Source: Alphaproteobacteria bacterium (GTDB lineage Bacteria > Pseudomonadota > Alphaproteobacteria > Micavibrionales > Micavibrionaceae). From it: DNA of 64,000 nucleotides. The notes under the pieces were generated by a model, which made no database searches, had not been told where the DNA came from, and saw only the letters and a program-made list of their open reading frames with translations. The DNA lies in assembly GCA_002690045.1 (NCBI GenBank), contig NZDE01000011.1, positions 214,582 to 278,581 of the forward strand, in the 5' to 3' direction. Every line of letters begins with the position of its first letter. The first letter of the stretch is position 1. This document shows positions 1 to 64,000 of the stretch, piece after piece. The translations under genes and the position numbers were made by a program.

Positions 1-137
1 ATGCGGATAAAGGTAAACTATCCATCACCGCACCAATTTGCCGCGCAATGATCGGCAAAAGCGAAGGTGATAGTATTTCGGTTAAAACACCAAAAGGTGA
101 AAAAGACTATGAGATTTTGAAAATTTCATATGTGTAA
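1..137 (+). CDS. greA: Transcription elongation factor GreA, C-terminal end (partial)
   Basis: The reading frame that opens at base 3 ends at a TAA at 135-137 and encodes about 44 residues. It matches the C-terminal FKBP-like domain of GreA: a stretch like ISxTSPLARAxIGKxxGD appears here as [18 protein letters not shown], followed by a V-x-TPxG segment and a final YEIL motif. GreA rescues backtracked RNA polymerase by stimulating transcript cleavage. The N-terminal coiled coil, which carries the acidic tip, lies outside the window. GreB is the alternative, but the short ending favours GreA. A strong hairpin terminator follows. Confidence 0.85.
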
Positions 138-154
138 GATAGTTATAAGAACAA

Positions 155-190
155 CAAAAAGCCGCGCAGAACATACTGCGCGGCTTTTTT
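155..190. terminator. Bidirectional hairpin terminator between greA and add
   Basis: A perfect 9-bp stem (161-169 pairing with 176-184) encloses a 6-base loop. It is flanked by an A-run on the left and six Ts on the right, so it can stop both greA (+) and add (-). Confidence 0.85.
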
Positions 191-208
191 AATTCTCAAT
201 TTAACACA

Positions 209-1318
209 TTAGCATTTAAGCACTGGCTGATCCGCGACATTTCCTGAACCACGTTTTGCAACAACATCCTGACGTGTGAAGTTATACGCGTTTTCAATTA
301 ACTGATAAGCACGCTCTACGGCCTTTGCTTTACATGAGTCTTCAGCGAAAGAATCTTCAATCGCCATTAATGTAATATCCACCAACTGCATATCGGTTAA
401 GCCAAATACATCTTGTGCAATTTGGTATTCTTTACCAATTGTCGTGAAGAAGAATGTTGGATCATCCGTATTTAGTGAAATACGTACGCCTGCATTATAA
501 ATGTCTGTCAGGCGATGATCTTCCAATTTCGGTACAGCTTTAGAAAACGCGTTACTTGATAGGCATATTTCACCGTGGAATTTGCTGTCGACAACTTTTT
601 TAAGCAAGGCAGGGTCATCCATAATACAAGTAATATGACCTGCGCGCTTAGCGCCTGCATCCATCGCGTCCTGAATATTCTGTGGCCCAGCATTTTCACC
701 AGCGTGCATAGAGACGAGCAGCGGCTTTTTCGCATTATCTTTTATGAAATCAAACAAAGATTGATGCCCTGGGATATCACCAAGCTGTTCGTAATTCGCG
801 AGGTCTAGACCGACCAAATATGGGTGACCTGAATTTGCAACAATCTGTTTTGCTGCCCACCAGTTTTTATCTACGGCCTCAGGGCTGTCGCCGCGCTCTA
901 ATGTCGCTTTACAGCGGGCATATACACCAAAATCTTTTTCCGCGCGGTCTATACCACGCTCAAACGCCGCCATCATGTCCGCGAAGTCGTATTCATCTGA
1001 CTTATGCCACATGCCTGGGCACACAATCATTTCACAGTATACAAGCCCTTCCGCAGCGGCGTTTTTAAGATAGCTATAGGTAAGCGTTTCGTAATCATCT
1101 GGTGTTTGCAGCGTTAATGGTGCGACCGTATCAATACAATTCAAGAAACCGATAAAGTCATCATAGTTATATTCAACCTCACCTTTATCATTGGTGCGGA
1201 ACAGCTCATCAAGGCGTTCTGGACATGCTTTCTTAACAACATCATAGCCGACCGATGCCTCAATCGCACCGTCAATATGCATATGGAGTTCAGCTTTTGG
1301 GAGCGCTTGTACTGACAT
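209..1318 (-). CDS. add: Adenosine deaminase
   Basis: This 369-residue protein is predicted to deaminate adenosine (or a close purine) to inosine in the cytosol for purine salvage. The zinc-site motifs are visible in order: HMH near residues 12-14 after an LPKAEL start, SMHAGE around 204-208 (His ligand and catalytic Glu), an AGH around 226-228, and LNTDDP around 282-287 carrying the last Asp ligand. The length suits bacterial adenosine deaminases. Adenine deaminases of the same superfamily share these motifs, so substrate is inferred. It is transcribed alone and ends at the shared terminator with greA. Confidence 0.85.
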   Translation of the reverse strand: MSVQALPKAELHMHIDGAIEASVGYDVVKKACPERLDELFRTNDKGEVEYNYDDFIGFLNCIDTVAPLTLQTPDDYETLTYSYLKNAAAEGLVYCEMIVCPGMWHKSDEYDFADMMAAFERGIDRAEKDFGVYARCKATLERGDSPEAVDKNWWAAKQIVANSGHPYLVGLDLANYEQLGDIPGHQSLFDFIKDNAKKPLLVSMHAGENAGPQNIQDAMDAGAKRAGHITCIMDDPALLKKVVDSKFHGEICLSSNAFSKAVPKLEDHRLTDIYNAGVRISLNTDDPTFFFTTIGKEYQIAQDVFGLTDMQLVDITLMAIEDSFAEDSCKAKAVERAYQLIENAYNFTRQDVVAKRGSGNVADQPVLKC

Positions 1319-1369
1319 TTAGTTTTCCTTTTCTAATAAAATATATTCTTTTTATATGTAACTTACCGC

Positions 1370-1945
1370 TTATAAGTCAAACGCTTTACGGTCACGTTCA
1401 CGTTTGGCGATTTTAGATTCTGCCCTACGGCGTTTTATTGCACCGAAACCATAGAGACCTGAATAAATAAATACAGCACTAAGCTGCCCAAATCCTATAG
1501 CTCCTGCTGTAAAATCAGGGTTTTTAAGGTCATTTAAATAGTCTTCGCGCATGTCTTCAGTTTGAAACTTGTCATCTTGGCATTCTTCAACGGATCCTGC
1601 GTATTTATCTACAATTTCTTCATGGCTCATATCGTCCAAAACATCAGCGCTTACATTAGAGCTTTCGAGCAACTCATCTTTTATGCACTCAGCTTGCTCA
1701 CTTACAAAGAATTCAGCAGGAACAACAAGCGTGCCTTTCTTTTGTTGTTCTAGAGCGTCATTATATGGCTCTTCATCATGAAGTGGATTAACGATACCAA
1801 ATTGAATAGCAAGAGATAGAGATCCGACAAATATTGCAGCCCCTATCAATTCTTTTCCAGTATTAGCAAGCCTGTCCCCAAAGGATTTTTTACCATTTAA
1901 CTTACTTAGATCTTTGTTAATTTCATCAATGATGTCATCACTCAT
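1370..1945 (-). CDS. Orphan two-helix membrane protein, tandem family member 1
   Basis: Not recognised. The 191-residue protein starts MSDD, has a hydrophobic segment around residues 33-52 followed by an NPLxDEEP motif, then GTLVVPAEFF around 70-80, a central acidic region with two cysteines, a second hydrophobic segment around 148-166, and a basic tail RRRAESKIAKRERDRKAFD. The next gene upstream (1958-2539) encodes a clear paralogue with the same motifs and tail, and 2607-3071 encodes a looser third copy. A cytoplasmic N-terminus with a hydrophilic loop between two membrane spans is the likely topology. An AAAGG Shine-Dalgarno precedes the ATG. Confidence 0.8.
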   Translation of the reverse strand: MSDDIIDEINKDLSKLNGKKSFGDRLANTGKELIGAAIFVGSLSLAIQFGIVNPLHDEEPYNDALEQQKKGTLVVPAEFFVSEQAECIKDELLESSNVSADVLDDMSHEEIVDKYAGSVEECQDDKFQTEDMREDYLNDLKNPDFTAGAIGFGQLSAVFIYSGLYGFGAIKRRRAESKIAKRERDRKAFDL

Positions 1946-1957
1946 ATTGTTTTACCT

Positions 1958-2539
1958 TTATATATCAAACGCCTTACGGTCGCGTTCACGTTTTGCAATT
2001 TTTGCCTCGGTGCGGCGGCGGCTATGCGCAGCCCAACCATATACCCCTAAATACAGTCCAATGCCAGCCAAACTATTCAACCCCATATTCAAAAAGGTCG
2101 CATTCTTCTCAAAGCTTTGAACATATTCACGCTGCGTTAAATCCTGCTCCTGATATTTTCGGTCGGAGCATTCTTGTAAGACGTCCGCATACACATTCTT
2201 TAGATTAATAATTTCGTCACTATCCATAGCTTCAAAATTTACAGCCATCTCATTATTATTACCTATTTCATGACGGATGCATTTTTCCTGATATACGGCA
2301 AAGAATTCTGGTGGGACGACCAATGTGCCATTATCCATTTCCTTTTGGGCGTCTAGTAAAGGCTGCTCATCATATAATGGGTTAACAATTGCAAAATGTA
2401 TGGCAAGCGCCCCAACGCCCACAGCTGCGGTACCCTTGAGCATCAATTTTGCAAATTTACCAAACTCTTCCCTAGCGTTACGCGCGCTGTTTAGCTTATC
2501 AATATCTTGCTGAATATCTGACATATAATCATCGGACAT
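1958..2539 (-). CDS. Orphan two-helix membrane protein, tandem family member 2
   Basis: Not recognised. It is a paralogue of the neighbour at 1370-1945: both share the MSDD start, NPLxDExP after the first hydrophobic segment, GTLVVPxEFF, and the C-terminal RRRxEAKIAKRERDRKAFD. The start at 2539 is preferred because AAAGGTG lies 6-8 bases upstream; an in-frame ATG eight codons earlier lacks such a site. This gives about 193 residues. Only 12 bases separate it from the next copy, so the two are probably cotranscribed. The basic tail may contact nucleic acid or a membrane surface, but that is a guess. Confidence 0.8.
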   Translation of the reverse strand: MSDDYMSDIQQDIDKLNSARNAREEFGKFAKLMLKGTAAVGVGALAIHFAIVNPLYDEQPLLDAQKEMDNGTLVVPPEFFAVYQEKCIRHEIGNNNEMAVNFEAMDSDEIINLKNVYADVLQECSDRKYQEQDLTQREYVQSFEKNATFLNMGLNSLAGIGLYLGVYGWAAHSRRRTEAKIAKRERDRKAFDI

Positions 2540-2606
2540 TATCGCACCTTTATAAAAACACATTTCTTTGATGCGTTTTTATAGCAGCCCCAATGTCTTA
2601 TGTCAA

Positions 2607-3071
2607 TTATTCTGTAGGTTTTGCTGTTGGAGCATTATGCGCCTTGTGTGCTTTATATGAATCACGCGCGCCTATGCCAAAATAAGCTGTAATCAAACTT
2701 AATAAGATAGGCGTCCCAAACGGGCTCCCCATATCCCCAAAATAGCTTGGCTCAATCATTGTTAGGTAGTCTTCTTGAGCCTGAGGATCTTGTGAAACTA
2801 TTTTCTTATTTTGCGCGAAGGCTAAAACGTTAAGTTCATGGCTTTCAAGGAAATCTTTATTTAAATGAAGCTGACCAGCCTCATGGTCTATAACAGCTTG
2901 CGCATAAATATCAGCATTATCATGAAATAAGTGATACTCACCAACAGATGCTGCGCAAGTCAGCGCCGCAAAAGACACGCCAGCCGCAGCATTGGCAAAA
3001 CACTTTAGAAGCGGTTTTAAAGCCCCCGCCTTTGCATTTGAATCTGTTAGATTTTCTTCTCTTGTCTGCAT
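2607..3071 (-). CDS. Orphan two-helix membrane protein, diverged tandem family member 3
   Basis: Not recognised. The 154-residue protein has the same layout as the two genes downstream of it: an N-terminal hydrophobic segment around residues 28-46, then a segment reading AGQLHLNKDFLE that corresponds in place to GTLVVPxEFF of the paralogues, and a second hydrophobic segment around 116-134. The conserved basic tail is lost. The start has a good GAGGGGG Shine-Dalgarno. I infer that it is the oldest or fastest-changing member of a three-gene array, which an alignment would need to confirm. Confidence 0.75.
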   Translation of the reverse strand: MQTREENLTDSNAKAGALKPLLKCFANAAAGVSFAALTCAASVGEYHLFHDNADIYAQAVIDHEAGQLHLNKDFLESHELNVLAFAQNKKIVSQDPQAQEDYLTMIEPSYFGDMGSPFGTPILLSLITAYFGIGARDSYKAHKAHNAPTAKPTE

Positions 3072-3138
3072 ATATTCCCCCTCAGCTTAATATGCCCTTA
3101 GAATATAGCAGAATAAGCAATATTATGCAAAATAATAG

Positions 3139-4227
3139 TTACAAGCACTGTGCCTTGTGGCGTAACCAATGGTCAGCCAATACACAAGCAAGCATGGCTT
3201 CACATACAGGTGCACCGCGCAGCCCAACACAAGGGTCATGGCGCCCTTTTGTGATGATTTCTGTTTCTTCACCATCTTTGGTAATCGTCTTGCGCGGCGT
3301 TAGGATTGAGCTTGTCGGTTTAAACGCAACACGGACAATAATTTCCTGACCGCTGCTAATACCGCCTAATATGCCCCCTGCATGGTTAGATGAAAAAGCT
3401 GCCTCGCCAGTATCTTTATCAATAAAAATTTCATCCGCGTTTTCTTCGCCGCCTAATTCCGCAGCTTGAAAGCCCTCTCCTACTTCAACGGCTTTGACCG
3501 CGTTAATAGACATCATTGCTTTGGCAATATCGGCGCTTAGCTTATCATAAACTGGCGCGCCTAGCCCCGCGGGGATACCACGCGCACGAATTTCAATGAC
3601 TGCCCCTGCGGAGCTTCCATCCTTACGCTTGGCGTCTAAATAAGAGGAAAACGCATTAACAATAGACGCATCAGGTGTAAAGAACGGATTATTATCAATC
3701 TCTGCATCAGACCAATTGGTGGTGTCGGCCTTAATGTCACCAACCTGCACAACGCCTGCGCGGATGGATATATCAGGTGAGATTTGTGTTTGTAACACTT
3801 TGCGGGCAATTGCCCCTGCTGCTACGCGCATTGCTGTTTCACGCGCCGATGAACGGCCACCACCGCGATAATCACGGATACCGTATTTTGCATCGTACGT
3901 AAAATCCGCATGCCCCGGGCGAAACTTATCTTTTATTTCTGAATAGTCTTTAGAACGTTGATCTTTATTCTCAATTATTAAGCTGATTGGCGTACCAGTT
4001 GTTTGCCCCTCAAACACCCCAGACATAATTTTCACTTGATCAGGCTCACGGCGCTGCGTAGTAAACTTTGACTGCCCAGGTGCACGGCGGTCAAGGTATG
4101 GCTGAATATCGGCCTCACTCAACGTTATGCGCGGCGGCACACCATCAACCACACAGCCTATTGCAGGCCCATGGCTTTCACCCCAACTTATATACTGAAA
4201 TAATGTACCAAAAAAATTACCGCTCAT
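3139..4227 (-). CDS. aroC: Chorismate synthase
   Basis: The protein converts 5-enolpyruvylshikimate 3-phosphate to chorismate, the last shikimate step, using reduced FMN. It begins [10 protein letters not shown] and shows the GESHGPAIG signature near residue 20 and the [18 protein letters not shown] signature around residues 120-140. The length of 362 residues is typical. The start at 4227 is chosen because AGAAGG lies 7 bases upstream; the longer reading frame overlaps the previous gene. It follows the thioesterase gene with a 1-base gap and lies in a fabI-thioesterase-aroC operon. Confidence 0.95.
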
Positions 4228-4228
4228 T

Positions 4229-4657
4229 TTAGGCCTTCTTATCAAGAATCATTACAGACAACCGACTGACACAAACAAGTTTACCTGTTGCTTCTTCATG
4301 AATTTCGGTTTGCCAAACGTGGAGTTTGCGTCCTGTTTGAAATGGCTTACATGTGCCAATAACGCGCCCTTCTCGGACAGACCGTATATGATTGGCGTTA
4401 ATTTCTATGCCGACAATCATTTGTTCATCAGGGTTAACACACATCCATGCAGCAACTGAGCCTAGCGTTTCTGAGAGCACACAAGATGCGCCGCCATGAA
4501 GTATTCCGAACGGTTGGACGGTGCGATGATCCACTGGCATCGATGCCTTTAAATAATCATCCCCGACCTCTTCAAAACGAATGCCAACATGGGTACCCAT
4601 ATTGGCATTACGAAATCCTTCAAGGTCTTCAACACTGTATGGTTTAAACCATAGCAT
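4229..4657 (-). CDS. YdiI/PaaI-like hotdog acyl-CoA thioesterase
   Basis: This 142-residue single-hotdog protein closely resembles E. coli YdiI (MenI) along its length: MPVDxRTxQPFGxLHGGAS around residues 40-58 carries the conserved LHGG turn, followed by a likely catalytic Glu in SETLGS and by EINANHxRSxREGRVxGxCKP. Such enzymes hydrolyse acyl-CoA or acyl-ACP thioesters as homotetramers in the cytosol. No menaquinone genes are seen nearby, so a general housekeeping thioesterase role beside fabI is more likely than DHNA-CoA hydrolysis. It sits between fabI and aroC on the same strand. Confidence 0.85.
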
Positions 4658-4674
4658 GGTTAAGCCCCTTCCTA

Positions 4675-5517
4675 TTATTCTGCAGCTTCAGCCTTTGGTT
4701 TAATACCGCCTAACAATTCAGCTGTTTCAGCCGCTGAGTCAATGGATACCATACCAACGGTGTGATAGCCTGAATCAACATGCAGAACCTCACCTGTTAC
4801 ACCTGAACCAAGGTCAGATAGTAAGTACAGACCACTATTGCCAACTTCGTCAATTGTTACATTGCGCTTTAATGGAGAGTTAAGTTCATTCCATTTAAGG
4901 ATATAACGGAAATCACCGATACCGCTTGCCGCCAATGTTTTAATTGGACCTGCAGAAATTGCGTTAACGCGCACGCCATCTTTACCAAGGTCAGTTGCCA
5001 AGTAACGTACAGACGCTTCTAATGCTGCTTTTGCAACGCCCATCACGTTGTAATGTGGCATTACACGCTCTGCACCATAATAACTAAGTGTAACTAATGA
5101 ACCGCCTTCGTTAAGAAGTGGCGCGGCCTTTTGCGCAACTTTTGTAAATGAATATACTGAAATATCCATCGTGCGGAGAAAGTTCTCACGGGTTGTGTTC
5201 AAATATAGACCATCAAGCTCGTTCTTGTCAGAAAATGCGATTGCATGCACAACAAAGTCAAACTTGCCCCATTTCTCAGCAAGGACTTCAAATGTTTTAT
5301 CAACACTTGCATCGTCAGTCACATCACATGATACAAGAATTTCTGCACCAATTTTCTCTGCCAATGGTTTAACACGGCGCTCTAGCGCTTCACCCTGATA
5401 TGTGAAGGCAAGTTCCGCACCATTGTCATGCAGCGCTTTCGCTATGCCCCATGCAATCGAGCGCTCATTCGCCACGCCCATAATTAAACCACGCTTACCA
5501 GCCATTAATCCTGACAT
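4675..5517 (-). CDS. fabI: Enoyl-[acyl-carrier-protein] reductase (NADH), FabI type
   Basis: FabI reduces trans-2-enoyl-ACP in the last step of each fatty acid elongation cycle. The 280-residue SDR fold shows the modified nucleotide loop GVANERSIAWGIA near residues 14-26 and the catalytic set Tyr146, Tyr156 and Lys163 in LSYYGAERVMPHYNVMGVAK, matching the E. coli numbering exactly. A short Ala/Glu-rich tail ends the protein. It heads an operon with a thioesterase and aroC. A promoter-like TTGACC-16-TAGGAT lies upstream and AAAGGG precedes the ATG. Confidence 0.95.
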   Translation of the reverse strand: MSGLMAGKRGLIMGVANERSIAWGIAKALHDNGAELAFTYQGEALERRVKPLAEKIGAEILVSCDVTDDASVDKTFEVLAEKWGKFDFVVHAIAFSDKNELDGLYLNTTRENFLRTMDISVYSFTKVAQKAAPLLNEGGSLVTLSYYGAERVMPHYNVMGVAKAALEASVRYLATDLGKDGVRVNAISAGPIKTLAASGIGDFRYILKWNELNSPLKRNVTIDEVGNSGLYLLSDLGSGVTGEVLHVDSGYHTVGMVSIDSAAETAELLGGIKPKAEAAE

Positions 5518-5576
5518 CTTTTAAAACCCTTTATTTCTCATGTCTTTTATATACTTAAAGTCGTATCAACTTTTGC

Positions 5577-5604
5577 ATCCTACACAATTAGATGCGAAGG
5601 TCAA
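5577..5604 (-). promoter_or_regulatory. Sigma70-like promoter for fabI
   Basis: On the minus strand TTGACC (5599-5604) and TAGGAT (5577-5582) are separated by 16 bases and lie about 60 bases upstream of the fabI ATG. This is a pattern match only. Confidence 0.45.
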
Positions 5605-5653
5605 ATAAACAAATGCGATTTATTATCAGTAAACTACAAATTATGCAATTTTT

Positions 5654-7294
5654 ATGATAACATTCATGCACGAATGTCTTTTTACGGGTTCTCCTATGGC
5701 TATTTTATATAAAAATGCAAAAACGCTTTGCCAGCAATTGGCATCAACAATCACGGATACGCATACTGGCTTATCGTTTTTTATTATCCCCCATCATGAT
5801 GGACAGCGACACGATGCACTAACTATTGAGGCGTCAAACTTCTCAGGCCACAAAGCAGAACAATTTATGCGCCGTATAATCAGCAATACACGCTTGAAAG
5901 AAGATAATACGAGTTTTCTCGGCAGTGCCGTTGCCTTTGAACAAGGCTTCCTAGGCCTTTATTATAAGTCCCTGCGTATATCGCTCCTTACCGTTAATAT
6001 CGACCAGTATGAAGACCTTAATGAACTAAAATGTGATTTATATCATCACCTTTGGCTAGCCTTAGCTAAAGATGATGAAATTAAAAAAGCCGAGCATGGC
6101 GGGCAACACGAACATCATAAATATCCGCTAAAAATGGATAAGATGGAGCTAACACTGCGAAATTTAAAGGCAGATATATTCTCTGTTCTTATGCAGACAT
6201 TTGAAAATATTCCAAACGCGCCACTTGAAATGGGTAAATTACGTGCGTTACAGACAATTAAAGCCGAGGCGACACATCGCCCTGCCTTTTATGCTTATCC
6301 GCTAGCCATGGAAGCATGCCAATTCTTGCTAAATGATTTGAACAGATTTCCTATGTCACAATCTGGACAAATCACACTCGCGCTCAAATTAACCGAAGAT
6401 GTTGCCGCAACTGTAAGCGCCGAAAGCATTGAAAGTTGGTGGGAATTTGCCGAACCTGCCGCAACCATGGCTTGGCTCGATTATTCCGAAGCTGAAATTC
6501 TTAGCGCCTGTGTAAACAGCGGCCTTGACCCACTTATTCGTGCAAATGGTATTTTACTTCAAGAAATTCTTGATGTTCCATCCCTATCTCCAAAGGATTT
6601 GCAGTATGTATATAACAGTTTTGGTGATAAAGACGTGATACGCGACCTGCATGTAGAGAAAAGTGATGAGTCGTTTGAAGAAGCTCTTAAACAAGGCATT
6701 AAAACATCATCAAACCGCCCATTCCTTGATGAAGCCCTTATTCAAAATGAGCGCCTTAGTCAGGGTAAAGCACTCGGCTGGACAGCAACCGCCTTACAAG
6801 CCTCCGCGAAAGCATTTGATAAAGCGCTTAAATCAGGCCGCACGCCAGAGCAAGCGGCGCGCCTTGAATATGAGGGCGTCAAGTCACATGAGGATTGGGA
6901 TACGTTAGAACAACTTAGCCTTGATATCCTTGCTGCACGTCAAGACGGCGCGACAACAACACTGCAATCCGTAATGGAGCACTACGAAGATAACGAAGAT
7001 TACCGCAATATTCTTCAATCGTTTGAACAAACGCTCAAAGACCCTGCATATGCGAAGACATTATCTATTGACCCTGCACCGCAAGCGCCTGCTGCGGCTC
7101 CGCAGGGCCCTGCCCCACAAGCACCACAACAAGAGCTAGGCCCCAAAGTTGCAGCAGCACCTGCCGCACCTGGCATGGGTGGGATGGGAGGCATGGGCGG
7201 TAGCGCACCGCTCCGTGCAACCAAGCCATTAGGTCAGAATGATCAAGCAGAGTCCCTCCCTGAACAAAAAACACAAGAAGAAGCAGATAGTTAA
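5654..7294 (+). CDS. Large orphan protein with Pro/Ala/Gln- and Gly/Met-rich C-terminus
   Basis: Not recognised. It has up to 546 residues; in-frame ATGs at 5654, 5666 and 5696 are all possible and none has a clear ribosome site. The body (about 1-450) looks mainly helical and soluble. The region around residues 360-455 is rich in acidic and amphipathic helices. From about 475 it becomes low complexity: PAPQAPAAAPQGPAPQAP, then GMGGMGGMGG, then an acidic tail. No signal peptide or membrane segment is evident. It stands alone between fabI (divergent) and a lipoprotein gene (convergent), with a bidirectional terminator after it. Confidence 0.75.
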   Translation: MITFMHECLFTGSPMAILYKNAKTLCQQLASTITDTHTGLSFFIIPHHDGQRHDALTIEASNFSGHKAEQFMRRIISNTRLKEDNTSFLGSAVAFEQGFLGLYYKSLRISLLTVNIDQYEDLNELKCDLYHHLWLALAKDDEIKKAEHGGQHEHHKYPLKMDKMELTLRNLKADIFSVLMQTFENIPNAPLEMGKLRALQTIKAEATHRPAFYAYPLAMEACQFLLNDLNRFPMSQSGQITLALKLTEDVAATVSAESIESWWEFAEPAATMAWLDYSEAEILSACVNSGLDPLIRANGILLQEILDVPSLSPKDLQYVYNSFGDKDVIRDLHVEKSDESFEEALKQGIKTSSNRPFLDEALIQNERLSQGKALGWTATALQASAKAFDKALKSGRTPEQAARLEYEGVKSHEDWDTLEQLSLDILAARQDGATTTLQSVMEHYEDNEDYRNILQSFEQTLKDPAYAKTLSIDPAPQAPAAAPQGPAPQAPQQELGPKVAAAPAAPGMGGMGGMGGSAPLRATKPLGQNDQAESLPEQKTQEEADS

Positions 7295-7325
7295 TAAAAA
7301 AGCGCCTAAACAAGGCGCTTTTTCT
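7295..7325. terminator. Bidirectional terminator between convergent genes
   Basis: A 7-bp stem (7301-7307 with 7313-7319) has a 5-base loop, an A-run on the left and a T-run on the right, so it serves both the orphan (+) and the lipoprotein gene (-). Confidence 0.8.
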
Positions 7326-7347
7326 CATTCATATATACTTTACGTGA

Positions 7348-7818
7348 CTAGATAATCTGCCATGTGCCATCCTTGTTCTGACATGCTGTGCCATAGGCTG
7401 TTTCGGCTTGACCATCAATATAGATTGTTTGCTTATACTCACGGCAGTAACGACCACTTTCAGATGCATAACCATCTTTAACTGGTGTAATATCGCCCGC
7501 ATTACCGGTTTCAGGGTTATTCCATGAAATGGTTTCCCCCATAGGTGCTTGATGCGCTTTTTCAGCTGCACGCTCAGCATAGACTAAGTCAGCCTTATCT
7601 AGCGACTTACCAACTTCACTACCTAAAAATGCGCCAAGCAATGTACCCGCGCCAACAGCCCATAAACGACCAGAGCCGCTGCCGACCTGTGAACCGGCAA
7701 GGCCACCGAGTACCGCGCCACTAACTGTACCAAATTGTTCTTTGTTAAAATTCGAATTTTCACATGCGCCAAGCGCCAAAATTCCTAAAATAGAGAATAC
7801 AGAAACAATTTTTTTCAT
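7348..7818 (-). CDS. 17 kDa surface antigen-like glycine-zipper lipoprotein
   Basis: This 156-residue protein is an outer-membrane lipoprotein candidate of the rickettsial 17 kDa antigen type. It has a signal peptide ending in a lipobox L16-G17-A18-C19, then a glycine-zipper segment around residues 28-72 (GAVLGGLAGSQVGSGSGR and GAGTLLGAFLGSEVG), and a C-terminal domain with YCREYKQT and a YGTACQNxDGTW ending typical of the family. Cys129 and Cys149 may pair. The family is thought to have a structural envelope role. It stands alone, convergent with the upstream orphan. Confidence 0.85.
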   Translation of the reverse strand: MKKIVSVFSILGILALGACENSNFNKEQFGTVSGAVLGGLAGSQVGSGSGRLWAVGAGTLLGAFLGSEVGKSLDKADLVYAERAAEKAHQAPMGETISWNNPETGNAGDITPVKDGYASESGRYCREYKQTIYIDGQAETAYGTACQNKDGTWQII

Positions 7819-7911
7819 CCTAAAATCTCCTCAACTGAAAAAAAATCTCTATGTAAAGATGGTGCATTACGCTAAAAAAGCAATACATAAATTAAATAGA
7901 GTGATTTTTCC

Positions 7912-8535
7912 ATGGGAACAGATTTAGACAACGATAAGAATTTACTGATGATTACAGACCCGATCATGCATGTGCAAGCATGGCTTGATGAGGCAGTCGA
8001 AACAGAAGTAAATGACGCGAACGCTATGTCCCTCGCCACCGTTGATGAAGATGACATGCCCAATGTTCGCATCGTGCTGCTTAAAGAGATAGCCCCTGAA
8101 GGCTTTTATTTTTATACCAACCGTAACAGTGCCAAAGGACAAGAATTACATGCACATGCAAAGGCCGCGATTTGTCTACATTGGAAATCCTTACGCCGAC
8201 AGATTCGTGTGCGCGGGCTAATATCGCTGGCTCCAGAAGATAAATCCGACAGCTATTTTGCAAGCCGTCATCCAACAAGTCAGTTAGGGTCATACACTTC
8301 TCAGCAATCTGCACCCTTAGGTAGTTACGAACAATTTGAACAGGAATGTGCTGAAACAAAAGCGCGCCTTGGTGATCCGCAACAATATCCACGCCCTAAA
8401 CATTGGGGCGGGTATATTTTATCCCCATTATCAATAGAGTTTTGGGAAGAGAAGCAATTCCGCTTGCATACACGCCGCGTGTTTACTAGAACTAATCTAG
8501 ATTCCACATGGGAAAGCACATTGCTTTATCCGTGA
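7912..8535 (+). CDS. pdxH: Pyridoxamine 5'-phosphate oxidase
   Basis: PdxH oxidises pyridoxamine or pyridoxine 5'-phosphate to pyridoxal 5'-phosphate using FMN. The 207-residue protein shows the FMN-binding FYTNRNSAKGQEL region near 75, RQIRVRG near 103, and the C-terminal signature WGGYxLSPxxIEFWxxxxFRLHTRR around 158-184, with a terminal LLYP. PLP from this enzyme is the cofactor of the nearby HemA, an indirect link. pdxH near fabI and aroC recurs in alphaproteobacteria. The ATG at 7912 gives the expected length. Confidence 0.95.
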   Translation: MGTDLDNDKNLLMITDPIMHVQAWLDEAVETEVNDANAMSLATVDEDDMPNVRIVLLKEIAPEGFYFYTNRNSAKGQELHAHAKAAICLHWKSLRRQIRVRGLISLAPEDKSDSYFASRHPTSQLGSYTSQQSAPLGSYEQFEQECAETKARLGDPQQYPRPKHWGGYILSPLSIEFWEEKQFRLHTRRVFTRTNLDSTWESTLLYP

Positions 8536-8588
8536 TCCAATCAAAGAATTTTTGCGTATAACCCAAAAAGTTTTAACAGAGGAAAAAT

Positions 8589-10532
8589 ATGAGTGCAGAA
8601 AATTTGAATTTTAGTGCAGATGTCGCGCGGCTTTTGGATATTGTTGCCAACGCCCTTTATTCAAATCGTGATGTCTTTCTTCGTGAATTAATTTCCAACA
8701 GTGCGGATGCCTGTGACCGTCTGCGTTACGAGGCACTTGGAAATGACAAACTTATCAAAGGTGATGCGGACCTACGTATCGAAATCCGTAAAGATAGCAA
8801 AGAACGCAAAATTTACATTTGTGATAACGGCATTGGCATGGATCATGAAGATCTAGTCAATAACCTTGGTACAATCGCCCGTTCTGGCACAGGTCAGATC
8901 ATGGAAGCGGTTAAAGCACAAAAAGAAAGCGGCAATGACAAAGGTGATTTAAACCTTATTGGTCAGTTCGGCGTTGGCTTTTATGCGAGCTTCATGGTTT
9001 CCGAAAGCGTTGAAGTCGTTTCACGCAAGGCTGGCAGCAAAGATACATGGCTGTGGTCATCTGATGGCCGCACAGGCTATACAATCGATAAAGCCGATAA
9101 AGCGCATGAAGATTTACTCATAGGCCCACGCGGCACAACGATTATTCTGAACGTTAAGAATGACGGTAGTGATTACCTTATCAACGAAAAAATCAAACAG
9201 ATCATTCTGACATATTCTGACCATATTGATATTCCGATTTATCTTGGTTCAAAAGATGAATTGGAAGAAGGTGAAGAATGGGCACCAGTAAACACAGCAT
9301 CTGCCTTATGGATGCGCCCAAAGTCAGAGATTACAGCTGAACAATATAATGCGTTTTTCTCTCACCTAACCCACAGCTATGGCGTTGATGAGCCTGTATC
9401 GACAATACATTGGCGCGCTGAAGGGACATTGGAGTTTACCTCCCTACTCTTCTTGCCCTCTATGCGTCCGTGGGATTTATATGATCCTTCACGTAAGGCT
9501 GGCCTTCACCTTTACGTGAAGCGCGTATTTATTACCGATAAATGCGAAGAACTTCTATATCCTTGGCTGCGCTTCGTACAGGGTATTGTTGATTGTCAGG
9601 ACTTGCCACTCAATATTTCACGCGAAATGTTGCAGCATAATTTGGTCCTACAGAAGATCCGCAGCGCTATTACACGCCGTGTGTTAAAGGAAATTGACCA
9701 ACTCGCACGTAATGACAACACCGCATTTGAAGCCTTCTGGCTACAATTTGGCGCGGTGATTAAAGAAGGCCTATATGACGCGGCACAGCACCGTGATGAA
9801 ATCTTTAAAATCTGCCGTTTTTATTCAACGCACGAAGATGGCAAGCTAACAAGCTTAGAAGATTATGTTGCCCGCATGAAAGACGGTCAGAAATCAATTT
9901 TCTACATTGCTGGTGAAAAAGCCAAAGTCCTTAAAAACAGCCCACAAATTGAAGGCTTTAAATCTCGTGGCATCGAAGTTCTATTCTTTGAGGATACGAT
10001 TGATGAGTTTTGGGTACAGAACGCTATGGGCTTTGGGGATCACCCTTTTGTGTCCGTGACTAAGGGCAATATTGACCTTGATGCAGTTGCAAACCCAAAT
10101 AAAGAAGACGAAGAGCTCAAAAACGACAAAGAAAAGGAAGAAGACAAAGGCGCAGACACTAATGTCATTACATTGATTGACCGCATGAAGTCTATCCTTG
10201 GTGATGAAATTGGTGATGTCCGCACATCAAGTCGCTTAACGTCATCACCTGTATGTCTTGTTGCTGGCGATAAAGAGGCTGATTTAGGCCTAGAAAAAAT
10301 GCTCCGTATTCAGCAGAATTATCAAGGCGAGTCTAAACGCATTCTTGAAATCAATGCGAAGCACCCACTAATCGTCCGCATGGCTGAAATTGCCGCGAAT
10401 GATAGTAACGGTAAGCTTGAAAAGGCTACGCATTTGCTCCTCGACCAAGCGCGCATCATTCAAGGAGAAACCGTTAAAGACCCAACAAGCTTTGCACTTA
10501 ACATGTCCGAATTTATTCAGGGCGGCATTTAA
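8589..10532 (+). CDS. htpG: Molecular chaperone HtpG (Hsp90 family)
   Basis: HtpG is the cytosolic bacterial Hsp90, an ATP-dependent dimeric chaperone. The 647-residue protein has the GHKL ATPase domain with ELISNSADACDRLR near 33-46, DNGIGM near 79-84 and GQFGVGFYASFM near 120-131. A middle domain carries NISREMLQ near 344, and there is a C-terminal dimerisation domain. A charged insert EDEELKNDKEKEEDKGAD near 500-518 is low complexity and probably a flexible linker. A strong terminator follows and the start is preceded by an AGAGGAAAA Shine-Dalgarno. Confidence 0.97.
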   Translation: MSAENLNFSADVARLLDIVANALYSNRDVFLRELISNSADACDRLRYEALGNDKLIKGDADLRIEIRKDSKERKIYICDNGIGMDHEDLVNNLGTIARSGTGQIMEAVKAQKESGNDKGDLNLIGQFGVGFYASFMVSESVEVVSRKAGSKDTWLWSSDGRTGYTIDKADKAHEDLLIGPRGTTIILNVKNDGSDYLINEKIKQIILTYSDHIDIPIYLGSKDELEEGEEWAPVNTASALWMRPKSEITAEQYNAFFSHLTHSYGVDEPVSTIHWRAEGTLEFTSLLFLPSMRPWDLYDPSRKAGLHLYVKRVFITDKCEELLYPWLRFVQGIVDCQDLPLNISREMLQHNLVLQKIRSAITRRVLKEIDQLARNDNTAFEAFWLQFGAVIKEGLYDAAQHRDEIFKICRFYSTHEDGKLTSLEDYVARMKDGQKSIFYIAGEKAKVLKNSPQIEGFKSRGIEVLFFEDTIDEFWVQNAMGFGDHPFVSVTKGNIDLDAVANPNKEDEELKNDKEKEEDKGADTNVITLIDRMKSILGDEIGDVRTSSRLTSSPVCLVAGDKEADLGLEKMLRIQQNYQGESKRILEINAKHPLIVRMAEIAANDSNGKLEKATHLLLDQARIIQGETVKDPTSFALNMSEFIQGGI

Positions 10533-10540
10533 AAACAACA

Positions 10541-10572
10541 AAAAACGGCGCTGAAATAAGCGCCGTTTTTTT
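10541..10572. terminator. Terminator after htpG
   Basis: A 9-bp stem (10544-10552 with 10559-10567) has a 6-base loop and is followed by a T-run. The left A-run allows use by the small minus-strand gene as well. Confidence 0.85.
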
Positions 10573-10593
10573 GAATTCTGTTTTTATAAAATA

Positions 10594-10773
10594 TTACACA
10601 ACAATATTAAGAAGTGAGCCACGTACTGCGTTTTTGGGAACCTGCGTTTGTTCATCAAGCTGTTTGTTAACCGCTTTTACATCCTGCTCCGCATTGGCTT
10701 TTACAATGTTTTGTTGTGTTTGTAATTGTGTCGTCTGTGCCGTATTCGTTGAAACATTTGATAATACGTTCAT
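10594..10773 (-). CDS. Small orphan protein of 59 residues
   Basis: A short minus-strand reading frame starting MNVLSNVSTNTAQTTQLQTQ and ending RGSLLNIVV. It is Gln/Asn/Thr-rich, looks like one or two amphipathic helices, and has no cysteine or membrane segment. It starts with ATG behind a weak GGA and ends just before the htpG terminator, which can serve it too. The closing GSLLNI pattern loosely recalls the short YjfB-type putative motility proteins that end in G-S-x-hydrophobic-D, but this is a faint likeness. Codon use resembles neighbouring genes, which supports its being real. Confidence 0.55.
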   Translation of the reverse strand: MNVLSNVSTNTAQTTQLQTQQNIVKANAEQDVKAVNKQLDEQTQVPKNAVRGSLLNIVV

Positions 10774-10879
10774 TTTCCAATCCCATTAAATAATAAATCT
10801 TAATATTACCCATTATATCACAAAAACTTAATAAAGTACAAATAAACACCACCAAACTCTTAATACATGCGCTGTATCA

Positions 10880-10908
10880 TTGACGTTTAGCCCTGTCTTG
10901 TCTACTAT
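10880..10908 (+). promoter_or_regulatory. Sigma70-like promoter for the ribokinase-like gene
   Basis: TTGACG (10880-10885) and TACTAT (10903-10908) are separated by exactly 17 bases, about 50 bases before the ATG at 10957. Confidence 0.6.
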
Positions 10909-10956
10909 GCGTGCAGTTTAACGATAAAATATTTTCTACAGGGCAGGAAACAAAGC

Positions 10957-11895
10957 ATGAGCGTAATTGTATTCGGGTCGCTTAATACGGACCTATGTTA
11001 CCAAGTGAGAGAGCTTCCACGCGCAGGCGAAACAATCAGCGCACTTAATTTTGAAGTTTTCAACGGTGGTAAAGGTGCAAACCAAGCAATATCCTCGGCG
11101 CGCAGTGGCGCAAAAACCGCGATGGTTGGGACGATTGGCCGCGATGCTTATGGGCAAGACCACGTAAATTCTATGGATGGTGAAGGCATTGATACAAGCT
11201 ACATCCAACATGCATCTAAACCAACAGGCATAGCCAATATATATATCGACCAACATGGTGAAAATAACATTGTATTGAATGCCGGCGCCAACAGCGTAAC
11301 AAACGCTGCGCAGCTTGCAAAATACCCTCTATCTGCTGATGACATTTGCGTTTTCCAAATGGAAGTCAACCATCAGGAAATTGTTAAAGCCATTAAACAT
11401 GCAAAAAGCAAAGGTGCGCGCACTATACTAAACCTAGCCCCCGCACCAGATGATTTTGTCGATGGTTTATTTGATGATATAGATTATCTGATCTTGAATG
11501 AAGGCGAAGCAGAAAAAGTTTATACGTATTTAAGCAAAGACACATCATTACCCGACAGCTATGCACAGGCTCACTTTATAGCCAAACATCTAAACACAAA
11601 TTGTATCGTCACATTGGGCGGCGAAGGCGTTTTTGCGGTTACGACCGATCAAAACGAACATAAAGCCACGCCACTAAGCCTTAAGCCACAAGATATTGTC
11701 GACACGACCGGCGCTGGAGATGCTTTTACAGGTGCCTTTAGCAGCGCCCTATATAATCAATACGACCTTAGTGCTGCATTACAATTTGCGGCAATTGCGG
11801 GGTCATTAGCGTGTTTAAAATTAGGCGCACAATCATCCTACCCAAACAAAGATGAAATTTTAGCCAAGTTACAAGACGTCAATAAAGCTGCATAA
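10957..11895 (+). CDS. rbsK: Ribokinase-like PfkB-family sugar kinase
   Basis: The 312-residue protein phosphorylates a sugar, probably ribose, with ATP. It shows the PfkB N-terminal signature GGKGANQA near residues 37-44 with the substrate-contacting N-terminal GSLNTD, and the C-terminal signature DTTGAGDAFTGAF near 248-260 with the catalytic Asp and anion hole. Ribokinase typically has GGKGANQAVA, which fits well. No rbs transporter lies next to it. A second, less standard member lies at 15933-16883 and an adenosine kinase at 19735-20745. A good promoter and GGGCAGG lie upstream. Confidence 0.85.
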   Translation: MSVIVFGSLNTDLCYQVRELPRAGETISALNFEVFNGGKGANQAISSARSGAKTAMVGTIGRDAYGQDHVNSMDGEGIDTSYIQHASKPTGIANIYIDQHGENNIVLNAGANSVTNAAQLAKYPLSADDICVFQMEVNHQEIVKAIKHAKSKGARTILNLAPAPDDFVDGLFDDIDYLILNEGEAEKVYTYLSKDTSLPDSYAQAHFIAKHLNTNCIVTLGGEGVFAVTTDQNEHKATPLSLKPQDIVDTTGAGDAFTGAFSSALYNQYDLSAALQFAAIAGSLACLKLGAQSSYPNKDEILAKLQDVNKAA

Positions 11896-11901
11896 GCATA
11901 T

Positions 11902-12369
11902 TTATCCGTATTTTTGAACATAGCGTCCGCAGGCTGCGCATAACGCTTCGGCAATACTTTGCCCTGCTTCATTGTTATAACTTTGAATTTGGTTATCCGC
12001 GATAAGCTGTAGGCTTTGTATATATACTTTTATAATATCTATTAAATCCGCATTCACGCGCTGAGCAATATCAAAAATCTGTAGAACTTCGTTAGATAAG
12101 GCCGAAACCAACGGAAATGAAAACATCTTTCCATGCGCCTTCATTGTCATCACTTCTTTTATTAACAATTGCCGCTTAGTTTCTGATAAATCATCAGTAT
12201 GCTCCGTAGCGATAATATCACACATGACCTCTACTGACTTGTGTATGTATGATGAAAATCCAACGTCACACTTTTCAATTACTTCTTCAGCACGTTTTAT
12301 ACGTTCTTCTGGAATGCCACCAGAACCGACTTTTTCTTTTAATGTATTTTTAGGCGTTGCAAATCTCAT
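11902..12369 (-). CDS. HPt-like helical protein without the phospho-histidine
   Basis: A 155-residue helical protein encoded just downstream of a single-domain receiver (47-base gap, same strand). It starts RFATPKNTLKEKVGSGG. The region around residues 70-95, with MTMKAHGKMFSFPLVSALS, lines up with the phosphotransfer helix of alphaproteobacterial HPt proteins (pattern AHxxKGQGxxFGYPLI), but Met occupies the place of the phospho-accepting His; His79 lies four or five residues on. I recall similar proteins beside receivers in other alphaproteobacteria, so this may be a family trait. It is probably a receiver partner without phosphotransfer activity. Confidence 0.6.
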   Translation of the reverse strand: MRFATPKNTLKEKVGSGGIPEERIKRAEEVIEKCDVGFSSYIHKSVEVMCDIIATEHTDDLSETKRQLLIKEVMTMKAHGKMFSFPLVSALSNEVLQIFDIAQRVNADLIDIIKVYIQSLQLIADNQIQSYNNEAGQSIAEALCAACGRYVQKYG

Positions 12370-12416
12370 TAATTTGCCTCGTTAATATACTTTACTTCAA
12401 AATTCTAATTAAAAAG

Positions 12417-12914
12417 TTATCCGCCATCATCATAACGGCGTTTTGGTCCACCATATTCATTCTGCGCGCGTTTTCTGCGGCGATCAGGGCCAAAAAACTC
12501 ACCACTATCAACAAACTGGCGCGGCTTTTCTATTGCCTGCATAATGCGTGTATAAAGGTCTTTTGCTGTAAATGGTTTTACTAGAAACTCGCTTACACCG
12601 ATATCACGCGCTTGCATGACGCGCAGCTTGTGTGAAAAGCCCGTCATTAAAACAATCGGCACATATGAATTTTTAGATAACGGATCTCTACGAATAAGCT
12701 TTACTAGATCAAGTCCACTCATATCACCCATAATCCAGTCAGCAATCACCAAATCAGGTGCATGTTTTTGGAACAGTTCAAACCCTGTTTCCGCATCATG
12801 TGCAATATGCACTTCGGTGAACCCAAATGTTTGTAATATACGCTTTGTCAGCATCGCCATGGGAACCATATCCTCGACGATCAAAACAGACGCACGATCA
12901 AGTGTATATGTCAT
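12417..12914 (-). CDS. CheY-like single-domain response regulator with FGPDRRR tail
   Basis: The 165-residue protein is a stand-alone receiver. It has the acidic pair Glu14-Asp15, phospho-acceptor Asp59 in VIADWIM, Thr91 and Lys113 in VKPF. After the receiver fold comes a tail beginning RQFVDSGEFFGPDRRR, a motif common to alphaproteobacterial soluble receivers, followed by a basic, Gly-rich end. No output DNA-binding domain is present, so it likely acts through protein contact, perhaps with the HPt-like partner encoded right after it. The cognate kinase is not in the window. Confidence 0.85.
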   Translation of the reverse strand: MTYTLDRASVLIVEDMVPMAMLTKRILQTFGFTEVHIAHDAETGFELFQKHAPDLVIADWIMGDMSGLDLVKLIRRDPLSKNSYVPIVLMTGFSHKLRVMQARDIGVSEFLVKPFTAKDLYTRIMQAIEKPRQFVDSGEFFGPDRRRKRAQNEYGGPKRRYDDGG

Positions 12915-13071
12915 TACCTCTACCTACAGCCATTGATTAGTAAATTTTAATATAGAAAAGTTACGAAATTATTACTATGTATATACTTATGTATGAAAAA
13001 GTGGACAGAAAATGTCTATTAAATTTAATGGGGCTATCATGACACAAGAGAAGATTCATGACAAATTAAAT

Positions 13072-15297
13072 TTAAGACATTGTTTTAAAGCCAAAAAAGG
13101 GTGAGGTACCAGATGTCGGGTAATCCTTATTCATATGTAGATACATCACATCACCATATGTAAATCTTTTTTCTGACTGACCCGTAAAATATGACGGCAT
13201 AACTAATTCTTCGCGCCCAGCATCAAGTTCTATGCCGAGTTCATTTAAGCTCTTTTGATTAAAATATGTACTGACATCAAAGTTCTCATATCTTAACAGC
13301 ACAGACTTCCCTGTTATTTCAGCTACGCGCACAGGCTCAATACTTTCTGACAGCTCTTTCATTATCGCATAAGAACGTTGTTGATGGCTGTTTTGAAACA
13401 ACACACTATGGCGCAGCTGCACATCATTTAAATGATCACAAACATCTTGAACATATGATTGATCATAGAGCTTATCTGCACCTTTTATATCAATTCCTAA
13501 TTCAAGAAATAAACGCGCCTGATTAATATAATCTATATGACGGCGCGCAGAGGATGATACAGTCGCATAGGCGGACACACCAATATCTATATGCCCTTTA
13601 TTCATTGCACCATATTGTGAAAAATTCAGTTTCGTATCGTGAATAATCGCGGCGACTTTATCTTTCTGACCAACTTTATCAGCCTCTACCAATAACGTTC
13701 CTATATCTTCTGCGGTACAGTCCTGTCCGCGTACAGGTAAAATTTGTGCAAATGGCGCGGATATTTTTCCTAAATTATAGCGCATGAAATCATAATGTGC
13801 GGCAGAAGTGCTGATGCCCATATTTCTATATCCAGCATAAAGCCCTTTTTCAGCAAACCATTTACCTGCAGTAGCATTAGCGTGGATCATACGATCTGCT
13901 ACAATATTGCTATCAATTACGCCAGTTTCACTGCACGCATTAAATATGCTACGAAGCGGCGTTGCACTTGCTTGCTGTGCCATATTCCGACGCGCATCCA
14001 TAAAGTCTTGGTATACCGTATATCTAGGGTCACCGGCAGCAATAGCTTTTTTGAAATCTTGCGGTGTGATATTTTTATTTACGCGAATAACGTCCGAGCG
14101 GAATGTTTGTTTAAAGTCTAAATCAACCAAGCGGCCGTCCAGATTATATTCAGAACGCACAACAAGGACTGGGCAATCCTGCCCCGCATGTAAAGACGCA
14201 TGACCATGACTTAACATGGTTGGAATAGTCGGGCACACTGTACGTTTACCCGCATATAAAGTTTGCCCTACATTTAAGGATGCCTCATATAGCGGGGATT
14301 CCATATCAAAAATTAACGGTACAGCGATCAAATATGTTTCCTGTGTATCCCCGCCGCTATGGCGCTCTAACGAAAAGGCATCGTCAATACATTTCGTGCC
14401 CGCGTCATCAATACTGATAATAAATTTATTATCATTGGCCTTAGGCGTGATGAATGGCCCGGCAGTGGCTTGCACCCGTTTTGCTTCATCAATAACGCGG
14501 CGCTTATGCTGCCCCGGTATATCAAACTTTGCCAAGCTAGATGCCAAATTCTTTACATGGCTGTGCGGGTTGTAAACTTCCTGCATTTGCGCCAATTCAA
14601 GGCGCGGTGAAAATGGCGAATATGTCGATGAAATTTTGAATCTATATATAGAATCGCATTTTAATGATGCATGCGCTGCCCCACTAAACAGCACACCTTT
14701 ATACATGTCACCAAGCAAACGTATTTGATTTGATTTACTACGCTGCGCCAAGGCGATAACGTGTGTAGCCTCTCTTTTAGCGCTAAAAGCAAAGCTAGGC
14801 TCAACACAAATTGTCTTTTGAGAGGACGCTCCTATAAAGCCCAACTCCTCTTGCGATAATTGTAAATCTTGAAAACGGAAAAGCCCCTTCTTACCTGGCA
14901 TAAATGCATATTTGTGAAAATCTTTTGTACGCATGACAAAACGTATGTTTAAGTCTTCAACACCACCGCATGGCTTTAGTGTAATGAATTTTTCGTTCTC
15001 ACCTGATGAAAGGTCAGGGATCTCGGCGACAAAGAAGTTAGGAATGTCTTTGCTATTACTCGCGCGGTATATCTCCTGCCCACTATCCGATATACTGCGC
15101 GTTATAATATTTTTCTGGCATAGATTTTTTAAAGCTTTAGAAAAATTCTGGCGTGGGAAATTGGCCCCCATCAAATCATACCAATTATCCGCGCCAATAA
15201 ATTTGGACGGAAAAGCACGAAACGCAAACAGGACCTTGCGTTCATCCTTTGACAGATCTTTAAGTTTGTCAGCGCTATATGGCGCAGATTTTCCCAT
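13072..15297 (-). CDS. Divergent RNase II/RNase R-family (RNB) protein with altered active site
   Basis: The 741-residue protein resembles the RNB exoribonuclease family: an N-terminal winged-helix-like region, then FDIPGQHKRRVIDEAKR near 258-274, an RNB core start ISIDDAGTKCIDDAFSL near 294-310, and MIHANATAGKWFAEKGLYAGYR, which corresponds to the family's MIxANxxAAxxL element. In E. coli RNase II the metal-binding set is Asp201, 207, 209 and 210; here the equivalents are Asp297, Cys303, Asp305 and Asp306, so one ligand is replaced. The usual IADVSxYV segment is also changed. It may be an inactive RNA-binding relative or a modified nuclease. AAGGTGA precedes the ATG. Confidence 0.7.
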   Translation of the reverse strand: MGKSAPYSADKLKDLSKDERKVLFAFRAFPSKFIGADNWYDLMGANFPRQNFSKALKNLCQKNIITRSISDSGQEIYRASNSKDIPNFFVAEIPDLSSGENEKFITLKPCGGVEDLNIRFVMRTKDFHKYAFMPGKKGLFRFQDLQLSQEELGFIGASSQKTICVEPSFAFSAKREATHVIALAQRSKSNQIRLLGDMYKGVLFSGAAHASLKCDSIYRFKISSTYSPFSPRLELAQMQEVYNPHSHVKNLASSLAKFDIPGQHKRRVIDEAKRVQATAGPFITPKANDNKFIISIDDAGTKCIDDAFSLERHSGGDTQETYLIAVPLIFDMESPLYEASLNVGQTLYAGKRTVCPTIPTMLSHGHASLHAGQDCPVLVVRSEYNLDGRLVDLDFKQTFRSDVIRVNKNITPQDFKKAIAAGDPRYTVYQDFMDARRNMAQQASATPLRSIFNACSETGVIDSNIVADRMIHANATAGKWFAEKGLYAGYRNMGISTSAAHYDFMRYNLGKISAPFAQILPVRGQDCTAEDIGTLLVEADKVGQKDKVAAIIHDTKLNFSQYGAMNKGHIDIGVSAYATVSSSARRHIDYINQARLFLELGIDIKGADKLYDQSYVQDVCDHLNDVQLRHSVLFQNSHQQRSYAIMKELSESIEPVRVAEITGKSVLLRYENFDVSTYFNQKSLNELGIELDAGREELVMPSYFTGQSEKRFTYGDVMYLHMNKDYPTSGTSPFFGFKTMS

Positions 15298-15507
15298 TAT
15301 TCACCTTATTATTATGTAGATATACACACTTAAACGATACCACGCAATATTTCAATAAAATTATGAAAAAATAGACATAACATATCTGATTAAAAAATAA
15401 TTTGGATAGCAGTGGATAGAATGCCCCACTACATATTGGCAAACATGTTAAATAATATTAGATTAGAGTTACAAACCCATAGTCGATTTATTTCAGGAAA
15501 GATTGTT

Positions 15508-15936
15508 ATGCAGGCAAATCGAAAAGAAATCATTATGAATTTTTCTGTACCACCAAGTGACGATGACATTTTGGTGCTTGCTAAAGATACACTTGAAAAC
15601 CTTCCTGATGAATTTAGTGAATTTTGTAAAGACATTGAACTCGCCGTCGAAGATTTCGCCAGTGAAGATGTTGAGCAACAATTAGACGCAGAAGATCCAT
15701 ATGAAATTTTGCTATTCCTTAAATCAGGCAAAGAAATTTCACCGGGTATAGAGGCTAAAAACTCAGCGGATAATGACTGCCTAGTCCTTTATCGCCGCCC
15801 AATTCTTGATTATTGGGCTGAGGTTGAAGAAGATTTTAGCGACGTGATCACACGCATTATCTTCGAAGAAATTGCAGCTGAGCATGACTATACAGCCGAT
15901 GAAATCGCTGAAATGGTTTTAAGCCACTTAAGTTAA
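15508..15936 (+). CDS. Degenerate minimal metallopeptidase-like protein (zinc motif lost)
   Basis: From the ATG at 15508 (AGGAAAG six bases upstream) the protein has 142 residues. Its layout follows the small alphaproteobacterial metallopeptidase family: PPSxxDxxxLAxxxLxxLPxEFxxxCxDIxxxVEDF near 15-50, then LVLYRRPILDxW near 92-103 and DVITRII before the zinc motif. Where the family has HEIGHHFG, this protein has EEIAAEHD around 120-127, so the HExxH ligands are gone. It is therefore probably not a zinc peptidase. An upstream in-frame ATG at 15412 is less likely. It overlaps the convergent kinase gene by four bases. Confidence 0.65.
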   Translation: MQANRKEIIMNFSVPPSDDDILVLAKDTLENLPDEFSEFCKDIELAVEDFASEDVEQQLDAEDPYEILLFLKSGKEISPGIEAKNSADNDCLVLYRRPILDYWAEVEEDFSDVITRIIFEEIAAEHDYTADEIAEMVLSHLS

Positions 15937-16883
15937 ATAATTTGTGATGCTGGCGCGGCCTTAGGGAAGTTTTCTAACGCCTTTTCAATATCATCTAGAT
16001 ACGGGAATGATGGCTGTGCGCCAGCGCCGCGACATGATAGCGACCCTGCCACAGCTGCGTAGCGTATGGCTTCCTCTATCGGCATATCGTTATAAAGGCA
16101 TGCCGCAAGCGTACCACAATAGGCATCACTCGCCCCCCACAGCTCTTTTGCTTTAGGCGTATTTTCTAATGCCAATGCTGGCACGCCCCACGAGTCACCA
16201 TCAGGGGTCACAACAACAGAGCCTTTTTCGCCGAGGGTCACAATACAGGTTAAGTCGCCCTCTTTCGCTAAGCCATTGGCAATAATCACCGCATTATTTT
16301 TACGATCCATCTCTGTGGCAATAGCAATTTGTTTCGCTTCCAACTGGTTAACCACGAGGTAATCAATCATGCTTAAGAATTTGCGCGGGATCATCTTCAT
16401 CGGCGCAAGGTTGAGCATGATTTTCGCGCCGTTTTCTTTAGCACGTTGCATTAACTTGTAATTTTCTTCTTCAGGCAACTCCATTTGCAATAATACAAAC
16501 GCTGCCTCATTCAAAATTTCGTCGGGAATCTGTTCTGCCGTTGCATCGCCATTCGCGCCGCGTGCTTGATATATGCGTATAGACTGGTTGCGATCAATCG
16601 CAATAGAGTTTCCGCCTGTTGGCTTATCTGACTTTCCTAGGCCTGATGTGACGACACCATCCATGCGCAGCTTATCCGTCAGTTTCTTACCTATCGGATC
16701 ATCACCGACCATACCGACAATAGCCGTTTTGGGCCCCATGCGATGCGCGGCAAGCGCTTGGTTACCGCCGCGCCCACCGGGGTGTGTTTCATAAGTTGTT
16801 GCATAAACAGGGGATTGGTCTTGCGGGTGTTCATCAACCTCAAGAAAGAAATCCATACAAAGTGAACCAAAAACTATAAGCAT
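15933..16883 (-). CDS. PfkB-family carbohydrate kinase, atypical ribokinase-like
   Basis: The 316-residue protein has the PfkB N-terminal signature as GGRGGNQALAAHRMG near residues 36-50. The normally DTTGAGDAF C-terminal motif reads ELWGASDAYCG near 270-280. The Asp that acts as base is kept, but the preceding Asp-Thr-Thr and the second Gly are changed, which could affect the anion hole or nucleotide site. It is about 30 percent like the ribokinase-like protein at 10957 by eye, especially at NLAPxK and IVTLGExG. The substrate is unknown. It is convergent with the preceding gene. Confidence 0.75.
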   Translation of the reverse strand: MLIVFGSLCMDFFLEVDEHPQDQSPVYATTYETHPGGRGGNQALAAHRMGPKTAIVGMVGDDPIGKKLTDKLRMDGVVTSGLGKSDKPTGGNSIAIDRNQSIRIYQARGANGDATAEQIPDEILNEAAFVLLQMELPEEENYKLMQRAKENGAKIMLNLAPMKMIPRKFLSMIDYLVVNQLEAKQIAIATEMDRKNNAVIIANGLAKEGDLTCIVTLGEKGSVVVTPDGDSWGVPALALENTPKAKELWGASDAYCGTLAACLYNDMPIEEAIRYAAVAGSLSCRGAGAQPSFPYLDDIEKALENFPKAAPASQII

Positions 16884-17024
16884 CTTTTAGACTATCAACA
16901 GAGACATAATTAAAATCAAATCAGGGGATTATATCATCTTGCTAATGAATTTTAAATAAGGCATAAGATATTCTAGAAAAGAAACCATAAATTGACAAAT
17001 CTGCCTGAACAGTGAGTAAGCGCC

Positions 17025-18257
17025 ATGAGTGATATTGATTACAACGCCTTTTTTGAACAAAAAGTCAGCGAATTAAAAGACGAAGGCCGTTACCGCGTAT
17101 TCATGACGATGGAGCGCATCGTTGGCAAGTTCCCACACGCCGTATGGCATACAGAAAACGGCGAAGAAAAAGACGTTACAATTTGGTGCAGCAATGATTA
17201 TCTAGGTATGGGGCACCATCCAAAAGTCATCAAAGCTGTGCAGGACGCCGCAGCACATTCAGGCGCAGGCGCAGGCGGAACACGTAATATTTCAGGCACA
17301 ACCATTTACCACACACAAGTCGAAGAATCCTTAAAAGACCTTCATAATAAAGAAGCCGCCCTTGTTTTTTCATCTGGCTATGTCGCCAATGAAGGTGCGC
17401 TTAGTACACTTGCAAAGCTCTTACCAGGCTGTATTGTTTTTTCTGATTCCCTAAACCATGCGTCGATGATCCACGGTATTAAATCTTCACGTTGTGCAAA
17501 ATATGTGTATCAACATAATGACCTAGAGCATCTTGAAAAGCTGCTTAGCGAAGCACCGAAAGATGCGCCTAAGGTTATCGCATTTGAATCTGTTTATTCT
17601 ATGGATGGTGACATCGCCCCTATTGAAGAGATTTGTGATATTGCTGATAAATACAATGCCATGACTTACCTTGATGAAGTTCATGCCGTTGGTATTTATG
17701 GTCCACGCGGCGGCGGCGTTGCCGAAGAACGCGGCCTGATGGATCGCATCGATATTATTGAAGGCACCTTTGGTAAAGCTTACGGCTTAATGGGCGGTTT
17801 TATTACAGGTAAAGCGAGCGTGATTGACGCCATTCGCTCTTACGCATCAGGTTTTATCTTCACTACATCCCTGCCGCCTGCCGTTCTTGCCGGTGCGCTT
17901 GCAAGTATCGAACATTTAAAAACATCCCGTTTAGAGCGCGAACGTCAAAAGCGTAACGTCGCCTATATGAAAGAGCTGTTTGAAAAGGCCGAACTTCCTT
18001 ATATGAAGGGTGACAGCCATATTGTCCCGCTCGTTGTTGGTGATGCCAAATGCTGTAAACAAGTTACAGATATTCTTATCAATCAATTCGGCCTGTACGT
18101 TCAGCCTATCAATTATCCGACTGTCCCTAAAGGGACTGAGCGCCTACGCCTAACAGCCACCGCAGCACATAGCATTGAAGACATTGAACGCTTAACAAAT
18201 GTTTTGGAAGATATGTGGCGCAACACGCATATGTTTGCCTATGCTTCTGCGGCATAA
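17025..18257 (+). CDS. hemA: 5-Aminolevulinate synthase
   Basis: HemA condenses glycine and succinyl-CoA to 5-aminolevulinate, the first step of haem synthesis in alphaproteobacteria. The 410-residue PLP enzyme has [13 protein letters not shown] near 54-66, [13 protein letters not shown] near 80-92, the PLP-contacting [10 protein letters not shown] near 217-226 and the lysine Lys251 in [11 protein letters not shown]. The length and start, [14 protein letters not shown], are usual for the family. It is transcribed alone. PLP links it to the nearby pdxH. A bidirectional hairpin terminator follows. Confidence 0.97.
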
Positions 18258-18269
18258 ATGAAGGTATAA

Positions 18270-18298
18270 AAAAGCATTCAAAACCGAATGCTTTTTTA
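18270..18298. terminator. Bidirectional terminator after hemA
   Basis: A 9-bp stem (18271-18279 with 18286-18294) carries A-run and T-run flanks and lies between the convergent hemA and 18324-18851 genes. Confidence 0.85.
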
Positions 18299-18323
18299 AA
18301 TTATTCTTATTTCTACTTTAGCC

Positions 18324-18851
18324 TTATGCTGGCTCAAAACGTATAACGCGCGTTGATGCTTCTTGTTTATCATCTACCGTTTTTGTCAGGAAACGTTCCG
18401 TGTCAATACAGAAGCTGTTTGCAGATTCAGTGAAAATATCATCGTCTCGTAGAACCCAGTAATATTCTGGCCCTTCGAATGTATTTACGCCTGCTTTAGT
18501 GAAGCTGCCCTTAAATTCACCAGCATCACGGTTCGCAGCAATCACTTTCTTTATCGCCGTATAGTTTGGCAGCACCCATTCACCGTTATATTGACCGTTT
18601 TTATACGCGCCATAAAGTGCCTCTTCAGAGGCAACGTCCAAACCATTATGCCCTAAGAAGTTATCCAACATACCAACGAAACCGACAGCATCGGCAAATT
18701 CATATTGCATAGGCTTGTTTTCACAGCCTATAAACTCGCCTGGCGCTGCAAAAACATTAAATTCCTGTGATAAACCGTAGTTCTTAAAGATAGGCGCGCG
18801 GCCCATATAAACGCCCTTGCCCTCAACCATTTCACCAAGATTATAAGTCAT
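18324..18851 (-). CDS. Conserved-looking 175-residue protein, DUF1566-like C-terminal half
   Basis: Not firmly recognised. The protein starts MTYNLGEMVEGKGVYMGR with no signal peptide. The C-terminal half, with YNGEWVLPNYTAIKKV near 88-103, EYYWVLRDDD near 130-139 and a closing TRVIRFEPA, follows the pattern of DUF1566/Lcl-type C-lectin-like modules (GWxLPTxxEL, YWSS, FVRPV). That suggests a small beta-rich ligand-binding fold. It has its own promoter-like sequence with TTGACA on the minus strand and a terminator shared with hemA. The function is unknown. Confidence 0.7.
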   Translation of the reverse strand: MTYNLGEMVEGKGVYMGRAPIFKNYGLSQEFNVFAAPGEFIGCENKPMQYEFADAVGFVGMLDNFLGHNGLDVASEEALYGAYKNGQYNGEWVLPNYTAIKKVIAANRDAGEFKGSFTKAGVNTFEGPEYYWVLRDDDIFTESANSFCIDTERFLTKTVDDKQEASTRVIRFEPA

Positions 18852-18884
18852 AGTTTTACCCTGTAATTATATTTAATTACATTT

Positions 18885-18914
18885 TTTATAATCAATAGAA
18901 ACATAATATGTCAA
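18885..18914 (-). promoter_or_regulatory. Sigma70-like promoter for 18324-18851
   Basis: On the minus strand TTGACA (18909-18914) and TATAAA (18885-18890) are 18 bases apart, about 35 bases upstream of the ATG. Confidence 0.55.
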
Positions 18915-18923
18915 GAAAAACAC

Positions 18924-19733
18924 TTAGAACAGCATTTTTAATGCTATGAGCATCATAAATACGGCGAAAAATTTCTTTAGTTTTTTTGCATCCATTTTAT
19001 GCGTTAGCTTTGCACCAATTTTTGCCGTGAACACACTTAGTGCGATAATTGATGCGACTGCGACATAATTAACATAGCCTATGCTATATGGCGTTAACAC
19101 ATCACCATTGCCATTAACATCATTTAACAAAAACACTAAACTGCCCGAAACAGCAACGCATACCCCTAATGCAGATGCCGTGGCAATCGCGCGATTAATC
19201 GCCAAGCCCTGCTGCACCATAAACGGTACATTCAGTGTTGCCCCACCAATCCCCATCAATGCAGAAACCACGCCTGAGAACAGACCGAATGCCGCAGCTA
19301 AAATCTTATTTACATCAACATGTTCTTGCACAATTTTGGCGCCAGATTTGAACATAAGAAATGCCATGACGAGCAAGATACCACCAAAAATACGTTTCAG
19401 CACATCACCTGGCAAAGCAATTGCAGATAAACCACCAAAGACAGCGCCAATAACAATGCCAATCAACAATAATTTAAACCACGTAAAATCAACTGCCTTA
19501 TGCTTATAATGCGTATAGGATGACACAAAGCCTGTCGGCACAATCGTCAGCAATGATGTTGCCACAGCCGCCTGCATAGCGGCATCGCCATAATAGCCCA
19601 TATTTGTGAAAACGTAATAAAGCACCGGCACAATGATCGCGCCACCACCAATACCAAATAGCCCCGCAGCAAACCCCGCCAGCGCACCTAATGGCAGAGA
19701 TATAGCAATAAGCAGCAAAAAATCTGGAAGCAT
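18924..19733 (-). CDS. TauE/SafE-family membrane exporter
   Basis: The 269-residue protein has about eight hydrophobic segments and the two Gly-rich repeats of the TauE/SafE (DUF81) family: GFAAGLFGIGGGAIIVPVL near 21-39 and a second near 153-172 with SGVVSALMGIGGATLNVPFM. Members export sulfite, sulfoacetate or other small organosulfur anions across the inner membrane. The substrate cannot be told here. It starts one base after the stop of the adenosine kinase gene, so the two are translationally coupled or cotranscribed. Confidence 0.88.
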   Translation of the reverse strand: MLPDFLLLIAISLPLGALAGFAAGLFGIGGGAIIVPVLYYVFTNMGYYGDAAMQAAVATSLLTIVPTGFVSSYTHYKHKAVDFTWFKLLLIGIVIGAVFGGLSAIALPGDVLKRIFGGILLVMAFLMFKSGAKIVQEHVDVNKILAAAFGLFSGVVSALMGIGGATLNVPFMVQQGLAINRAIATASALGVCVAVSGSLVFLLNDVNGNGDVLTPYSIGYVNYVAVASIIALSVFTAKIGAKLTHKMDAKKLKKFFAVFMMLIALKMLF

Positions 19734-19734
19734 A

Positions 19735-20745
19735 CTATGATGCCTTTTTTAATCCTTCAACAAAGTTTTTAAGGTCTTTATCTGTACGTGGGCCCATTTG
19801 TGAAATGATTTCGGTCGCAAGAAGTGATCCAAGGTCGCCACATGCTTTTAGGTCATAGCCGTTTGTGTAGCCATATAGGAAGCCGCCAGCATAGGCATCA
19901 CCTGCGCCCGTTGTATCTTTTAGCTCGCTTGGTTCAATAGCATCAATTTTGATTGTTTGGTTACCGCTAATGATTACCGAGCCTTTAGGGCCACGTGTAA
20001 GCGCAACAAGTTTACATTTAGAGCGGACAATTTCCTGTGCCTCTTCAAATGTTTCTGTTTGGTAGAGCGCCATAATTTCTTGCTCATTGGCGAAAACAAT
20101 ATCAACGTGATGGTCAACAAGGTCTTGGAAATCTTCACGATGGCGTTCAACACAGAACGGATCAGATAGGCTAAGCGCAACTTCACGTCCATTCGCGCGG
20201 GCTATTTCAGACACGCGACGGTAACCGTCTTTCGCAGCTTCTTTATCAAACAGATAACCTTCCATGTAAGAAACTTTCGCCGCAGAAACGACATTTTCTT
20301 GAACATCCTCAGCCTCAAATTCCGCAGCAGCACCCAAATAAGTATTCATTGTACGCTGAGCATCTGGCGTAACGAGAATAAAACAGCGTCCCGTTGGATG
20401 ATTGTTTTTTAAGCGTGGCGTAGAGAAATGAACGCCTGTAGCTTTTAAGTCATGGGCAAACACATCACCGAGCTGATCTTCTGCGACCTTACCAATAAAG
20501 GCGGCCTCTGCCCCCAAGCCCGCAACAATCGCAATTGTATTCGCCGCTGAGCCACCAGACATTTCAGTCGCCTGACCAATATCACCATATAGCTGCTCAG
20601 CACGTTCGGTATCAATAAGGGTCATCGCCCCCTTCATCATGCCGTATTTTTCATTTTGTTCGGCAATAAATTCATCGCTTGCATGTGTCAAAACATCAAC
20701 AATAGCGTTGCCCACACCTAAAACATCAAACTTAGTACTGGTCAT
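19735..20745 (-). CDS. Adenosine kinase-like PfkB kinase
   Basis: The 336-residue protein belongs to the PfkB group that includes alphaproteobacterial adenosine kinases: GVGNAIVDVL near 10-19, MSGGSAANTIAIVAGLG near 62-78, GRCFILVTPDAQRTMNTYLGA near 118-138, and the catalytic DTTGAGDAYAGGFLYG near 284-299. It probably makes AMP from adenosine and ATP, complementing the adenosine deaminase at the left end. A sugar kinase role cannot be ruled out. It is the first gene of a two-gene unit with the TauE-like exporter. Confidence 0.85.
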   Translation of the reverse strand: MTSTKFDVLGVGNAIVDVLTHASDEFIAEQNEKYGMMKGAMTLIDTERAEQLYGDIGQATEMSGGSAANTIAIVAGLGAEAAFIGKVAEDQLGDVFAHDLKATGVHFSTPRLKNNHPTGRCFILVTPDAQRTMNTYLGAAAEFEAEDVQENVVSAAKVSYMEGYLFDKEAAKDGYRRVSEIARANGREVALSLSDPFCVERHREDFQDLVDHHVDIVFANEQEIMALYQTETFEEAQEIVRSKCKLVALTRGPKGSVIISGNQTIKIDAIEPSELKDTTGAGDAYAGGFLYGYTNGYDLKACGDLGSLLATEIISQMGPRTDKDLKNFVEGLKKAS

Positions 20746-20910
20746 AGCTCTTCCATCTTTTTATAAGATCAGATGGTTTAGTAGCATAGAAGATAAACAA
20801 ACGCTATATTTTTGACTATAAATCCACTTAAAATCACGTTATAATTTAATTTCCCGCAATACGGTTTATTCCGTCTCGCCCAAAACATACCCAACTTACC
20901 GATATTCACT

Positions 20911-21720
20911 ATGGAATTTTTTAAAGACGTTAAACGCGCAACAGCAAAAACCAATACGTATATCAACGATAATGGCGCCAGCCTTATCGACCTTTTGCTT
21001 TTATTGGTGACGCCGCTTGTCGCAATTGATGTTTTACGCCAGTTTTTTGACCCCGCTGGTTATGTTTGGGTTGCAATGAGCTTTTTATACATATGTGTAT
21101 TTATGCTCATCCCAACATTATGGCTTAGAAGCACAGTAGAAAGCGAAGATCCTGAGCGTGACTTTATATCATATCTAGGTAGTTCAAAGACATATATGAC
21201 AAACCTTATTTTAATCCTGATTACCATTATATTCATCAAAATCCCCGAAATTGCGGATATGATTGATAAGGCCTTACTTGATACGAGCGGCGTTGTATTT
21301 GCACACACCACATTAGTGACTTTTGTTATTTTTTCTTTGGCATGCCTACGTTTAAGCTTCCTTATTCCGCTCTATAATAGCGGTTTAAACTTGACCTATA
21401 GCCAAGCCCTTCATGCCACACGCGGCAAAGCGGCAACTTTGGCGGCAACAATCATATCATCAGCTTTCCCTTTAATCTTATTTACTGTGATATACGCATT
21501 TTTCATTACGCCATGGTTGGTTGAAAATGTCTTCGACAACATATCCCGCAATATGATAACGATGATATTGATTGCGCCAGCCAAATACCTTGCCGCGCCA
21601 TTAATCATGATCTACAGCTTCACGGCGCTCGCCTATCACTACGCTAATTACGCGAAGCAATATTTAGTCATGCACAAAGACGGCACAAAAGCGCCGCCTA
21701 AGAAAAAAGATATGCATTAA
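20911..21720 (+). CDS. Orphan polytopic membrane protein
   Basis: Not recognised. The 269-residue protein has an N-terminal soluble start [15 protein letters not shown] and then about six hydrophobic segments, near residues 26-46, 50-68, 88-108, 128-150, 175-200 and 210-235. The tail is basic ([12 protein letters not shown]). [16 protein letters not shown] stretch near 164-178 sits between the fourth and fifth segments. It is probably an inner-membrane protein. It overlaps the convergent uvrB by four bases. A TATAAT-like element lies near 20840, but no good -35 is at the usual distance. Confidence 0.75.
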
Positions 21721-23786
21721 AGTGATAACGCCACAGTCTCTAAACGCTTAATTTCATCACGAATTTTTGCAGCCTCTTCAAATTCCAAATCAGCGGCCGC
21801 TTTACGCATATCTTTTTCAAGCTTTTCGATATGCGTCTTCATTTTATCTGGATGAGATACAAGTTGAAGATCGTCTTTAATCTTCTTGATATCTCGGCCT
21901 TTTTTAGATTTTCCTGATTGTTCGCTTGAGCCAAAGACATCTTCAAGAATATCGCTTACATCCTTAATCACGGTCTTCGGTGTAATGCCATTCTCAGTGT
22001 TATAGAGCATTTGTTTCTGACGGCGGCGGTCGGTTTCTTCGATGGCGGCTTTCATACTATCCGTTTCACGGTCAGCGTAGAGAATAACTTTCGCATCTGC
22101 ATTACGTGCCGCGCGCCCAATGGTCTGGATTAACGAAGTGCGACTACGTAAATAGCCCTCCTTATCCGCATCAAGAATACACACGCGCATACATTCAGGA
22201 ATATCCAGCCCCTCACGTAGCAAGTTAATGCCGACAAGAATATCAAACACACCAAGGCGCAAATCACGGATAATCTCAATACGTTCAATCGTGTCAGTAT
22301 CCGAATGCATGTAACGGACTTTAAGGCCGTTTTCATTTAAATATTCACTAAGGTCTTCCGCCATTTTCTTGGTCAGTGTTGTCACCAAGACACGCCCGCC
22401 CTGCGTAATAATATCGCGGCACTCTTTCATCAAATCATCGACTTGGTTTTCTGTCGGGCGAATTTCAACCGGCGGGTCAATTAGGCCCGTTGGGCGCACG
22501 ACCTGTTCGACAAATTCGTTATTGGTCTGTTCCATTTCCCATGGGCCGGGCGTTGCCGATACAAATACGGTTTGTGGGCGCAAATTATTCCATTCTTCAA
22601 ACTTTAACGGACGGTTATCCATGCAGCTTGGTAGACGGAAACCATACTCCGCCAAGGTCGATTTACGTGAACGGTCGCCATTAAACATCGCACGCAGCTG
22701 CGGGATCATGCCGTGGCTTTCATCAACGAATAGCAATGCATCATCGGGCAAATATTCAAATAAAGTCGGCGGCGCTTCACCAGAATTACGCCCCGTTAGA
22801 TAACGCGAGTAATTCTCAATCCCTTGACACATATTGGTGGCTTCGAGCATTTCAAGATCAAATTTCGTGCGTTGATCCAGACGTTGCGCTTCTAGCAATT
22901 TTCCTTCTTTTTCAAACCACTCTAAACGGTCTTTAAGTTCACGCTTTATGCCTTGGATGGCCTGCTGAATTGTTGGCCCCGGCGTAATATAGTGTGAATT
23001 CGCGTAGACACGTACAGCAGACATTTTATTAAATTTCTGCCCCGTTAGCGGGTCAAATTCAGTAATATCCTCGATCTCATCACCAAAGAAGGAAAAACGC
23101 CATGCACGGTCTTCGGTGTGGACGGGGAATAATTCAACAACATCGCCGCGCACGCGGAATGTCCCACGCTGAAAGGCAATGTCATTGCGTGTGTATTGCA
23201 GTTCAATGAGTTTTTTGATGAAGGCATCACGATCCATTTCCGTTTCAGGAGAAATGTCTAACGTCATGGCCTGATAATCTTCTTTAGATCCGATACCGTA
23301 TATACAGGACACGGAAGCCACGATAATCAAGTCCCTCCGCTCAAAAAGTGAGCGCGTTGCCGCGTGGCGCAAGCGATCGATCTGGTCATTAATGGATGCA
23401 TCTTTTTCAATATAGGTATCACTGCGCGCGACATAGGCCTCTGGCTGATAATAATCGTAATAGGATACAAAATATTCAACAGCATTATCTGGAAAGAAGC
23501 TACGCATTTCGCCGTAAAGCTGCGCCGCCAAAGTCTTATTCGGTGCGAGGATCAATGCTGGGCGCTGCAAATCTTCAATCACATGCGCCATGGTAAAGGT
23601 CTTACCCGTCCCTGTGGCTCCCAATAAAACTTGATCCGTAAGACCTGCATTTAGGCCTTCTGTTAACTGTTTGATTGCTTCGGGCTGATCACCCGCGGGG
23701 GTGAATTTGGCATGTACTTTAAACGGGCGAGATTGCTCGACCGGCGCCTTACTTTCATTGTCTTTTAATTGCTGCGCGTTATCCAT
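21717..23786 (-). CDS. uvrB: Excinuclease ABC subunit UvrB
   Basis: UvrB is the damage-verifying helicase-like subunit of nucleotide excision repair. The 689-residue protein has Walker A GATGTGKT at residues 56-63, the beta-hairpin region [12 protein letters not shown] near 107-118, [10 protein letters not shown] (motif II), the later helicase motifs [13 protein letters not shown] and QTIGRAARN, and a C-terminal UVR domain ([24 protein letters not shown]) for UvrC contact. An N-terminal extension of about 20 residues is a little longer than usual. It is transcribed alone. Confidence 0.97.
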
Positions 23787-23829
23787 GCCATTTATATAGA
23801 TGGATTCCTGCCAAAAGCCAAAGGTAAAG

Positions 23830-24903
23830 TTACATTATTAACGCACGTTTAGGGATATCCGAGACAAGTTTCGCACCGATCTTTGCACCGTTTTCGCCAT
23901 GCAATTCATTCAGCATGCTAATCACATCAGCACCGACTAATGGATCATGCACATTTTCAACAAACTTATCTTTTTCTTTGGTGAGCGTACGACATAGAAC
24001 AACATCTTGACGTTGCCCCGCTTTATCAAATACGGACACAAGCTCACCCATCATTACACCGCCATCTTTAAGCTTAACTGTTTTTACATCTGACACATTA
24101 ATATTTTTAAGCGTTAACTGCGCATAGAAACCATCTTCTTCTGTCAACGCTTTGGCGATATTCACAAGTGATGCTTTTGCCTTATCATCACCAGATGCAT
24201 GCGCATTAAATAGGCCTGAAAGGCCATCTAACTTACTTGTCAAACTAGCATTAAACCCTGCAACATATTGCGGAAAAGCTTTCTGAACAAGCCTGTGAAG
24301 TTTATTAATGTTTTGGGTTGCATCCACAGGCTCAATACGCATCAGCGCATCACCAATGTTGCTAATATCCGTGTCATATAACTTCACTTTTGGACTATCT
24401 TCACCATCATATATAATTGACAACAGTTCCGTCAATTTAACACCAACATCATCTGGCGTACCTGACAATGCCAAAGTGACCAAGTCATATGTAGTTGCCT
24501 CGGCATCCAATCCTGCCGCAACACGATCACAGACGATATGGGCGCAGCTTTTATATATATCCACTGGCTCACCTAAACCATAATACATACCTTTGATCGC
24601 TTTCCCCAAAGGCGCATCGACGCATGCATAAGGTTTTATATCCATATTGATCAAAAGCGCGGCATCATATGCCTTGAAAACATCATCTGCAACCAAACTT
24701 TGCAGCACCGAAATATATTCCTCGCCATATGTTTTTATAAACTCCTCGTGTTCCGGCCTATCCGTACCAATCAGAAAATTTTTGTTTAGATACATATCAA
24801 TGTAGAAATCAACGAAGGTAGGCTTGGCTGATTTTCTTATATTCGCAAAGCCAGATTTATATTTATCCCAGATTTTGTCTGCTTTAGATTTAAAAAGTTT
24901 CAT
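23830..24903 (-). CDS. Orphan cytosolic protein, second gene of an orphan pair
   Basis: Not recognised. Starting at the ATG at 24903 ([18 protein letters not shown]), the protein has 357 residues; a longer reading frame would run back into the preceding gene. It is mostly helical, with a last third of mixed character ([19 protein letters not shown] and a [16 protein letters not shown] strand pattern). No signal peptide or membrane segment is seen. It begins 12 bases after the stop of 24915-26021, in the same operon, and both proteins open with a short basic K-rich stretch containing a Trp. Confidence 0.75.
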
Positions 24904-24914
24904 GTTGTTTACGC

Positions 24915-26021
24915 CTATTTTATTAAGCCATGCGTCAAACGCTGTGTACGAATATTTTGGTTTAGTTTTTTGTATATTTCTGCGCCTGCTGCGCCATATT
25001 CCTCTTGGAGCTCTTGATCCAGTCTGGCGGCGCACAGCGCTTCATCATAATGCGCTTTTAAATTTACTTCAGTTTCATCGCTGTCATCGGTTTTATGGCG
25101 AACTACGTGTGGAACTCGCTCAACAAACACAAAATTCTGTTCATCACCCTCTGCCTGTATATTCGGCAATGTCACCATTACGCTGATTAAATCCTGCTTA
25201 TGTTCATTAAAGTCCCGTACAAACACAGGCTCACTACACTTAATATTTAGCATCCCTTCGACTATACCGCTATCGCATAACAGTTTCACACGACGCGCCA
25301 GCGCTATGCGCTGTTCCATGTCCAATTCATTTGCATCTGCGGCTTGTGCATCCAAATCTTTAGCAATAATATTTTTAGTATCATGCGCCCCCACATTAAA
25401 GCAGCGCACTAATTTAAGAACATCCTCCGTATATTTAGCGCCATCCCTATCCAATATGTCTTTTATCATGGGGATAGCCTGATCTGGTAAATCCTGCGGA
25501 TATTCTTCAAATAAATTTATAGCCCCCTTTATGCCATCATTATCATTAGAATTTTTTATGCGCTGAAATGTGCCTAGTATCAGGTCTTCTTTATACGCCG
25601 AGAATATACCATTCGGCATTAAATCATCCCCCTGATCTAACCTGAAAAGACGACCAACATAGCCATAATAATCATCGTAGAATCTTGCACGCTTTTGCGC
25701 CAACATTTCAGCCACATCACAATAATCTTGCGCATGAATTTTCAACAAATCGGCATCCGTAATCTCATCTGGGTTCACACAGCACCAAACAAGTTCTTTT
25801 AACCAGCCATATGTACTGTCAGGGTCAGCCGCGTCCATATTCGTACGTATAAGGTCAAAGAACATTAAGCCATATTCACGTAAGAACTTTGTTTTATTTT
25901 CAACGCTCAGCTCGTGATACGCTTTATTCGTCCAGTCAAAGCCACCCTTTTTCTGGAACTTTTCTGATATTTTCTTTAGCGTATTCCACGCTTTTTCTTC
26001 TTTTGATTTTCTTGTAAACAT
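24915..26021 (-). CDS. Orphan cytosolic protein, first gene of an orphan pair
   Basis: Not recognised. The preferred ATG at 26021 gives 368 residues starting MFTRKSKEEKAWNTLKKISE; a TTG four codons upstream is possible. The protein is helical and acidic in the middle, with a likely beta section near 270-320 (LNIKCSEPVFVRDF, LISVMVTLPNI, NFVFVERVPHVV). Its N-terminal K/W-rich opening resembles that of the following gene, and the overall size and helical-then-beta order are alike, so distant paralogy is possible. A promoter-like element and a frameshifted short ORF lie directly upstream. Confidence 0.75.
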   Translation of the reverse strand: MFTRKSKEEKAWNTLKKISEKFQKKGGFDWTNKAYHELSVENKTKFLREYGLMFFDLIRTNMDAADPDSTYGWLKELVWCCVNPDEITDADLLKIHAQDYCDVAEMLAQKRARFYDDYYGYVGRLFRLDQGDDLMPNGIFSAYKEDLILGTFQRIKNSNDNDGIKGAINLFEEYPQDLPDQAIPMIKDILDRDGAKYTEDVLKLVRCFNVGAHDTKNIIAKDLDAQAADANELDMEQRIALARRVKLLCDSGIVEGMLNIKCSEPVFVRDFNEHKQDLISVMVTLPNIQAEGDEQNFVFVERVPHVVRHKTDDSDETEVNLKAHYDEALCAARLDQELQEEYGAAGAEIYKKLNQNIRTQRLTHGLIK

Positions 26022-26034
26022 TTTCTCGCACAAT

Positions 26035-26161
26035 CTACTTAATTATAACATTCCACCTTGAACCAGAATCTGTATAGGCTAAGATCTCTTTATAGTATTT
26101 ATCTGCATCTGCTTGCAGTTGTTCTTCAGTTTTTTTTCAACCACGCCATATTACACACCAT
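26035..26161 (-). pseudogene. Frameshifted short ORF upstream of the orphan pair
   Basis: From an ATG at 26161 the frame reads MVCNMAWLKK and then hits a stop after a run of eight As. Dropping one A from that run would join it to an open frame that continues TEEQLQADADKYYKEILAYT and ends NVIIK at a TAG (26035-26037), about 42 residues in all. Codon use in the second half looks normal. A sequencing or assembly error, a phase-variable homopolymer, or a true pseudogene are all possible. A strong promoter-like element ends about 15 bases upstream of the ATG. Confidence 0.45.
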
Positions 26162-26175
26162 TTTAAATTTGCTGT

Positions 26176-26204
26176 AGCATATAGAACGCTTCGGCAAAAG
26201 TCAA
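26176..26204 (-). promoter_or_regulatory. Sigma70-like promoter for the orphan operon
   Basis: On the minus strand TTGACT (26199-26204) and TATGCT (26176-26181) are separated by 17 bases, with transcription expected to start near 26169, just before the frameshifted ORF. The remaining bases 26205-26357 hold no gene I can support. Confidence 0.6.
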
Positions 26205-26357
26205 CGATTATGTAAAAGGCATACCTGGTGATTGTACCCATAATTAATTCAAATGAACTTATGGCTTTGTGAAGTTTTGCGTGGTCTTTTTTTATAATTT
26301 CATACCCAACCCCGATAGATGTTATTTTCTAGCACGGATCTACAGAATTATTGAGCA

Positions 26358-27143
26358 CTATGTCAACACATCAAGTGTTGTTTGAAGGTTTATTGGACAA
26401 TAAGATAAGACCTCTAAACGGCGGTCCTCAAACACATTGTAATCATCACCCGTACTATGCGCCTCACACCACTCCGCGATAGTCTCATCGCGCTGAATAA
26501 GCAGCTCTTTAATAACGGGAAGAAAAGCCTTCATACAATTCGACACCCATAAATTAACTGGCCAGCTTGGTTGAGCATGGTCAACTTCAAAACGTTCTGC
26601 CATGGCGATGACGTCTTCAGCCTTATACCAAATCTCACCAGTTACCCAGCGGTTGGTGGTAAATAGGCCAGTGATATTCCCCGCTTTATCCATAGCAATG
26701 CCAATAATATGGCATGTATGTTTTTTAGGATCATCCTGTGCAGCATCATAATCAAGCGCGGCGTAAGGCTTTTCATTTTCTAACATACCAGACTTACGCA
26801 AGAATGTATGGAAATGCCCGTGTTCACCATCATGGCGCTGCGTTGCGGATTGATCATTCGCTTCAGGGTGGGCGTGATAATAAAACTGTGATGCCGTGTT
26901 GCCATCCAACACATCTTTGGGCGGCACATGTTTCCAAAACTCAAAACGGTCTGTGAAGCGCAAAATTTCAGTGACGATGCTATGTTTGGTGTTAGATAAT
27001 ACACGCTGCGCTTCGTTCATCATCATCAATGAATCGAGCATAGCTTCTTTTTCATCTGACGGCAGGTCAGACAAAATAGCCTCAAAATCGACCTCGATCG
27101 ACATTTTGTCATTTAACGTTAAATTCTTCTGCGCTTGCTGCAT
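26358..27143 (-). CDS. Conserved hypothetical with His-rich EHGHFHTFLR core
   Basis: The 261-residue soluble protein has a helical N-terminus, then FEFWKHVPPKDVLDGNT near 71-87, SQFYYHAHPE near 88-97 and GEHGHFHTFLR near 107-117, followed by a beta-like region with CHIIGIAMDKAGNITGLFTTN near 144-164 and a C-terminal helical part. The YYHAH and EHGHFH cluster suggests a metal site. I believe it matches a conserved proteobacterial family (DUF6969 from memory, not verified). It lies downstream of the EHPC-repeat gene on the same strand, but a terminator-like hairpin separates them. No catalytic role is known to me. Confidence 0.7.
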   Translation of the reverse strand: MQQAQKNLTLNDKMSIEVDFEAILSDLPSDEKEAMLDSLMMMNEAQRVLSNTKHSIVTEILRFTDRFEFWKHVPPKDVLDGNTASQFYYHAHPEANDQSATQRHDGEHGHFHTFLRKSGMLENEKPYAALDYDAAQDDPKKHTCHIIGIAMDKAGNITGLFTTNRWVTGEIWYKAEDVIAMAERFEVDHAQPSWPVNLWVSNCMKAFLPVIKELLIQRDETIAEWCEAHSTGDDYNVFEDRRLEVLSYCPINLQTTLDVLT

Positions 27144-27159
27144 CGGTATAATTTCAAAA

Positions 27160-27190
27160 ATAAAAAAGGGACAAATTATGCCCCTTTTCT
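27160..27190 (-). terminator. Terminator after the EHPC-repeat gene
   Basis: Read on the minus strand, a stem AAAAGGG/CCCTTTT (27182-27188 with 27164-27170) is followed by a T-rich tract. Confidence 0.65.
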
Positions 27191-27235
27191 AAAACAAAAG
27201 CGCTATAGAGTAAACTATAGAGCTTCATAATTTTC

Positions 27236-27532
27236 TTAGTGATGTGCCTCACATGGGTGCTCAGCTTCACAAGGATGCTCTGCGCCACATGGGTGTTCTG
27301 CTTCACATGGGTGCTCTGCACCACAAGGATGCTCAGCTTCACATGGGTGAGCTGCACAAGGATGTGCTGCACAATCGTGACCTGCACACATGTGACCGTG
27401 CTCAGCCGCACATGGCGCTGCACCTTCGTGGTGCTCTGCGAATGCTGGGCCTGCCGCTACAGCTGCAATAGCTGCCGCACCAAGAACCAATGTTTTTTTA
27501 GATACAAACTTCTTCATTACTTTTGAATTCAT
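27236..27532 (-). CDS. Secreted Cys/His-rich repeat protein (EHPC repeats)
   Basis: This 98-residue protein has a Sec signal peptide (basic start, hydrophobic 14-28, cleavage likely after AGPAFA at 32) and a mature part made almost wholly of His, Cys, Glu, Ala and Pro. Cysteines fall at 41, 49, 54, 59, 64, 70, 76, 82, 88 and 94, the last six spaced exactly six residues apart in an HPC(E/G)AE repeat. This suggests periplasmic or surface metal binding. The E-x-x-C-G pattern recalls EGKCG repeats of HvfA/bufferin peptides that MNIO enzymes modify, though no such enzyme is nearby. AGAGGA and a TTGACA promoter precede it. Confidence 0.85.
   Translation of the reverse strand: MNSKVMKKFVSKKTLVLGAAAIAAVAAGPAFAEHHEGAAPCAAEHGHMCAGHDCAAHPCAAHPCEAEHPCGAEHPCEAEHPCGAEHPCEAEHPCEAHH
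27239..27358. repeat. 18-base coding tandem repeats in the EHPC protein gene
   Basis: The C-terminal coding region is built of 18-base units encoding HPCxAE, with E and G alternating at the variable position so that a 36-base higher-order period appears. The alternation of ACATGGG and ACAAGGA on the plus strand marks the units. Such repeats can change copy number by slippage. Confidence 0.8.
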
Positions 27533-27570
27533 AATAAATCCTCTTCTTAAGATTCAAAAAATACACGCGC

Positions 27571-27599
27571 TATATTGCCTGATTTTACTTTCATGTCAA
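27571..27599 (-). promoter_or_regulatory. Sigma70-like promoter for the EHPC-repeat gene
   Basis: On the minus strand TTGACA (27594-27599) and AATATA (27571-27576) are 17 bases apart, about 40 bases upstream of the ATG; a TATAGC at 19 bases is an alternative -10. Confidence 0.5.
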
Positions 27600-27624
27600 A
27601 GCATATTTGCGGTAAACTATTGAT

Positions 27625-28749
27625 ATGAAAATGTCTTTTTGCATAATTGCGACACTGTTCTGTCTCTTTTGTATATCCCCATATCAAAGCGTATATGGCG
27701 ATCCCCTTAATAGTAATGAAGTCAAAAAATATCTTGATGATTATACGCTAAACACACCGAGTAAAGCCGGTGCGGTTGCCCTACTGCACACAAATACAGA
27801 GCGACAAATTATCGCTAGCGGCTATGCGAATAAAGAAAAAAAGCTGCCTATCACCACAGATTCACGCTTCCACATTGCCTCACTAACTAAAATGTTTACA
27901 GCCGTAATCATATACCAGCTTATCGAAGAAGGTCATTTAACGTTAGACACTAAAGTAAGCCACATCCTCGATTCCAAGGTCTATGAGAAAATTGATAACT
28001 TTGGTGATGCTACCATAGAAATGCTGCTTGAACATAGCAGCGGCATGCCTGACTTTATTGGCAGTGCATTTGACGAAGCCGCTATTAATGCCAAGAACCA
28101 TAATTGGAGCGCCGAAGAAGCGCTTAACTTTATTCAGGATACGCCTGCGCATTTTAAAGCAGGGTCTGAATATGCTTACAGCAGCACTGGCTATGTTTTA
28201 TTAGGTGAAGTGATCAAACTTATTGAACAAGAAGACGATTTAAACAAAATATTCAAACGCCGCATTTTTGACCCCTGTGATATTCACAATACCTATTTCC
28301 CGCCGTCTACGCGCCCGCGCGCGTCACAACTTGCCCGCGGTTATGATATGATTGGTATACATATGCGTGATGTTAGCGACATTATGTGGGGTGAACGCCT
28401 GGCCGATGGCGGGCTTGTGTCCACCGCGGAGGATTTAGAGAAATTTCTAACCGCGCTGCTTATCGAAAAATCTCTTATTTCGCCTGAACATCTCTCCATA
28501 ATGATGGATATTGATAAAACATTGCCCGACCACGCCCCAGGTGGGCGTGGCTTGATGTTATTAAACCACTATGACCATAGCGGTGCATATCCGCTTTATT
28601 ACGGGCATTTTGGGTTATATTTGGGGTATCGTTCCGCGGCGTTTTATGCGCCTGATACGGGGGATATGATTATCATACTCGCCAATAGCGCAGATTTCCC
28701 AACACACACGATGTTAGAAAAACTCGGCATTCTTGCCCCATTAAAATAA
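27625..28749 (+). CDS. Secreted serine hydrolase, beta-lactamase/class C PBP-like
   Basis: The 374-residue protein has a signal peptide (hydrophobic 4-18, VYG before the mature part). It carries the beta-lactamase fold motifs S86-L-T-K89 in FHIASLTKMF, Tyr185 in YAYSSTGY (YxN-like, here YSS), and a late GHFGLYLGY in place of the HxG/KTG strand. It is probably a periplasmic esterase, D-aminopeptidase or peptidoglycan-related hydrolase rather than a true beta-lactamase. It overlaps the convergent cyclase-like gene by nine bases. No clear ribosome site precedes the ATG. Confidence 0.85.
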   Translation: MKMSFCIIATLFCLFCISPYQSVYGDPLNSNEVKKYLDDYTLNTPSKAGAVALLHTNTERQIIASGYANKEKKLPITTDSRFHIASLTKMFTAVIIYQLIEEGHLTLDTKVSHILDSKVYEKIDNFGDATIEMLLEHSSGMPDFIGSAFDEAAINAKNHNWSAEEALNFIQDTPAHFKAGSEYAYSSTGYVLLGEVIKLIEQEDDLNKIFKRRIFDPCDIHNTYFPPSTRPRASQLARGYDMIGIHMRDVSDIMWGERLADGGLVSTAEDLEKFLTALLIEKSLISPEHLSIMMDIDKTLPDHAPGGRGLMLLNHYDHSGAYPLYYGHFGLYLGYRSAAFYAPDTGDMIIILANSADFPTHTMLEKLGILAPLK

Positions 28750-29832
28750 ATAAGCACATGATGGTTGGAAATGAGTATAGCGATATTCTTCGCGGCGCAA
28801 GAGCTCTACTTCTGGCACATATTGTGCAGCCGTATTATCAAGGCCAATCGCTGCGCGATCCCGCGGTAAAATATCGAGCAGCTTTCGGTTAATCAAAAAA
28901 GCATCGCCCATATAGTCTGTTACACCGTAACGCGCACTAATTTCCGCCATAGATGTCTGCCCAAAAGCCTGTGCAAGACGTAGCTGCGTTTGTTTAATGG
29001 CCTGTTTATTTGATTTCTGCTTAAGGGCGTCATAGGCCGTTAAGACTTCTCGCGCATAGGGAAGCGTTCGGCAAGCAAGCGCGTCTAACACATCATCACA
29101 ATCATAATCCGCCGCAGCAAATATAATATGCGCACCATCCCCCTCAACGCGCACCATTTGTCCGCCATATTTCTGCGCTAGGTCATCCGCCACCTGGCGG
29201 GTTCTCTCAAGATGCTTTTGCCATTTATCAGAGCCCAAAGTTTGACGAAGCGCCGTTGAATTAGAGATATCATAGCTGCACAGCACGGCGGTTTTATTAT
29301 TTGACTGCGCGCCATTTACGAATGCATTGGTAGCAATATCCGTTAAAATATTTTTGTTAGCTTGCGCTAAAAACTGTCCAACCTTGGAGCCCTGCATCAA
29401 GCTTTTCGCCTGCGCAGCCACTTGAGAAATCGGTAACACCAATTCATCATGCGGCGCTTTAAAAATCAGCTGTACTGCGAAGTCTTTATTAAGCGCCTTA
29501 TTGTAACATAGCTGATCCATACGATATGCGCTTCGTGAACAATCAACTGTTTTGCGCATCGTAAAAACGCTGCCGATTGACGTGCCAATATGCGGAATAC
29601 GCTGCGGATGGATTGTGTTAATAACAAAATCTTTATAATCCGGCTCTGCCGCGCGGCTAAAGCCTGTACTTAAAATATTGAATGAGCGTTCGTTAAATAA
29701 AGCCGCATTATTATGATAGAGGCTTGCACCCAATAGCTGAACATTTTGCGGAAGCTTCATAGCAGACCCATTCGCCACCAGACCATCAAGCGCGGCTTGC
29801 AATTTTTGCTTTTCTTTTATGCTTTCAGACAT
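28741..29832 (-). CDS. Divergent class III adenylate/guanylate cyclase-like protein
   Basis: The 363-residue soluble protein has an unrecognised N-terminal half (1-180) and a C-terminal class III cyclase homology domain. Visible are Asp188 in CSYDISNSTALRQTLG, and Asp232 in GGQMVRVEGDGAHIIF, 44 residues apart as expected for the two metal-binding Asps, then YMGDAFLINRKLL near 310-322, matching the GxxVNxAARL segment with changes. Activity and nucleotide choice cannot be judged from what I see. It is encoded downstream of the CinA-like gene, separated by a strong terminator. Confidence 0.7.
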   Translation of the reverse strand: MSESIKEKQKLQAALDGLVANGSAMKLPQNVQLLGASLYHNNAALFNERSFNILSTGFSRAAEPDYKDFVINTIHPQRIPHIGTSIGSVFTMRKTVDCSRSAYRMDQLCYNKALNKDFAVQLIFKAPHDELVLPISQVAAQAKSLMQGSKVGQFLAQANKNILTDIATNAFVNGAQSNNKTAVLCSYDISNSTALRQTLGSDKWQKHLERTRQVADDLAQKYGGQMVRVEGDGAHIIFAAADYDCDDVLDALACRTLPYAREVLTAYDALKQKSNKQAIKQTQLRLAQAFGQTSMAEISARYGVTDYMGDAFLINRKLLDILPRDRAAIGLDNTAAQYVPEVELLRREEYRYTHFQPSCAYLF

Positions 29833-29837
29833 AACAC

Positions 29838-29878
29838 CCCAAAATAAAATAAGCGTATAAAGTGAATTATACGCTTAT
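29838..29878 (-). terminator. Terminator after the CinA-like gene
   Basis: A perfect 11-bp inverted repeat (29849-29859 with 29868-29878) with an 8-base loop is followed, on the minus strand, by a TTTATTTT tract. Confidence 0.8.
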
Positions 29879-29905
29879 CTAGCACAAAATATAAGAATAT
29901 GTCAA

Positions 29906-30685
29906 TTAAACCGCATCTGCCGTATTAATCACCGCATCCAAACGACGCGGCGTGGCACCAAGGGATGTAACCATATCCTCGATAAGGACAGATACAGCTT
30001 CCAATCGCACAGCATCGGTACAGCGCGCAACAAGGCTGACGCCTAATTTACCTTGTGCATAATAAGGATAACTGCCGATTTCCACATCGGCGTTATTGTC
30101 CTGTAATTCTGAGAGTTTTTCCGCAAGTACGCTTTCCGTTAATTCACATGTTACGGTTGTTGATAATATCGGTGCGCCCCCATGCAGGCTTGGCAGAATA
30201 TGGGTTAGCATATCTTGCATAATGCGCGGGACACCTGCCATGACATGGACATTCTTAATAATGAAACCGGGGGCGCTCGTCACTTGGTTCGGGATCAATT
30301 TGGCACCGACAGGAATACGCGCCATACGTAAACGCGATTTTGTCAAACCTTCATCACCGTAATATGCGGTAAGCATTGCAACCGCGTCTTTGTTTTCTTC
30401 TAAAGCTACGCCGAATGCATCTGCCACATTATCCGCCGTAATATCATCATGCGTTGGACCGATACCGCCAGTGGTAAACACGTAATCATAAGCATCACTT
30501 AAATCACGTACCGCCGTTGAAATACGCGCCGGAATATCGGGCACCACACGAACTTCGCCCATCACAATACCTATTTCCGTCATGCGCTCCGCAATATACT
30601 GTATATTCTTATCCTGCGTGCGACCTGAAAGAATTTCATTCCCGATAATTAAAATCGCGGCAGTTTTGGCTGTATTTTCTGGCAT
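29906..30685 (-). CDS. CinA-type molybdopterin-binding domain protein
   Basis: The 259-residue protein is a stand-alone CinA N-terminal (MoCF) domain: AAILIIGNEILSGRTQDKN near 9-27, VFTTGGIGPTHDDIT near 69-83, and APGFIIKNVHVMAGVP near 138-153. The C-terminal nicotinamide-nucleotide amidohydrolase domain of full CinA is missing. In alphaproteobacteria such short forms are common, often with FAD pyrophosphatase-like or unknown roles. The last 80 residues form the small domain of the short CinA form. It is transcribed alone toward a strong terminator. Confidence 0.85.
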   Translation of the reverse strand: MPENTAKTAAILIIGNEILSGRTQDKNIQYIAERMTEIGIVMGEVRVVPDIPARISTAVRDLSDAYDYVFTTGGIGPTHDDITADNVADAFGVALEENKDAVAMLTAYYGDEGLTKSRLRMARIPVGAKLIPNQVTSAPGFIIKNVHVMAGVPRIMQDMLTHILPSLHGGAPILSTTVTCELTESVLAEKLSELQDNNADVEIGSYPYYAQGKLGVSLVARCTDAVRLEAVSVLIEDMVTSLGATPRRLDAVINTADAV

Positions 30686-30728
30686 AACATATCCATTTTC
30701 ATTGTAATCTTAATTGGCTTCATGCTAC

Positions 30729-31340
30729 ATGGATACCATGCTAGGTCAAGATATAAAACACGCAACACCATACAAGCTTGGGCAAAAATCCTTATGGACG
30801 ATTTTGCTCAGCCTTTGCCTATTATTTTCGACGGTAAGTTACGCAAACGTCCCACACCCGATCAAGCGCCCTAATGTGCCATTACAAAATTTCTATGATG
30901 AATGGGTCAATACACAGCGCGGGACGATACCTGACCTCAAACAATGGGCAGATACTTATTTTGATGCGCGTAGCAAAATTCGTTTTGATATCACAGCAAA
31001 AATACCTGCCCTACTTGATTATGATTTTCACAAAACCATAAAGGTCGATGCTAAGGATGCAGAAAAGCACCTTATTCAATGGCTAAACATACATAAACAC
31101 AGCGCGTTAGATTATAAAATCATCACCGCACAGAGTGATGAAAACGGCACAGTTTCCGAAGTACAATATACCGCGCATGGCGTAACCGTCTTGCCCCAAG
31201 GGCGGCATAAGACCATACGCATGAAGACGGATTTAGACATTCTTTGCCATGACACATTAACGCCGCCGCCCATTAAAATCATTTCATCAAACTGTGAAAT
31301 GCGCGCCGAAAGCATTCCATTAAAACAGCGCGGGCAATAG
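30729..31340 (+). CDS. Orphan exported protein
   Basis: Not recognised. The start is uncertain: ATGs at 30729 and 30738 are in frame and neither has a clear ribosome site. A hydrophobic segment (WTILLSLCLLFSTVSYA) after a short basic stretch fits a signal peptide or anchor, with cleavage after SYA. The mature part of about 165 residues is hydrophilic, starting NVPHPIKRPNVP, with two cysteines near the C-terminus that could form a disulfide. It lies upstream of map on the same strand with a 59-base gap and may be cotranscribed with it. Confidence 0.65.
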   Translation: MDTMLGQDIKHATPYKLGQKSLWTILLSLCLLFSTVSYANVPHPIKRPNVPLQNFYDEWVNTQRGTIPDLKQWADTYFDARSKIRFDITAKIPALLDYDFHKTIKVDAKDAEKHLIQWLNIHKHSALDYKIITAQSDENGTVSEVQYTAHGVTVLPQGRHKTIRMKTDLDILCHDTLTPPPIKIISSNCEMRAESIPLKQRGQ

Positions 31341-31399
31341 GCGGTTGTTTTTCACAATATTATCTTATATAAATTATGCAGAATAATTGAAGGAAGACT

Positions 31400-32212
31400 A
31401 TGATTTACGCACAGCGACAAAAGAACCCAAACGGGATTGTTATTCACGAAGCATCTGATTATGAAGGCATGCGTGTTGCCGGTCAGCTCGCCGCCCAAAC
31501 ATTGGATATGATTACGCCACATGTTGTACCGGGTGTCACGACCGAAGAACTTGACCGCCTATGTCATGAGTTCATCTTGAAACATAACTCCGTGCCTGCG
31601 CCGCTTAATTATAAGGGCTTTCCAAAGTCAATATGCACATCGATCAACCATGTTATATGCCACGGCATTCCTGGCCCGAAAAAGTTACAAAATGGCGACA
31701 TTGTTAATATTGATGTGACGGTTATTGTTGATGGCTGGCATGGTGATACATCACGCATGTTTACAGTTGGCGACAAAATATCCGTTAAAGCGCAGCGCCT
31801 ATGTGATGTGACTTATGAATGTATGATGGCGGGCATTGAACAAGTTAAACCGGGCAATACTCTGGGTGACATTGGCGCGGCGATTGAAGAAATTGCGCAT
31901 GCAAATCGTTTTTCTGTGGTTGAAGATTTCTGCGGTCACGGCCTTGGTCAAGTCTTCCACATGCCGCCATCTGTATTGCACTACGGCAAGCCCGGAACAG
32001 GCCTTATGTTAGAACCGGGCATGTTTTTCACCATTGAACCAATGATCAATACAGGCAAGAAAAGCAGCAAGATTTTGGCCGATGGCTGGACTGCTGTCAC
32101 CAAAGACCGCGGCCTTTCGGCACAGTATGAACATTCCCTTGCCGTCACGGAAGACGGGTTTGAAATATTCACCCTATCGCCAAAAGGTTGGACAAAGCCG
32201 CCTTATAGCTAA
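31400..32212 (+). CDS. map: Methionine aminopeptidase type I
   Basis: Map removes the N-terminal Met from nascent proteins. The 270-residue protein shows the full dinuclear metal set Asp105, Asp116, His180, Glu213 and Glu244, plus His88, in the family contexts NIDVTVIVDGWHGDTSRMF, CGHGLGQVFHMPP and EPMI. The spacing equals that of E. coli Map with an offset of eight or nine. A GAAGGAAG ribosome site precedes the ATG. It lies just before radC and purB, separated by a cluster of small genes on the other strand. Confidence 0.96.
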   Translation: MIYAQRQKNPNGIVIHEASDYEGMRVAGQLAAQTLDMITPHVVPGVTTEELDRLCHEFILKHNSVPAPLNYKGFPKSICTSINHVICHGIPGPKKLQNGDIVNIDVTVIVDGWHGDTSRMFTVGDKISVKAQRLCDVTYECMMAGIEQVKPGNTLGDIGAAIEEIAHANRFSVVEDFCGHGLGQVFHMPPSVLHYGKPGTGLMLEPGMFFTIEPMINTGKKSSKILADGWTAVTKDRGLSAQYEHSLAVTEDGFEIFTLSPKGWTKPPYS

Positions 32213-32222
32213 CGCTTAAAAC

Positions 32223-32387
32223 TTACTTGGCAAGCGTCATTGTTGATGGCGTTTGCTGCTGTTCTTGGTGTTTTTGGTGTTTTTGGTAATCGTAAGATCC
32301 CAAATAATGATGCGTAATGACTTCCTCACCCTCATCGTTCTGTGGCGGCGCTTGATAATTGCTGTTTGCTGTAACTGTTAATGTCAT
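32223..32387 (-). CDS. Small orphan protein of 54 residues, Gln/His-rich
   Basis: The minus-strand reading frame begins MTLTVTANSNYQAPPQ and contains a KHQKHQEQQQ stretch before ending TMTLAK. A near-perfect ribosome site GGAGGG lies 6-8 bases before the ATG, which supports translation. There is no signal peptide or membrane segment. It ends 11 bases from the convergent map stop. It is the last of four small genes on this strand between map and radC. The function is unknown. Confidence 0.6.
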   Translation of the reverse strand: MTLTVTANSNYQAPPQNDEGEEVITHHYLGSYDYQKHQKHQEQQQTPSTMTLAK

Positions 32388-32403
32388 TTTCTTCCCTCCG
32401 ATA

Positions 32404-32440
32404 AAAAAAACAAAAAAGGCGCATGAGATTACGCGCCTTA
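32404..32440 (-). terminator. Terminator after 32451-32723
   Basis: Read on the minus strand a 7-bp stem (32433-32439 with 32416-32422) is followed by TTTTTTG and a further T-run. Confidence 0.75.
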
Positions 32441-32450
32441 ACTATAAATA

Positions 32451-32723
32451 TTAAAATTTGAATGCTTGATCTATGTTAACCTTAGGCAAACCTGTTTCAG
32501 GGTTAACTGCATCACCGCATGCATTGCGCTCCACAACACCATCACTATCATTTGCATCCACATGTGCACGGCGCATACCGCTTTCAAGCACAACTCGCTC
32601 TCCACAAAGTAAAGAATTATTATCTCGATCAGGGACTGTCATCGTATGATAGACATCACTAGATCCCATAAAACTATGGTTTACATTTGGTACTCTGAAT
32701 ATTTTTTGATCATTCCCCGCCAT
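32451..32723 (-). CDS. Small orphan protein of 90 residues
   Basis: Not recognised. The ATG at 32723 has GGAGG eight bases upstream; a GTG two codons earlier is too close to that site. The protein starts MAGNDQKIFRVPNVNHSFMG, is soluble and rich in Asp, Asn and Val, and has two cysteines (one near residue 42, one near 70) that could pair or bind metal. It is followed by its own terminator and has a further small gene 15 bases upstream, so they form a short transcript. Confidence 0.65.
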   Translation of the reverse strand: MAGNDQKIFRVPNVNHSFMGSSDVYHTMTVPDRDNNSLLCGERVVLESGMRRAHVDANDSDGVVERNACGDAVNPETGLPKVNIDQAFKF

Positions 32724-32738
32724 TTTCACTTCCTCCGT

Positions 32739-32906
32739 TTAAATTGCGATACGCATTAGCATTGCGTTGTGGTGTTGAGTCATCCAGTCATTGTGCGAAA
32801 CGCTATCTGGGTGGCCTTGTTCATATGACTCTACCGCCAAATTATGGGCCATTTGAGCAAATGCGCTTAATTCACTTACTTTTACTTTTGTTGTTGTCTC
32901 TAACAT
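32739..32906 (-). CDS. Small orphan protein of 55 residues
   Basis: The ATG at 32906 is favoured over an upstream start because GGAGG lies ten bases upstream. The protein reads MLETTTKVKVSELSAFAQMA and continues with a His/Met-rich tail including WMTQHHNAMLMR. It looks like one or two amphipathic helices without a signal peptide. It is cotranscribed with 32451-32723. A hairpin terminator from the gene upstream ends about 70 bases before this start, so it may have its own promoter, which I cannot locate. Confidence 0.55.
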   Translation of the reverse strand: MLETTTKVKVSELSAFAQMAHNLAVESYEQGHPDSVSHNDWMTQHHNAMLMRIAI

Positions 32907-32973
32907 TACCTGCGCCTCCGATACCTGCTTTTTTGATAGAGGCAAGAATAGCATTATGGAAAAATGTTTACAA

Positions 32974-33018
32974 CAAAGAAAAACAAGCCATTGATTTATA
33001 ATAAAAATGGCTTGTTTA
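32974..33018 (-). terminator. Terminator after 33027-33263
   Basis: A perfect 11-bp inverted repeat (33007-33017 with 32981-32991) is followed on the minus strand by TTTTTC and a T-rich tract. Confidence 0.8.
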
Positions 33019-33026
33019 AAACATCA

Positions 33027-33263
33027 TTACAAAGTGAAAAATGGTGGATATTTATCGACTATCTTCTGAATTTTATCATAATCCGCAAAATTCGAGCGCT
33101 GATTATCTTTTGTTGTAAGGAAAAAGACATTCGGCATGTCTTTTCTTTCAAACATTGTAAAACGATCAAGTAGGGATTTATTTTCTGAAGCGTCTGAAAA
33201 CGCGTTTAGGACTTCTTCTTTTAATGCCTCATTCGACATATCAACATTTACGGACCAAACCAT
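33027..33263 (-). CDS. Small orphan protein of 78 residues
   Basis: Not recognised. The ATG at 33263 (MVWSVNVDMSNEALKEEV) has AAGG eight bases upstream; a GTG three codons earlier is less likely. The protein is charged and predicted helical with a possible short strand (NVFFLTTKDN) and ends YPPFFTL. It has its own terminator and a 160-base divergent spacer from radC. It is the first of the four small minus-strand genes here. Confidence 0.6.
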   Translation of the reverse strand: MVWSVNVDMSNEALKEEVLNAFSDASENKSLLDRFTMFERKDMPNVFFLTTKDNQRSNFADYDKIQKIVDKYPPFFTL

Positions 33264-33428
33264 GTCATACACCTTTTCTAACTATTACCAAATTTTAGTT
33301 AGACGGTTTTTTACCAAAGATTTTGCATAATGTCAACATATTTTATTTTTCTAATATTAAACCCTCTTGTAATTAGTTAACTGTTGAATATTATATGCCA
33401 ATATATTCTGCGTAGATGGAAGCCTAGC

Positions 33429-34130
33429 ATGAGCAACGAACAGGAACAACCAGCACCAAAACCGCACCATATGGGGCATCGTGACCGTTTGCGTCAACGC
33501 TTTGTCAAAGGCGGCACTGACTCTCTTGCGGATTATGAATTGTTGGAACTTTTGCTATTTATGTGCATCCCACGTCGCGATGTTAAGCCCCTTGCCAAAA
33601 ATTTAATTAAAGACTTCGGCAGTTTTGCCGCCGTTCTTAATGCATCCATCCCCGACCTTGTGAAGGCGAGCGGCATTAGTGAAAATACAGCGATAGCCCT
33701 ACACAGCGTCCGCGCCGCCGCGCATCATTTGCTGCAAGACAATATTACAGGTAAAGAGATCCTGTCCAACTGGGTACAGGTTATGGATTACGCCAAAGCA
33801 ACCATGGCGCATGAGAAGAAAGAACATTTCCGTGTATTCTTCCTGAATAAGAAAAACGAGCTCATCGCTGATGAAGTGCAGCAAAGCGGTACGGTGGATC
33901 ATACCCCTGCTTATCCGCGTGAAGTGATGAAACGTGCATTGGAATTAGGTGCAACGGCAATCATCCTGTGTCACAATCACCCAAGCGGTGATGCCACCCC
34001 CTCACCCGATGATATTGAAATGACCAACCGCATTGTCGATGCAGGGCGTCCATTTAATATTATCGTCCATGACCATATAATTGTGTCTAAGTCTGGCTGT
34101 AACTCCCTTCGCAATATGGACTTAATGTAA
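33429..34130 (+). CDS. radC: RadC-family JAMM protein
   Basis: The 233-residue protein starts at the ATG at 33429 (GGAAG upstream). It has an N-terminal helix-hairpin-helix-like UPF0758 domain and the C-terminal JAMM metalloprotease-like motif, CHNHPSGDATPSPDD near residues 190-204, with the matching Glu near the start of that domain (FLNKKNELIADEVQ). RadC was linked to DNA repair but its exact role is unsettled; JAMM fold and genome contexts suggest a hydrolase or DNA-processing factor. It is followed by purB after 50 bases. Confidence 0.92.
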   Translation: MSNEQEQPAPKPHHMGHRDRLRQRFVKGGTDSLADYELLELLLFMCIPRRDVKPLAKNLIKDFGSFAAVLNASIPDLVKASGISENTAIALHSVRAAAHHLLQDNITGKEILSNWVQVMDYAKATMAHEKKEHFRVFFLNKKNELIADEVQQSGTVDHTPAYPREVMKRALELGATAIILCHNHPSGDATPSPDDIEMTNRIVDAGRPFNIIVHDHIIVSKSGCNSLRNMDLM

Positions 34131-34180
34131 TTCAATTGCTAATAATAAGCCTGATAATTGATTAATAAGGTAAGAGACAT

Positions 34181-35479
34181 ATGATTCCGCGTTACTCCCG
34201 CCCCGAAATGGCAAAGATTTGGGAACTTGAAAACAAATTCAACATCTGGCTAGAGATTGAAATGCTCGCCGCTGAGAAAATGGAAGATATCGGCCTTATT
34301 CCAGAAGGCGCAGGTAAAAACATTCGCGCGCATGGTAATTTCAGCGTTGACCGTATTCACCAAATTGAAAAAGAAGTTAAGCACGATGTTATTGCCTTCC
34401 TAACATCTGTAGCGGAACATGTCGGCGAAGATTCTCGTTTCATTCACCAAGGCATGACTTCATCGGACGTTATTGATACCGCCTTTGGCGTACAGCTAAA
34501 GCAGTCTGCTGATATTCTTATCAAAGACCTTGATGGCCTTATCAATGCGCTAAAACAGCGTGCGCAAGAACATAAAAACACTATTTGTATTGGGCGCAGC
34601 CACGGCATTCACGCCGAGCCGACCACATTCGGCCTAAAGCTTGCCGGTCATTATGCTGCGTTTAAGCGCGCTAAAGAGCGCATGATCCAAGCGCGTGATG
34701 AAATTGCCATTTGCGCAATGTCTGGCGCGGTTGGTACTTATGCCACGCTCGACCCACGCATCGAAGAACATGTCGCAAAAGAACTTGGCCTTAAGCAGGA
34801 AACTGTATCTACACAGATTATCCCGCGTGACCGTCATGCTATGTATTTTGCGACACTTGGCGTGATTGCATCTTCTATTGAAAATCTGGCTGTAGAGATC
34901 CGTCACCTACAACGCACCGAAATTCGTGAAGCTGAAGAATATTTCTCCGAAGGGCAAAAAGGCTCCTCCGCTATGCCGCATAAGCGTAATCCAATTCTGA
35001 CAGAAAACCTAACAGGTTTGGCACGCAACATCCGTTCGTCGGTTACGCCCGCGCTTGAAAACGTTGCGCTATGGCATGAACGTGATATTTCACATTCATC
35101 AACTGAGCGCCTGATTGCACCAAATAGCTGTATTACGCTCGACTTCGCGCTTAGCCGTTTAACCGATGTTGTGAAGAATTTAGTTATCTACCCTGAGCGT
35201 ATGAAAAAGAATTTGGACAGTATGGGCGGACTTGTATTCTCTCAACGCACATTACTTGCCCTTACCCAAGCCGGCATATCCCGTGAGAAAGCCTACCGCA
35301 TCGTACAGCGTAACGCGATGAAGGTTTGGAACTGCGACGCTGCAAAATCCCTTAAAATGTATCTTAAAGAAGACGAAGAGGTCATGGAACTTCTTGATGA
35401 GGATGATCTAAAAGCGATTTTCGATTATAAATTCTACACCAAGAATATCGACTTCATATTTGAACGGACATTTGGGTAA
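34181..35479 (+). CDS. purB: Adenylosuccinate lyase
   Basis: PurB cleaves SAICAR and adenylosuccinate to give fumarate in purine synthesis. The 432-residue protein starts MIPRYSRPEMAKIW and shows TSSDVIDTAFG near 90-100, GRSHGIHAEPTTFG near 135-148, and the fumarase/aspartase signature GSSAMPHKRNP near 264-274. The length is typical of the bacterial tetrameric form. A short ribosome site AAGGTAAGAG precedes the ATG. A strong terminator follows and overlaps the end of the convergent deacylase gene. Confidence 0.97.
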   Translation: MIPRYSRPEMAKIWELENKFNIWLEIEMLAAEKMEDIGLIPEGAGKNIRAHGNFSVDRIHQIEKEVKHDVIAFLTSVAEHVGEDSRFIHQGMTSSDVIDTAFGVQLKQSADILIKDLDGLINALKQRAQEHKNTICIGRSHGIHAEPTTFGLKLAGHYAAFKRAKERMIQARDEIAICAMSGAVGTYATLDPRIEEHVAKELGLKQETVSTQIIPRDRHAMYFATLGVIASSIENLAVEIRHLQRTEIREAEEYFSEGQKGSSAMPHKRNPILTENLTGLARNIRSSVTPALENVALWHERDISHSSTERLIAPNSCITLDFALSRLTDVVKNLVIYPERMKKNLDSMGGLVFSQRTLLALTQAGISREKAYRIVQRNAMKVWNCDAAKSLKMYLKEDEEVMELLDEDDLKAIFDYKFYTKNIDFIFERTFG

Positions 35480-35483
35480 GATA

Positions 35484-35513
35484 AGAAAAAGGCAGCGATT
35501 ACGCTGCCTTTAC
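35484..35513. terminator. Terminator after purB, overlapping the next convergent stop
   Basis: A 9-bp stem (35489-35497 with 35502-35510) has a 4-base loop and an A-run before it. The end of the minus-strand gene 35499-36350 lies inside this hairpin. Confidence 0.75.
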
Positions 35514-36350
35514 TATTTGTCCTAAATATAACCACTCATCACCGACTTGTGCGTCTTTAAATGGGATAAGGACGACGCCATCTTCTGGCGCGGTGTAGCT
35601 TTCGCCATTTTCAAATTCTGCTATGACCTCGCCGCTTTTAACTGTGCTCATATGTTCTAATGGGCGCAGCGTGCCTTCGGCGGATTTAACAACGCGGTAT
35701 TTGGCATGAACGGTCAGGCAATCTGGCGTTTGGCTAACTTGTCCATCTAATAATCCGAAATAATACAGCGTATTTAGAATGCATTCTTCTGCCACGCGGA
35801 TGCTGTCTGGATCTTCATGTTGACCACATTCTACCGTGACAGATGCTTTACCAGCGATATGGGCACAATCTAATGTAGTGATATCGCCGCTATCTTCATA
35901 CATTTCCGTCCAGCCTGTGAAAATGGTTTTAACGCCAAGGATTTCACAAATATCCTTCGCAACGTCATTCGGATAATCCAAAAATGCGAAGGATGCGCCG
36001 CTTGAGTGAATAGAATGTAAATCAAGCGTAAAATCATGCGCGCTGATTAGCGGCACTAACTGATTGGCCAGATATTCCTCATACTGGCTTGGTGCATCAT
36101 GAATATGCATTATACGGTTTAGATTCACATCTATGTACCGTTGATGCGCTTTATAAGCCGCAGGGTTACTGATTGGAACAAACGTGACTTTACCCTTCTG
36201 CAACTTGAATGTGCTATTTTCAAACAGCGCAATAAGCTTTTCCATCGCGCGTGAACCGCATTTTTCATTGCCATGGATTGCACCAAGTATAAGGACAGAT
36301 GCTCCGTCCATACCACTATCAAAACTATAAGACGTAATTTTATCCTGCAT
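35499..36350 (-). CDS. Succinylglutamate desuccinylase/aspartoacylase-family (M14-like) hydrolase
   Basis: The 283-residue protein (ATG at 36350, AAGG site just upstream) has the zinc-binding pair His26 and Glu29 in GAIHGNEKCG, an NPxAY after a strand, NLNR for substrate binding, and a later His in LDLHSIHSSG as third ligand, then VECGQHED. This is the AstE/AspA family, which removes acyl groups from amino acids. A C-terminal beta module near 210-280 resembles the family's end domain. It starts about 10 bases from the stop of the GNAT gene. The substrate is unknown. Confidence 0.85.
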   Translation of the reverse strand: MQDKITSYSFDSGMDGASVLILGAIHGNEKCGSRAMEKLIALFENSTFKLQKGKVTFVPISNPAAYKAHQRYIDVNLNRIMHIHDAPSQYEEYLANQLVPLISAHDFTLDLHSIHSSGASFAFLDYPNDVAKDICEILGVKTIFTGWTEMYEDSGDITTLDCAHIAGKASVTVECGQHEDPDSIRVAEECILNTLYYFGLLDGQVSQTPDCLTVHAKYRVVKSAEGTLRPLEHMSTVKSGEVIAEFENGESYTAPEDGVVLIPFKDAQVGDEWLYLGQIVKAA

Positions 36351-36360
36351 GATTTTCACC

Positions 36361-36954
36361 TTACAATTTTAAAACTTTATGATGGTTATAAAGTTTGGTG
36401 CCATCACTTTGGTCAAGACCTTCACTGACAATATCTACACCGTTTTTAACGAATAGCTGCCAACTGTAATGATTATGCTGGTCTGTTTCTGCCAAAGCAT
36501 TATGACGATTGTCATTTGCAGCAACATCAAGCCACGCTTTAATTAGTTTGTCGCCGACCTTTAGTCCCCGAGATTCAGGATGCGCACCAACCCCTTGAAT
36601 AACGCTTATACTTTCCACTGGCTCAGGTAAATCCATATCCGTCATACCTGTTTTAGGGTTTTGCGCATTCGGGTGAACGATTAAAGCCTGTCCGATAAGG
36701 TGCCCATTGGTCACAACGCCAATCGCCTTACTGCCTGAATTAAAATGCTTCTTGAAAAAGCTTTCATCTTTTTCTAGGAAATACCCTTCTTCGCCAGGCT
36801 CTAAAGCATCTAAAATCAACGCCTGAAAAATCAGCATGGTCTGTATATCATCACTCGTTAAGGCTACAATTTGGAAATCCAACTTTTGATTTTCGAACTG
36901 TCCCTTTTCAAGGATATCTTTATTTTGTATATCAATGTTAACCGTTTTATTCAT
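36361..36954 (-). CDS. GNAT-family N-acetyltransferase
   Basis: The 197-residue protein has a short N-terminal extension and a GNAT core: a strand IGVVTNGHLIGQALIVHP near 78-95, VIQGVGAHPESRGLKVGDKLIKAWLD near 118-143, which carries the acetyl-CoA pyrophosphate loop (R/GxxGxG/A-like), and an NHYSWQLFVKNGVDIVSEG near 165-183. The acceptor is unknown. It is the first gene of a unit with the desuccinylase-like enzyme, separated by ten bases, which hints at an acylated amino acid pathway. Confidence 0.8.
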   Translation of the reverse strand: MNKTVNIDIQNKDILEKGQFENQKLDFQIVALTSDDIQTMLIFQALILDALEPGEEGYFLEKDESFFKKHFNSGSKAIGVVTNGHLIGQALIVHPNAQNPKTGMTDMDLPEPVESISVIQGVGAHPESRGLKVGDKLIKAWLDVAANDNRHNALAETDQHNHYSWQLFVKNGVDIVSEGLDQSDGTKLYNHHKVLKL

Positions 36955-36983
36955 TTTCTTCTCTCATCATCTACGAATTTTTC

Positions 36984-37026
36984 AAATAAAAAAACCTGTA
37001 AAGCTGCGATGCTAACGCTACAGGTA
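36984..37026 (-). terminator. Terminator-like hairpin upstream of the GNAT gene
   Basis: Read on the minus strand, a 7-bp stem (37019-37025 with 36994-37000) is followed by TTTTTTTATTT. It would stop a minus-strand transcript arriving from 37030-37460, where I find no convincing minus-strand gene. Confidence 0.55.
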
Positions 37027-37044
37027 GCTGATATTCAATTCGTG

Positions 37045-37200
37045 ATGTCGGATATAAAAAATACAACGAACGGCCGAACTGTGTATCAGCAGCTAATTCG
37101 TCGTCGGATAGAAGGCGCAGCAGAAGAACAAGCAGACATTGACATGCCGCCTAAGGAAATAATTTGTTCTGTGCCGTATATATTTATCATTCGCCTATAA
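37045..37200 (+). CDS. Possible small protein of 51 residues
   Basis: A plus-strand frame reads MSDIKNTTNGRTVYQQLI and continues basic then acidic before a hydrophobic end (YIFIIRL). Codon use (CGT, GAA, GCA) looks like that of neighbouring genes, but there is no ribosome site. The opposite strand has a 34-residue frame with an AGGCGA site and rare CGA codons. The terminator at 36984-37026 points to a minus-strand transcript. I cannot decide between them. The rest of 37201-37462 is AT-rich spacer before the metallopeptidase-like gene. Confidence 0.3.
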   Translation: MSDIKNTTNGRTVYQQLIRRRIEGAAEEQADIDMPPKEIICSVPYIFIIRL

Positions 37201-37462
37201 AACCATAAAATCCCAATTTATTGCAAGAGAAAAATTAAGAAACGAATCCATTTAAACCTTACGTTGATTTTATAAGCTTAGCATTTAAAACCATTTTACA
37301 AAACGCCAATAAGTATTTTTTTACTCACAGATAACACATTGTTATTAATAGTATTTTTAAAAAAATCCACAATATAAAATAAAATTATTGAAATATAGAT
37401 TTTAACGTGCTAACTTCGCAAAATTGAAAGTTTTATAACTATAAATTAAACAGGGACTAATC

Positions 37463-38710
37463 ATGAATGATAACGAGAAAGCACCCAGCGTGCTCAGAAG
37501 TTGTGTAAACGTTTTCAACAAAGTTGCAAAGTATACAACAGCCAGCTTAGCTGCGGCATTTACCGTAGCCGCATTAACAGTATCTTCTGTTTACACATTC
37601 GGTAATGATTTAAATGTCGGCACAGAAAGCTTCCGTGATTATGGTGAGCGTATAGAGATGCCAAAAGACATTATGGCTGATGTCCCTAATACAGACGTTA
37701 TTCGTGTTTATGATGAAGGTGTCAGTGGTTACTTATATAAAGTAGGTCAGTATACAAATTGGGAAGTTCATTCCGCAATTTCTGATGCTGATTATGACGC
37801 AAAAGTTGAAGCACAAGATAAAGACGCTACAGCTGGCATATTGACGCGCGCTGGCATTTGGATAACAACTGGCATACCTAGCTTTATCAAAAACTCTGTT
37901 ACTGTTAAAGATCAACATTTTTCAGAGCATCCGCTAAATGCATATGCACTTACACTGCCAAACGAAGCTGTGTGTCACATTAATGCCCCTAAACGTATTG
38001 AAGACATGGCAGATTTCGCTTACTTGATGACCGGCATATACCCAGGATATATGACCCAATATCAAGGCGTTGAAACAATTGACCTTCGCACACCAGTTAT
38101 GCTGCACGAAGCATCACATTGTAACAATTACCCTGATGCACGTTCACTACATGATTTGTACTCTCCGGTATACACATTAAAAGGTGAAGCAAGTGCCGAT
38201 AGCGAAATGTACGCGACGTTGAATAAGCATTTCAACGATACAAGCTTCTCTGACTATTGGTATCACGTTCGTGCGGTTAGCGCGCTTTCTAAGCCATGGA
38301 GCTTTGGTGCGAGCCATTCAACATCACCGATTGCGAAATCACCGTTAAATGACGGCAAAGAGTTTTCTGAAGAAGATATTTACGCCGCTTATGTACACTT
38401 GAACGTTTTAATTAAAGACATGCAAGCTGACATTCACCCTTACTTTGGTTTCTTCCCAAGCACAGGTCAGGATATCTACTTCCTTGATACATACGTAAAA
38501 GTATACCAAATCCTAAACAGTGGTAAGTTTGATATTACGGATGCCGCGCGTCGCGCAGGTGAACTTTACCTTGACGGTGTTCAATATCTAGTTCCAGATG
38601 TGAAAAATATCGATCACTCTAAAATTCCATTGGATATCGAACGTAAAGTTGCACCTAAAGAGCCAGAATCTCTAGTTGATAAAGGCCTAAAAGTGTTAGG
38701 CTTAAGTTAA
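37463..38710 (+). CDS. Membrane-anchored putative HExxH metallopeptidase
   Basis: Not a family I recognise by name. The 415-residue protein has an N-terminal hydrophobic segment around residues 25-46 (AKYTTASLAAAFTVAALT) that could be a signal anchor. Its middle contains MLHEASHCNNYPD with His215-Glu216-x-x-His219, and 23 residues on KGEASADSEM with Glu242, the spacing of gluzincin-type zinc peptidases. A periplasmic or surface-exposed catalytic domain is expected. The tail ends in a KVGLS-like helix. AGGGAC precedes the ATG and a strong terminator follows. Confidence 0.7.
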   Translation: MNDNEKAPSVLRSCVNVFNKVAKYTTASLAAAFTVAALTVSSVYTFGNDLNVGTESFRDYGERIEMPKDIMADVPNTDVIRVYDEGVSGYLYKVGQYTNWEVHSAISDADYDAKVEAQDKDATAGILTRAGIWITTGIPSFIKNSVTVKDQHFSEHPLNAYALTLPNEAVCHINAPKRIEDMADFAYLMTGIYPGYMTQYQGVETIDLRTPVMLHEASHCNNYPDARSLHDLYSPVYTLKGEASADSEMYATLNKHFNDTSFSDYWYHVRAVSALSKPWSFGASHSTSPIAKSPLNDGKEFSEEDIYAAYVHLNVLIKDMQADIHPYFGFFPSTGQDIYFLDTYVKVYQILNSGKFDITDAARRAGELYLDGVQYLVPDVKNIDHSKIPLDIERKVAPKEPESLVDKGLKVLGLS

Positions 38711-38727
38711 ACTGAGCTGTACAGAAC

Positions 38728-38762
38728 ATAAAAAAAGGCGCTTAGACAGGCGCCTTTTTTTA
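38728..38762. terminator. Bidirectional terminator between the metallopeptidase-like gene and ychF
   Basis: An A6-GGCGC / GCGCC-T6 stem (38731-38741 with 38750-38760) with an 8-base loop sits between convergent genes. Confidence 0.85.
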
Positions 38763-38775
38763 TCTTAATGCTGCA

Positions 38776-39876
38776 CTACACGTTAAAGCGGAATAAAATC
38801 ACATCACCATCTTTTACGATGTAATCTTTACCTTCTTGACGCATTTTTCCGGATTCTTTAGCCCCGCCCTCGCCGTTACAGGCAATGTAATCATCAAAAG
38901 CAATAACTTCAGCCTTAATGAAGCCACGTTGGAAGTCTGTGTGAATTACGCCTGCAGCTTGTGGAGCGCTGTCACCTTTATGGATGGTCCATGCACGCGC
39001 CTCTTTAGGGCCTGCGGTAAAATAGGTTTGTAGGCTAAGGAGATCAAAACCCGCACGGATGATCTTGTTCAAGCCGGGTTCATCAAGCCCCATATCAGAA
39101 AGGAACTCGGCTTTTTCTTCATCTGTTTCAAGCTGCGCAATTTCTGATTCAATCGCGGCGCAAATTACAACGCTATTAGCCTCTTTTTCCTTTGCCATGG
39201 CTGCGACTTTTTCGCTCCATGCGTTACCCGTTGCGGCCTCTTCCTCAGACACATTACAAACATAAAGCACTGGCTTCATGGTCATCAGGCCAAGCTGTTT
39301 AGAGAAAACATCCAGATCATCAGGTACATCTGCCTTACGCGCAGGCTCACCATCTTCTAAAATTTTCTTCACAGATTCCATGAACGCCAATTGCGCTTTG
39401 GTTTCAGAATCGCCTGATTTCGCCTTACGCGCCATGTTGGTGATTTGCTTTTCAACGCTTTCTAAATCAGCAAGCAATAATTCCGTTTCAATAATCTCGC
39501 TATCACGGATTGGGTCAACGCTGCCCTCAACATGTGTGATGTCTTCATCTTCAAAACAGCGCAGCACATATATAATCGCATCAGTTTCACGGATATTGGC
39601 AAGGAATTGGTTACCAAGCCCCTCGCCTTTACTTGCGCCCTTTACAAGGCCTGCAATATCAACAAATTCAAGCTGTGCAGGAATAACGCTTGCTGAGCCC
39701 GCCACTGTTGCAAGTTTATTAAGGCGTGGGTCAGGAATACCGACACGCCCAACATTTGGTTCAATCGTACAGAACGGATAATTTGCCGCCTGCGCCGCAG
39801 CCGTTGCTGTTAACGCATTAAATAGTGTTGATTTTCCAACATTCGGCAAGCCGACAATACCACAGTTAAAACCCAT
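38776..39876 (-). CDS. ychF: Ribosome-binding ATPase YchF/OLA1
   Basis: YchF is an Obg-related P-loop NTPase that prefers ATP and binds ribosomes. The 366-residue protein begins MGFNCGIVGLPNVGKSTLFN, has the DIAGLVKGASKGEGLGNQFL region near 72-91, NKxD-like VCNVSEEE near 206-213, and a C-terminal TGS-like domain with VIHTDFQRGFIKAEV near 313-327. The length and motifs fit exactly. It is last in pth-ychF, 20 bases after pth, in the common rplY-pth-ychF arrangement. Confidence 0.96.
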   Translation of the reverse strand: MGFNCGIVGLPNVGKSTLFNALTATAAAQAANYPFCTIEPNVGRVGIPDPRLNKLATVAGSASVIPAQLEFVDIAGLVKGASKGEGLGNQFLANIRETDAIIYVLRCFEDEDITHVEGSVDPIRDSEIIETELLLADLESVEKQITNMARKAKSGDSETKAQLAFMESVKKILEDGEPARKADVPDDLDVFSKQLGLMTMKPVLYVCNVSEEEAATGNAWSEKVAAMAKEKEANSVVICAAIESEIAQLETDEEKAEFLSDMGLDEPGLNKIIRAGFDLLSLQTYFTAGPKEARAWTIHKGDSAPQAAGVIHTDFQRGFIKAEVIAFDDYIACNGEGGAKESGKMRQEGKDYIVKDGDVILFRFNV

Positions 39877-39896
39877 AAATTCACCTTATAGTTACG

Positions 39897-40469
39897 TTAT
39901 TTCATATCCAGAGCGACATTGCTCATAAAGCGCTCATGATTGCCGTTTAGAATTAAGCCAAAATGGTCACTCTGTACAGCCAAAATTTTCTCCAGCCAGC
40001 CTTCGCGCTCAGCTTTTGCAAAATCACTTAACACATAACCATGCACACGGTCTTTGTGTCCCGGATGACCTATGCCCATACGCACGCGCCAATAATCTTT
40101 ATTGGGCAGGCAGCGGTCGAGAGATTTAAGCCCATTATGCCCACCTGTACCGCCGCCTTTTTTGACACGAAGTTTTGATCGTTCCAAATCTAGCTCGTCA
40201 TGTATGACACATATGTTTTCAGGCGGGACTTTATAAAATTTCGTTGCCTCCTGCGCACTACGCCCAGATTCATTCATATAAGTTTCAGGTTTAAGCAGCA
40301 GGACTTTTTCACCGTCAATTTGCCCTTCGCTAATTTGTCCCTGAAACTTTTTCTTCCATGGCGAGAAGCTGTAATCATAAGCAAGCGTATCCACAGCCAT
40401 AAAGCCAATATTATGACGGTTTTTTTCGTATTTTTGCCCAGGGTTACCCAAACCAATTATCAGCCACAT
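39897..40469 (-). CDS. pth: Peptidyl-tRNA hydrolase
   Basis: Pth releases peptides from peptidyl-tRNA that drops off ribosomes. The 190-residue protein has WLIIGLGNPGQKYEKNRHNIGF near 2-23 (with the catalytic His), KPETYMNESG near 60-69, IHDELDLERSKLRVKKGGG near 88-106 and GHNGLKSL near 108-115. It is encoded between rplY and ychF on the minus strand; a hairpin separates it from rplY, so it may use its own promoter or read-through. No anomalies are seen. Confidence 0.96.
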   Translation of the reverse strand: MWLIIGLGNPGQKYEKNRHNIGFMAVDTLAYDYSFSPWKKKFQGQISEGQIDGEKVLLLKPETYMNESGRSAQEATKFYKVPPENICVIHDELDLERSKLRVKKGGGTGGHNGLKSLDRCLPNKDYWRVRMGIGHPGHKDRVHGYVLSDFAKAEREGWLEKILAVQSDHFGLILNGNHERFMSNVALDMK

Positions 40470-40485
40470 AACTTACCTCTTAAAT

Positions 40486-40525
40486 TAAAAAAGCAGGACT
40501 TATTATATAACAGCCCTGCTTTTAT
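40486..40525 (-). terminator. Terminator after rplY
   Basis: A 9-bp stem (40489-40497 with 40515-40523) with T-runs on the minus-strand side lies between rplY and pth. Confidence 0.75.
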
Positions 40526-40550
40526 AAAATCTATAATCGAATAAAACAAA

Positions 40551-41222
40551 TTATTCTTCGCTTGCTTCCTCAGCTGCTTCTTCGCCTTCTTCGCCTTCTT
40601 CACCTGATGCTTCTTCTTCGCCTTCAGCAGCGCCGCCAGCAGCAGATGCCATCGCACGAGATGCAACAAGTGTCATGATTGTGTAATCACGTTCTGTGTC
40701 TGCAAACTCTGAACCCTCAGGAAGATGTGCATTTGAGTAACGCGCTGTATCACCAATATCAAGACCAGCCAAGCTAACTTCGATTTCAGAAGGAATGCTT
40801 TTCGCAGAACATAGAAGGTCAATTGTGTGACGAACCATGTTCAATACGGCTTTACGCTCAATACCAGGGCTAAGCTCTTGATCCACGAACTTAACAGGTA
40901 CAGAAACAACGATTTTTGTTTTATCTGTAACACGTAGAAAGTCCACGTGCATGACTTTATCACTTACAGGGTGTGTTTGAACATCACGTGCAAGTACAAC
41001 TTCTTTTTTGCCTGCAACGTCAACTTCACAAAGCTTTGTGAAGATACCACCCTTGTGGTATTCGATTGTTATATCATGTGCAGATATTGAAATCGGTGCA
41101 GGCTCTTTTTTACCGCCGTAAATAACAGCTGGTATCTTGTCTTCACGACGTAGAGCGCGTGCGACCCCCTTACCGGCACGGTCTCTTGCTTCAGCAGCAA
41201 GTGCGTAGTTTGTTGTTACCAT
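40551..41222 (-). CDS. rplY: 50S ribosomal protein L25 (general stress protein Ctc type)
   Basis: L25 binds 5S rRNA. The 223-residue protein is the long Ctc/TL5 form: an N-terminal L25 beta-barrel (ALAAEARDRAGKGVARALR, KIPAVIYGG, HVDFLRV near 90) and a second beta domain, with a long acidic Glu/Ser/Ala-rich tail (EGEEEASGEEGEEGEEAAEE) that is low complexity. It is the first gene of the rplY-pth-ychF block, typical of alphaproteobacteria with prs upstream. AAAGGAAAAG precedes the ATG. Its 5' region contains a start-stop ATGTAA. Confidence 0.95.
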   Translation of the reverse strand: MVTTNYALAAEARDRAGKGVARALRREDKIPAVIYGGKKEPAPISISAHDITIEYHKGGIFTKLCEVDVAGKKEVVLARDVQTHPVSDKVMHVDFLRVTDKTKIVVSVPVKFVDQELSPGIERKAVLNMVRHTIDLLCSAKSIPSEIEVSLAGLDIGDTARYSNAHLPEGSEFADTERDYTIMTLVASRAMASAAGGAAEGEEEASGEEGEEGEEAAEEASEE

Positions 41223-41440
41223 AGTCTTTTCCTTTATTGCTTTGGTTACATTTTGCTTCTCCTCTATACCTCCAGGGGGGACAATAGGATCGTAGAAGCC
41301 GTGTGAATAAACAGCATTTGCACCTAAAAATCAAGCATTAAATGCATATCAACATTATACAAAACCACATAAATTTGACATGTCTTTCGTAAATACGTTA
41401 CCCTTTTAAACTATAGAGCGGAAATAAGAGGAAAAATATA

Positions 41441-41821
41441 ATGTCCACGACAGAAAAAATTTATAAAATTGACGGGCTAGATAATGTGTTCGTTGTTACC
41501 AATCAATCCCTACCTACCCCTTCTCGTGCAAATGGTATAAGCCGTAGCTTTTCTATTAATGCCGCACTGCGCGCTGAAGAAAAATGGCCTATGCTGCTAA
41601 CTAAAGATGATTTGAGCGCCACGCAGCTTAAACAGTCCGAGCAGGCTGAAACATTAAATGCCTATGGCGCATCTGGCATACAAATTAACTTTGAAGTGAA
41701 TAGCGGCATAATTGAAGTGCAAGACAAGAACAAAATCAAAAGCGTTCCATTTTATCTGGGCACAATCGGCCAGCAAAATTTCACAAAACTAAATAACGCA
41801 CCCGCGGTGAAGTTTAGCTAG
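41441..41821 (+). CDS. Orphan 126-residue protein
   Basis: Not recognised. The protein starts MSTTEKIYKIDGLDNVFVVT, is soluble with mixed beta and loop character, lacks cysteine, and ends APAVKFS. AGAGGAAAA lies before the ATG. It runs divergently from rplY, from which it is separated by about 220 bases holding the rplY leader. It is convergent with the GDPD gene, with only 20 bases between stops. A TTGACA at 41376 has no good -10 partner. Confidence 0.6.
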   Translation: MSTTEKIYKIDGLDNVFVVTNQSLPTPSRANGISRSFSINAALRAEEKWPMLLTKDDLSATQLKQSEQAETLNAYGASGIQINFEVNSGIIEVQDKNKIKSVPFYLGTIGQQNFTKLNNAPAVKFS

Positions 41822-41841
41822 TTTAATCATAACAACTACGT

Positions 41842-42714
41842 CTATTCGATGTAGAAACCATTTATCCCTAGATTCCGCAGAACATTTTGACGGAACGACG
41901 AATTAATACGGCTAACGCGCCCGTGTACATATGTATTTTTATCGGGCATTACCTTCTTAATTTCTTTGGCTAATCTGTAAGCGCGCTGTTCAGGTATAGT
42001 TAAAGCATAACTATATTGACGATGCTGAAAATGCTTTATCAGATACTCATCTGAAGTTCTCATTTTATATATAGTCAGTATTAGTCTATATTGTTCTTGT
42101 AAGTTATTAAGATTATCTAGCTGATCAAAGTTATATGTCTGAAAAATAAAATTTCGCTGAACAACATCTTTTGGCACGCTATCTATAAAAATAGTGAAGA
42201 AAACCTCAAAATCATTTTTGGTATCTGTAATAATTTGTGCATCTTTATGAATGTCCAACCACAACAGTAAATCATCCAAACCCATGCGCGTAAGGCCAGT
42301 TTCTGTTCTAACCGAAAGATACTCTTGAGCTGTCATGTCACCCTTAAAAGGATCATGCCCTAACACTATTTTATTATCCGTAGTGACAAGAAAATCAATT
42401 TCAAATACCCTACGTCCTTTATTATAGTTGGCATCTAGAGCTTCTAAACTATTGGAGTACGCAATATCATTATATGCGCCGCCCGCATGTGCGATATCAA
42501 GACAGCATCCATCCGCATCAAATGTATTGTGCGTACGTTGTGTTATATTAGTGACATAAAAACGATCTAGACTGTGAACAACCATCTTGCACAAAGAGGC
42601 GTCACAGGCACTTTTAGATAAGACCAGCAAAAAATAAGGTGCAGATACATATAAAAACACAAAAATACATACTAAAATAAAAAACGTTTTATATCGTTTC
42701 AGTATGTTATACAT
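41842..42714 (-). CDS. Membrane-anchored glycerophosphodiester phosphodiesterase-like protein
   Basis: The 290-residue protein has an N-terminal hydrophobic anchor at 11-33 and then a GDPD-type TIM barrel: IAHAGG with His76 near the start (family norm HRG), NSLEAL near 88-93, FEIDFLVTTDNKIVLGHD near 104-121 with Glu105, Asp107 and His120, and a lysine in ITDTKND. The motif Arg next to the first His is replaced by Ala, a mild oddity. It is likely exported to the periplasm. It lies ten bases after prs on the same strand and ends just beside the orphan at 41441. Confidence 0.8.
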   Translation of the reverse strand: MYNILKRYKTFFILVCIFVFLYVSAPYFLLVLSKSACDASLCKMVVHSLDRFYVTNITQRTHNTFDADGCCLDIAHAGGAYNDIAYSNSLEALDANYNKGRRVFEIDFLVTTDNKIVLGHDPFKGDMTAQEYLSVRTETGLTRMGLDDLLLWLDIHKDAQIITDTKNDFEVFFTIFIDSVPKDVVQRNFIFQTYNFDQLDNLNNLQEQYRLILTIYKMRTSDEYLIKHFQHRQYSYALTIPEQRAYRLAKEIKKVMPDKNTYVHGRVSRINSSFRQNVLRNLGINGFYIE

Positions 42715-42724
42715 GAATGACTAT

Positions 42725-43660
42725 TTAGTTAAACAAAACCGAAATTGAACGGTCTTCATGAATACGTTTAATTGCTTCGGCCATGAGTGGTGCGACGGAT
42801 AGTTGACGGATTTTCTCTGATTTCTTTATTTCTTCTGTGGCTTGGATGGTGTTACTGACGACCAAGCTTGATAAACCAGATTTTTCGATACGATCAACCG
42901 CAGGGCCAGACAATACGCCATGCACGACATAGGCATGTGCTTCAGCCGCGCCCTTCGCTATTAACGCATCAGCAGCATTACAAAGTGTACCTGCCGTGTC
43001 GATGATATCATCAACCATAACGCATTTCTTGCCTTTGATGTCCCCGATAACATTCATTACTTCCGAAACATTGGCATGTTCGCGGCGCTTATCAATAATG
43101 GCAAGTGACGCGCCTAGGCGTTTCGCATAGGCACGCGCACGAACTACACCGCCCACATCTGGGCTGACGATGCAAACATCTTCGCCGCGTCCATGCTGCG
43201 TTTCCATGTCAGGGATAAAGACTGGTGAACACATGAGATTATCCGTTGGGATATCAAAGAACCCTTGGATTTGCCCCGCGTGCAAGTCCATAGCCAATAC
43301 ACGGTTTGCACCAGCGCATGTGATTAAGTTCGCCACTAATTTTGCAGAAATTGGCGAGCGCGCCGATGTTTTTCGGTCTTGGCGAGCATAGCCGTAATAT
43401 GGGATAACGGCCGTAATACGCTTAGCTGAACTGCGACGCAGCGCATCAATAATCACCAATAATTCCATCAAATTATCATTCGCCGGAAATGATGTTGATT
43501 GAATAACAAAGGCATCTTCTCCGCGGATATTTTCATTTATTTCAACGAAAATTTCATTATCCGAAAACCGTTTAATTGTTGAGTTTGTAAGGGGAATACC
43601 GATTTCATCGGCAATTGACTGAGAAAGGCTAAGGTTGGAATTACCAGCGATCAGTTTCAT
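42725..43660 (-). CDS. prs: Ribose-phosphate pyrophosphokinase
   Basis: Prs makes PRPP from ribose 5-phosphate and ATP. The 311-residue protein has the regulatory flexible loop [16 protein letters not shown] near 95-110, the [13 protein letters not shown] stretch near 125-137 and the PRPP signature [13 protein letters not shown] near 210-222. Length and order are typical of class I. It heads a prs-GDPD unit upstream of rplY, an arrangement close to the alphaproteobacterial norm. It serves both purine synthesis (with purB) and histidine synthesis. Confidence 0.97.
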
Positions 43661-43743
43661 TGTATTGGCCTGTATGTCTATGTCCGCGCAAAAATAATAA
43701 TGCAGATATTACGCATATATTAGAAAAATTCAACCCAAGAATC

Positions 43744-43776
43744 AGAAAAGCCCTGCATAACGCAGAGCTTTTTTTG
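43744..43776. terminator. Terminator near the 59-residue gene
   Basis: An 8-bp stem with one G-U pair (43749-43756 with 43762-43769) has A- and T-rich flanks on both sides. It sits downstream of the minus-strand 43801-43980 gene. Confidence 0.65.
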
Positions 43777-43800
43777 CAAATTAAATGTAATTCATATTTC

Positions 43801-43980
43801 CTATGGCTGTCCGAATGGTTTCACAACATTTTGTGTCGCGCGGGTTGGATCACCTTCTGGAATAATTACTGCATCCGATGCGGAAAGATTACCATTCACA
43901 TCTGGTGTTTTCATGTTATACGGGTCTAGCCCCGTTGCTTCTGGTGTACCACCATTTTCAAACGCCCCAACTAAACTCAT
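43801..43980 (-). CDS. Small orphan protein of 59 residues
   Basis: A minus-strand frame reads MSLVGAFENGGTPEATGLDP and ends KPFGQP. AAGGAG sits seven bases before the ATG, a strong ribosome site, and a hairpin terminator follows. It is acidic, Gly/Pro-rich, lacks cysteine and membrane segments, and looks disordered. It is transcribed from the prs side of a SemiSWEET gene but with its own terminator. I know no function. Confidence 0.6.
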   Translation of the reverse strand: MSLVGAFENGGTPEATGLDPYNMKTPDVNGNLSASDAVIIPEGDPTRATQNVVKPFGQP

Positions 43981-44064
43981 ATTAAAACTCCTTGTTTCCT
44001 ATTCCTCATAACTAAAACTTATAATAGCGCCGAATTGTAAAGATAACCTTAACATAAAATCGCT

Positions 44065-44364
44065 TTATTCAACGCGACCACCTATTAGCGCTTCACGCTG
44101 CATAGATGCCCCAAATTCATTATAAAATTTAAGCGCAACAACTGTTACAGCCATCACCGTAGAAATACTGTTCCAAAACACAATTGAATATACAGGCGCC
44201 ATTAAACCATAAGCGACCCAAAGCATACCTGCCAAAACGCCCATTAAATATTTACTATATGATAAAGCTGCCGTTTCTTTTGTTTTAAGAATTTTTATAA
44301 TTTGCGGGAGACAGCCGCCCACCCCTAATGTTGATGCTAAAAATGCGATAATTTCTAATTCCAT
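44065..44364 (-). CDS. SemiSWEET/PQ-loop sugar transporter-like protein
   Basis: The 99-residue protein is a single triple-helix bundle of the SemiSWEET type. It has three hydrophobic segments (near 3-22, 38-57 and 62-83), the PQ motif at Pro20-Gln21 in GCLPQIIKILKTKE, and a conserved GMLWVAYGL segment. Family members act as dimers for facilitated sugar transport; the true substrate is unknown. GGTGGAGTGAAG precedes the ATG. It is encoded between pgeF and the 59-residue gene. Confidence 0.85.
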   Translation of the reverse strand: MELEIIAFLASTLGVGGCLPQIIKILKTKETAALSYSKYLMGVLAGMLWVAYGLMAPVYSIVFWNSISTVMAVTVVALKFYNEFGASMQREALIGGRVE

Positions 44365-44416
44365 GTAACTTCACTCCACCTTTTATAGATGCAAGCATAA
44401 ATTACGCGGGTTAATA

Positions 44417-45211
44417 TTATCTTATCATGATAACACTTGCTTGGCGGCCATAATCATTTAAGCCTTCATGGGTAGCGCGGCGGTAGGAGAAGAAGTCTTC
44501 GGCGCGGGCATAAGTATCTAAGCCAGTATCGAAAACCTGCCGCACACCCGCTTTTGCAAGGCGCGCCATAACATAGGCCGGCAAATCAAATAACAATTTA
44601 TCATCATGCTGACCTTCGCTGAAGAGCCGCTCTGCGGCTTCATCCTGTTCTAAAAAAGGCGTAGCGAAGTCGATACTGACTTCATAGCTTTTCTTTTGAA
44701 TGCATGGGCCAATGCACGCTTGTACGCTCGTCAAATCAGCCTCTAGATGCTGCATCGCTGATAAAGTTGATTCAATATTGCCTTTGAGCGCTCCACCCCA
44801 CCCGGCATGCGCCGCGCCGATTACAGGGGCGCCATTTTGTTTGCGCGCAGAAAATAATACAGGCACACAATCCGCTGTCATCACGGCAATCGGCATGTTT
44901 GGTTTATCTGTAACGAGGGCATCGGCATCTGGCGCTTCATCGGCGCTATCATATTCATCACTAACGACCAAACAATCACGCCCATGCACTTGCTTCACCG
45001 TATATATATCCATTAAATCGCGCTGCATTTGTGACGCTATACGGCGGCGATTTTCACGGATATTAGCTTCGGCGTCGCCAGATTGAAAACTAACATTGAG
45101 CGTATTGTATGGCTGAGGGCTACCCCCGCCATTCTTACCGAAAAAGCCATAGGTGAATGCACCATCATCCGCTTTAAATTGCGGATACTCTATTTTCGCT
45201 AAAGTGTTCAT
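44417..45211 (-). CDS. pgeF: Peptidoglycan editing factor PgeF (DUF152/laccase-domain)
   Basis: The 264-residue protein has the DUF152 signature motifs: VKQVHGRDCLVV near 63-74, ADALVTDKPNMPIAVMTADCVPVLF near 92-116 and IGAAHAGWGGALKGN near 133-147, then SIGPCIxxxxYEV (here ACIGPCIQKKSYEV). These His and Cys residues bind zinc in the family, whose members act on purine nucleosides or on amino-sugar errors in cell wall precursors. It overlaps midA by four bases (ATGA) in the lgt-midA-pgeF operon. Confidence 0.93.
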   Translation of the reverse strand: MNTLAKIEYPQFKADDGAFTYGFFGKNGGGSPQPYNTLNVSFQSGDAEANIRENRRRIASQMQRDLMDIYTVKQVHGRDCLVVSDEYDSADEAPDADALVTDKPNMPIAVMTADCVPVLFSARKQNGAPVIGAAHAGWGGALKGNIESTLSAMQHLEADLTSVQACIGPCIQKKSYEVSIDFATPFLEQDEAAERLFSEGQHDDKLLFDLPAYVMARLAKAGVRQVFDTGLDTYARAEDFFSYRRATHEGLNDYGRQASVIMIR

Positions 45212-46299
45212 AGGATTGGCACGCCTTTATCGTTATAAGTGAATGCAACAACTTTAAATAAATCACCCATTTGGTCAGCGTCTGTCAAACGCTTATAGGC
45301 ATTATAAATATCCTCGGCTTTATCACCTGCATTTTGGACAAGGTTCTGCGCGCGGTGACCAATGCCAATATGATGCAAAAAATCCCCCTGCGTCATTGTT
45401 CCAAAACCCGCGGCGCCCGCCGCTTCTGCGACCTGTTTGGTGCGGAAGAAATCTACATGTGATGTTAAATCCGCATGGCCAGATTTTTTCAAAGCCTCGA
45501 CAAAGCCATGGTCGCGCATGGCCTGAAACGTATCGCCCTTTGCATTTGGCACATCATGTCCATAATCAATAAATAATGCCGCCCCATTATTCTTTTTGAT
45601 GACTGCACAGACATCACGTATATAAGCATCACGCTCTGGCGAAATTTCAACTAAGTCATTTAACGCGGGCGTGTCCGTGCGCTCTTCTATTAAGACCTTA
45701 AGCAGCGGTGATACGGGTATTAAACCATATTGCAACTGGCCATCATCACTTAAACCGACCGCACGTTCCATCCAGCCTTTTTCCGTGAATGTACATTGAT
45801 GAATAGGGAGCGCATCTAAAAATTCATTGCCAATAACAACGCTCATAGCGTCATCTGCGGCAAATTCATTTAAGTGTTCCGCCCATGTTACATCACCTGA
45901 AAAGCCTGATGCGTTAATGGCATCACGCTGCTTATCCCTTAAGGTCGGGCTTTTTTCTACGAAGGTGATTGTTAACGCCTGATGCAGCCCTGCAACGTTG
46001 CGCGTACCGCGCAGTAAATCCGCCATTAACGTGCCGCGGCCTGGGCCAAGCTCAATAAGGTTTAAACGCTTAGGTGATCCGCAATTCTGCCAATAAAGGG
46101 CGAGCCACAAGCCAATCATTTCCCCGAACATTTGTGAGACTTCTGGCGCGGTGACAAAATCCCCCGCCCCGCCGAACGGGTCGCGCGTCACATAATAACC
46201 GTATTGCGGATGCGTTAAACAAAGCTCCATATAACGGGCTAAGTCCATTGGCCCATCATGGCGTATCATGTTTTTAATGATGTCCGTTAATTCACTCAC
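45208..46299 (-). CDS. SAM-dependent methyltransferase, MidA/NDUFAF7 family
   Basis: The GTG at 46299 (GTGA overlapping the lgt stop) is the likely start, giving about 363 residues beginning MSELTDIIKNMIRHDGPMDLARYM. An earlier TTG is in frame but less likely. The family motifs are GGAGDFVTAPEVSQMFGEMIGLW near 43-65 and LIELGPGRGTLMADLLR near 78-94 (SAM loop), with VIGNEFLDALPIHQ near 156-169. Mitochondrial relatives methylate an arginine of a complex I subunit. It lies between lgt and pgeF in a translationally coupled operon. Confidence 0.88.
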   Translation of the reverse strand: MSELTDIIKNMIRHDGPMDLARYMELCLTHPQYGYYVTRDPFGGAGDFVTAPEVSQMFGEMIGLWLALYWQNCGSPKRLNLIELGPGRGTLMADLLRGTRNVAGLHQALTITFVEKSPTLRDKQRDAINASGFSGDVTWAEHLNEFAADDAMSVVIGNEFLDALPIHQCTFTEKGWMERAVGLSDDGQLQYGLIPVSPLLKVLIEERTDTPALNDLVEISPERDAYIRDVCAVIKKNNGAALFIDYGHDVPNAKGDTFQAMRDHGFVEALKKSGHADLTSHVDFFRTKQVAEAAGAAGFGTMTQGDFLHHIGIGHRAQNLVQNAGDKAEDIYNAYKRLTDADQMGDLFKVVAFTYNDKGVPIL

Positions 46300-47090
46300 G
46301 CGCGCGCCTTGCAAAATATTGCTAAAACTATCGCCGCCGCAACCATAGACGCGCTAAGGATCTGCCCCATAGAGAGAATATCCCAATAAAGGCCAAGCTG
46401 TGCATCTGGTTGGCGTACATATTCAACAAGGAAGCGGAAAATGCCATACCCCGCAAGAAACGCCGCAGCCAAAAGCCCCGGTATTTTTTGGACAGTTTTA
46501 AGACGTGCAAGCATGAATAATATAGCGAATAGCACCAAGCCTTCTAAGCCAGCCTCATAAAGCTGCGATGGGTGGCGTGGCTGATTGTCAACGAAGCCAA
46601 AGATCATGCCCCAATCCGCCCCCGTAGGGCGGCCATATAATTCGCCATTAATAAAGTTTGCCATGCGGCCAAAAAACAAGCCTATCGGCGCCGCGCAAGC
46701 AACAAAATCCGCAAGGCGTAGAACTGATAATTTTTTAAGCTTAGCGAATATCAGCATCGCCGCGCTCATCCCAAGCAAACCGCCATGGAAGGACATGCCC
46801 CCCTGCCAAATCTGCAAGGCCTGCATTGGGTTATCCGCATAATATGGTAGATTATAAAACAGCACATAACCAACGCGCCCACCAAGGACAACGCCAACCA
46901 CTGCCCAGACAAGAAAATCATCAATAACGTCTTTGGTAAAAACCGCGCTGACATGCCAGTGTTTGGACAAATAAACAATATATTGCCACCCCAATATAAA
47001 CCCTGTCAGATACGCCAAAGCGTACCAACGTACATCTAGGCCAAATACCGAAAAGGCGACCGGATCAATATCAGGAAAATTTATAATCAT
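46296..47090 (-). CDS. lgt: Prolipoprotein diacylglyceryl transferase
   Basis: Lgt attaches diacylglycerol to lipobox cysteines, such as that of the 17 kDa-like lipoprotein here. The 264-residue protein has about seven membrane segments, the GGRVGYVLFYN region near 74-84, QGGMSFHGGLLG near 95-106, and the signature GRMANFINGELYGRPT near 139-154 including the catalytic region. The length is typical. It begins four bases after hldD and overlaps midA by four bases. Confidence 0.95.
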   Translation of the reverse strand: MIINFPDIDPVAFSVFGLDVRWYALAYLTGFILGWQYIVYLSKHWHVSAVFTKDVIDDFLVWAVVGVVLGGRVGYVLFYNLPYYADNPMQALQIWQGGMSFHGGLLGMSAAMLIFAKLKKLSVLRLADFVACAAPIGLFFGRMANFINGELYGRPTGADWGMIFGFVDNQPRHPSQLYEAGLEGLVLFAILFMLARLKTVQKIPGLLAAAFLAGYGIFRFLVEYVRQPDAQLGLYWDILSMGQILSASMVAAAIVLAIFCKARA

Positions 47091-47093
47091 GGT

Positions 47094-48095
47094 TTATTCG
47101 TACTGATCTTTCGATGACAGATAGTTTTGCACGTAATCACGTATACCGTCTTCAAGCTCTGTAAATGGCTGATCATAGCCAACAGCGCGTAGTTTCGTCA
47201 TATCCGCTTCTGTGAAATATTGATATTTGCCTTTTAACTGCTGTGGCATATCAATATAGTTGATTTTCTCTGGCTTGTTCGCTGCTTTGAAAACACTTAC
47301 AGCCAAGTCTTTGAAGCTACGCGCTTTGCCTGTACCAACGTTGAATATGCCGTTTACATCTTTGTGGTCATACATCCAGAGCATCACATTGACACAGTCT
47401 TTCACGTAGACAAAGTCACGCAGCTGACCGCCATCACCATATTCAGGATGATCTGATTTAAACAATTTCGCCGCTGCGCCCGCCATAACTGGTTCAAACA
47501 ATTTACACACGACAGACATTTGATCGCCTTTGTGGTATTCATTCGGGCCATATACGTTGAAGAACTTTAGGCCGACCCACTGCGGCGGCATTGGTTCATC
47601 AACCACGTTTTCTTTATCGTATACAAGGCGGGATACACGGCGGTCGAATACGTGCTTTGACCAACCGTATGGGTTTAATGGACGAAGCGCTTCCAAGCTT
47701 TCTGGGCGTTCGTCATCCTTGAACCCAAGTTCTCCATCGCCATAAGTTGCAGCAGACGACGCATAAATGAAACGTACATTGTTTTTACCACACCACTTCC
47801 ACAAATTACGTGGCAAAGTGAAGTTGGTTTCAATGATTAAGTCCGCGTCTTTTTCCGTTGTCGAAGAAATCGCCCCCATATGGAAGATGGCTTCAACTTC
47901 GCCCTTATGCTGCTCCAGATATTCAAACAGGTTCTCTGGCTTAACAACATCACGTAGCGCGCGTTTTGATAAGTTCTTCCATTTGTCATCAGACCCCAGC
48001 CAATCGCAAACGACAATGTCGCCCACGCCCTTACGCTCTAATGCCGCGACTAAAACTGACCCAATAAAACCTGCACCGCCGGTGACAATAATCAT
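47094..48095 (-). CDS. hldD: ADP-L-glycero-D-manno-heptose-6-epimerase
   Basis: HldD makes ADP-L-glycero-D-manno-heptose for the lipopolysaccharide inner core. From the ATG at 48095 (AAGGAGAG upstream) the protein has 333 residues: MIIVTGGAGFIGS (Rossmann GGxGxxG), then IFHMGAISST near 75-84, YASSAATYG near 112-120, and NPYGWSKHVFD near 140-150 with the YxxxK pair, plus GQLRDFVYVKD near 217. It implies an LPS-bearing outer membrane. It starts the hldD-lgt-midA-pgeF run. A reading frame extends upstream without a ribosome site. Confidence 0.93.
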   Translation of the reverse strand: MIIVTGGAGFIGSVLVAALERKGVGDIVVCDWLGSDDKWKNLSKRALRDVVKPENLFEYLEQHKGEVEAIFHMGAISSTTEKDADLIIETNFTLPRNLWKWCGKNNVRFIYASSAATYGDGELGFKDDERPESLEALRPLNPYGWSKHVFDRRVSRLVYDKENVVDEPMPPQWVGLKFFNVYGPNEYHKGDQMSVVCKLFEPVMAGAAAKLFKSDHPEYGDGGQLRDFVYVKDCVNVMLWMYDHKDVNGIFNVGTGKARSFKDLAVSVFKAANKPEKINYIDMPQQLKGKYQYFTEADMTKLRAVGYDQPFTELEDGIRDYVQNYLSSKDQYE

Positions 48096-48183
48096 TTGAA
48101 GACTCTCCTTGTTGAGATCAAAACTAAAATTCTGCCTGTAGTATAACCAAGATCGCCGCTTAATTGCTGCATGAAATACGCAG

Positions 48184-48287
48184 TTATGCACAGCGTATAA
48201 CGGAGTCCAAAAATATATCTACACTATCCACAGATTTAATTTGCGGACTCCGCTTGCAAAGACTCGGCTTTCGATGGTAGGAGTCCA
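48184..48287. promoter_or_regulatory. GANTC cluster with DnaA-box-like sites, hldD-ubiK spacer
   Basis: Four GANTC sites lie within 83 bases (48203, 48246, 48261, 48281) and a fifth near 48101. Near them are TTATGCACA (48184-48192) and CTATCCACA (48224-48232), each one base off the DnaA-box consensus. An 8-bp inverted repeat CGGAGTCC/GGACTCCG (48201-48208 and 48245-48252) overlaps two GANTC sites. GANTC is the CcrM target in alphaproteobacteria. Confidence 0.5.
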
Positions 48288-48307
48288 TCATTCAATAAAA
48301 AAGACGG

Positions 48308-48577
48308 ATGAGTACGAATATGCTGAACACAGATTCTAAGTTTCTGGATGGTGTTGCAAAGGCCGCAGGAAGCGCCGCCGGCATTGCCAACAGCCTACGC
48401 CAGCAAATCCAAGACGACCTACGTGGATGGCTTGAAGAACGCCTAAAACGTATGGATCTTGTCCGCCGTGATGAATTTGACCGTGTTGAAGCCATGTTGG
48501 TGAAAGCCCGTCAAGAACAAGACGAAATGCTCAAACGCATTGAAGCCTTAGAAAAAGGCAAAAAAGTTAAGAAATAA
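48308..48577 (+). CDS. ubiK: Ubiquinone biosynthesis accessory factor UbiK (BMFP family)
   Basis: The 89-residue protein is helical: a Gly/Ala-rich N-terminal helix (GVAKAAGSAAGIANSLRQQI near 15-34), a short linker, and a C-terminal coiled coil with LVRRDEFDRVEAMLVKAR and ending KKVKK. This is the membrane fusogenic BMFP (DUF526) pattern of UbiK, which supports ubiquinone synthesis. It is short and easily confused with phasin-like helices, but the RRDEFD motif is diagnostic. It lies just after the GANTC-rich spacer and may be cotranscribed with the YbjN gene. Confidence 0.85.
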   Translation: MSTNMLNTDSKFLDGVAKAAGSAAGIANSLRQQIQDDLRGWLEERLKRMDLVRRDEFDRVEAMLVKARQEQDEMLKRIEALEKGKKVKK

Positions 48578-48602
48578 CATTCAAAAGAGTAAAGAGTACA
48601 AG

Positions 48603-49112
48603 ATGCACATTTTAGATGACGCCCAAAACCCAATTAACACAGTTGAAGAAATTCTTGCTGCACAAGGCTGGGATTTTGAACGTGTAAGTGACGACGAAGT
48701 CTTATTACAAATTTCCGGTGAGCATGGCAATTACGATATGCAGTTCACATGGCAGGAATCCGTTAGCGCCTTGCAAGTTTCTATCAAAATGGATATTGAA
48801 TATAGCAAATATCAATATAGCGATGCGGCGTCAGTCATTGGTGCGATTAACAGTAAAATGTGGCTTGGTCACTTTGAATTGTCACAAGACCAACTTTGTC
48901 CAACATTCCGCTATGCCTGCTTCATGCGCGGCATGACCAGTTTTAACGGCGCGGATTATTTGGCTGACCTGATGGAAGTTGCCCTTGTTTCATGCGAAAA
49001 ACATTACGCGCAGCTATATGCCGTTTTGCAAAAAGAAGACGAAGATGCCCGCCATATTTTCGGCGAAGAGAATTACAATCTGGCCTATCTTGCAACGGCA
49101 GGTAACGCCTAA
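48603..49112 (+). CDS. YbjN-domain protein
   Basis: The 169-residue protein looks like a YbjN (bacterial sensory transduction regulator) domain: a helix start with VEEILAAQGWDFERV near 14-28, repeated beta strands (EVLLQISGEHGNYDM, FTWQESVSALQVSIKMD near 48-64) and WLGHFELSQDQLCPTFRYACFMRG near 91-114. These chaperone-like domains are widespread; the role is unclear. It sits between ubiK and proC on the same strand with short gaps, so a three-gene unit is likely. Confidence 0.75.
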   Translation: MHILDDAQNPINTVEEILAAQGWDFERVSDDEVLLQISGEHGNYDMQFTWQESVSALQVSIKMDIEYSKYQYSDAASVIGAINSKMWLGHFELSQDQLCPTFRYACFMRGMTSFNGADYLADLMEVALVSCEKHYAQLYAVLQKEDEDARHIFGEENYNLAYLATAGNA

Positions 49113-49127
49113 TCATCAAAGAGCAAT

Positions 49128-49982
49128 ATGAACAATAAACCCACAGCCGCAACATCAGATAAACTCAACATTACGCTGATTGGCTGTGGAAATATGGGCG
49201 GTGCGATGCTGCGTGGCTGGCTCAAAGCTGGCATTATCAACAAAGCATATATTTACACGCGCAGCGGCATTGCTGAAGACTTACAGCATAATGCCTATAT
49301 CGAAAATTTTACCGACACAGCTACACTACAACAAAATCTAGGCGCAAGTGATTTGCTGACCCTTGCTGTCAAACCGCAAGGCATGGCCGCCCTGATGGAT
49401 GAGATTGGCACGACCATCCCTAAAACCCTACCGGTTATGAGTGTGGCTGCAGGCTTATCACAAAACTTCTTTTCTAAATATATCGGGATGGATCATCCCT
49501 TCATCCGCGTTATGCCGAACACGCCATCCGCGATTGGCCGTGGGATGAGTGGCGCTTATGCAAGCCCATCCGTACATCCAACAAGTAAGGCGGCCGTCAA
49601 TGCGCTGCTTTCCGCAATAGGCCATTATATTTGGGTTGAGGATGAGGCGCAGATAGATGCCGTCACCGCCGTGTCTGGCAGTGGCCCTGCGTATATCTTC
49701 CATTTTATCGAAGCCTTAACCGCTGCGGCCAAGTCCATTGGCTTTGATGATACAAGCGCAACCGCCCTTGCCCGCCAAACGGTGATTGGCGCCGCCGCCC
49801 TTGCCAATGCGCAGCCCGATATTGACGCCGCGACCTTACGCAAAAACGTAACAAGCCCCGGTGGCACAACCGAGGCTGGTTTAAAAGTTTTAATGGAACA
49901 TGATCCTGTAAATTTAGAAGAACTTCTTACCGAAACAGTCAAAGCCGCAGAACAACGTGGAAAAGAGCTTGGCAAAGCTTAA
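49128..49982 (+). CDS. proC: Pyrroline-5-carboxylate reductase
   Basis: ProC makes proline from pyrroline-5-carboxylate with NAD(P)H. The 284-residue protein has the Rossmann start LIGCGNMGGAMLRGW near 18-32, LAVKPQ near 82-87, IRVMPNTPSAIGRGM near 125-139, and the signature ALANAQPDIDAATLRKNVTSPGGTTEAGL near 224-252. The length is typical. It is third in ubiK-YbjN-proC. No anomalies are seen. Confidence 0.96.
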   Translation: MNNKPTAATSDKLNITLIGCGNMGGAMLRGWLKAGIINKAYIYTRSGIAEDLQHNAYIENFTDTATLQQNLGASDLLTLAVKPQGMAALMDEIGTTIPKTLPVMSVAAGLSQNFFSKYIGMDHPFIRVMPNTPSAIGRGMSGAYASPSVHPTSKAAVNALLSAIGHYIWVEDEAQIDAVTAVSGSGPAYIFHFIEALTAAAKSIGFDDTSATALARQTVIGAAALANAQPDIDAATLRKNVTSPGGTTEAGLKVLMEHDPVNLEELLTETVKAAEQRGKELGKA

Positions 49983-49998
49983 CGCTTAACATCGCTTT

Positions 49999-50349
49999 TT
50001 ACATCTTATCAAAATCTGGACCGTTAGGCTTTTTAGGCTGACTTAAGTTCTTTTTATGCTCATCGCTCGCAACAGACAGAATTGCAGCAGGGACAGCAAT
50101 CGGAGAAACGATAGCCGTTACTGTCAAACTAACTGGCATTGCAAAAAACGCACAAGCTTTTCCTAACTTCCCGCCTGAAAAGTGTTCAGACATCTCGCTA
50201 TCCTGGAATGTCATGGTCTTCTTGACTTCTTCTGCTAACCCATTAGTAAATTCACCATCCTGCACTGCCCCCTTAAGCCTTTTCGCAACGTCAAAAGCGC
50301 ATTTTAAATAGCTGTTACCATCAGCATCTTTTTTAAAACAATGTTTCAT
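49999..50349 (-). CDS. Orphan small membrane protein, tandem pair member
   Basis: Not recognised. The 116-residue protein starts MKHCFKKDADGNSYLKCAF, has a single hydrophobic stretch near 66-96 (ACAFFAMPVSLTVTAIVSPI and beyond), and ends KKPNGPDFDKM. The gene 14 bases upstream encodes a protein with the same opening pattern (F/C-KKDxxGxxxL), a hydrophobic segment in the same place and an ending of KYDQM. The two are therefore tandem paralogues. It is convergent with proC. Confidence 0.7.
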   Translation of the reverse strand: MKHCFKKDADGNSYLKCAFDVAKRLKGAVQDGEFTNGLAEEVKKTMTFQDSEMSEHFSGGKLGKACAFFAMPVSLTVTAIVSPIAVPAAILSVASDEHKKNLSQPKKPNGPDFDKM

Positions 50350-50363
50350 TATCCCTGTCCTCT

Positions 50364-50693
50364 TTACATTTGATCGTATTTGTTCTGCGGTGGTTTTTGT
50401 TCTTCGGCGTGCCTGTGTTTATCAATACCTTCGCACGTCCCTACCGTTGGTATTACAATCGGTGCTACAGCCGTCGCAGCAGGCAATATCAATGGCGCGA
50501 GCATCAAACCTAGAATACGATGCCCACGTTTTGCGCCATTAAGCCCACAAAAATCGCTCTCGCGCCCTTTGGCTAAATCAACAAATTCATCACCAAAACA
50601 CTCTTTGTATATCCCCGCCATATTTACTGTTTCAGAAAATGTGCGTGACAAACAGTTTCTGCCCTCTTTATCTTTTTTGAATAGTCCTGCCAT
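50364..50693 (-). CDS. Orphan small membrane protein, tandem pair member
   Basis: Not recognised. The 109-residue protein starts MAGLFKKDKEGRNCLSRTFS, has a hydrophobic stretch near 60-86 (ILGLMLAPLILPAATAVAPI and beyond) and a tail rich in Gln, Lys and Pro ending NKYDQM. It resembles the gene downstream along the start and the membrane segment. Its promoter region has TTGACA and TAAAAC on the minus strand, 17 bases apart. AAAGGGAG lies before the ATG. Confidence 0.7.
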   Translation of the reverse strand: MAGLFKKDKEGRNCLSRTFSETVNMAGIYKECFGDEFVDLAKGRESDFCGLNGAKRGHRILGLMLAPLILPAATAVAPIVIPTVGTCEGIDKHRHAEEQKPPQNKYDQM

Positions 50694-50727
50694 CTGGGTG
50701 CTCCCTTTTGTCCCTTATACATAATGC

Positions 50728-50756
50728 GTTTTACACAGCCGCTCCTATTATGTCAA
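50728..50756 (-). promoter_or_regulatory. Sigma70-like promoter for the tandem pair
   Basis: On the minus strand TTGACA (50751-50756) and TAAAAC (50728-50733) are 17 bases apart. Confidence 0.45.
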
Positions 50757-50775
50757 GAGGGTGGTCAATTTTAGA

Positions 50776-50815
50776 TTGACTCTCGCGGTTGAGAATGATT
50801 ATTATTCATATCATT
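50776..50815 (+). promoter_or_regulatory. Promoter overlapped by a Fur-box-like site
   Basis: TTGACT (50776-50781) and TATTAT (50800-50805) are 18 bases apart. The 19-base sequence GAGAATGATTATTATTCAT (50791-50809), about two-thirds matching the Fur consensus, covers the spacer end and the -10 region. This is the layout of an iron-repressed promoter for the Cys-rich gene at 50851. Confidence 0.55.
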
Positions 50816-50850
50816 ATAAAAAATAAAAGATTATCTAAACAGGGGACGTT

Positions 50851-51237
50851 ATGCCATTTGATTGCAATTGCCACGGTATTAATTTTCAAAAAGAATTCGC
50901 AGATGCGGCGCAGACAAAATTGCGCGTTGAAGATGCGTTGGATAAAACGTTTTCAGACATTGGGCAGAGCGTCCCTGAAGATAAAACAGCGCTACGTGAA
51001 GCATTATTGGCCGATGGCGGTGCATTATACGAAGTCTTTTATGAACATCTGCTTGATTGCAAACCAGGCTGTATGCGCGCATGCACAAACACATTAATGT
51101 ATATCTTATCCCATGCAGACACAGATATAGACGACAGTCAATTTACAGAGCTACGCAGCACAAAAATTCCTGATGACGTTGAAAACGCCGCAACTGAACG
51201 CCGTGAAATCGCGCGGCAGCGCCGACAAACCCCTTAA
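50851..51237 (+). CDS. Small Cys-rich protein with Bfd-like motifs
   Basis: The 128-residue protein opens MPFDCNCHGI, like the C-x-C-x-G-I start of bacterioferritin-associated ferredoxin (Bfd), and has CKPGCMRAC near 70-78, close to the QCGKC pattern. Cysteines are at 5, 7, 70, 74 and 78. Bfd has four cysteines for one [2Fe-2S]; here the spacing is longer (C-x3-C instead of C-x2-C), so it may be a relative or only look-alike. A Fur-like site upstream fits iron regulation. AGGGGACG precedes the ATG. It is convergent with the propeller gene. Confidence 0.6.
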   Translation: MPFDCNCHGINFQKEFADAAQTKLRVEDALDKTFSDIGQSVPEDKTALREALLADGGALYEVFYEHLLDCKPGCMRACTNTLMYILSHADTDIDDSQFTELRSTKIPDDVENAATERREIARQRRQTP

Positions 51238-51239
51238 CA

Positions 51240-52421
51240 TTATCGACTAAGGGCACCAGCGGCCAATGGCTTGAAACGCGCCACGTAATATGGTGGTTTG
51301 CCTTCTTCTTTACCGCCATTCAATAATGGTGATTTATGTAGCTGATTGATTGTTACATAAAGGTAACCATCCGCGCCAAAAGAAAAACCATCCACCCATT
51401 GCAGACGATCATCCTGCAAATAAATGCTGTAATTACCATCCTTATCCATGACGCCAACCGCGTTATGTTCAAGATCACCCATATAGATATTTCCTGCCGC
51501 ATCAATGGTCATACCATCACTTGCAGGTTTTTCACCTACAGGGACAAGCTTTTCAGCAAGCTGCTCATCACTCATTTCTTCGTCCAATAAGTGATAGGTA
51601 CGGATTTTATAGACCATGCCTTCCCCCATTGGCGCTAAGTAAAACCAGCTGCGCAACGGTAGCAATGTAATGGGATTTAACCCTGCGTGAATTGGCTTGC
51701 CATCTTCTAACGTCAATTCTTTGCCATCGACTTTAACGGGCGTTTCAGTTGGCATAAAGGCTGGGTGAGAATCTAACAAACGGCGTGTATACCCTGTTAA
51801 CTGCCCCATAGTCAAAATTGCCGGGCGCGCCGGCTTAGACAAATCCGCCTGCCCCATATCCGCGACATAGAAGTAACGCTTTGTCCAATCCACGCTTATA
51901 TCTTGGAAAAAACTTTGCGGCGTTGTCACATGGTTCGGGATGTAATACGTATCCGCCAATATTTCATTCTTCATATCCCATGACAAAATTTTGGCTTGAT
52001 GTTCAGGGCTGCCGACATCAAGAACAAACATTTCATCTTCAAATGTAACGGATATACCAATCGCGCCATTCATGCCCTTACCCTGCTTGTCTGGCTTCGT
52101 TGACCAGTCTTCATTTGGGTAAGGAATTGTTGTTCCATCACGTAGTAATTCAACGATGGCATATTTGTAATTATCAACGGGATGCGTCGTAAGAAAAATA
52201 CGGTTATCTTGCGAAATAGCAATATTTGCTGGGCGGAATGGTAATTCCGCGACAATTTCCAACTCTGGCGGTTCAGTATTATTATAGGTGTATTTCTGCT
52301 CCATCAGCGATTCATCGTTCTGCTGAATCATTTGATCCATAGAAATATCCTGCTGCGCGGAGGCTGCCGGCACATAGAACAAAAGCGCGAATAACGTCAA
52401 TAAAGTTGATATATATTTCAT
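51240..52421 (-). CDS. Secreted MRJP/yellow-like beta-propeller protein
   Basis: The 393-residue protein has a signal peptide (hydrophobic 5-17, cleavage after ASA) and a repeat-rich mature domain that reads like the major royal jelly protein/yellow family: RPANIAISQDNRIFLTTHP near 63-81, DISVDWTKRYFYVADMG near 175-191, SDGMTIDAAGNIYMGDLEHN near 301-320 and VDGFSFGADGYLYVTINQLH near 343-362. It is likely a periplasmic six-bladed propeller that binds small ligands. The function is unknown in bacteria. It is transcribed alone. Confidence 0.85.
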   Translation of the reverse strand: MKYISTLLTLFALLFYVPAASAQQDISMDQMIQQNDESLMEQKYTYNNTEPPELEIVAELPFRPANIAISQDNRIFLTTHPVDNYKYAIVELLRDGTTIPYPNEDWSTKPDKQGKGMNGAIGISVTFEDEMFVLDVGSPEHQAKILSWDMKNEILADTYYIPNHVTTPQSFFQDISVDWTKRYFYVADMGQADLSKPARPAILTMGQLTGYTRRLLDSHPAFMPTETPVKVDGKELTLEDGKPIHAGLNPITLLPLRSWFYLAPMGEGMVYKIRTYHLLDEEMSDEQLAEKLVPVGEKPASDGMTIDAAGNIYMGDLEHNAVGVMDKDGNYSIYLQDDRLQWVDGFSFGADGYLYVTINQLHKSPLLNGGKEEGKPPYYVARFKPLAAGALSR

Positions 52422-52540
52422 TAAAATCCCCTATGCACATTTTTAACTGCATATAAAAAGCTATGTTGCTTGCATGTTAAGGCAAGCTGTGGCACGAATA
52501 AAGCTTATTATTGACGCATAACAATTAACTTGGGAATACA

Positions 52541-53074
52541 ATGCGAAAACTATTACAATTATTGGTTTGGAGTTTAATTATGACCGCAAGCAGCGTTGCA
52601 CACGCAGATACAGATAAAGAAAACCTACTTTACCTTGACCTTGATTACGGCCGTGTCGAAATCAAACTACTTCCTGATATTGCCCCGAATCACGTGGCAC
52701 GTATCAAGAAACTTACACGCGACGGGTTTTATGATGGCATCGTTTGGCACCGTGTAATTAGTGGCTTTATGGCACAAACAGGTGACCCAACAGGCACAGG
52801 TACAGGCGGTTCTGACATGCCAGACCTTAAAGCTGAATTTAGCGATTATAACTATGAGCGCGGTACAATTGGTATGGCGCGTACAGCGAATCCTGATTCA
52901 GCAAACTCACAATTCTTCATTTGCTTTGACGATTGCAGCTTCCTTAACGGTCAATACACTGTATGGGGTCAAGTTGTTGAGGGCATGAAATATGTCGACA
53001 TGATCGAAAAAGGTGAGCCACCTGCAAGCCCTGATAAAATCATCAAGGCAAGCATTGCCGCAGACGCGCCATAA
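52541..53074 (+). CDS. Periplasmic cyclophilin-type peptidylprolyl isomerase
   Basis: The 177-residue protein has a signal peptide (hydrophobic 5-20, AHA) and a cyclophilin domain: IAPNHVARIKKLTRDGFYDGIVWHRVISGFMAQTGD near 47-82, TGTGGSDMPDLKAEF near 86-100, GMARTANPDSANSQFFI near 112-128 and FLNGQYTVWGQV near 135-146. The key residues Arg (WHRV), Phe, Gln and Trp of the family are in place. It would help fold exported proteins. A terminator follows. Confidence 0.93.
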   Translation: MRKLLQLLVWSLIMTASSVAHADTDKENLLYLDLDYGRVEIKLLPDIAPNHVARIKKLTRDGFYDGIVWHRVISGFMAQTGDPTGTGTGGSDMPDLKAEFSDYNYERGTIGMARTANPDSANSQFFICFDDCSFLNGQYTVWGQVVEGMKYVDMIEKGEPPASPDKIIKASIAADAP

Positions 53075-53101
53075 TTTACGTGCTTTAAATACAGATGAAT
53101 T

Positions 53102-53132
53102 TGAAAGGCCGGTTTCTTACTGGCCTTTTTTA
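53102..53132 (+). terminator. Terminator after the cyclophilin gene
   Basis: A 7-bp stem AAAGGCC/GGCCTTT (53104-53110 with 53122-53128) with a T-run lies after the stop. Confidence 0.75.
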
Positions 53133-53174
53133 CTTTATACTTTCCGCACCAGATTTATTTAGGGAGGAAATCGC

Positions 53175-54755
53175 ATGAATAAAGATCAAGACTGGTGGCG
53201 CGGCGCAGTTATTTATCAAATCTATCCACGCAGCTATTGTGATTCGTCTGGCAATGGCACAGGCGACCTTCCTGGCATTACCAGTAAAATGGATTATATC
53301 GCGTCACTAGGCGTTGATGCGATCTGGCTGTCCCCTTTTCAAAAATCCCCCATGCGCGACTTTGGTTATGATGTGTCTGATTATTGTGATGTTGATCCAC
53401 TATTCGGGACATTGAAGGATTTTGATGACTTTGTTAACGCCGCACATAAACATGACATTAAAGTCATTATTGATATGGTGTTATCACATACATCTGACCA
53501 GCATGACTGGTTTAAAGAAAGCCGCCAGAACGCGACGAACCCGAAGGCGGATTGGTATGTCTGGCAAGACCCACAAAAAGATGGCACGCCGCCGAATAAC
53601 TGGTTATCTGTCTTTGGTGGAAGTGCGTGGCAATATTGTTCGCATCGTGGGCAATACTACCTTCATAACTTCCTTGTTTCGCAGCCAGATTTAAACCTAC
53701 ACAATACAGATGTTCAAGATGCAGTTCTTGACGCCTGTGAATTTTGGTTGAAACGCGGCGTTGATGGGTTCCGCCTTGATGCGATTTCACATTTCTTCCA
53801 TTCATTAGGGTTAGAAAACAACCCCGCGGCGGATCATAACTTATGCACCAACCAGTTGGAACATACTGACCCTTATACTATGCAGCTGCATAAATATGAT
53901 AAAGATACGCAGAAAATCATGCCGTTTTTAAAACGCATCCGCCAGTTAATGGATAAATATGATGCCCGGATGACCGTTGGCGAAGTCAGCGAAGACGATT
54001 CCCTTGGCGCCGCGGCACGTTATACATATGGCACAGACATGCTCAATACATGTTACAACTTCTCTCACCTTGGTGGGCAGAGCAAGAAACTGACTGTTGA
54101 CCTCATTGCTGACCCAATCAAAAAATATAACAGCATTGAATCGCGCGGTTGGCCTGCATGGGCATTCTGTAACCATGATGTTGTGCGCGTTGCATCCCGT
54201 TGGGGCCTACAAAATGACGGTGAAACTAATCCGCAATTTACCAAGATGTTGATCGCCCTTCTCACCTGCCTGCAAGGCACAGTATTTATTTATCAAGGTG
54301 AAGAGCTTGGCCTACCCGAAGCAGAGCTTGCCTTTGAGGACTTACAAGACCCTTGGGGTATTTATCTTTATCCAAAATGGCAAGGGCGTGATGGCTGCCG
54401 TACGCCAATGATATGGTCGAATGATGCCGAGACCAATTACGGTTTTTCATCACAGGCGGTTAAACCGTGGCTTCCCATTTCAGACAAGCATATTGGCAAA
54501 GATGCAGCGGCGCAGGATAAAGACGCCGATTCCGTTCTTAACTTCACCCGCGCATTCCTAAAACAACGCAAAGAAATGCCTGCATTGATTAAAGGTGATA
54601 TTGAATTTGTTGATACGGGCAGTGAAACATTACTGGCGTTTACACGCAGCTATGAAGGTCAAACGATTAAATGTGTATTCAACCTTGCCAATCATACACA
54701 AACATTTGATGGACAAGACTTAGATGCCTTTGGAATGTATATAGACAAGGCGTAA
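53175..54755 (+). CDS. GH13 alpha-glucosidase (oligo-1,6-glucosidase/trehalose type)
   Basis: The 526-residue protein hydrolyses alpha-glucosides; specificity is not readable. It shows the GH13 motifs: YQIYPRSYCDSSGNGTGDLPGI near 14-35, DMVLSHTSDQH near 100-110, GVDGFRLDAISHFF near 195-208 with nucleophile Asp202, VGEVSEDD near 268-275 with acid/base Glu270, and FCNHDVVR near 331-338 with Asp335. There is no signal peptide, so it is cytosolic. AGGGAGG lies 8 bases before the ATG. It overlaps nothing and is followed closely by a convergent gene. Confidence 0.92.
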   Translation: MNKDQDWWRGAVIYQIYPRSYCDSSGNGTGDLPGITSKMDYIASLGVDAIWLSPFQKSPMRDFGYDVSDYCDVDPLFGTLKDFDDFVNAAHKHDIKVIIDMVLSHTSDQHDWFKESRQNATNPKADWYVWQDPQKDGTPPNNWLSVFGGSAWQYCSHRGQYYLHNFLVSQPDLNLHNTDVQDAVLDACEFWLKRGVDGFRLDAISHFFHSLGLENNPAADHNLCTNQLEHTDPYTMQLHKYDKDTQKIMPFLKRIRQLMDKYDARMTVGEVSEDDSLGAAARYTYGTDMLNTCYNFSHLGGQSKKLTVDLIADPIKKYNSIESRGWPAWAFCNHDVVRVASRWGLQNDGETNPQFTKMLIALLTCLQGTVFIYQGEELGLPEAELAFEDLQDPWGIYLYPKWQGRDGCRTPMIWSNDAETNYGFSSQAVKPWLPISDKHIGKDAAAQDKDADSVLNFTRAFLKQRKEMPALIKGDIEFVDTGSETLLAFTRSYEGQTIKCVFNLANHTQTFDGQDLDAFGMYIDKA

Positions 54756-54757
54756 GC

Positions 54758-55525
54758 TTAAGCGCCTATATTCTTGCTGACCTTTTCTTCACCTAGATCT
54801 GATGCATTATCATCTTCATCTTCAGCGATGACAAGGTCGTCATTGTCATGTTCGTGAATAGAATCAAACGACTCTTCACGACCGGCCAGTTCATTGAACT
54901 TATCTAGTTCTTCATCCTTAACGGTTAATGCTTCAGCAACGGTGAAAATCTTACGGATGATTTTATCCATACGCTCAAGGTTATCTAAAGGGTCTGGCGA
55001 TTCTACGCGCAAATAGGCATCCGTTTCATCAAAGATAAATACAAAATTGGAGCGCTGCATATTTGATACAGTCTCTAGCGCCTTTAAACGTTCTGCGGTT
55101 AAGAATGTATCCAAACGGCCTGACACGCCAGCGCGGGCAAGTGGTTGCTCTTTCCATTTCATGTCTTTAGGCAGCGCCCATTTCTTCGGCAATGCTAAAT
55201 TGGTCACAAATGGTGTAAAGTGACGGCTTGCGATAACACCTTCCGTTGGCATGTTTGGCTTTAACACAAACTGAATGATTGTACGAAATTGTACGCCGCG
55301 ACCGTCTGGCATGCCCTGACGCTCCGAAAAAACCTGCAACAACAAACCTTTATACATCCCCTCAATATCAGGAGACTGCAGCAGCCTGTTTTTCCTTACC
55401 GTTAATTTGTTCTTTACAGCGAACGCTTTCCAAACAGATTTCTGCTTAAGCAAAATTGCGTAAGTCCAAAACGTCAAAACAATAATTGCGAGAGCAAGTA
55501 CAAGCCAGATAATAAGCCAGAACAC
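54758..55525 (-). CDS. Orphan membrane-anchored protein with acidic tail
   Basis: Not recognised. The GTG start at 55525 has AGGAAGG upstream. The 255-residue protein has one N-terminal hydrophobic segment at residues 3-25, then a soluble domain with many beta-like stretches (GVQFRTIIQFVLKPN, FVFIFDETDAYLRVESPD) and a strongly acidic C-terminal tail (DDLVIAEDEDDNASDLGEEK near 229-248). A protein of the DUF3137 type is possible but unproven. It is convergent with the glucosidase and divergent from yejB. Confidence 0.7.
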   Translation of the reverse strand: MFWLIIWLVLALAIIVLTFWTYAILLKQKSVWKAFAVKNKLTVRKNRLLQSPDIEGMYKGLLLQVFSERQGMPDGRGVQFRTIIQFVLKPNMPTEGVIASRHFTPFVTNLALPKKWALPKDMKWKEQPLARAGVSGRLDTFLTAERLKALETVSNMQRSNFVFIFDETDAYLRVESPDPLDNLERMDKIIRKIFTVAEALTVKDEELDKFNELAGREESFDSIHEHDNDDLVIAEDEDDNASDLGEEKVSKNIGA

Positions 55526-55644
55526 GTTGCATACCTTCCTTAGTTATAACCTTTGTTAAGGATAATTAGCCTTGCGCCAATTTGCAATGGATAAGTTGCA
55601 AAGCTGCCTTGTTCATTTCGCTTAAGCACAGGATAATACCAGAC

Positions 55645-56748
55645 ATGGCGAATTATATTTTAAAACGACTATTACTGCTTCTTCCTACATTGCTTGGCAT
55701 TATGTTTGTCAGCTTTGTGATTATTCAATTTGTGCCTGGCGGCCCAGTTGAACGGATGATTGCTGAATTACAGGGGCATAACACAAGCGCGACAGCAAGT
55801 TTCGCGGGTGGCGGCGCAGGTGATGTCAGCAGCGCCGCAGGGCAAAGCGGCGGCAGCGCCAATGCATCGTCTTATAAAGGGGCACAAGGTTTAGACCCTG
55901 AATTCATCAAAGAATTAGAAGCCATGTACGGTTTTGATAAACCAGCTCATGAGCGATTTATATCCATGGTATTTAACTATTTACGCTTTGATTTAGGGAC
56001 AAGTTATTATCGTGACATTGATGTGCTCGGCCTCGTTCTTGAAAAAATGCCTGTGTCTATATCACTCGGCCTATGGTCGACTTTGATTATTTATTTGGTA
56101 TCGATTCCCCTTGGCATTAAAAAAGCCGTAAGAGACGGACAGGCTTTTGACATGTGGAGCAGTGCTTTCATATTTATTGGCTATGCGATTCCCTCCTTCA
56201 TGTTTGCGATTCTTTTGATTATCTTATTTGCCGGTGGGCGCTACCTTGAATGGTTCCCACTGCGGGGGCTGGTATCCGACAATGCAGATGATATGAATTT
56301 CATACAATTGGCGCTTGATTACGCATGGCACATGGTTTTGCCAACGGCGGCTATGGTTATTAGCGGCTTTGCGAGTTTAACCATGCTGACCAAAAACTCA
56401 TTCATGGACGAGATTAACAAACAATATGTGTTAACCGCCCGCGCCAAAGGGTTAAATGAAAAAGATGTGCTTTATAAGCATGTCTTCCGTAATGCTATGT
56501 TGATTGTTATTGCAGGTTTTCCTGCGGCCTTTGTATCCATTTTCTTTACAGGGTCATTGTTGATTGAGGTTATATTCTCCCTCGATGGGTTAGGCTTGCT
56601 TGGCTATGAGGCAATTATCAACCGTGATTACCCCGTTGTACTCGGTACACTTTACTTTTATGCGTTGATAGGCTTAGTGATGACGATCATCCGTGATGTC
56701 GTTTATGTCATGGTTGACCCGCGCATTGATTTTGAAGCCCGCGGTTAA
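55645..56748 (+). CDS. yejB: Peptide ABC transporter permease, YejB type
   Basis: The 367-residue protein from the ATG at 55645 ([16 protein letters not shown]) is an inner-membrane permease of the dipeptide/oligopeptide/microcin C family with about six membrane segments. An Ala/Gly/Ser-rich loop near 53-93 ([13 protein letters not shown], then GGSANASS) follows the first segment, typical of YejB. The EAA-type loop around residues 265-285, [20 protein letters not shown], would contact the ATPase. It is upstream of a gene of opposite strand, then yejE. An earlier frame starts with TTG and lacks a site. Confidence 0.92.
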
Positions 56749-57287
56749 GAGATAAAATACGCCATTTTCTTGAATAGCTTATCATCCTTCGACAAGCGGT
56801 TTTGCAGGATGATTGCCGATGTGTTTTGCATCAACAAATTGGCTTTCACGTAACGATCACCCCATGCGTCACGCGTGCGGTCTTCGTCATTATCAAATTC
56901 GATTAACCCTAAACACGCTTTCGCCATGCGCATGGCTGGGCGCATTTCACCATAGGCACCATCAATATGCAGACGCTGGCATATTTCCTGCGCCATTTTT
57001 TCGTTGGCAAGAATATATGAATAGATCTGCGCGCGCTTGCCTTCAGTTTTTTTAGAAAAATCAATCACATATGGCGCGTTATTTAATTCAGCGTTTAGCG
57101 TATCAAGCCCCACAGCAAATTCATCAATCAACTGCTTTAGATGCAGTGATGATACATAAAGTGCCCAACGGTTACGATTGATTTGTTTGGATAAATTTTT
57201 TGGCAGCGGTAATTCTAATGACGCGCGCGCAAAATCACTTTGCAGATTATCAAACTCATCCGGAAAAATAGATTTACTCTTTCCCAT
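56745..57287 (-). CDS. Orphan helical protein antisense within the yej locus
   Basis: Not recognised. The ATG at 57287 ([13 protein letters not shown]) is preferred because AGGGA lies five bases upstream; the earlier ATG is adjacent to that site. The 180-residue protein is helical and charged, with a stretch [19 protein letters not shown] near 110-128 and no membrane segment. It is encoded on the strand opposite to yejB and yejE, between them, and overlaps the yejB stop by four bases. Its location suggests insertion into the yej operon. Confidence 0.7.
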
Positions 57288-57407
57288 ATTCATCCCTGTT
57301 TTTTCTTTGACCCTAGCAGAGCTAGACATAAAAATGCAATGAAATTAATTCTGAATGAAATTGTATATCATCTTGTCCTTCTTGTAGATGCTCCGTAAAA
57401 TCAGCCC

Positions 57408-58436
57408 ATGATTTTGTCACCAATTACACAGCGTAGACTTGCCCTTTTTAAGGCAAACAAACGGGGATATTACAGCTTCTGGCTGTTTATCGCACTCTTC
57501 ATCATATGCTTGGGCGCGGAATTTATCGCTAATGATAAACCGTTACTTGTTAAATATGATGGCGGCTATTACTTCCCCATTGTCCATGAATACCCCGAAA
57601 CGACATTTGGCGGTGACTTTGAAACGGAAACCGATTACCGCGATAGCTTTGCCATCGAACTTATAGAAGAAAAAGGTTGGATGATATGGCCGCCAGTCAA
57701 ATTTTCCTACAACTCAATAAACTACGCTTTATCGCAGCCTGCCCCTGCCCCACCTGATACAACCAATATTCTGGGCACTGACGACCAAGGGCGTGATGTC
57801 TTCGCGCGGATGCTCTATGGCTTCCGTATATCGATTCTATTCGGCCTGATCCTGACAGTCGTCAGCTCGATCATCGGCATTATTGCAGGCGCATTTCAGG
57901 GCTATTATGGCGGAAAAACTGATTTAATCATGCAGCGTTTGATAGAGATTTGGTCATCTCTTCCTAGCCTTTATATCCTCATCATATTCTCCGCCATGTT
58001 TGTACCGGGTTTTTGGACCTTGCTGCTTATCCTGCTTCTTTTCTCATGGGTACGCTTGGTTGACCTTGTTCGTGCAGAGTTTTTACGGGCGCGTAATTTT
58101 GAATATGTGCGTGCAGCCAAGGCACTTGGTGTATCAAACCTAACCATTATGTATCGCCATGTCCTGCCCAATGCGATGGTCGCGACTTTGACATTCATGC
58201 CATTTATTTTGACCGATTCTATTGTGGCGCTCACAAGCCTTGATTTCCTTGGTCTTGGTATGCCGCCCGGTTCAGCCTCGATTGGCGAGCTTCTTAAACA
58301 AGGTAAAAACTATGTGAAAGAAGCACCATGGATTGGCATGACGGCTTTTGCATCCTTGGCGGTTATGTTGACCCTGCTCACCTTTATTGGTGAGGCTGTG
58401 CGTGATGCATTTGACCCACGTAAGAACATTCACTAG
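57408..58436 (+). CDS. yejE: Peptide ABC transporter permease, YejE type
   Basis: The 342-residue protein pairs with YejB. It begins MILSPITQRRLALFKANKRG, has an N-terminal hydrophobic segment, then a periplasmic region of about 85 residues including YPETTFGGDFETETDYRD, and about five further membrane segments. NILGTDDQGRDVFARMLYGFRIS near 122-144 is the family signature, and the EAA loop RAAKALGVSNLTIMYRHVLPNA near 235-256 is present. It is separated from yejB by the antisense gene and about 120 bases without a clear promoter. Confidence 0.93.
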   Translation: MILSPITQRRLALFKANKRGYYSFWLFIALFIICLGAEFIANDKPLLVKYDGGYYFPIVHEYPETTFGGDFETETDYRDSFAIELIEEKGWMIWPPVKFSYNSINYALSQPAPAPPDTTNILGTDDQGRDVFARMLYGFRISILFGLILTVVSSIIGIIAGAFQGYYGGKTDLIMQRLIEIWSSLPSLYILIIFSAMFVPGFWTLLLILLLFSWVRLVDLVRAEFLRARNFEYVRAAKALGVSNLTIMYRHVLPNAMVATLTFMPFILTDSIVALTSLDFLGLGMPPGSASIGELLKQGKNYVKEAPWIGMTAFASLAVMLTLLTFIGEAVRDAFDPRKNIH

Positions 58437-58447
58437 ACAGATTTGCA

Positions 58448-58477
58448 TTGACATAATTTGGAGATGTTGTCTATGTT
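58448..58477 (+). promoter_or_regulatory. Sigma70-like promoter before 58499
   Basis: TTGACA (58448-58453) and TATGTT (58472-58477) are 18 bases apart, with the ATG at 58499 about 20 bases on. Confidence 0.55.
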
Positions 58478-58498
58478 AGCTGTACAGGGAAGATAAAA

Positions 58499-58762
58499 AT
58501 GGATAAAGATAAAACCAATTTACTTATAATATCATTTGCATGCGCGGCCGTTTTGCCGCCGCTTGTTTATGATGATATAGCACTACACTTCCGTTCATCG
58601 CCTACTCCACATACCCAAACTAAAGAGCCCAAGTTCTGCGAAGGTGTTAGTGATGCGTTCCTGAAAATGCATGAAAAGAATCATGGACCACTCGATAAAA
58701 CAAAAGACTGCCCATTTGTGCCCCTTAAACATCATAACATCCTAGACCGCGCCTTCCGATAA
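58499..58762 (+). CDS. Small exported orphan protein of 87 residues
   Basis: Not recognised. It has a short signal-like or anchor segment at 7-22 (NLLIISFACAAVLPPLV) and a mature part of about 60 residues with cysteines near 47 and 71 that could pair in the periplasm. His and Lys are frequent at the end (PLKHHNILDRAF). It has its own promoter-like sequence and AGGGAAGA before the ATG. It lies between yejE and yejF on the same strand; no link to transport is evident. Confidence 0.6.
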   Translation: MDKDKTNLLIISFACAAVLPPLVYDDIALHFRSSPTPHTQTKEPKFCEGVSDAFLKMHEKNHGPLDKTKDCPFVPLKHHNILDRAFR

Positions 58763-58835
58763 AAGCCCTTAATAACATTCCGCTCTATGCGGGTTATTAT
58801 TGATAGCGCACTAATATCCCCCTATCATTTCACGC

Positions 58836-60446
58836 ATGAGCACTGGACAAGAAAACATTTTACTGCAAATCAACGATCTATCCGTCACGTTCCGCAATGG
58901 GAAACAAGTTACGGATGCGGTTAAGCATGTCGACCTTTGTGTTAAAAAAGGTGAAACCCATGCTTTGGTAGGCGAATCTGGTTCAGGTAAGTCCGTCACA
59001 GCAATGGCGATGATGCGCCTTTTACCAGAATCTGCACATTTCCCAAATGGCGAAATTCTTTACAAAGGGCAAGATGTCTTAAACTTACCTGAAAAAGACA
59101 TGCGCAAATTGCGCGGCGATGAAATTGGGATGATTTTTCAGGAGCCGTTAACGTCCCTCAATCCGCTCCACACAATTGAAAAACAAATTGGCGAAGTACT
59201 GAAACTGCACGCTAATATTGAAGGACAAGACTTATCAAACCGCGTCAAAGACCTGCTTGATATGGTGCAGCTTCCACGATTAAAAGACCGCATGAAGGCA
59301 TACCCGCATGAGCTTTCTGGTGGGCAGCGTCAGCGCATTATGATTGCCATTGCTTTAGCCAATAAACCAGACCTGCTCATCGCGGATGAACCAACCACAG
59401 CGCTTGATGTCACCGTGCAGGCACAAATTCTTGACCTTCTTGACGACCTACAAACAGAACTTGGCATGGCGATGTTGATGATTACGCATGACTTGCCTGT
59501 TGTTCAAAAATATGCCGACCATGTCAGCGTTATGAAACACGGCAATATTGTCGAAAGCAATGATACCGAAAAATTATTTGCTGCACCAAAAGATGATTAT
59601 ACTAAGCGTTTAATTAACTCTATTCCGTCTGGTAGCGCCCCGCCGCGCGATGCACAATCCGACCATAGCCGCATCATTGATGCAAAAAACATGAAGGTTT
59701 ATTTCCCGCTAAAGAAAAACATTTTCGGCAAACCGCTTAACTTTGTTAAGGCCGTAGATGATATAAGCTTTCACCTTGATCAAGGCGAGACACTCGGCAT
59801 TGTTGGCGAATCTGGTTCAGGTAAAACGACGCTCGGCCTATCGGTGCTGCGCCTGATTAATTCTGAAGGCAATATCGTCTTTAGCGGTCAGGATATTAAC
59901 GCCATAAACAAAAAGAAAATGCGCGCCCTGCGTGAAGACATGCAGATTGTTTTCCAAGATCCGTTTGGTTCACTTTCCCCACGTATGAGCGTCGGACAGA
60001 TCATTGCCGAAGGCCTACTTGTGCATCAGCCTAATTTAGATAAAGCCGCCCGTGACGAAGCTGTCATTGCCGCTTTAAAAGAAGTCGAACTTGACCCTGA
60101 TACGCGCCATCGCTTCCCGCATGAGTTTTCTGGCGGGCAGCGTCAGCGTATATCCATCGCCCGCGCCCTTGTATTAAAGCCAAAACTACTTGTGCTTGAT
60201 GAGCCGACCTCCGCGCTGGATGTATCTATTCAGTCGCAAGTCATCGATCTACTGCGCAAGTTGCAACAGGCGCATAATCTGTCTTACATTTTTATTAGCC
60301 ATGATTTACGCGTTGTACGCGCCCTATCCCACCGCATCATCGTCATGAAAAACGGTCAAGTCGTTGAAAGCGGCGATGCGCAGAACGTATTCGATAATCC
60401 GCAGGAAGAATATACGCAGAAACTGTTAAAGGCTGCGCTTTATTAA
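58836..60446 (+). CDS. yejF: Peptide ABC transporter ATP-binding protein, YejF type (fused double ATPase)
   Basis: The 536-residue protein contains two ABC ATPase domains in tandem, the YejF layout. The first has Walker A GESGSGKS near 47-54, [12 protein letters not shown] near 162-173 and Walker [13 protein letters not shown] near 182-193. The second has GESGSGKTT near 325-333, [12 protein letters not shown] near 430-441 and [12 protein letters not shown] near 450-461. It would power YejBE. The substrate-binding protein YejA is not in the window. Its end overlaps the antisense gene by about 21 bases. Confidence 0.95.
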
Positions 60447-61190
60447 AGGTAACACCATTGCCGCCGTCGATGCCTCGGCACGATAGTCTAATTCATGATC
60501 CACCATGCGCGGCATATGGCGGCTTATGTTGCTTTTCACGTATGTGAGATACGCATCCATATCGGCTTCGCTATATTGTCCGCGTGTGTCAAATTCGCCA
60601 ACTTCTTGGCGTGTCCAAATATTGTTTTCATAGCCGTGCGGAACCATGTGGAATACGTCTTGTTCAACATGAGAATCCATTGCGTGCAACATAGCGCGCG
60701 TTACGGCATTACAGTTTTGGCGACCATCATTGTGATAGGAAATTGGCGTATAAAATGTATCAAGATCGTTTATTTTACGTCCAAGGGCACAGGCATCCAA
60801 CCACTCCGTCATAACTTCGTGTTTAGTGCCCGTCATAACCGTTTGCATGGTTTCCGCCAAATTTGTACGCCATGAACCATTGCTGTTTACAACCTTCAAA
60901 CGCGGGAAATATGAATCAATTTTCCAATCACGGCAAACAGCTTCAAAATCTGCAAGTAGGTTCACTGAACTGGCGATAACCCCCATATAGCTCTGCGCGG
61001 ACTGACCGTTGCGCATTAACTGGCTTGTTTCAGGGTAATATGTCGTGCCGTGTAATTCCGCGACAATTTCATTTTGTGGGTTAATCAAGGCTAAGAATGA
61101 ATGGCAAGTGTCTTTGCCAAAAACCATACGGTCAACGGCCCCTAAATCCATATTTTGCTCGGCAAGAGCTATACGCCATGTATTTTCCAT
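60426..61190 (-). CDS. Orphan soluble protein, possibly leaderless
   Basis: Not recognised. From the ATG at 61190 the protein has 254 residues, starting MENTWRIALAEQN, soluble, with no signal peptide. It contains DRMVFGKDTCHSFLALINPQNEIVAELHG near 20-48 and a C-terminal HMPRMVDHELDYRAEASTAA near 226-245. A GTG five codons upstream is in frame, but its first bases overlap the best -10 hexamer, so translation from the ATG right at the predicted transcription start seems more likely. The tail overlaps yejF. Confidence 0.65.
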   Translation of the reverse strand: MENTWRIALAEQNMDLGAVDRMVFGKDTCHSFLALINPQNEIVAELHGTTYYPETSQLMRNGQSAQSYMGVIASSVNLLADFEAVCRDWKIDSYFPRLKVVNSNGSWRTNLAETMQTVMTGTKHEVMTEWLDACALGRKINDLDTFYTPISYHNDGRQNCNAVTRAMLHAMDSHVEQDVFHMVPHGYENNIWTRQEVGEFDTRGQYSEADMDAYLTYVKSNISRHMPRMVDHELDYRAEASTAAMVLPLIKRSL

Positions 61191-61196
61191 ACCGCT

Positions 61197-61226
61197 AATA
61201 TACACAACCGCACCTAATTATGTCAA
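61197..61226 (-). promoter_or_regulatory. Promoter pointing to a leaderless start
   Basis: On the minus strand TTGACA (61221-61226) and TATATT (61197-61202) are 18 bases apart; seven bases downstream of the -10 the transcript would start at 61190, the A of the ATG. GTCAA-G-TTGAC (61222-61232) is an 11-base palindrome over the -35. Confidence 0.55.
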
Positions 61227-61313
61227 GTTGACTTGTTGTTTAGGGTGAAAAAAATTTGCTTTCGGGCATAAGTTTCGTTAAACAAAGCCATCACATGCAA
61301 AAGGAATGAAGAT

Positions 61314-62696
61314 ATGAGCATTGAACAAAAACCTATACATGTCATTGGTGGCGGCCTAGCCGGTAGTGAAGCGGCGTGGCAAATTGCACAGATGGGCGTA
61401 CCCGTTGTGCTGCATGAAATGCGCCCTGTACGTGAAACCGATGCCCATAAGACTGATGGCTTAGCTGAGCTTGTTTGTTCAAATTCATTCCGTTCTGATG
61501 ATGCGGAATATAATGCCGTTGGCGTGCTACATGCGGAAATGCGTGCGCTTGGTTCGCTTATTATGCGTGAAGGTGACAAAGCCGCAGTTCCTGCGGGCGG
61601 CGCACTTGCCGTTGACCGTGACATTTTTTCAAATGGGGTGACGCAAGCGCTTGAAAGTCATCCGCTGATTACAATATCACGCGAAGAAATCACAGCATTG
61701 CCTAGTGAGGATATGGGGCGCGTCATTATTGCGACTGGGCCACTGACATCAAGCGCCCTTGCGGAATCTATACGTGCCGAAACAGGTGAAGATTCCCTTG
61801 CCTTCTTTGATGCGATTGCACCAATTGTAGATACAGATAGCATCAATATGGATGTCGCATGGTTCCAATCCCGCTACGACAAATCTGGCCCTGCAGGTAC
61901 AGGCAAGGACTACATTAACTGCCCTATGAATAAAGAGCAGTATTACGCCTTTATTGATGCATTGTGTAATGCAGAATATCTCGACTTCAAAGACTGGGAA
62001 AAAGACACGCCCTATTTTGAAGGCTGTATGCCTGTGGAAGTCATGGCCTCACGCGGCGTGGAAACTTTACGCTTTGGCCCAATGAAGCCTGTTGGCCTAA
62101 CAAACCCACATAAAGATAGCGAAGAACCCTATGCCGTTGTGCAGCTGCGTCAAGATAACGCGCTTGGTACACTTTACAATATGGTGGGCTTCCAAACAAA
62201 AATGAAATATGGCGAACAAGTGCGCGTTTTTAAAACCATCCCCGGTTTAGAAGATGCAAACTTTGCCCGTCTTGGCGGTCTGCACCGTAATACATTCATT
62301 AACTCACCGCGCCTACTTGACCAACAATTGCGCTTTAAAACTCGCCCGAACATACGCTTTGCTGGTCAAGTTACAGGCTGTGAAGGTTATGTTGAAAGCG
62401 CATCTGTGGGCTTGATCGCCGGACGTTTAGCCGCAGCAGAGCAGCTTGGCCTTAACTTTGAAACGCCACCACAAACAACAGCGCATGGTGCGCTGATCCA
62501 CCACATTACAGGCGGCGCGGATGCCAAAACATTCCAGCCAATGAATGTTAACTTCGGCCTGATGGCGCATATGGACGTCCGTAACGAGCGTGGCAAATAC
62601 GTCAAAGGCCGTGAAAAGAAAAAAGCCATGGCCGGCCGCGCATTAGAAGATATTCAAACATGGGCTGAAGCCAATAAGCTAAAACAAGCGGCTTAA
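61314..62696 (+). CDS. trmFO: Methylenetetrahydrofolate-tRNA-(uracil-5-)-methyltransferase TrmFO
   Basis: TrmFO makes the T54 methyl group of tRNA from methylene-folate and FADH2. The 460-residue protein begins [18 protein letters not shown] near 9-26 (FAD Rossmann), has [25 protein letters not shown] near 52-76, ACNTAL-like [10 protein letters not shown] region near 362-371 in [12 protein letters not shown], and a C-terminal NFGLM near 413. It is typical of alphaproteobacteria and Firmicutes. AAAGGAATGAAG lies upstream. It is transcribed alone toward a hairpin that serves the opposite strand. Confidence 0.95.
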
Positions 62697-62728
62697 AAAA
62701 AGGCCGCCATGCAAAACACATGGCGGCA
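62694..62728 (-). terminator. Terminator for the phasin gene
   Basis: A perfect 9-bp stem (62703-62711 with 62719-62727) has a 7-base loop. On the minus strand it is followed by TTTTTTT; on the plus strand the tail is not T-rich, so it mainly stops the phasin transcript. Confidence 0.8.
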
Positions 62729-62762
62729 TTCCTATATATATCCATTAACAAGGAATTATAAA

Positions 62763-63380
62763 TTAAGCAGCAACGCTTTCTGTTGCTTTCTTAACCGCTT
62801 TATTCACTTGGTCATTAATCGGTGCGAAGCTGTCTGTTGCAACTTTCACGCTGATTTCAGAAAGCTTTGTTGATGCAGAAACTATCGCGTCGAAGTTTTT
62901 CTTCGCAAGTTTGTTTTGTACATCTGTAAGCTCGTTAATATCTTTACAAGCGATAAGCGCTTTGAACGCTTCTTGGTTCTTATTCGCAATTTCTTGTGTA
63001 AGGGCTATTGCCTCTTGGTTGATCTGCTCAACACCTTTTGCCCAAATGTTCATAGACTTCTGCATCGCATCGAAAAGCTCTTTGCTGCCTGCAGTTGCGT
63101 CTTTAGTGAATTTATCGAAATCGTATGTTTTAGCTGTCATAATCGTCTCCATAAAATTGAATTCTGATTTTTGCGTTTTAACTTTTGCTTTTACTTTTTG
63201 TTCAGTGGTTTTACGCGTCGTAGTCGGCTTTTTCTTTTTCGCCTTACTTGGTGATTTTTTCACCGCCTTTACCGCCACTTTTTTTGTCTCAGCTTTCTTA
63301 GGCTCTTCCTTTTTTACAAGGGGCTGAACAACAGTGGAAGGTTCTTTCTTTTCAGGTTGGCTACTCTTTGCATCTTGCAT
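62763..63380 (-). CDS. Phasin with Lys-rich N-terminal extension
   Basis: The 205-residue protein starts at the ATG at 63380, 6 bases after an AGGAGGT site. The N-terminal part (about 1-80) is Lys/Ala/Pro/Thr-rich like the histone-like tail of PhaF proteins. The C-terminal part (about 86-205) has the phasin_2 pattern: helical, with MTAKTYDFDKFTKDATAGSK and NIWAKGVEQINQEAIALTQEI. Phasins coat polyhydroxyalkanoate granules. A second ATG at 63140 with GGAG upstream could start a short form. TGC/GCA palindromes lie at its promoter. Confidence 0.85.
   Translation of the reverse strand: MQDAKSSQPEKKEPSTVVQPLVKKEEPKKAETKKVAVKAVKKSPSKAKKKKPTTTRKTTEQKVKAKVKTQKSEFNFMETIMTAKTYDFDKFTKDATAGSKELFDAMQKSMNIWAKGVEQINQEAIALTQEIANKNQEAFKALIACKDINELTDVQNKLAKKNFDAIVSASTKLSEISVKVATDSFAPINDQVNKAVKKATESVAA
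63138..63154 (-). promoter_or_regulatory. Internal ribosome site for a short phasin
   Basis: GGAGACG lies just upstream of the internal ATG (63138-63140), giving a 125-residue phasin without the Lys-rich segment. Confidence 0.4.
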
Positions 63381-63427
63381 AGTTGACCTCCTATTAATCA
63401 ATAATGACTATAATAAATATTGCAGTA

Positions 63428-63455
63428 ATTATAATCCGTATTTTTTGCATTGCAA
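63428..63455 (-). promoter_or_regulatory. Phasin promoter with TGC/GCA palindrome over the -35
   Basis: On the minus strand TTGCAA (63450-63455) and TATAAT (63428-63433) are 16 bases apart. The -35 lies inside TTGCATTGCAA (63445-63455), a perfect 11-base palindrome rich in TGC/GCA, the type bound by PhaR repressors. Confidence 0.6.
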
Positions 63456-63507
63456 CAATTATATTGTGCCATGAGTCCATTTTCATGTCAAGATATTTTT
63501 GTGCGGT

Positions 63508-63518
63508 GCACAATGTGC
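63508..63518. promoter_or_regulatory. Second TGC/GCA palindrome upstream of the phasin gene
   Basis: GCACAATGTGC is a perfect 11-base palindrome about 130 bases before the phasin ATG, with a nearby GTGCGGTGCA. It may be a second operator site. Confidence 0.4.
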
Positions 63519-63546
63519 TTGTTTTATGGCGCAGCAATGAAAATAG

Positions 63547-63576
63547 CTGACAGGAAAAACACAAATATGATAGAAT
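63547..63576 (+). promoter_or_regulatory. Sigma70-like promoter for the carboxypeptidase gene
   Basis: CTGACA (63547-63552) and TAGAAT (63571-63576) are 18 bases apart, about 110 bases before the ATG at 63688. Confidence 0.5.
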
Positions 63577-63687
63577 CTAAAGAATAGATTATGTGTATAA
63601 GGGCGGATTTATTATTGCCGCTTCGCCATACAGATTCTACGATAAGCCTATCTGGGTAAAATGCTTTTTCTAAGAGACGATTTGTTT

Positions 63688-64000
63688 ATGACACATATCA
63701 CAAAACTCTTTAGCTCTTTGTTTATCATCGTTCTTTCGCTAACGATGGTGACGTTCCCTATTGCGTCAGCAGACGCCAAAGGAAACCCCAAATACGCGTC
63801 TATTGTTATAGATGCTGATACTGGCGCCATCCTCTCGCAGCGTTATGCTGACAAAAAACTACACCCTGCATCTTTAACAAAAGTTATGACGCTTATGCTG
63901 ACTTTTGATGCGATTAAAGCTGGGAAAGTCAGCCTTTATGATCGCGTGGTCATTTCGCCTTACGCCGCGTCTATGGTACCTAGTAAGCTTGGCTTAAAAC
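63688..64000 (+). CDS. D-alanyl-D-alanine carboxypeptidase (DacF/DacC-like), N-terminal part
   Basis: The gene runs off the window; 104 residues are visible. It has a signal peptide (hydrophobic 8-26, ASA near 26-28), then NPKYASIVIDADTGAILSQRYADKK and the catalytic S62-L-T-K65 in HPASLTKVMTLMLTFDAI, as in penicillin-binding protein 5/6-type enzymes that trim peptidoglycan pentapeptides. The KYASIVIDADTG opening is close to alphaproteobacterial DacC. An in-frame ATG at 63661 is an alternative start. A promoter-like sequence lies upstream. Confidence 0.88.
   Translation, partial: MTHITKLFSSLFIIVLSLTMVTFPIASADAKGNPKYASIVIDADTGAILSQRYADKKLHPASLTKVMTLMLTFDAIKAGKVSLYDRVVISPYAASMVPSKLGLK

Follow-up and report, generated by a model that had tools for sequence, protein, structure and literature searches.

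The locus described here raises the question of what a bacterium does with a short, probably secreted protein built almost entirely of a few kinds of residue, and of which other protein, if any, handles it. The gene lies at 27236..27532 on the minus strand of the 64,000-nucleotide stretch of alphaproteobacterial DNA that we analysed (hereafter the window), on contig C11 of the source genome (G000). An earlier note, made from the letters of the window, had suggested that the product could be a metal sponge or a modified peptide precursor comparable to HvfA and the bufferins, possibly of a new class.

The Cys-repeat peptide gene and its surroundings

In the list of open reading frames the gene has an ATG start and encodes 98 amino acids. 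In agreement with the earlier note, residues 1-32 (27437..27532, minus strand) read by eye as a Sec-type signal peptide, with cleavage assumed after AFA. The mature part would then comprise 66 residues (15 A, 14 H, 12 E, 10 C, 8 P, 5 G, 1 M and 1 D), 89% of which are H, C, E, A or P. The ten cysteines occupy positions 41, 49, 54, 59, 64, 70, 76, 82, 88 and 94, the last six exactly six residues apart within six HPC(E/G)A(E) units (residues 62-96; 27245..27349, minus strand), and a six-Cys run of this period arose in only 14 of 200,000 shuffles of the mature sequence. The residue count and the shuffles bear out the composition and regularity that had been claimed, while the proposed likeness between an E-x-x-C-G pattern and EGKCG repeats proved slight, with only two units reading HPCG.

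A search for homologues of the HPCxAE repeat, which the earlier note had proposed, found them in two genomes of the same genus, at 92% identity in G090 and 79% in G089. The dN/dS of the gene was 0.045 over its whole length and 0.024 over the mature part for the G000-G090 pair, and 0.089 for the G000-G089 pair. Because homologues exist in G090 and G089, dN/dS is low and the upstream region with its TTGACA is conserved, the ORF is a real coding gene. The low complexity of the sequence and the ORFs of comparable length that run antisense to it could point to a chance frame or an assembly artefact, but we consider the probability of this negligible, given the whole-gene dN/dS and a start, a promoter-like element, hairpins and neighbouring genes that are conserved across three genomes. 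The peptide matched no family in Pfam (E up to 0.1) or NCBIfam (E up to 0.5), its repeat ORF is the only one found in the source genome, and no match was found on plasmids (E up to 1e-3). AlphaFold2, supplied with a seven-sequence alignment, modelled it without a fold (mean pLDDT 42.8).

Upstream of the gene, a promoter-like element, TTGACA-17-AATATA (27571..27599, minus strand), is conserved in three species, as judged by eye from the alignment, and falls short of the hexamer rule used in the promoter scan. The next gene downstream encodes a DUF6969 protein of 261 amino acids (PF22308; 26358..27143, minus strand), which scored 230.7 bits against a Pfam cut-off of 27. Scanning, RNA folding and alignment located two hairpins between the two genes (27161..27226, minus strand), with folding z values of -5.1 in G000, -6.4 in G090 and -3.8 in G089. 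The second hairpin (27161-27191) is followed by a T run and resembles an intrinsic terminator, terminator-like sites in the region numbering two compared with 1.2 expected in shuffles. Such hairpins would permit the synthesis of much precursor and little of its partner. On the other side of the peptide gene lies a divergent serine-hydrolase-type gene (PF00144; 27625-28749, plus strand), a relative of which also adjoins the peptide gene in G090 and G089. Among the other loci included in our ORF clustering, no member of its cluster was seen. The genes scanned around the pair in the window comprise this gene and proteins without a Pfam family.

Linkage of Cys-repeat genes to DUF6969

DUF6969 was found in 7 of 104 genomes of the GTDB family and in 8 of 142 of the order. 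All eight of these DUF6969-bearing genomes have a Cys-repeat ORF upstream of DUF6969 on the same strand, at a distance of about 7-127 nt as measured from mechanically chosen starts, and in G034 there are two such ORFs in tandem. In the genus of the window, and in one member of the G034 tandem, the repeats are of the HPC type; the other ORFs have NPC-type or mixed repeats. A query with the HPC peptide matched 13 genomes of the family and missed G102, in which a Cys-repeat ORF nevertheless adjoins DUF6969. Seven of the matches (G016, G020, G028, G070, G079, G080 and G088; E 8.5e-5 to 9.9e-4), none with DUF6969, were rejected as relatives: those in G080 and G020 are SCxxK-repeat proteins (G080 scoring 21.8 bits for BufA2 against a cut-off of 60, G020 having no NCBIfam match), that in G070 is a Cys-rich lipoprotein, and the rest are unrelated proteins.

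In a sample of the class, DUF6969 was present in 90 of 385 genomes, and 40 of these loci, chosen for long contigs, were taken with flanks of up to about 8 kb. Further named loci came from the best-scoring 80 of at least 575 DUF6969-encoding stretches in GTDB representatives, some of which may be the same gene. Cys-repeat ORFs were recognized by a simple rule, at least four [NHSAEDQTG]PC units in one ORF (xPC ORF). Such an ORF was present at 29 of the best-scoring 80 loci, in 28 cases within 1.5 kb. When all ORFs of 47 loci were clustered, the Cys-repeat group, including its P460 relatives, was the commonest partner (25 loci, compared with 12 for the next clusters). Across 115 non-redundant loci, 56 xPC ORFs lay within 2 kb of DUF6969 (443 kb of sequence) and five at 2-8 kb (1,122 kb). 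Relative to DUF6969, 54 of the 56 were upstream and two downstream; 29 shared its strand and 27 ran the other way. A motif-free filter returned 67 ORFs within 2 kb and 19 at 2-8 kb, some of them visibly spurious; it gained CGAK, CGAC and CCAAC repeats. The xPC rule misses CGAK repeats in L205, CGAC repeats in L068 and L102, CCAAC repeats in L185 and CAPK repeats in Burkholderia glumae.

The association extends beyond the class. DUF6969 was present in 30 of 369 genomes of another class of the phylum, and 16 of these 30 loci, one of them (L245) already seen earlier, had an xPC ORF within flanks of 1.5 kb; this sample has no outer-flank control of its own, and the density of xPC ORFs at 2-8 kb in the 115-locus set would predict fewer than one. 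By eye, L279 and L280 add other kinds of Cys repeat, and the filter matches at L275, L294 and L295 look spurious. In a sample of the phylum, DUF6969 occurred in 12 of 349 genomes. Nine of these loci were read: L244, L245, L250 and L251 have an xPC ORF and L252 a weak one, L249 (G285) has, at 2210-2506 and close to DUF6969, a lipoprotein-like ORF rich in Cys whose repeats are of the CCAAEG type, and L246 (at a contig edge), L247 and L248 have no Cys-repeat ORF. Further pairs, with DUF6969 confirmed by Pfam, were found in Sinorhizobium meliloti, B. glumae and Skermanella, and by tblastn in S. medicae and Ciceribacter. On pSymA of S. meliloti 2011 a 124-residue xPC peptide (L263:4580-4954) precedes DUF6969; in B. 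glumae an 89-residue CAPK/CGAK peptide is followed by DUF6969 and then by MTA phosphorylase and arsenosugar glycosyltransferases; in Skermanella an NPC peptide lies downstream of DUF6969. Repeat types vary widely across the loci, with HPCEAE, NPCAAK, CGAK, CAPK and SPCGL all represented. In L284, L286, L288, L290, L292, L252, L260 and L263, a common N-terminal segment resembling 'A(I/V)DHxxHxxP' can be read by eye in the precursors adjoining DUF6969, ahead of xPC repeats that differ greatly.

We also compared the distribution of the two components among genomes. An NPC-repeat query (E up to 1e-6) matched 35 of the 385 class genomes, which span 18 GTDB families, each with at least one sampled DUF6969 member. 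DUF6969 was present in 33 of these 35 genomes compared with 90 of 385 overall (Fisher p 3e-21, kinship ignored), the exceptions being G265 and G435, so that strong NPC matches occurred in only 2 of 295 genomes lacking DUF6969. Forty of the 56 DUF6969-bearing genomes missed at this threshold, with G000 set aside, were searched again at E up to 0.001: NPC matches appeared in 12 of 40, two of them weak (G285, with an internal stop, and G266), and in none of 40 genomes without DUF6969. The dependence runs in one direction: genomes with strong NPC repeats nearly always have DUF6969, and DUF6969 is often found in their absence. In the 115-locus set an xPC ORF was found within 2 kb of DUF6969 at 49 loci and at none of the other 66, and at 17 Azospirillum loci DUF6969 stands behind Mla-type lipid transport genes, with no Cys-repeat ORF seen. 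Since 66 of the 115 loci have no xPC ORF and Azospirillum has the Mla setting, DUF6969 has other settings or substrates. The arrangement downstream of MlaE/ABC/MlaD/lipoprotein-type genes was observed in L137-L142, L145-L147, L149-L153, L155, L174, L188 and L261, the Mla-type operon being annotated in L261 and assigned by likeness in the other Azospirillum loci. From the linkage as a whole, we hold with high confidence that the pairing of precursor and DUF6969 is functional.

The DUF6969 protein and the settings of its loci

No signal peptide is seen in DUF6969, and we infer from this that it would reside in the cytosol and act before export. An alignment of 43 of 48 distinct sequences, five with over-long frames being left out, covers proteins 34-79% identical to that of the window, and the residues invariant throughout include H72, D77, D80, Q86, H90, H92, E107, H110, H112, R116, H145, N164, R165 and W166. 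In a confident AlphaFold2 model (pLDDT 90.5, pTM 0.89), the strands 85-91, 109-116 and 143-151 hold H90, H110, H112 and H145, with H92 just past the first strand, and this alternation of His along the modelled strands suggests a metal site. An hmmsearch against PDB sequences (E up to 1) found no solved relative, the best Foldseek match had an E of 0.64, and the best VIA-align match had a Z of 2.9 (rmsd 4.4, 88 aligned). These structure searches neither prove a new fold nor give an enzyme class.

All 43 members matched PF22308, which carries a Pfam title with no described function, and the 17 families listed at E up to 1 do not include the MNIO family PF05114. Profile comparison of DUF6969 with eight MNIOs by hhalign gave a probability of 0.3%, that is, no detectable likeness. 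A search of viral contigs with one protein as query, sensitive to close relatives only, found no DUF6969, and a search of PHROGs returned no match. Neither DUF6969 nor PF22308 is mentioned in the literature searched, which did not extend to subscription papers; in the same non-subscription literature the repeat strings NPCAAKNPC, CNPCAAK, CNPCNPC and EHPCEAEHPC were absent, and NPCAA occurred only in papers on subjects that were unrelated, judging by their titles.

The wider loci include several genes for metal and sulfur handling. Near the pair, mer genes were found in G091 and G236 (MerA at 512.8 and 527.6 bits against a cut-off of 454); G091 also encodes MerP and MerF over their cut-offs, a CopA-like ATPase and a rhodanese, and G139 has a MerR-type regulator below curated cut-offs nearby. 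The mer genes seen beside the Cys-repeat/DUF6969 pair (MerR, MerT, MerP, MerF and MerA) lie at L022:13-4884 (with the CopA-like ATPase), L089:8393-11302 and L032:3012-3428 (the MerR-type regulator only), and mer genes are near DUF6969 in only 2-3 of 127 loci, duplicates kept. Sulfur-transport genes of the YeeE/YedE type (PF04143, Pfam-checked in two cases) are near DUF6969 in 8 of 127 loci, and in S. meliloti an annotated YeeE/YedE gene lies directly upstream of the pair. Cys repeats are also fused to a cytochrome P460 domain, over the Pfam cut-off in L065 and L097, just under it in L082 and at 18 of 27 bits in L078. Proteins consisting of a signal peptide, NPC repeats and a P460-like domain ending in CxxCH were observed in L065, L069, L076-L079, L082, L085, L087, L094, L097 and others, often divergent from DUF6969. 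In L173 (7139-7900), L177 (7120-7884) and L245 (2220-3068), NPC repeats flank a cytochrome c-like domain next to DUF6969, the SoxA/TsdA-type assignment of which is Pfam-supported in L173 only. What these settings have in common is soft metals and sulfur, with no one substrate singled out.

ORFs resembling FGE were near DUF6969 in 51 of 127 loci (duplicates kept), and in 46 of these the ORF shares the strand of DUF6969 and lies upstream of it or overlaps it; PF03781 was checked for two, and L066:8651-9526 is an example of a secreted-looking, FGE-sulfatase-like gene. No FGE-like gene was matched in the eight genomes of the order (E up to 1e-20), so it is not a core component, and we rejected it as a required partner. 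The signal motif L[LF][STAC][STGA][TAS] was found in 28 of 62 xPC ORFs, a set with at least two spurious members, compared with 10 of 137 background signal-like ORFs, an enrichment confounded by homology among the 62; the peptide of the window has no such motif. A related form, LL(S/T)xTxxP, is common to signal peptides with different mature parts, for example in L193, L087 and L185.

Possible functions and relation to known peptide systems

We lean towards a reading in which the peptide is an exported thiol- or metal-binding product and DUF6969 its cytosolic partner, acting on the precursor before export. The two genes would form a unit. The peptide, unstructured and rich in thiolates, imidazoles and carboxylates, would bind soft transition metals or serve as a thiol pool outside the cytoplasm, and we think binding of metal or thiol by it probable. 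DUF6969, with its conserved His, Asp and Glu, would most likely be an enzyme that depends on a metal and modifies the Cys repeats, or else a factor that loads or holds the peptide. We infer export, metal binding and the action of DUF6969 on the peptide from sequence and linkage. Covalent modification of the Cys repeats is the most speculative part, and we put it forward tentatively: no fold match gives an enzyme class, and any single specificity must explain the varied repeats. A bolder version, which we rate as possible though somewhat doubtful, makes DUF6969 the founding enzyme of an MNIO-independent RiPP class, a fold-orphan cytosolic metalloprotein that would modify Cys repeats, mostly Pro-Cys, in Sec-exported precursors. 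Its products would be metal- or sulfur-handling peptides of Alphaproteobacteria, Betaproteobacteria and other Pseudomonadota, and the LL(S/T)xTxxP signal motif would be a DUF6969 recognition element in one subgroup.

We consider it unlikely that the peptide is secreted as a metal sponge without modification, alongside a DUF6969 that is co-regulated with it and handles or senses metal without ever contacting it. In favour of this reading, ten Cys, 14 His and 12 Glu within 66 residues suffice for unaided metal binding, the peptide is predicted to be disordered, heavy-metal genes are neighbours in a few loci, and the repeats differ widely among loci. Shared regulation would, however, need neither the upstream position of the precursor in 54 of 56 cases nor the near absence of strong NPC repeats from genomes without DUF6969. 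Less likely again is a sulfur or redox carrier, in which the repeats would be a periplasmic store of thiol or persulfide, or an electron-transfer appendage, instead of a metal sponge; the fusions to P460 and SoxA/TsdA-type cytochrome c domains, the YeeE/YedE genes and the rhodanese gene of G091 speak for it, but no such gene is among those scanned around the pair in the window.

The reading closest to the earlier note is that an MNIO acts on the peptide in trans, modifying its cysteines as in HvfA and the bufferins. The note was right that the window encodes no MNIO: the single PF05114 match in the genome is on contig C12. This protein is of the BufB type (357.5 bits against a cut-off of 310), and MNIOs also occur in six of the seven other DUF6969-bearing genomes of the order, with a fragment at the end of a contig in the seventh. 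Searching the genome for MNIO and DUF2063, as had been proposed, found both, but in a separate operon; at L001:185-2638 on C12 we observed a complete bufferin-type operon with a DUF2282 precursor, the BufB-type MNIO, DUF2063 and DoxX. An MNIO match was present in 16 of 21 genomes that have both DUF6969 and Cys repeats (a contig-edge fragment in G034 and a partial one in G439), and the other five, at 94-100% completeness, had none, so that MNIO is not part of the wider DUF6969/Cys-repeat system. With a DUF2282 substrate of its own for the MNIO, no EGKCG motif in the peptide and linkage to DUF6969 instead, we judge modification in trans very improbable. An MNIO as the main maturase was rejected on the grounds of its own substrate on C12, the MNIO-less genomes and the absence of likeness between DUF6969 and MNIOs. 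The suggested kinship with HvfA and the bufferins found no support, there being no Pfam or NCBIfam match either. The idea of a new class was supported in that the peptide belongs to an uncharacterised, widespread group of exported Cys-repeat proteins, whose recurrent partner, DUF6969, the note had overlooked.

Returning to the preferred reading, the recurrence of the pair in many distant Proteobacteria suggests that Cys-rich, probably metal-binding peptides are made or handled in a way not yet studied. The link to such peptides offers a first testable role for DUF6969 and a partner for the peptides. If DUF6969 does modify or load them, exported Cys-rich metal-binding peptides would be made in bacteria by no fewer than two unrelated routes, one through MNIO and one through DUF6969.

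How does the system compare with those already described? The peptide of the window has the features of the proposed group, namely a Sec-type signal (by eye), regular Cys repeats and an adjacent DUF6969. Bacterial metallothioneins are generally cytosolic. Like them and other Cys-rich sponges, the peptide is rich in Cys and His, unstructured and likely metal-binding; unlike them, it is apparently exported and paired with DUF6969, and it has no Pfam match at E up to 0.1. With the bufferins (BufA1, which is DUF2282, and BufA2, with the MNIO BufB) it shares the plan of a small Sec-exported Cys protein with a dedicated cytosolic partner, but it matches no BufA HMM and its partner has no detectable likeness to MNIO in profile comparison; a distant Cys-repeat protein in L032 reached 18.9 bits for BufA2 against a cut-off of 60. 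PMC12452194 reports a role of bufferins in copper stress and describes EGKCG repeats in the HvfA/Buf_EGKCG (oxazolin) peptides. As these are described there, they share with our peptide a signal peptide followed by regular Cys repeats, whereas the motif in the window is (E)HPC(E/G)A with period 6, with no EGKCG and no MNIO, DUF2063 or DoxX gene beside it. The same paper (PMC12452194) describes a 'CxxxxC' family with a signal peptide and regular Cys, encoded with MNIO, DUF2063 and DoxX genes; the likeness lies in the signal peptide and the regularly spaced Cys, and the difference in the mainly C-x5-C spacing of our peptide and its link to DUF6969 and not to an MNIO. The peptide-DUF6969 system resembles the bufferin/MNIO system in outline and is not a member of it.
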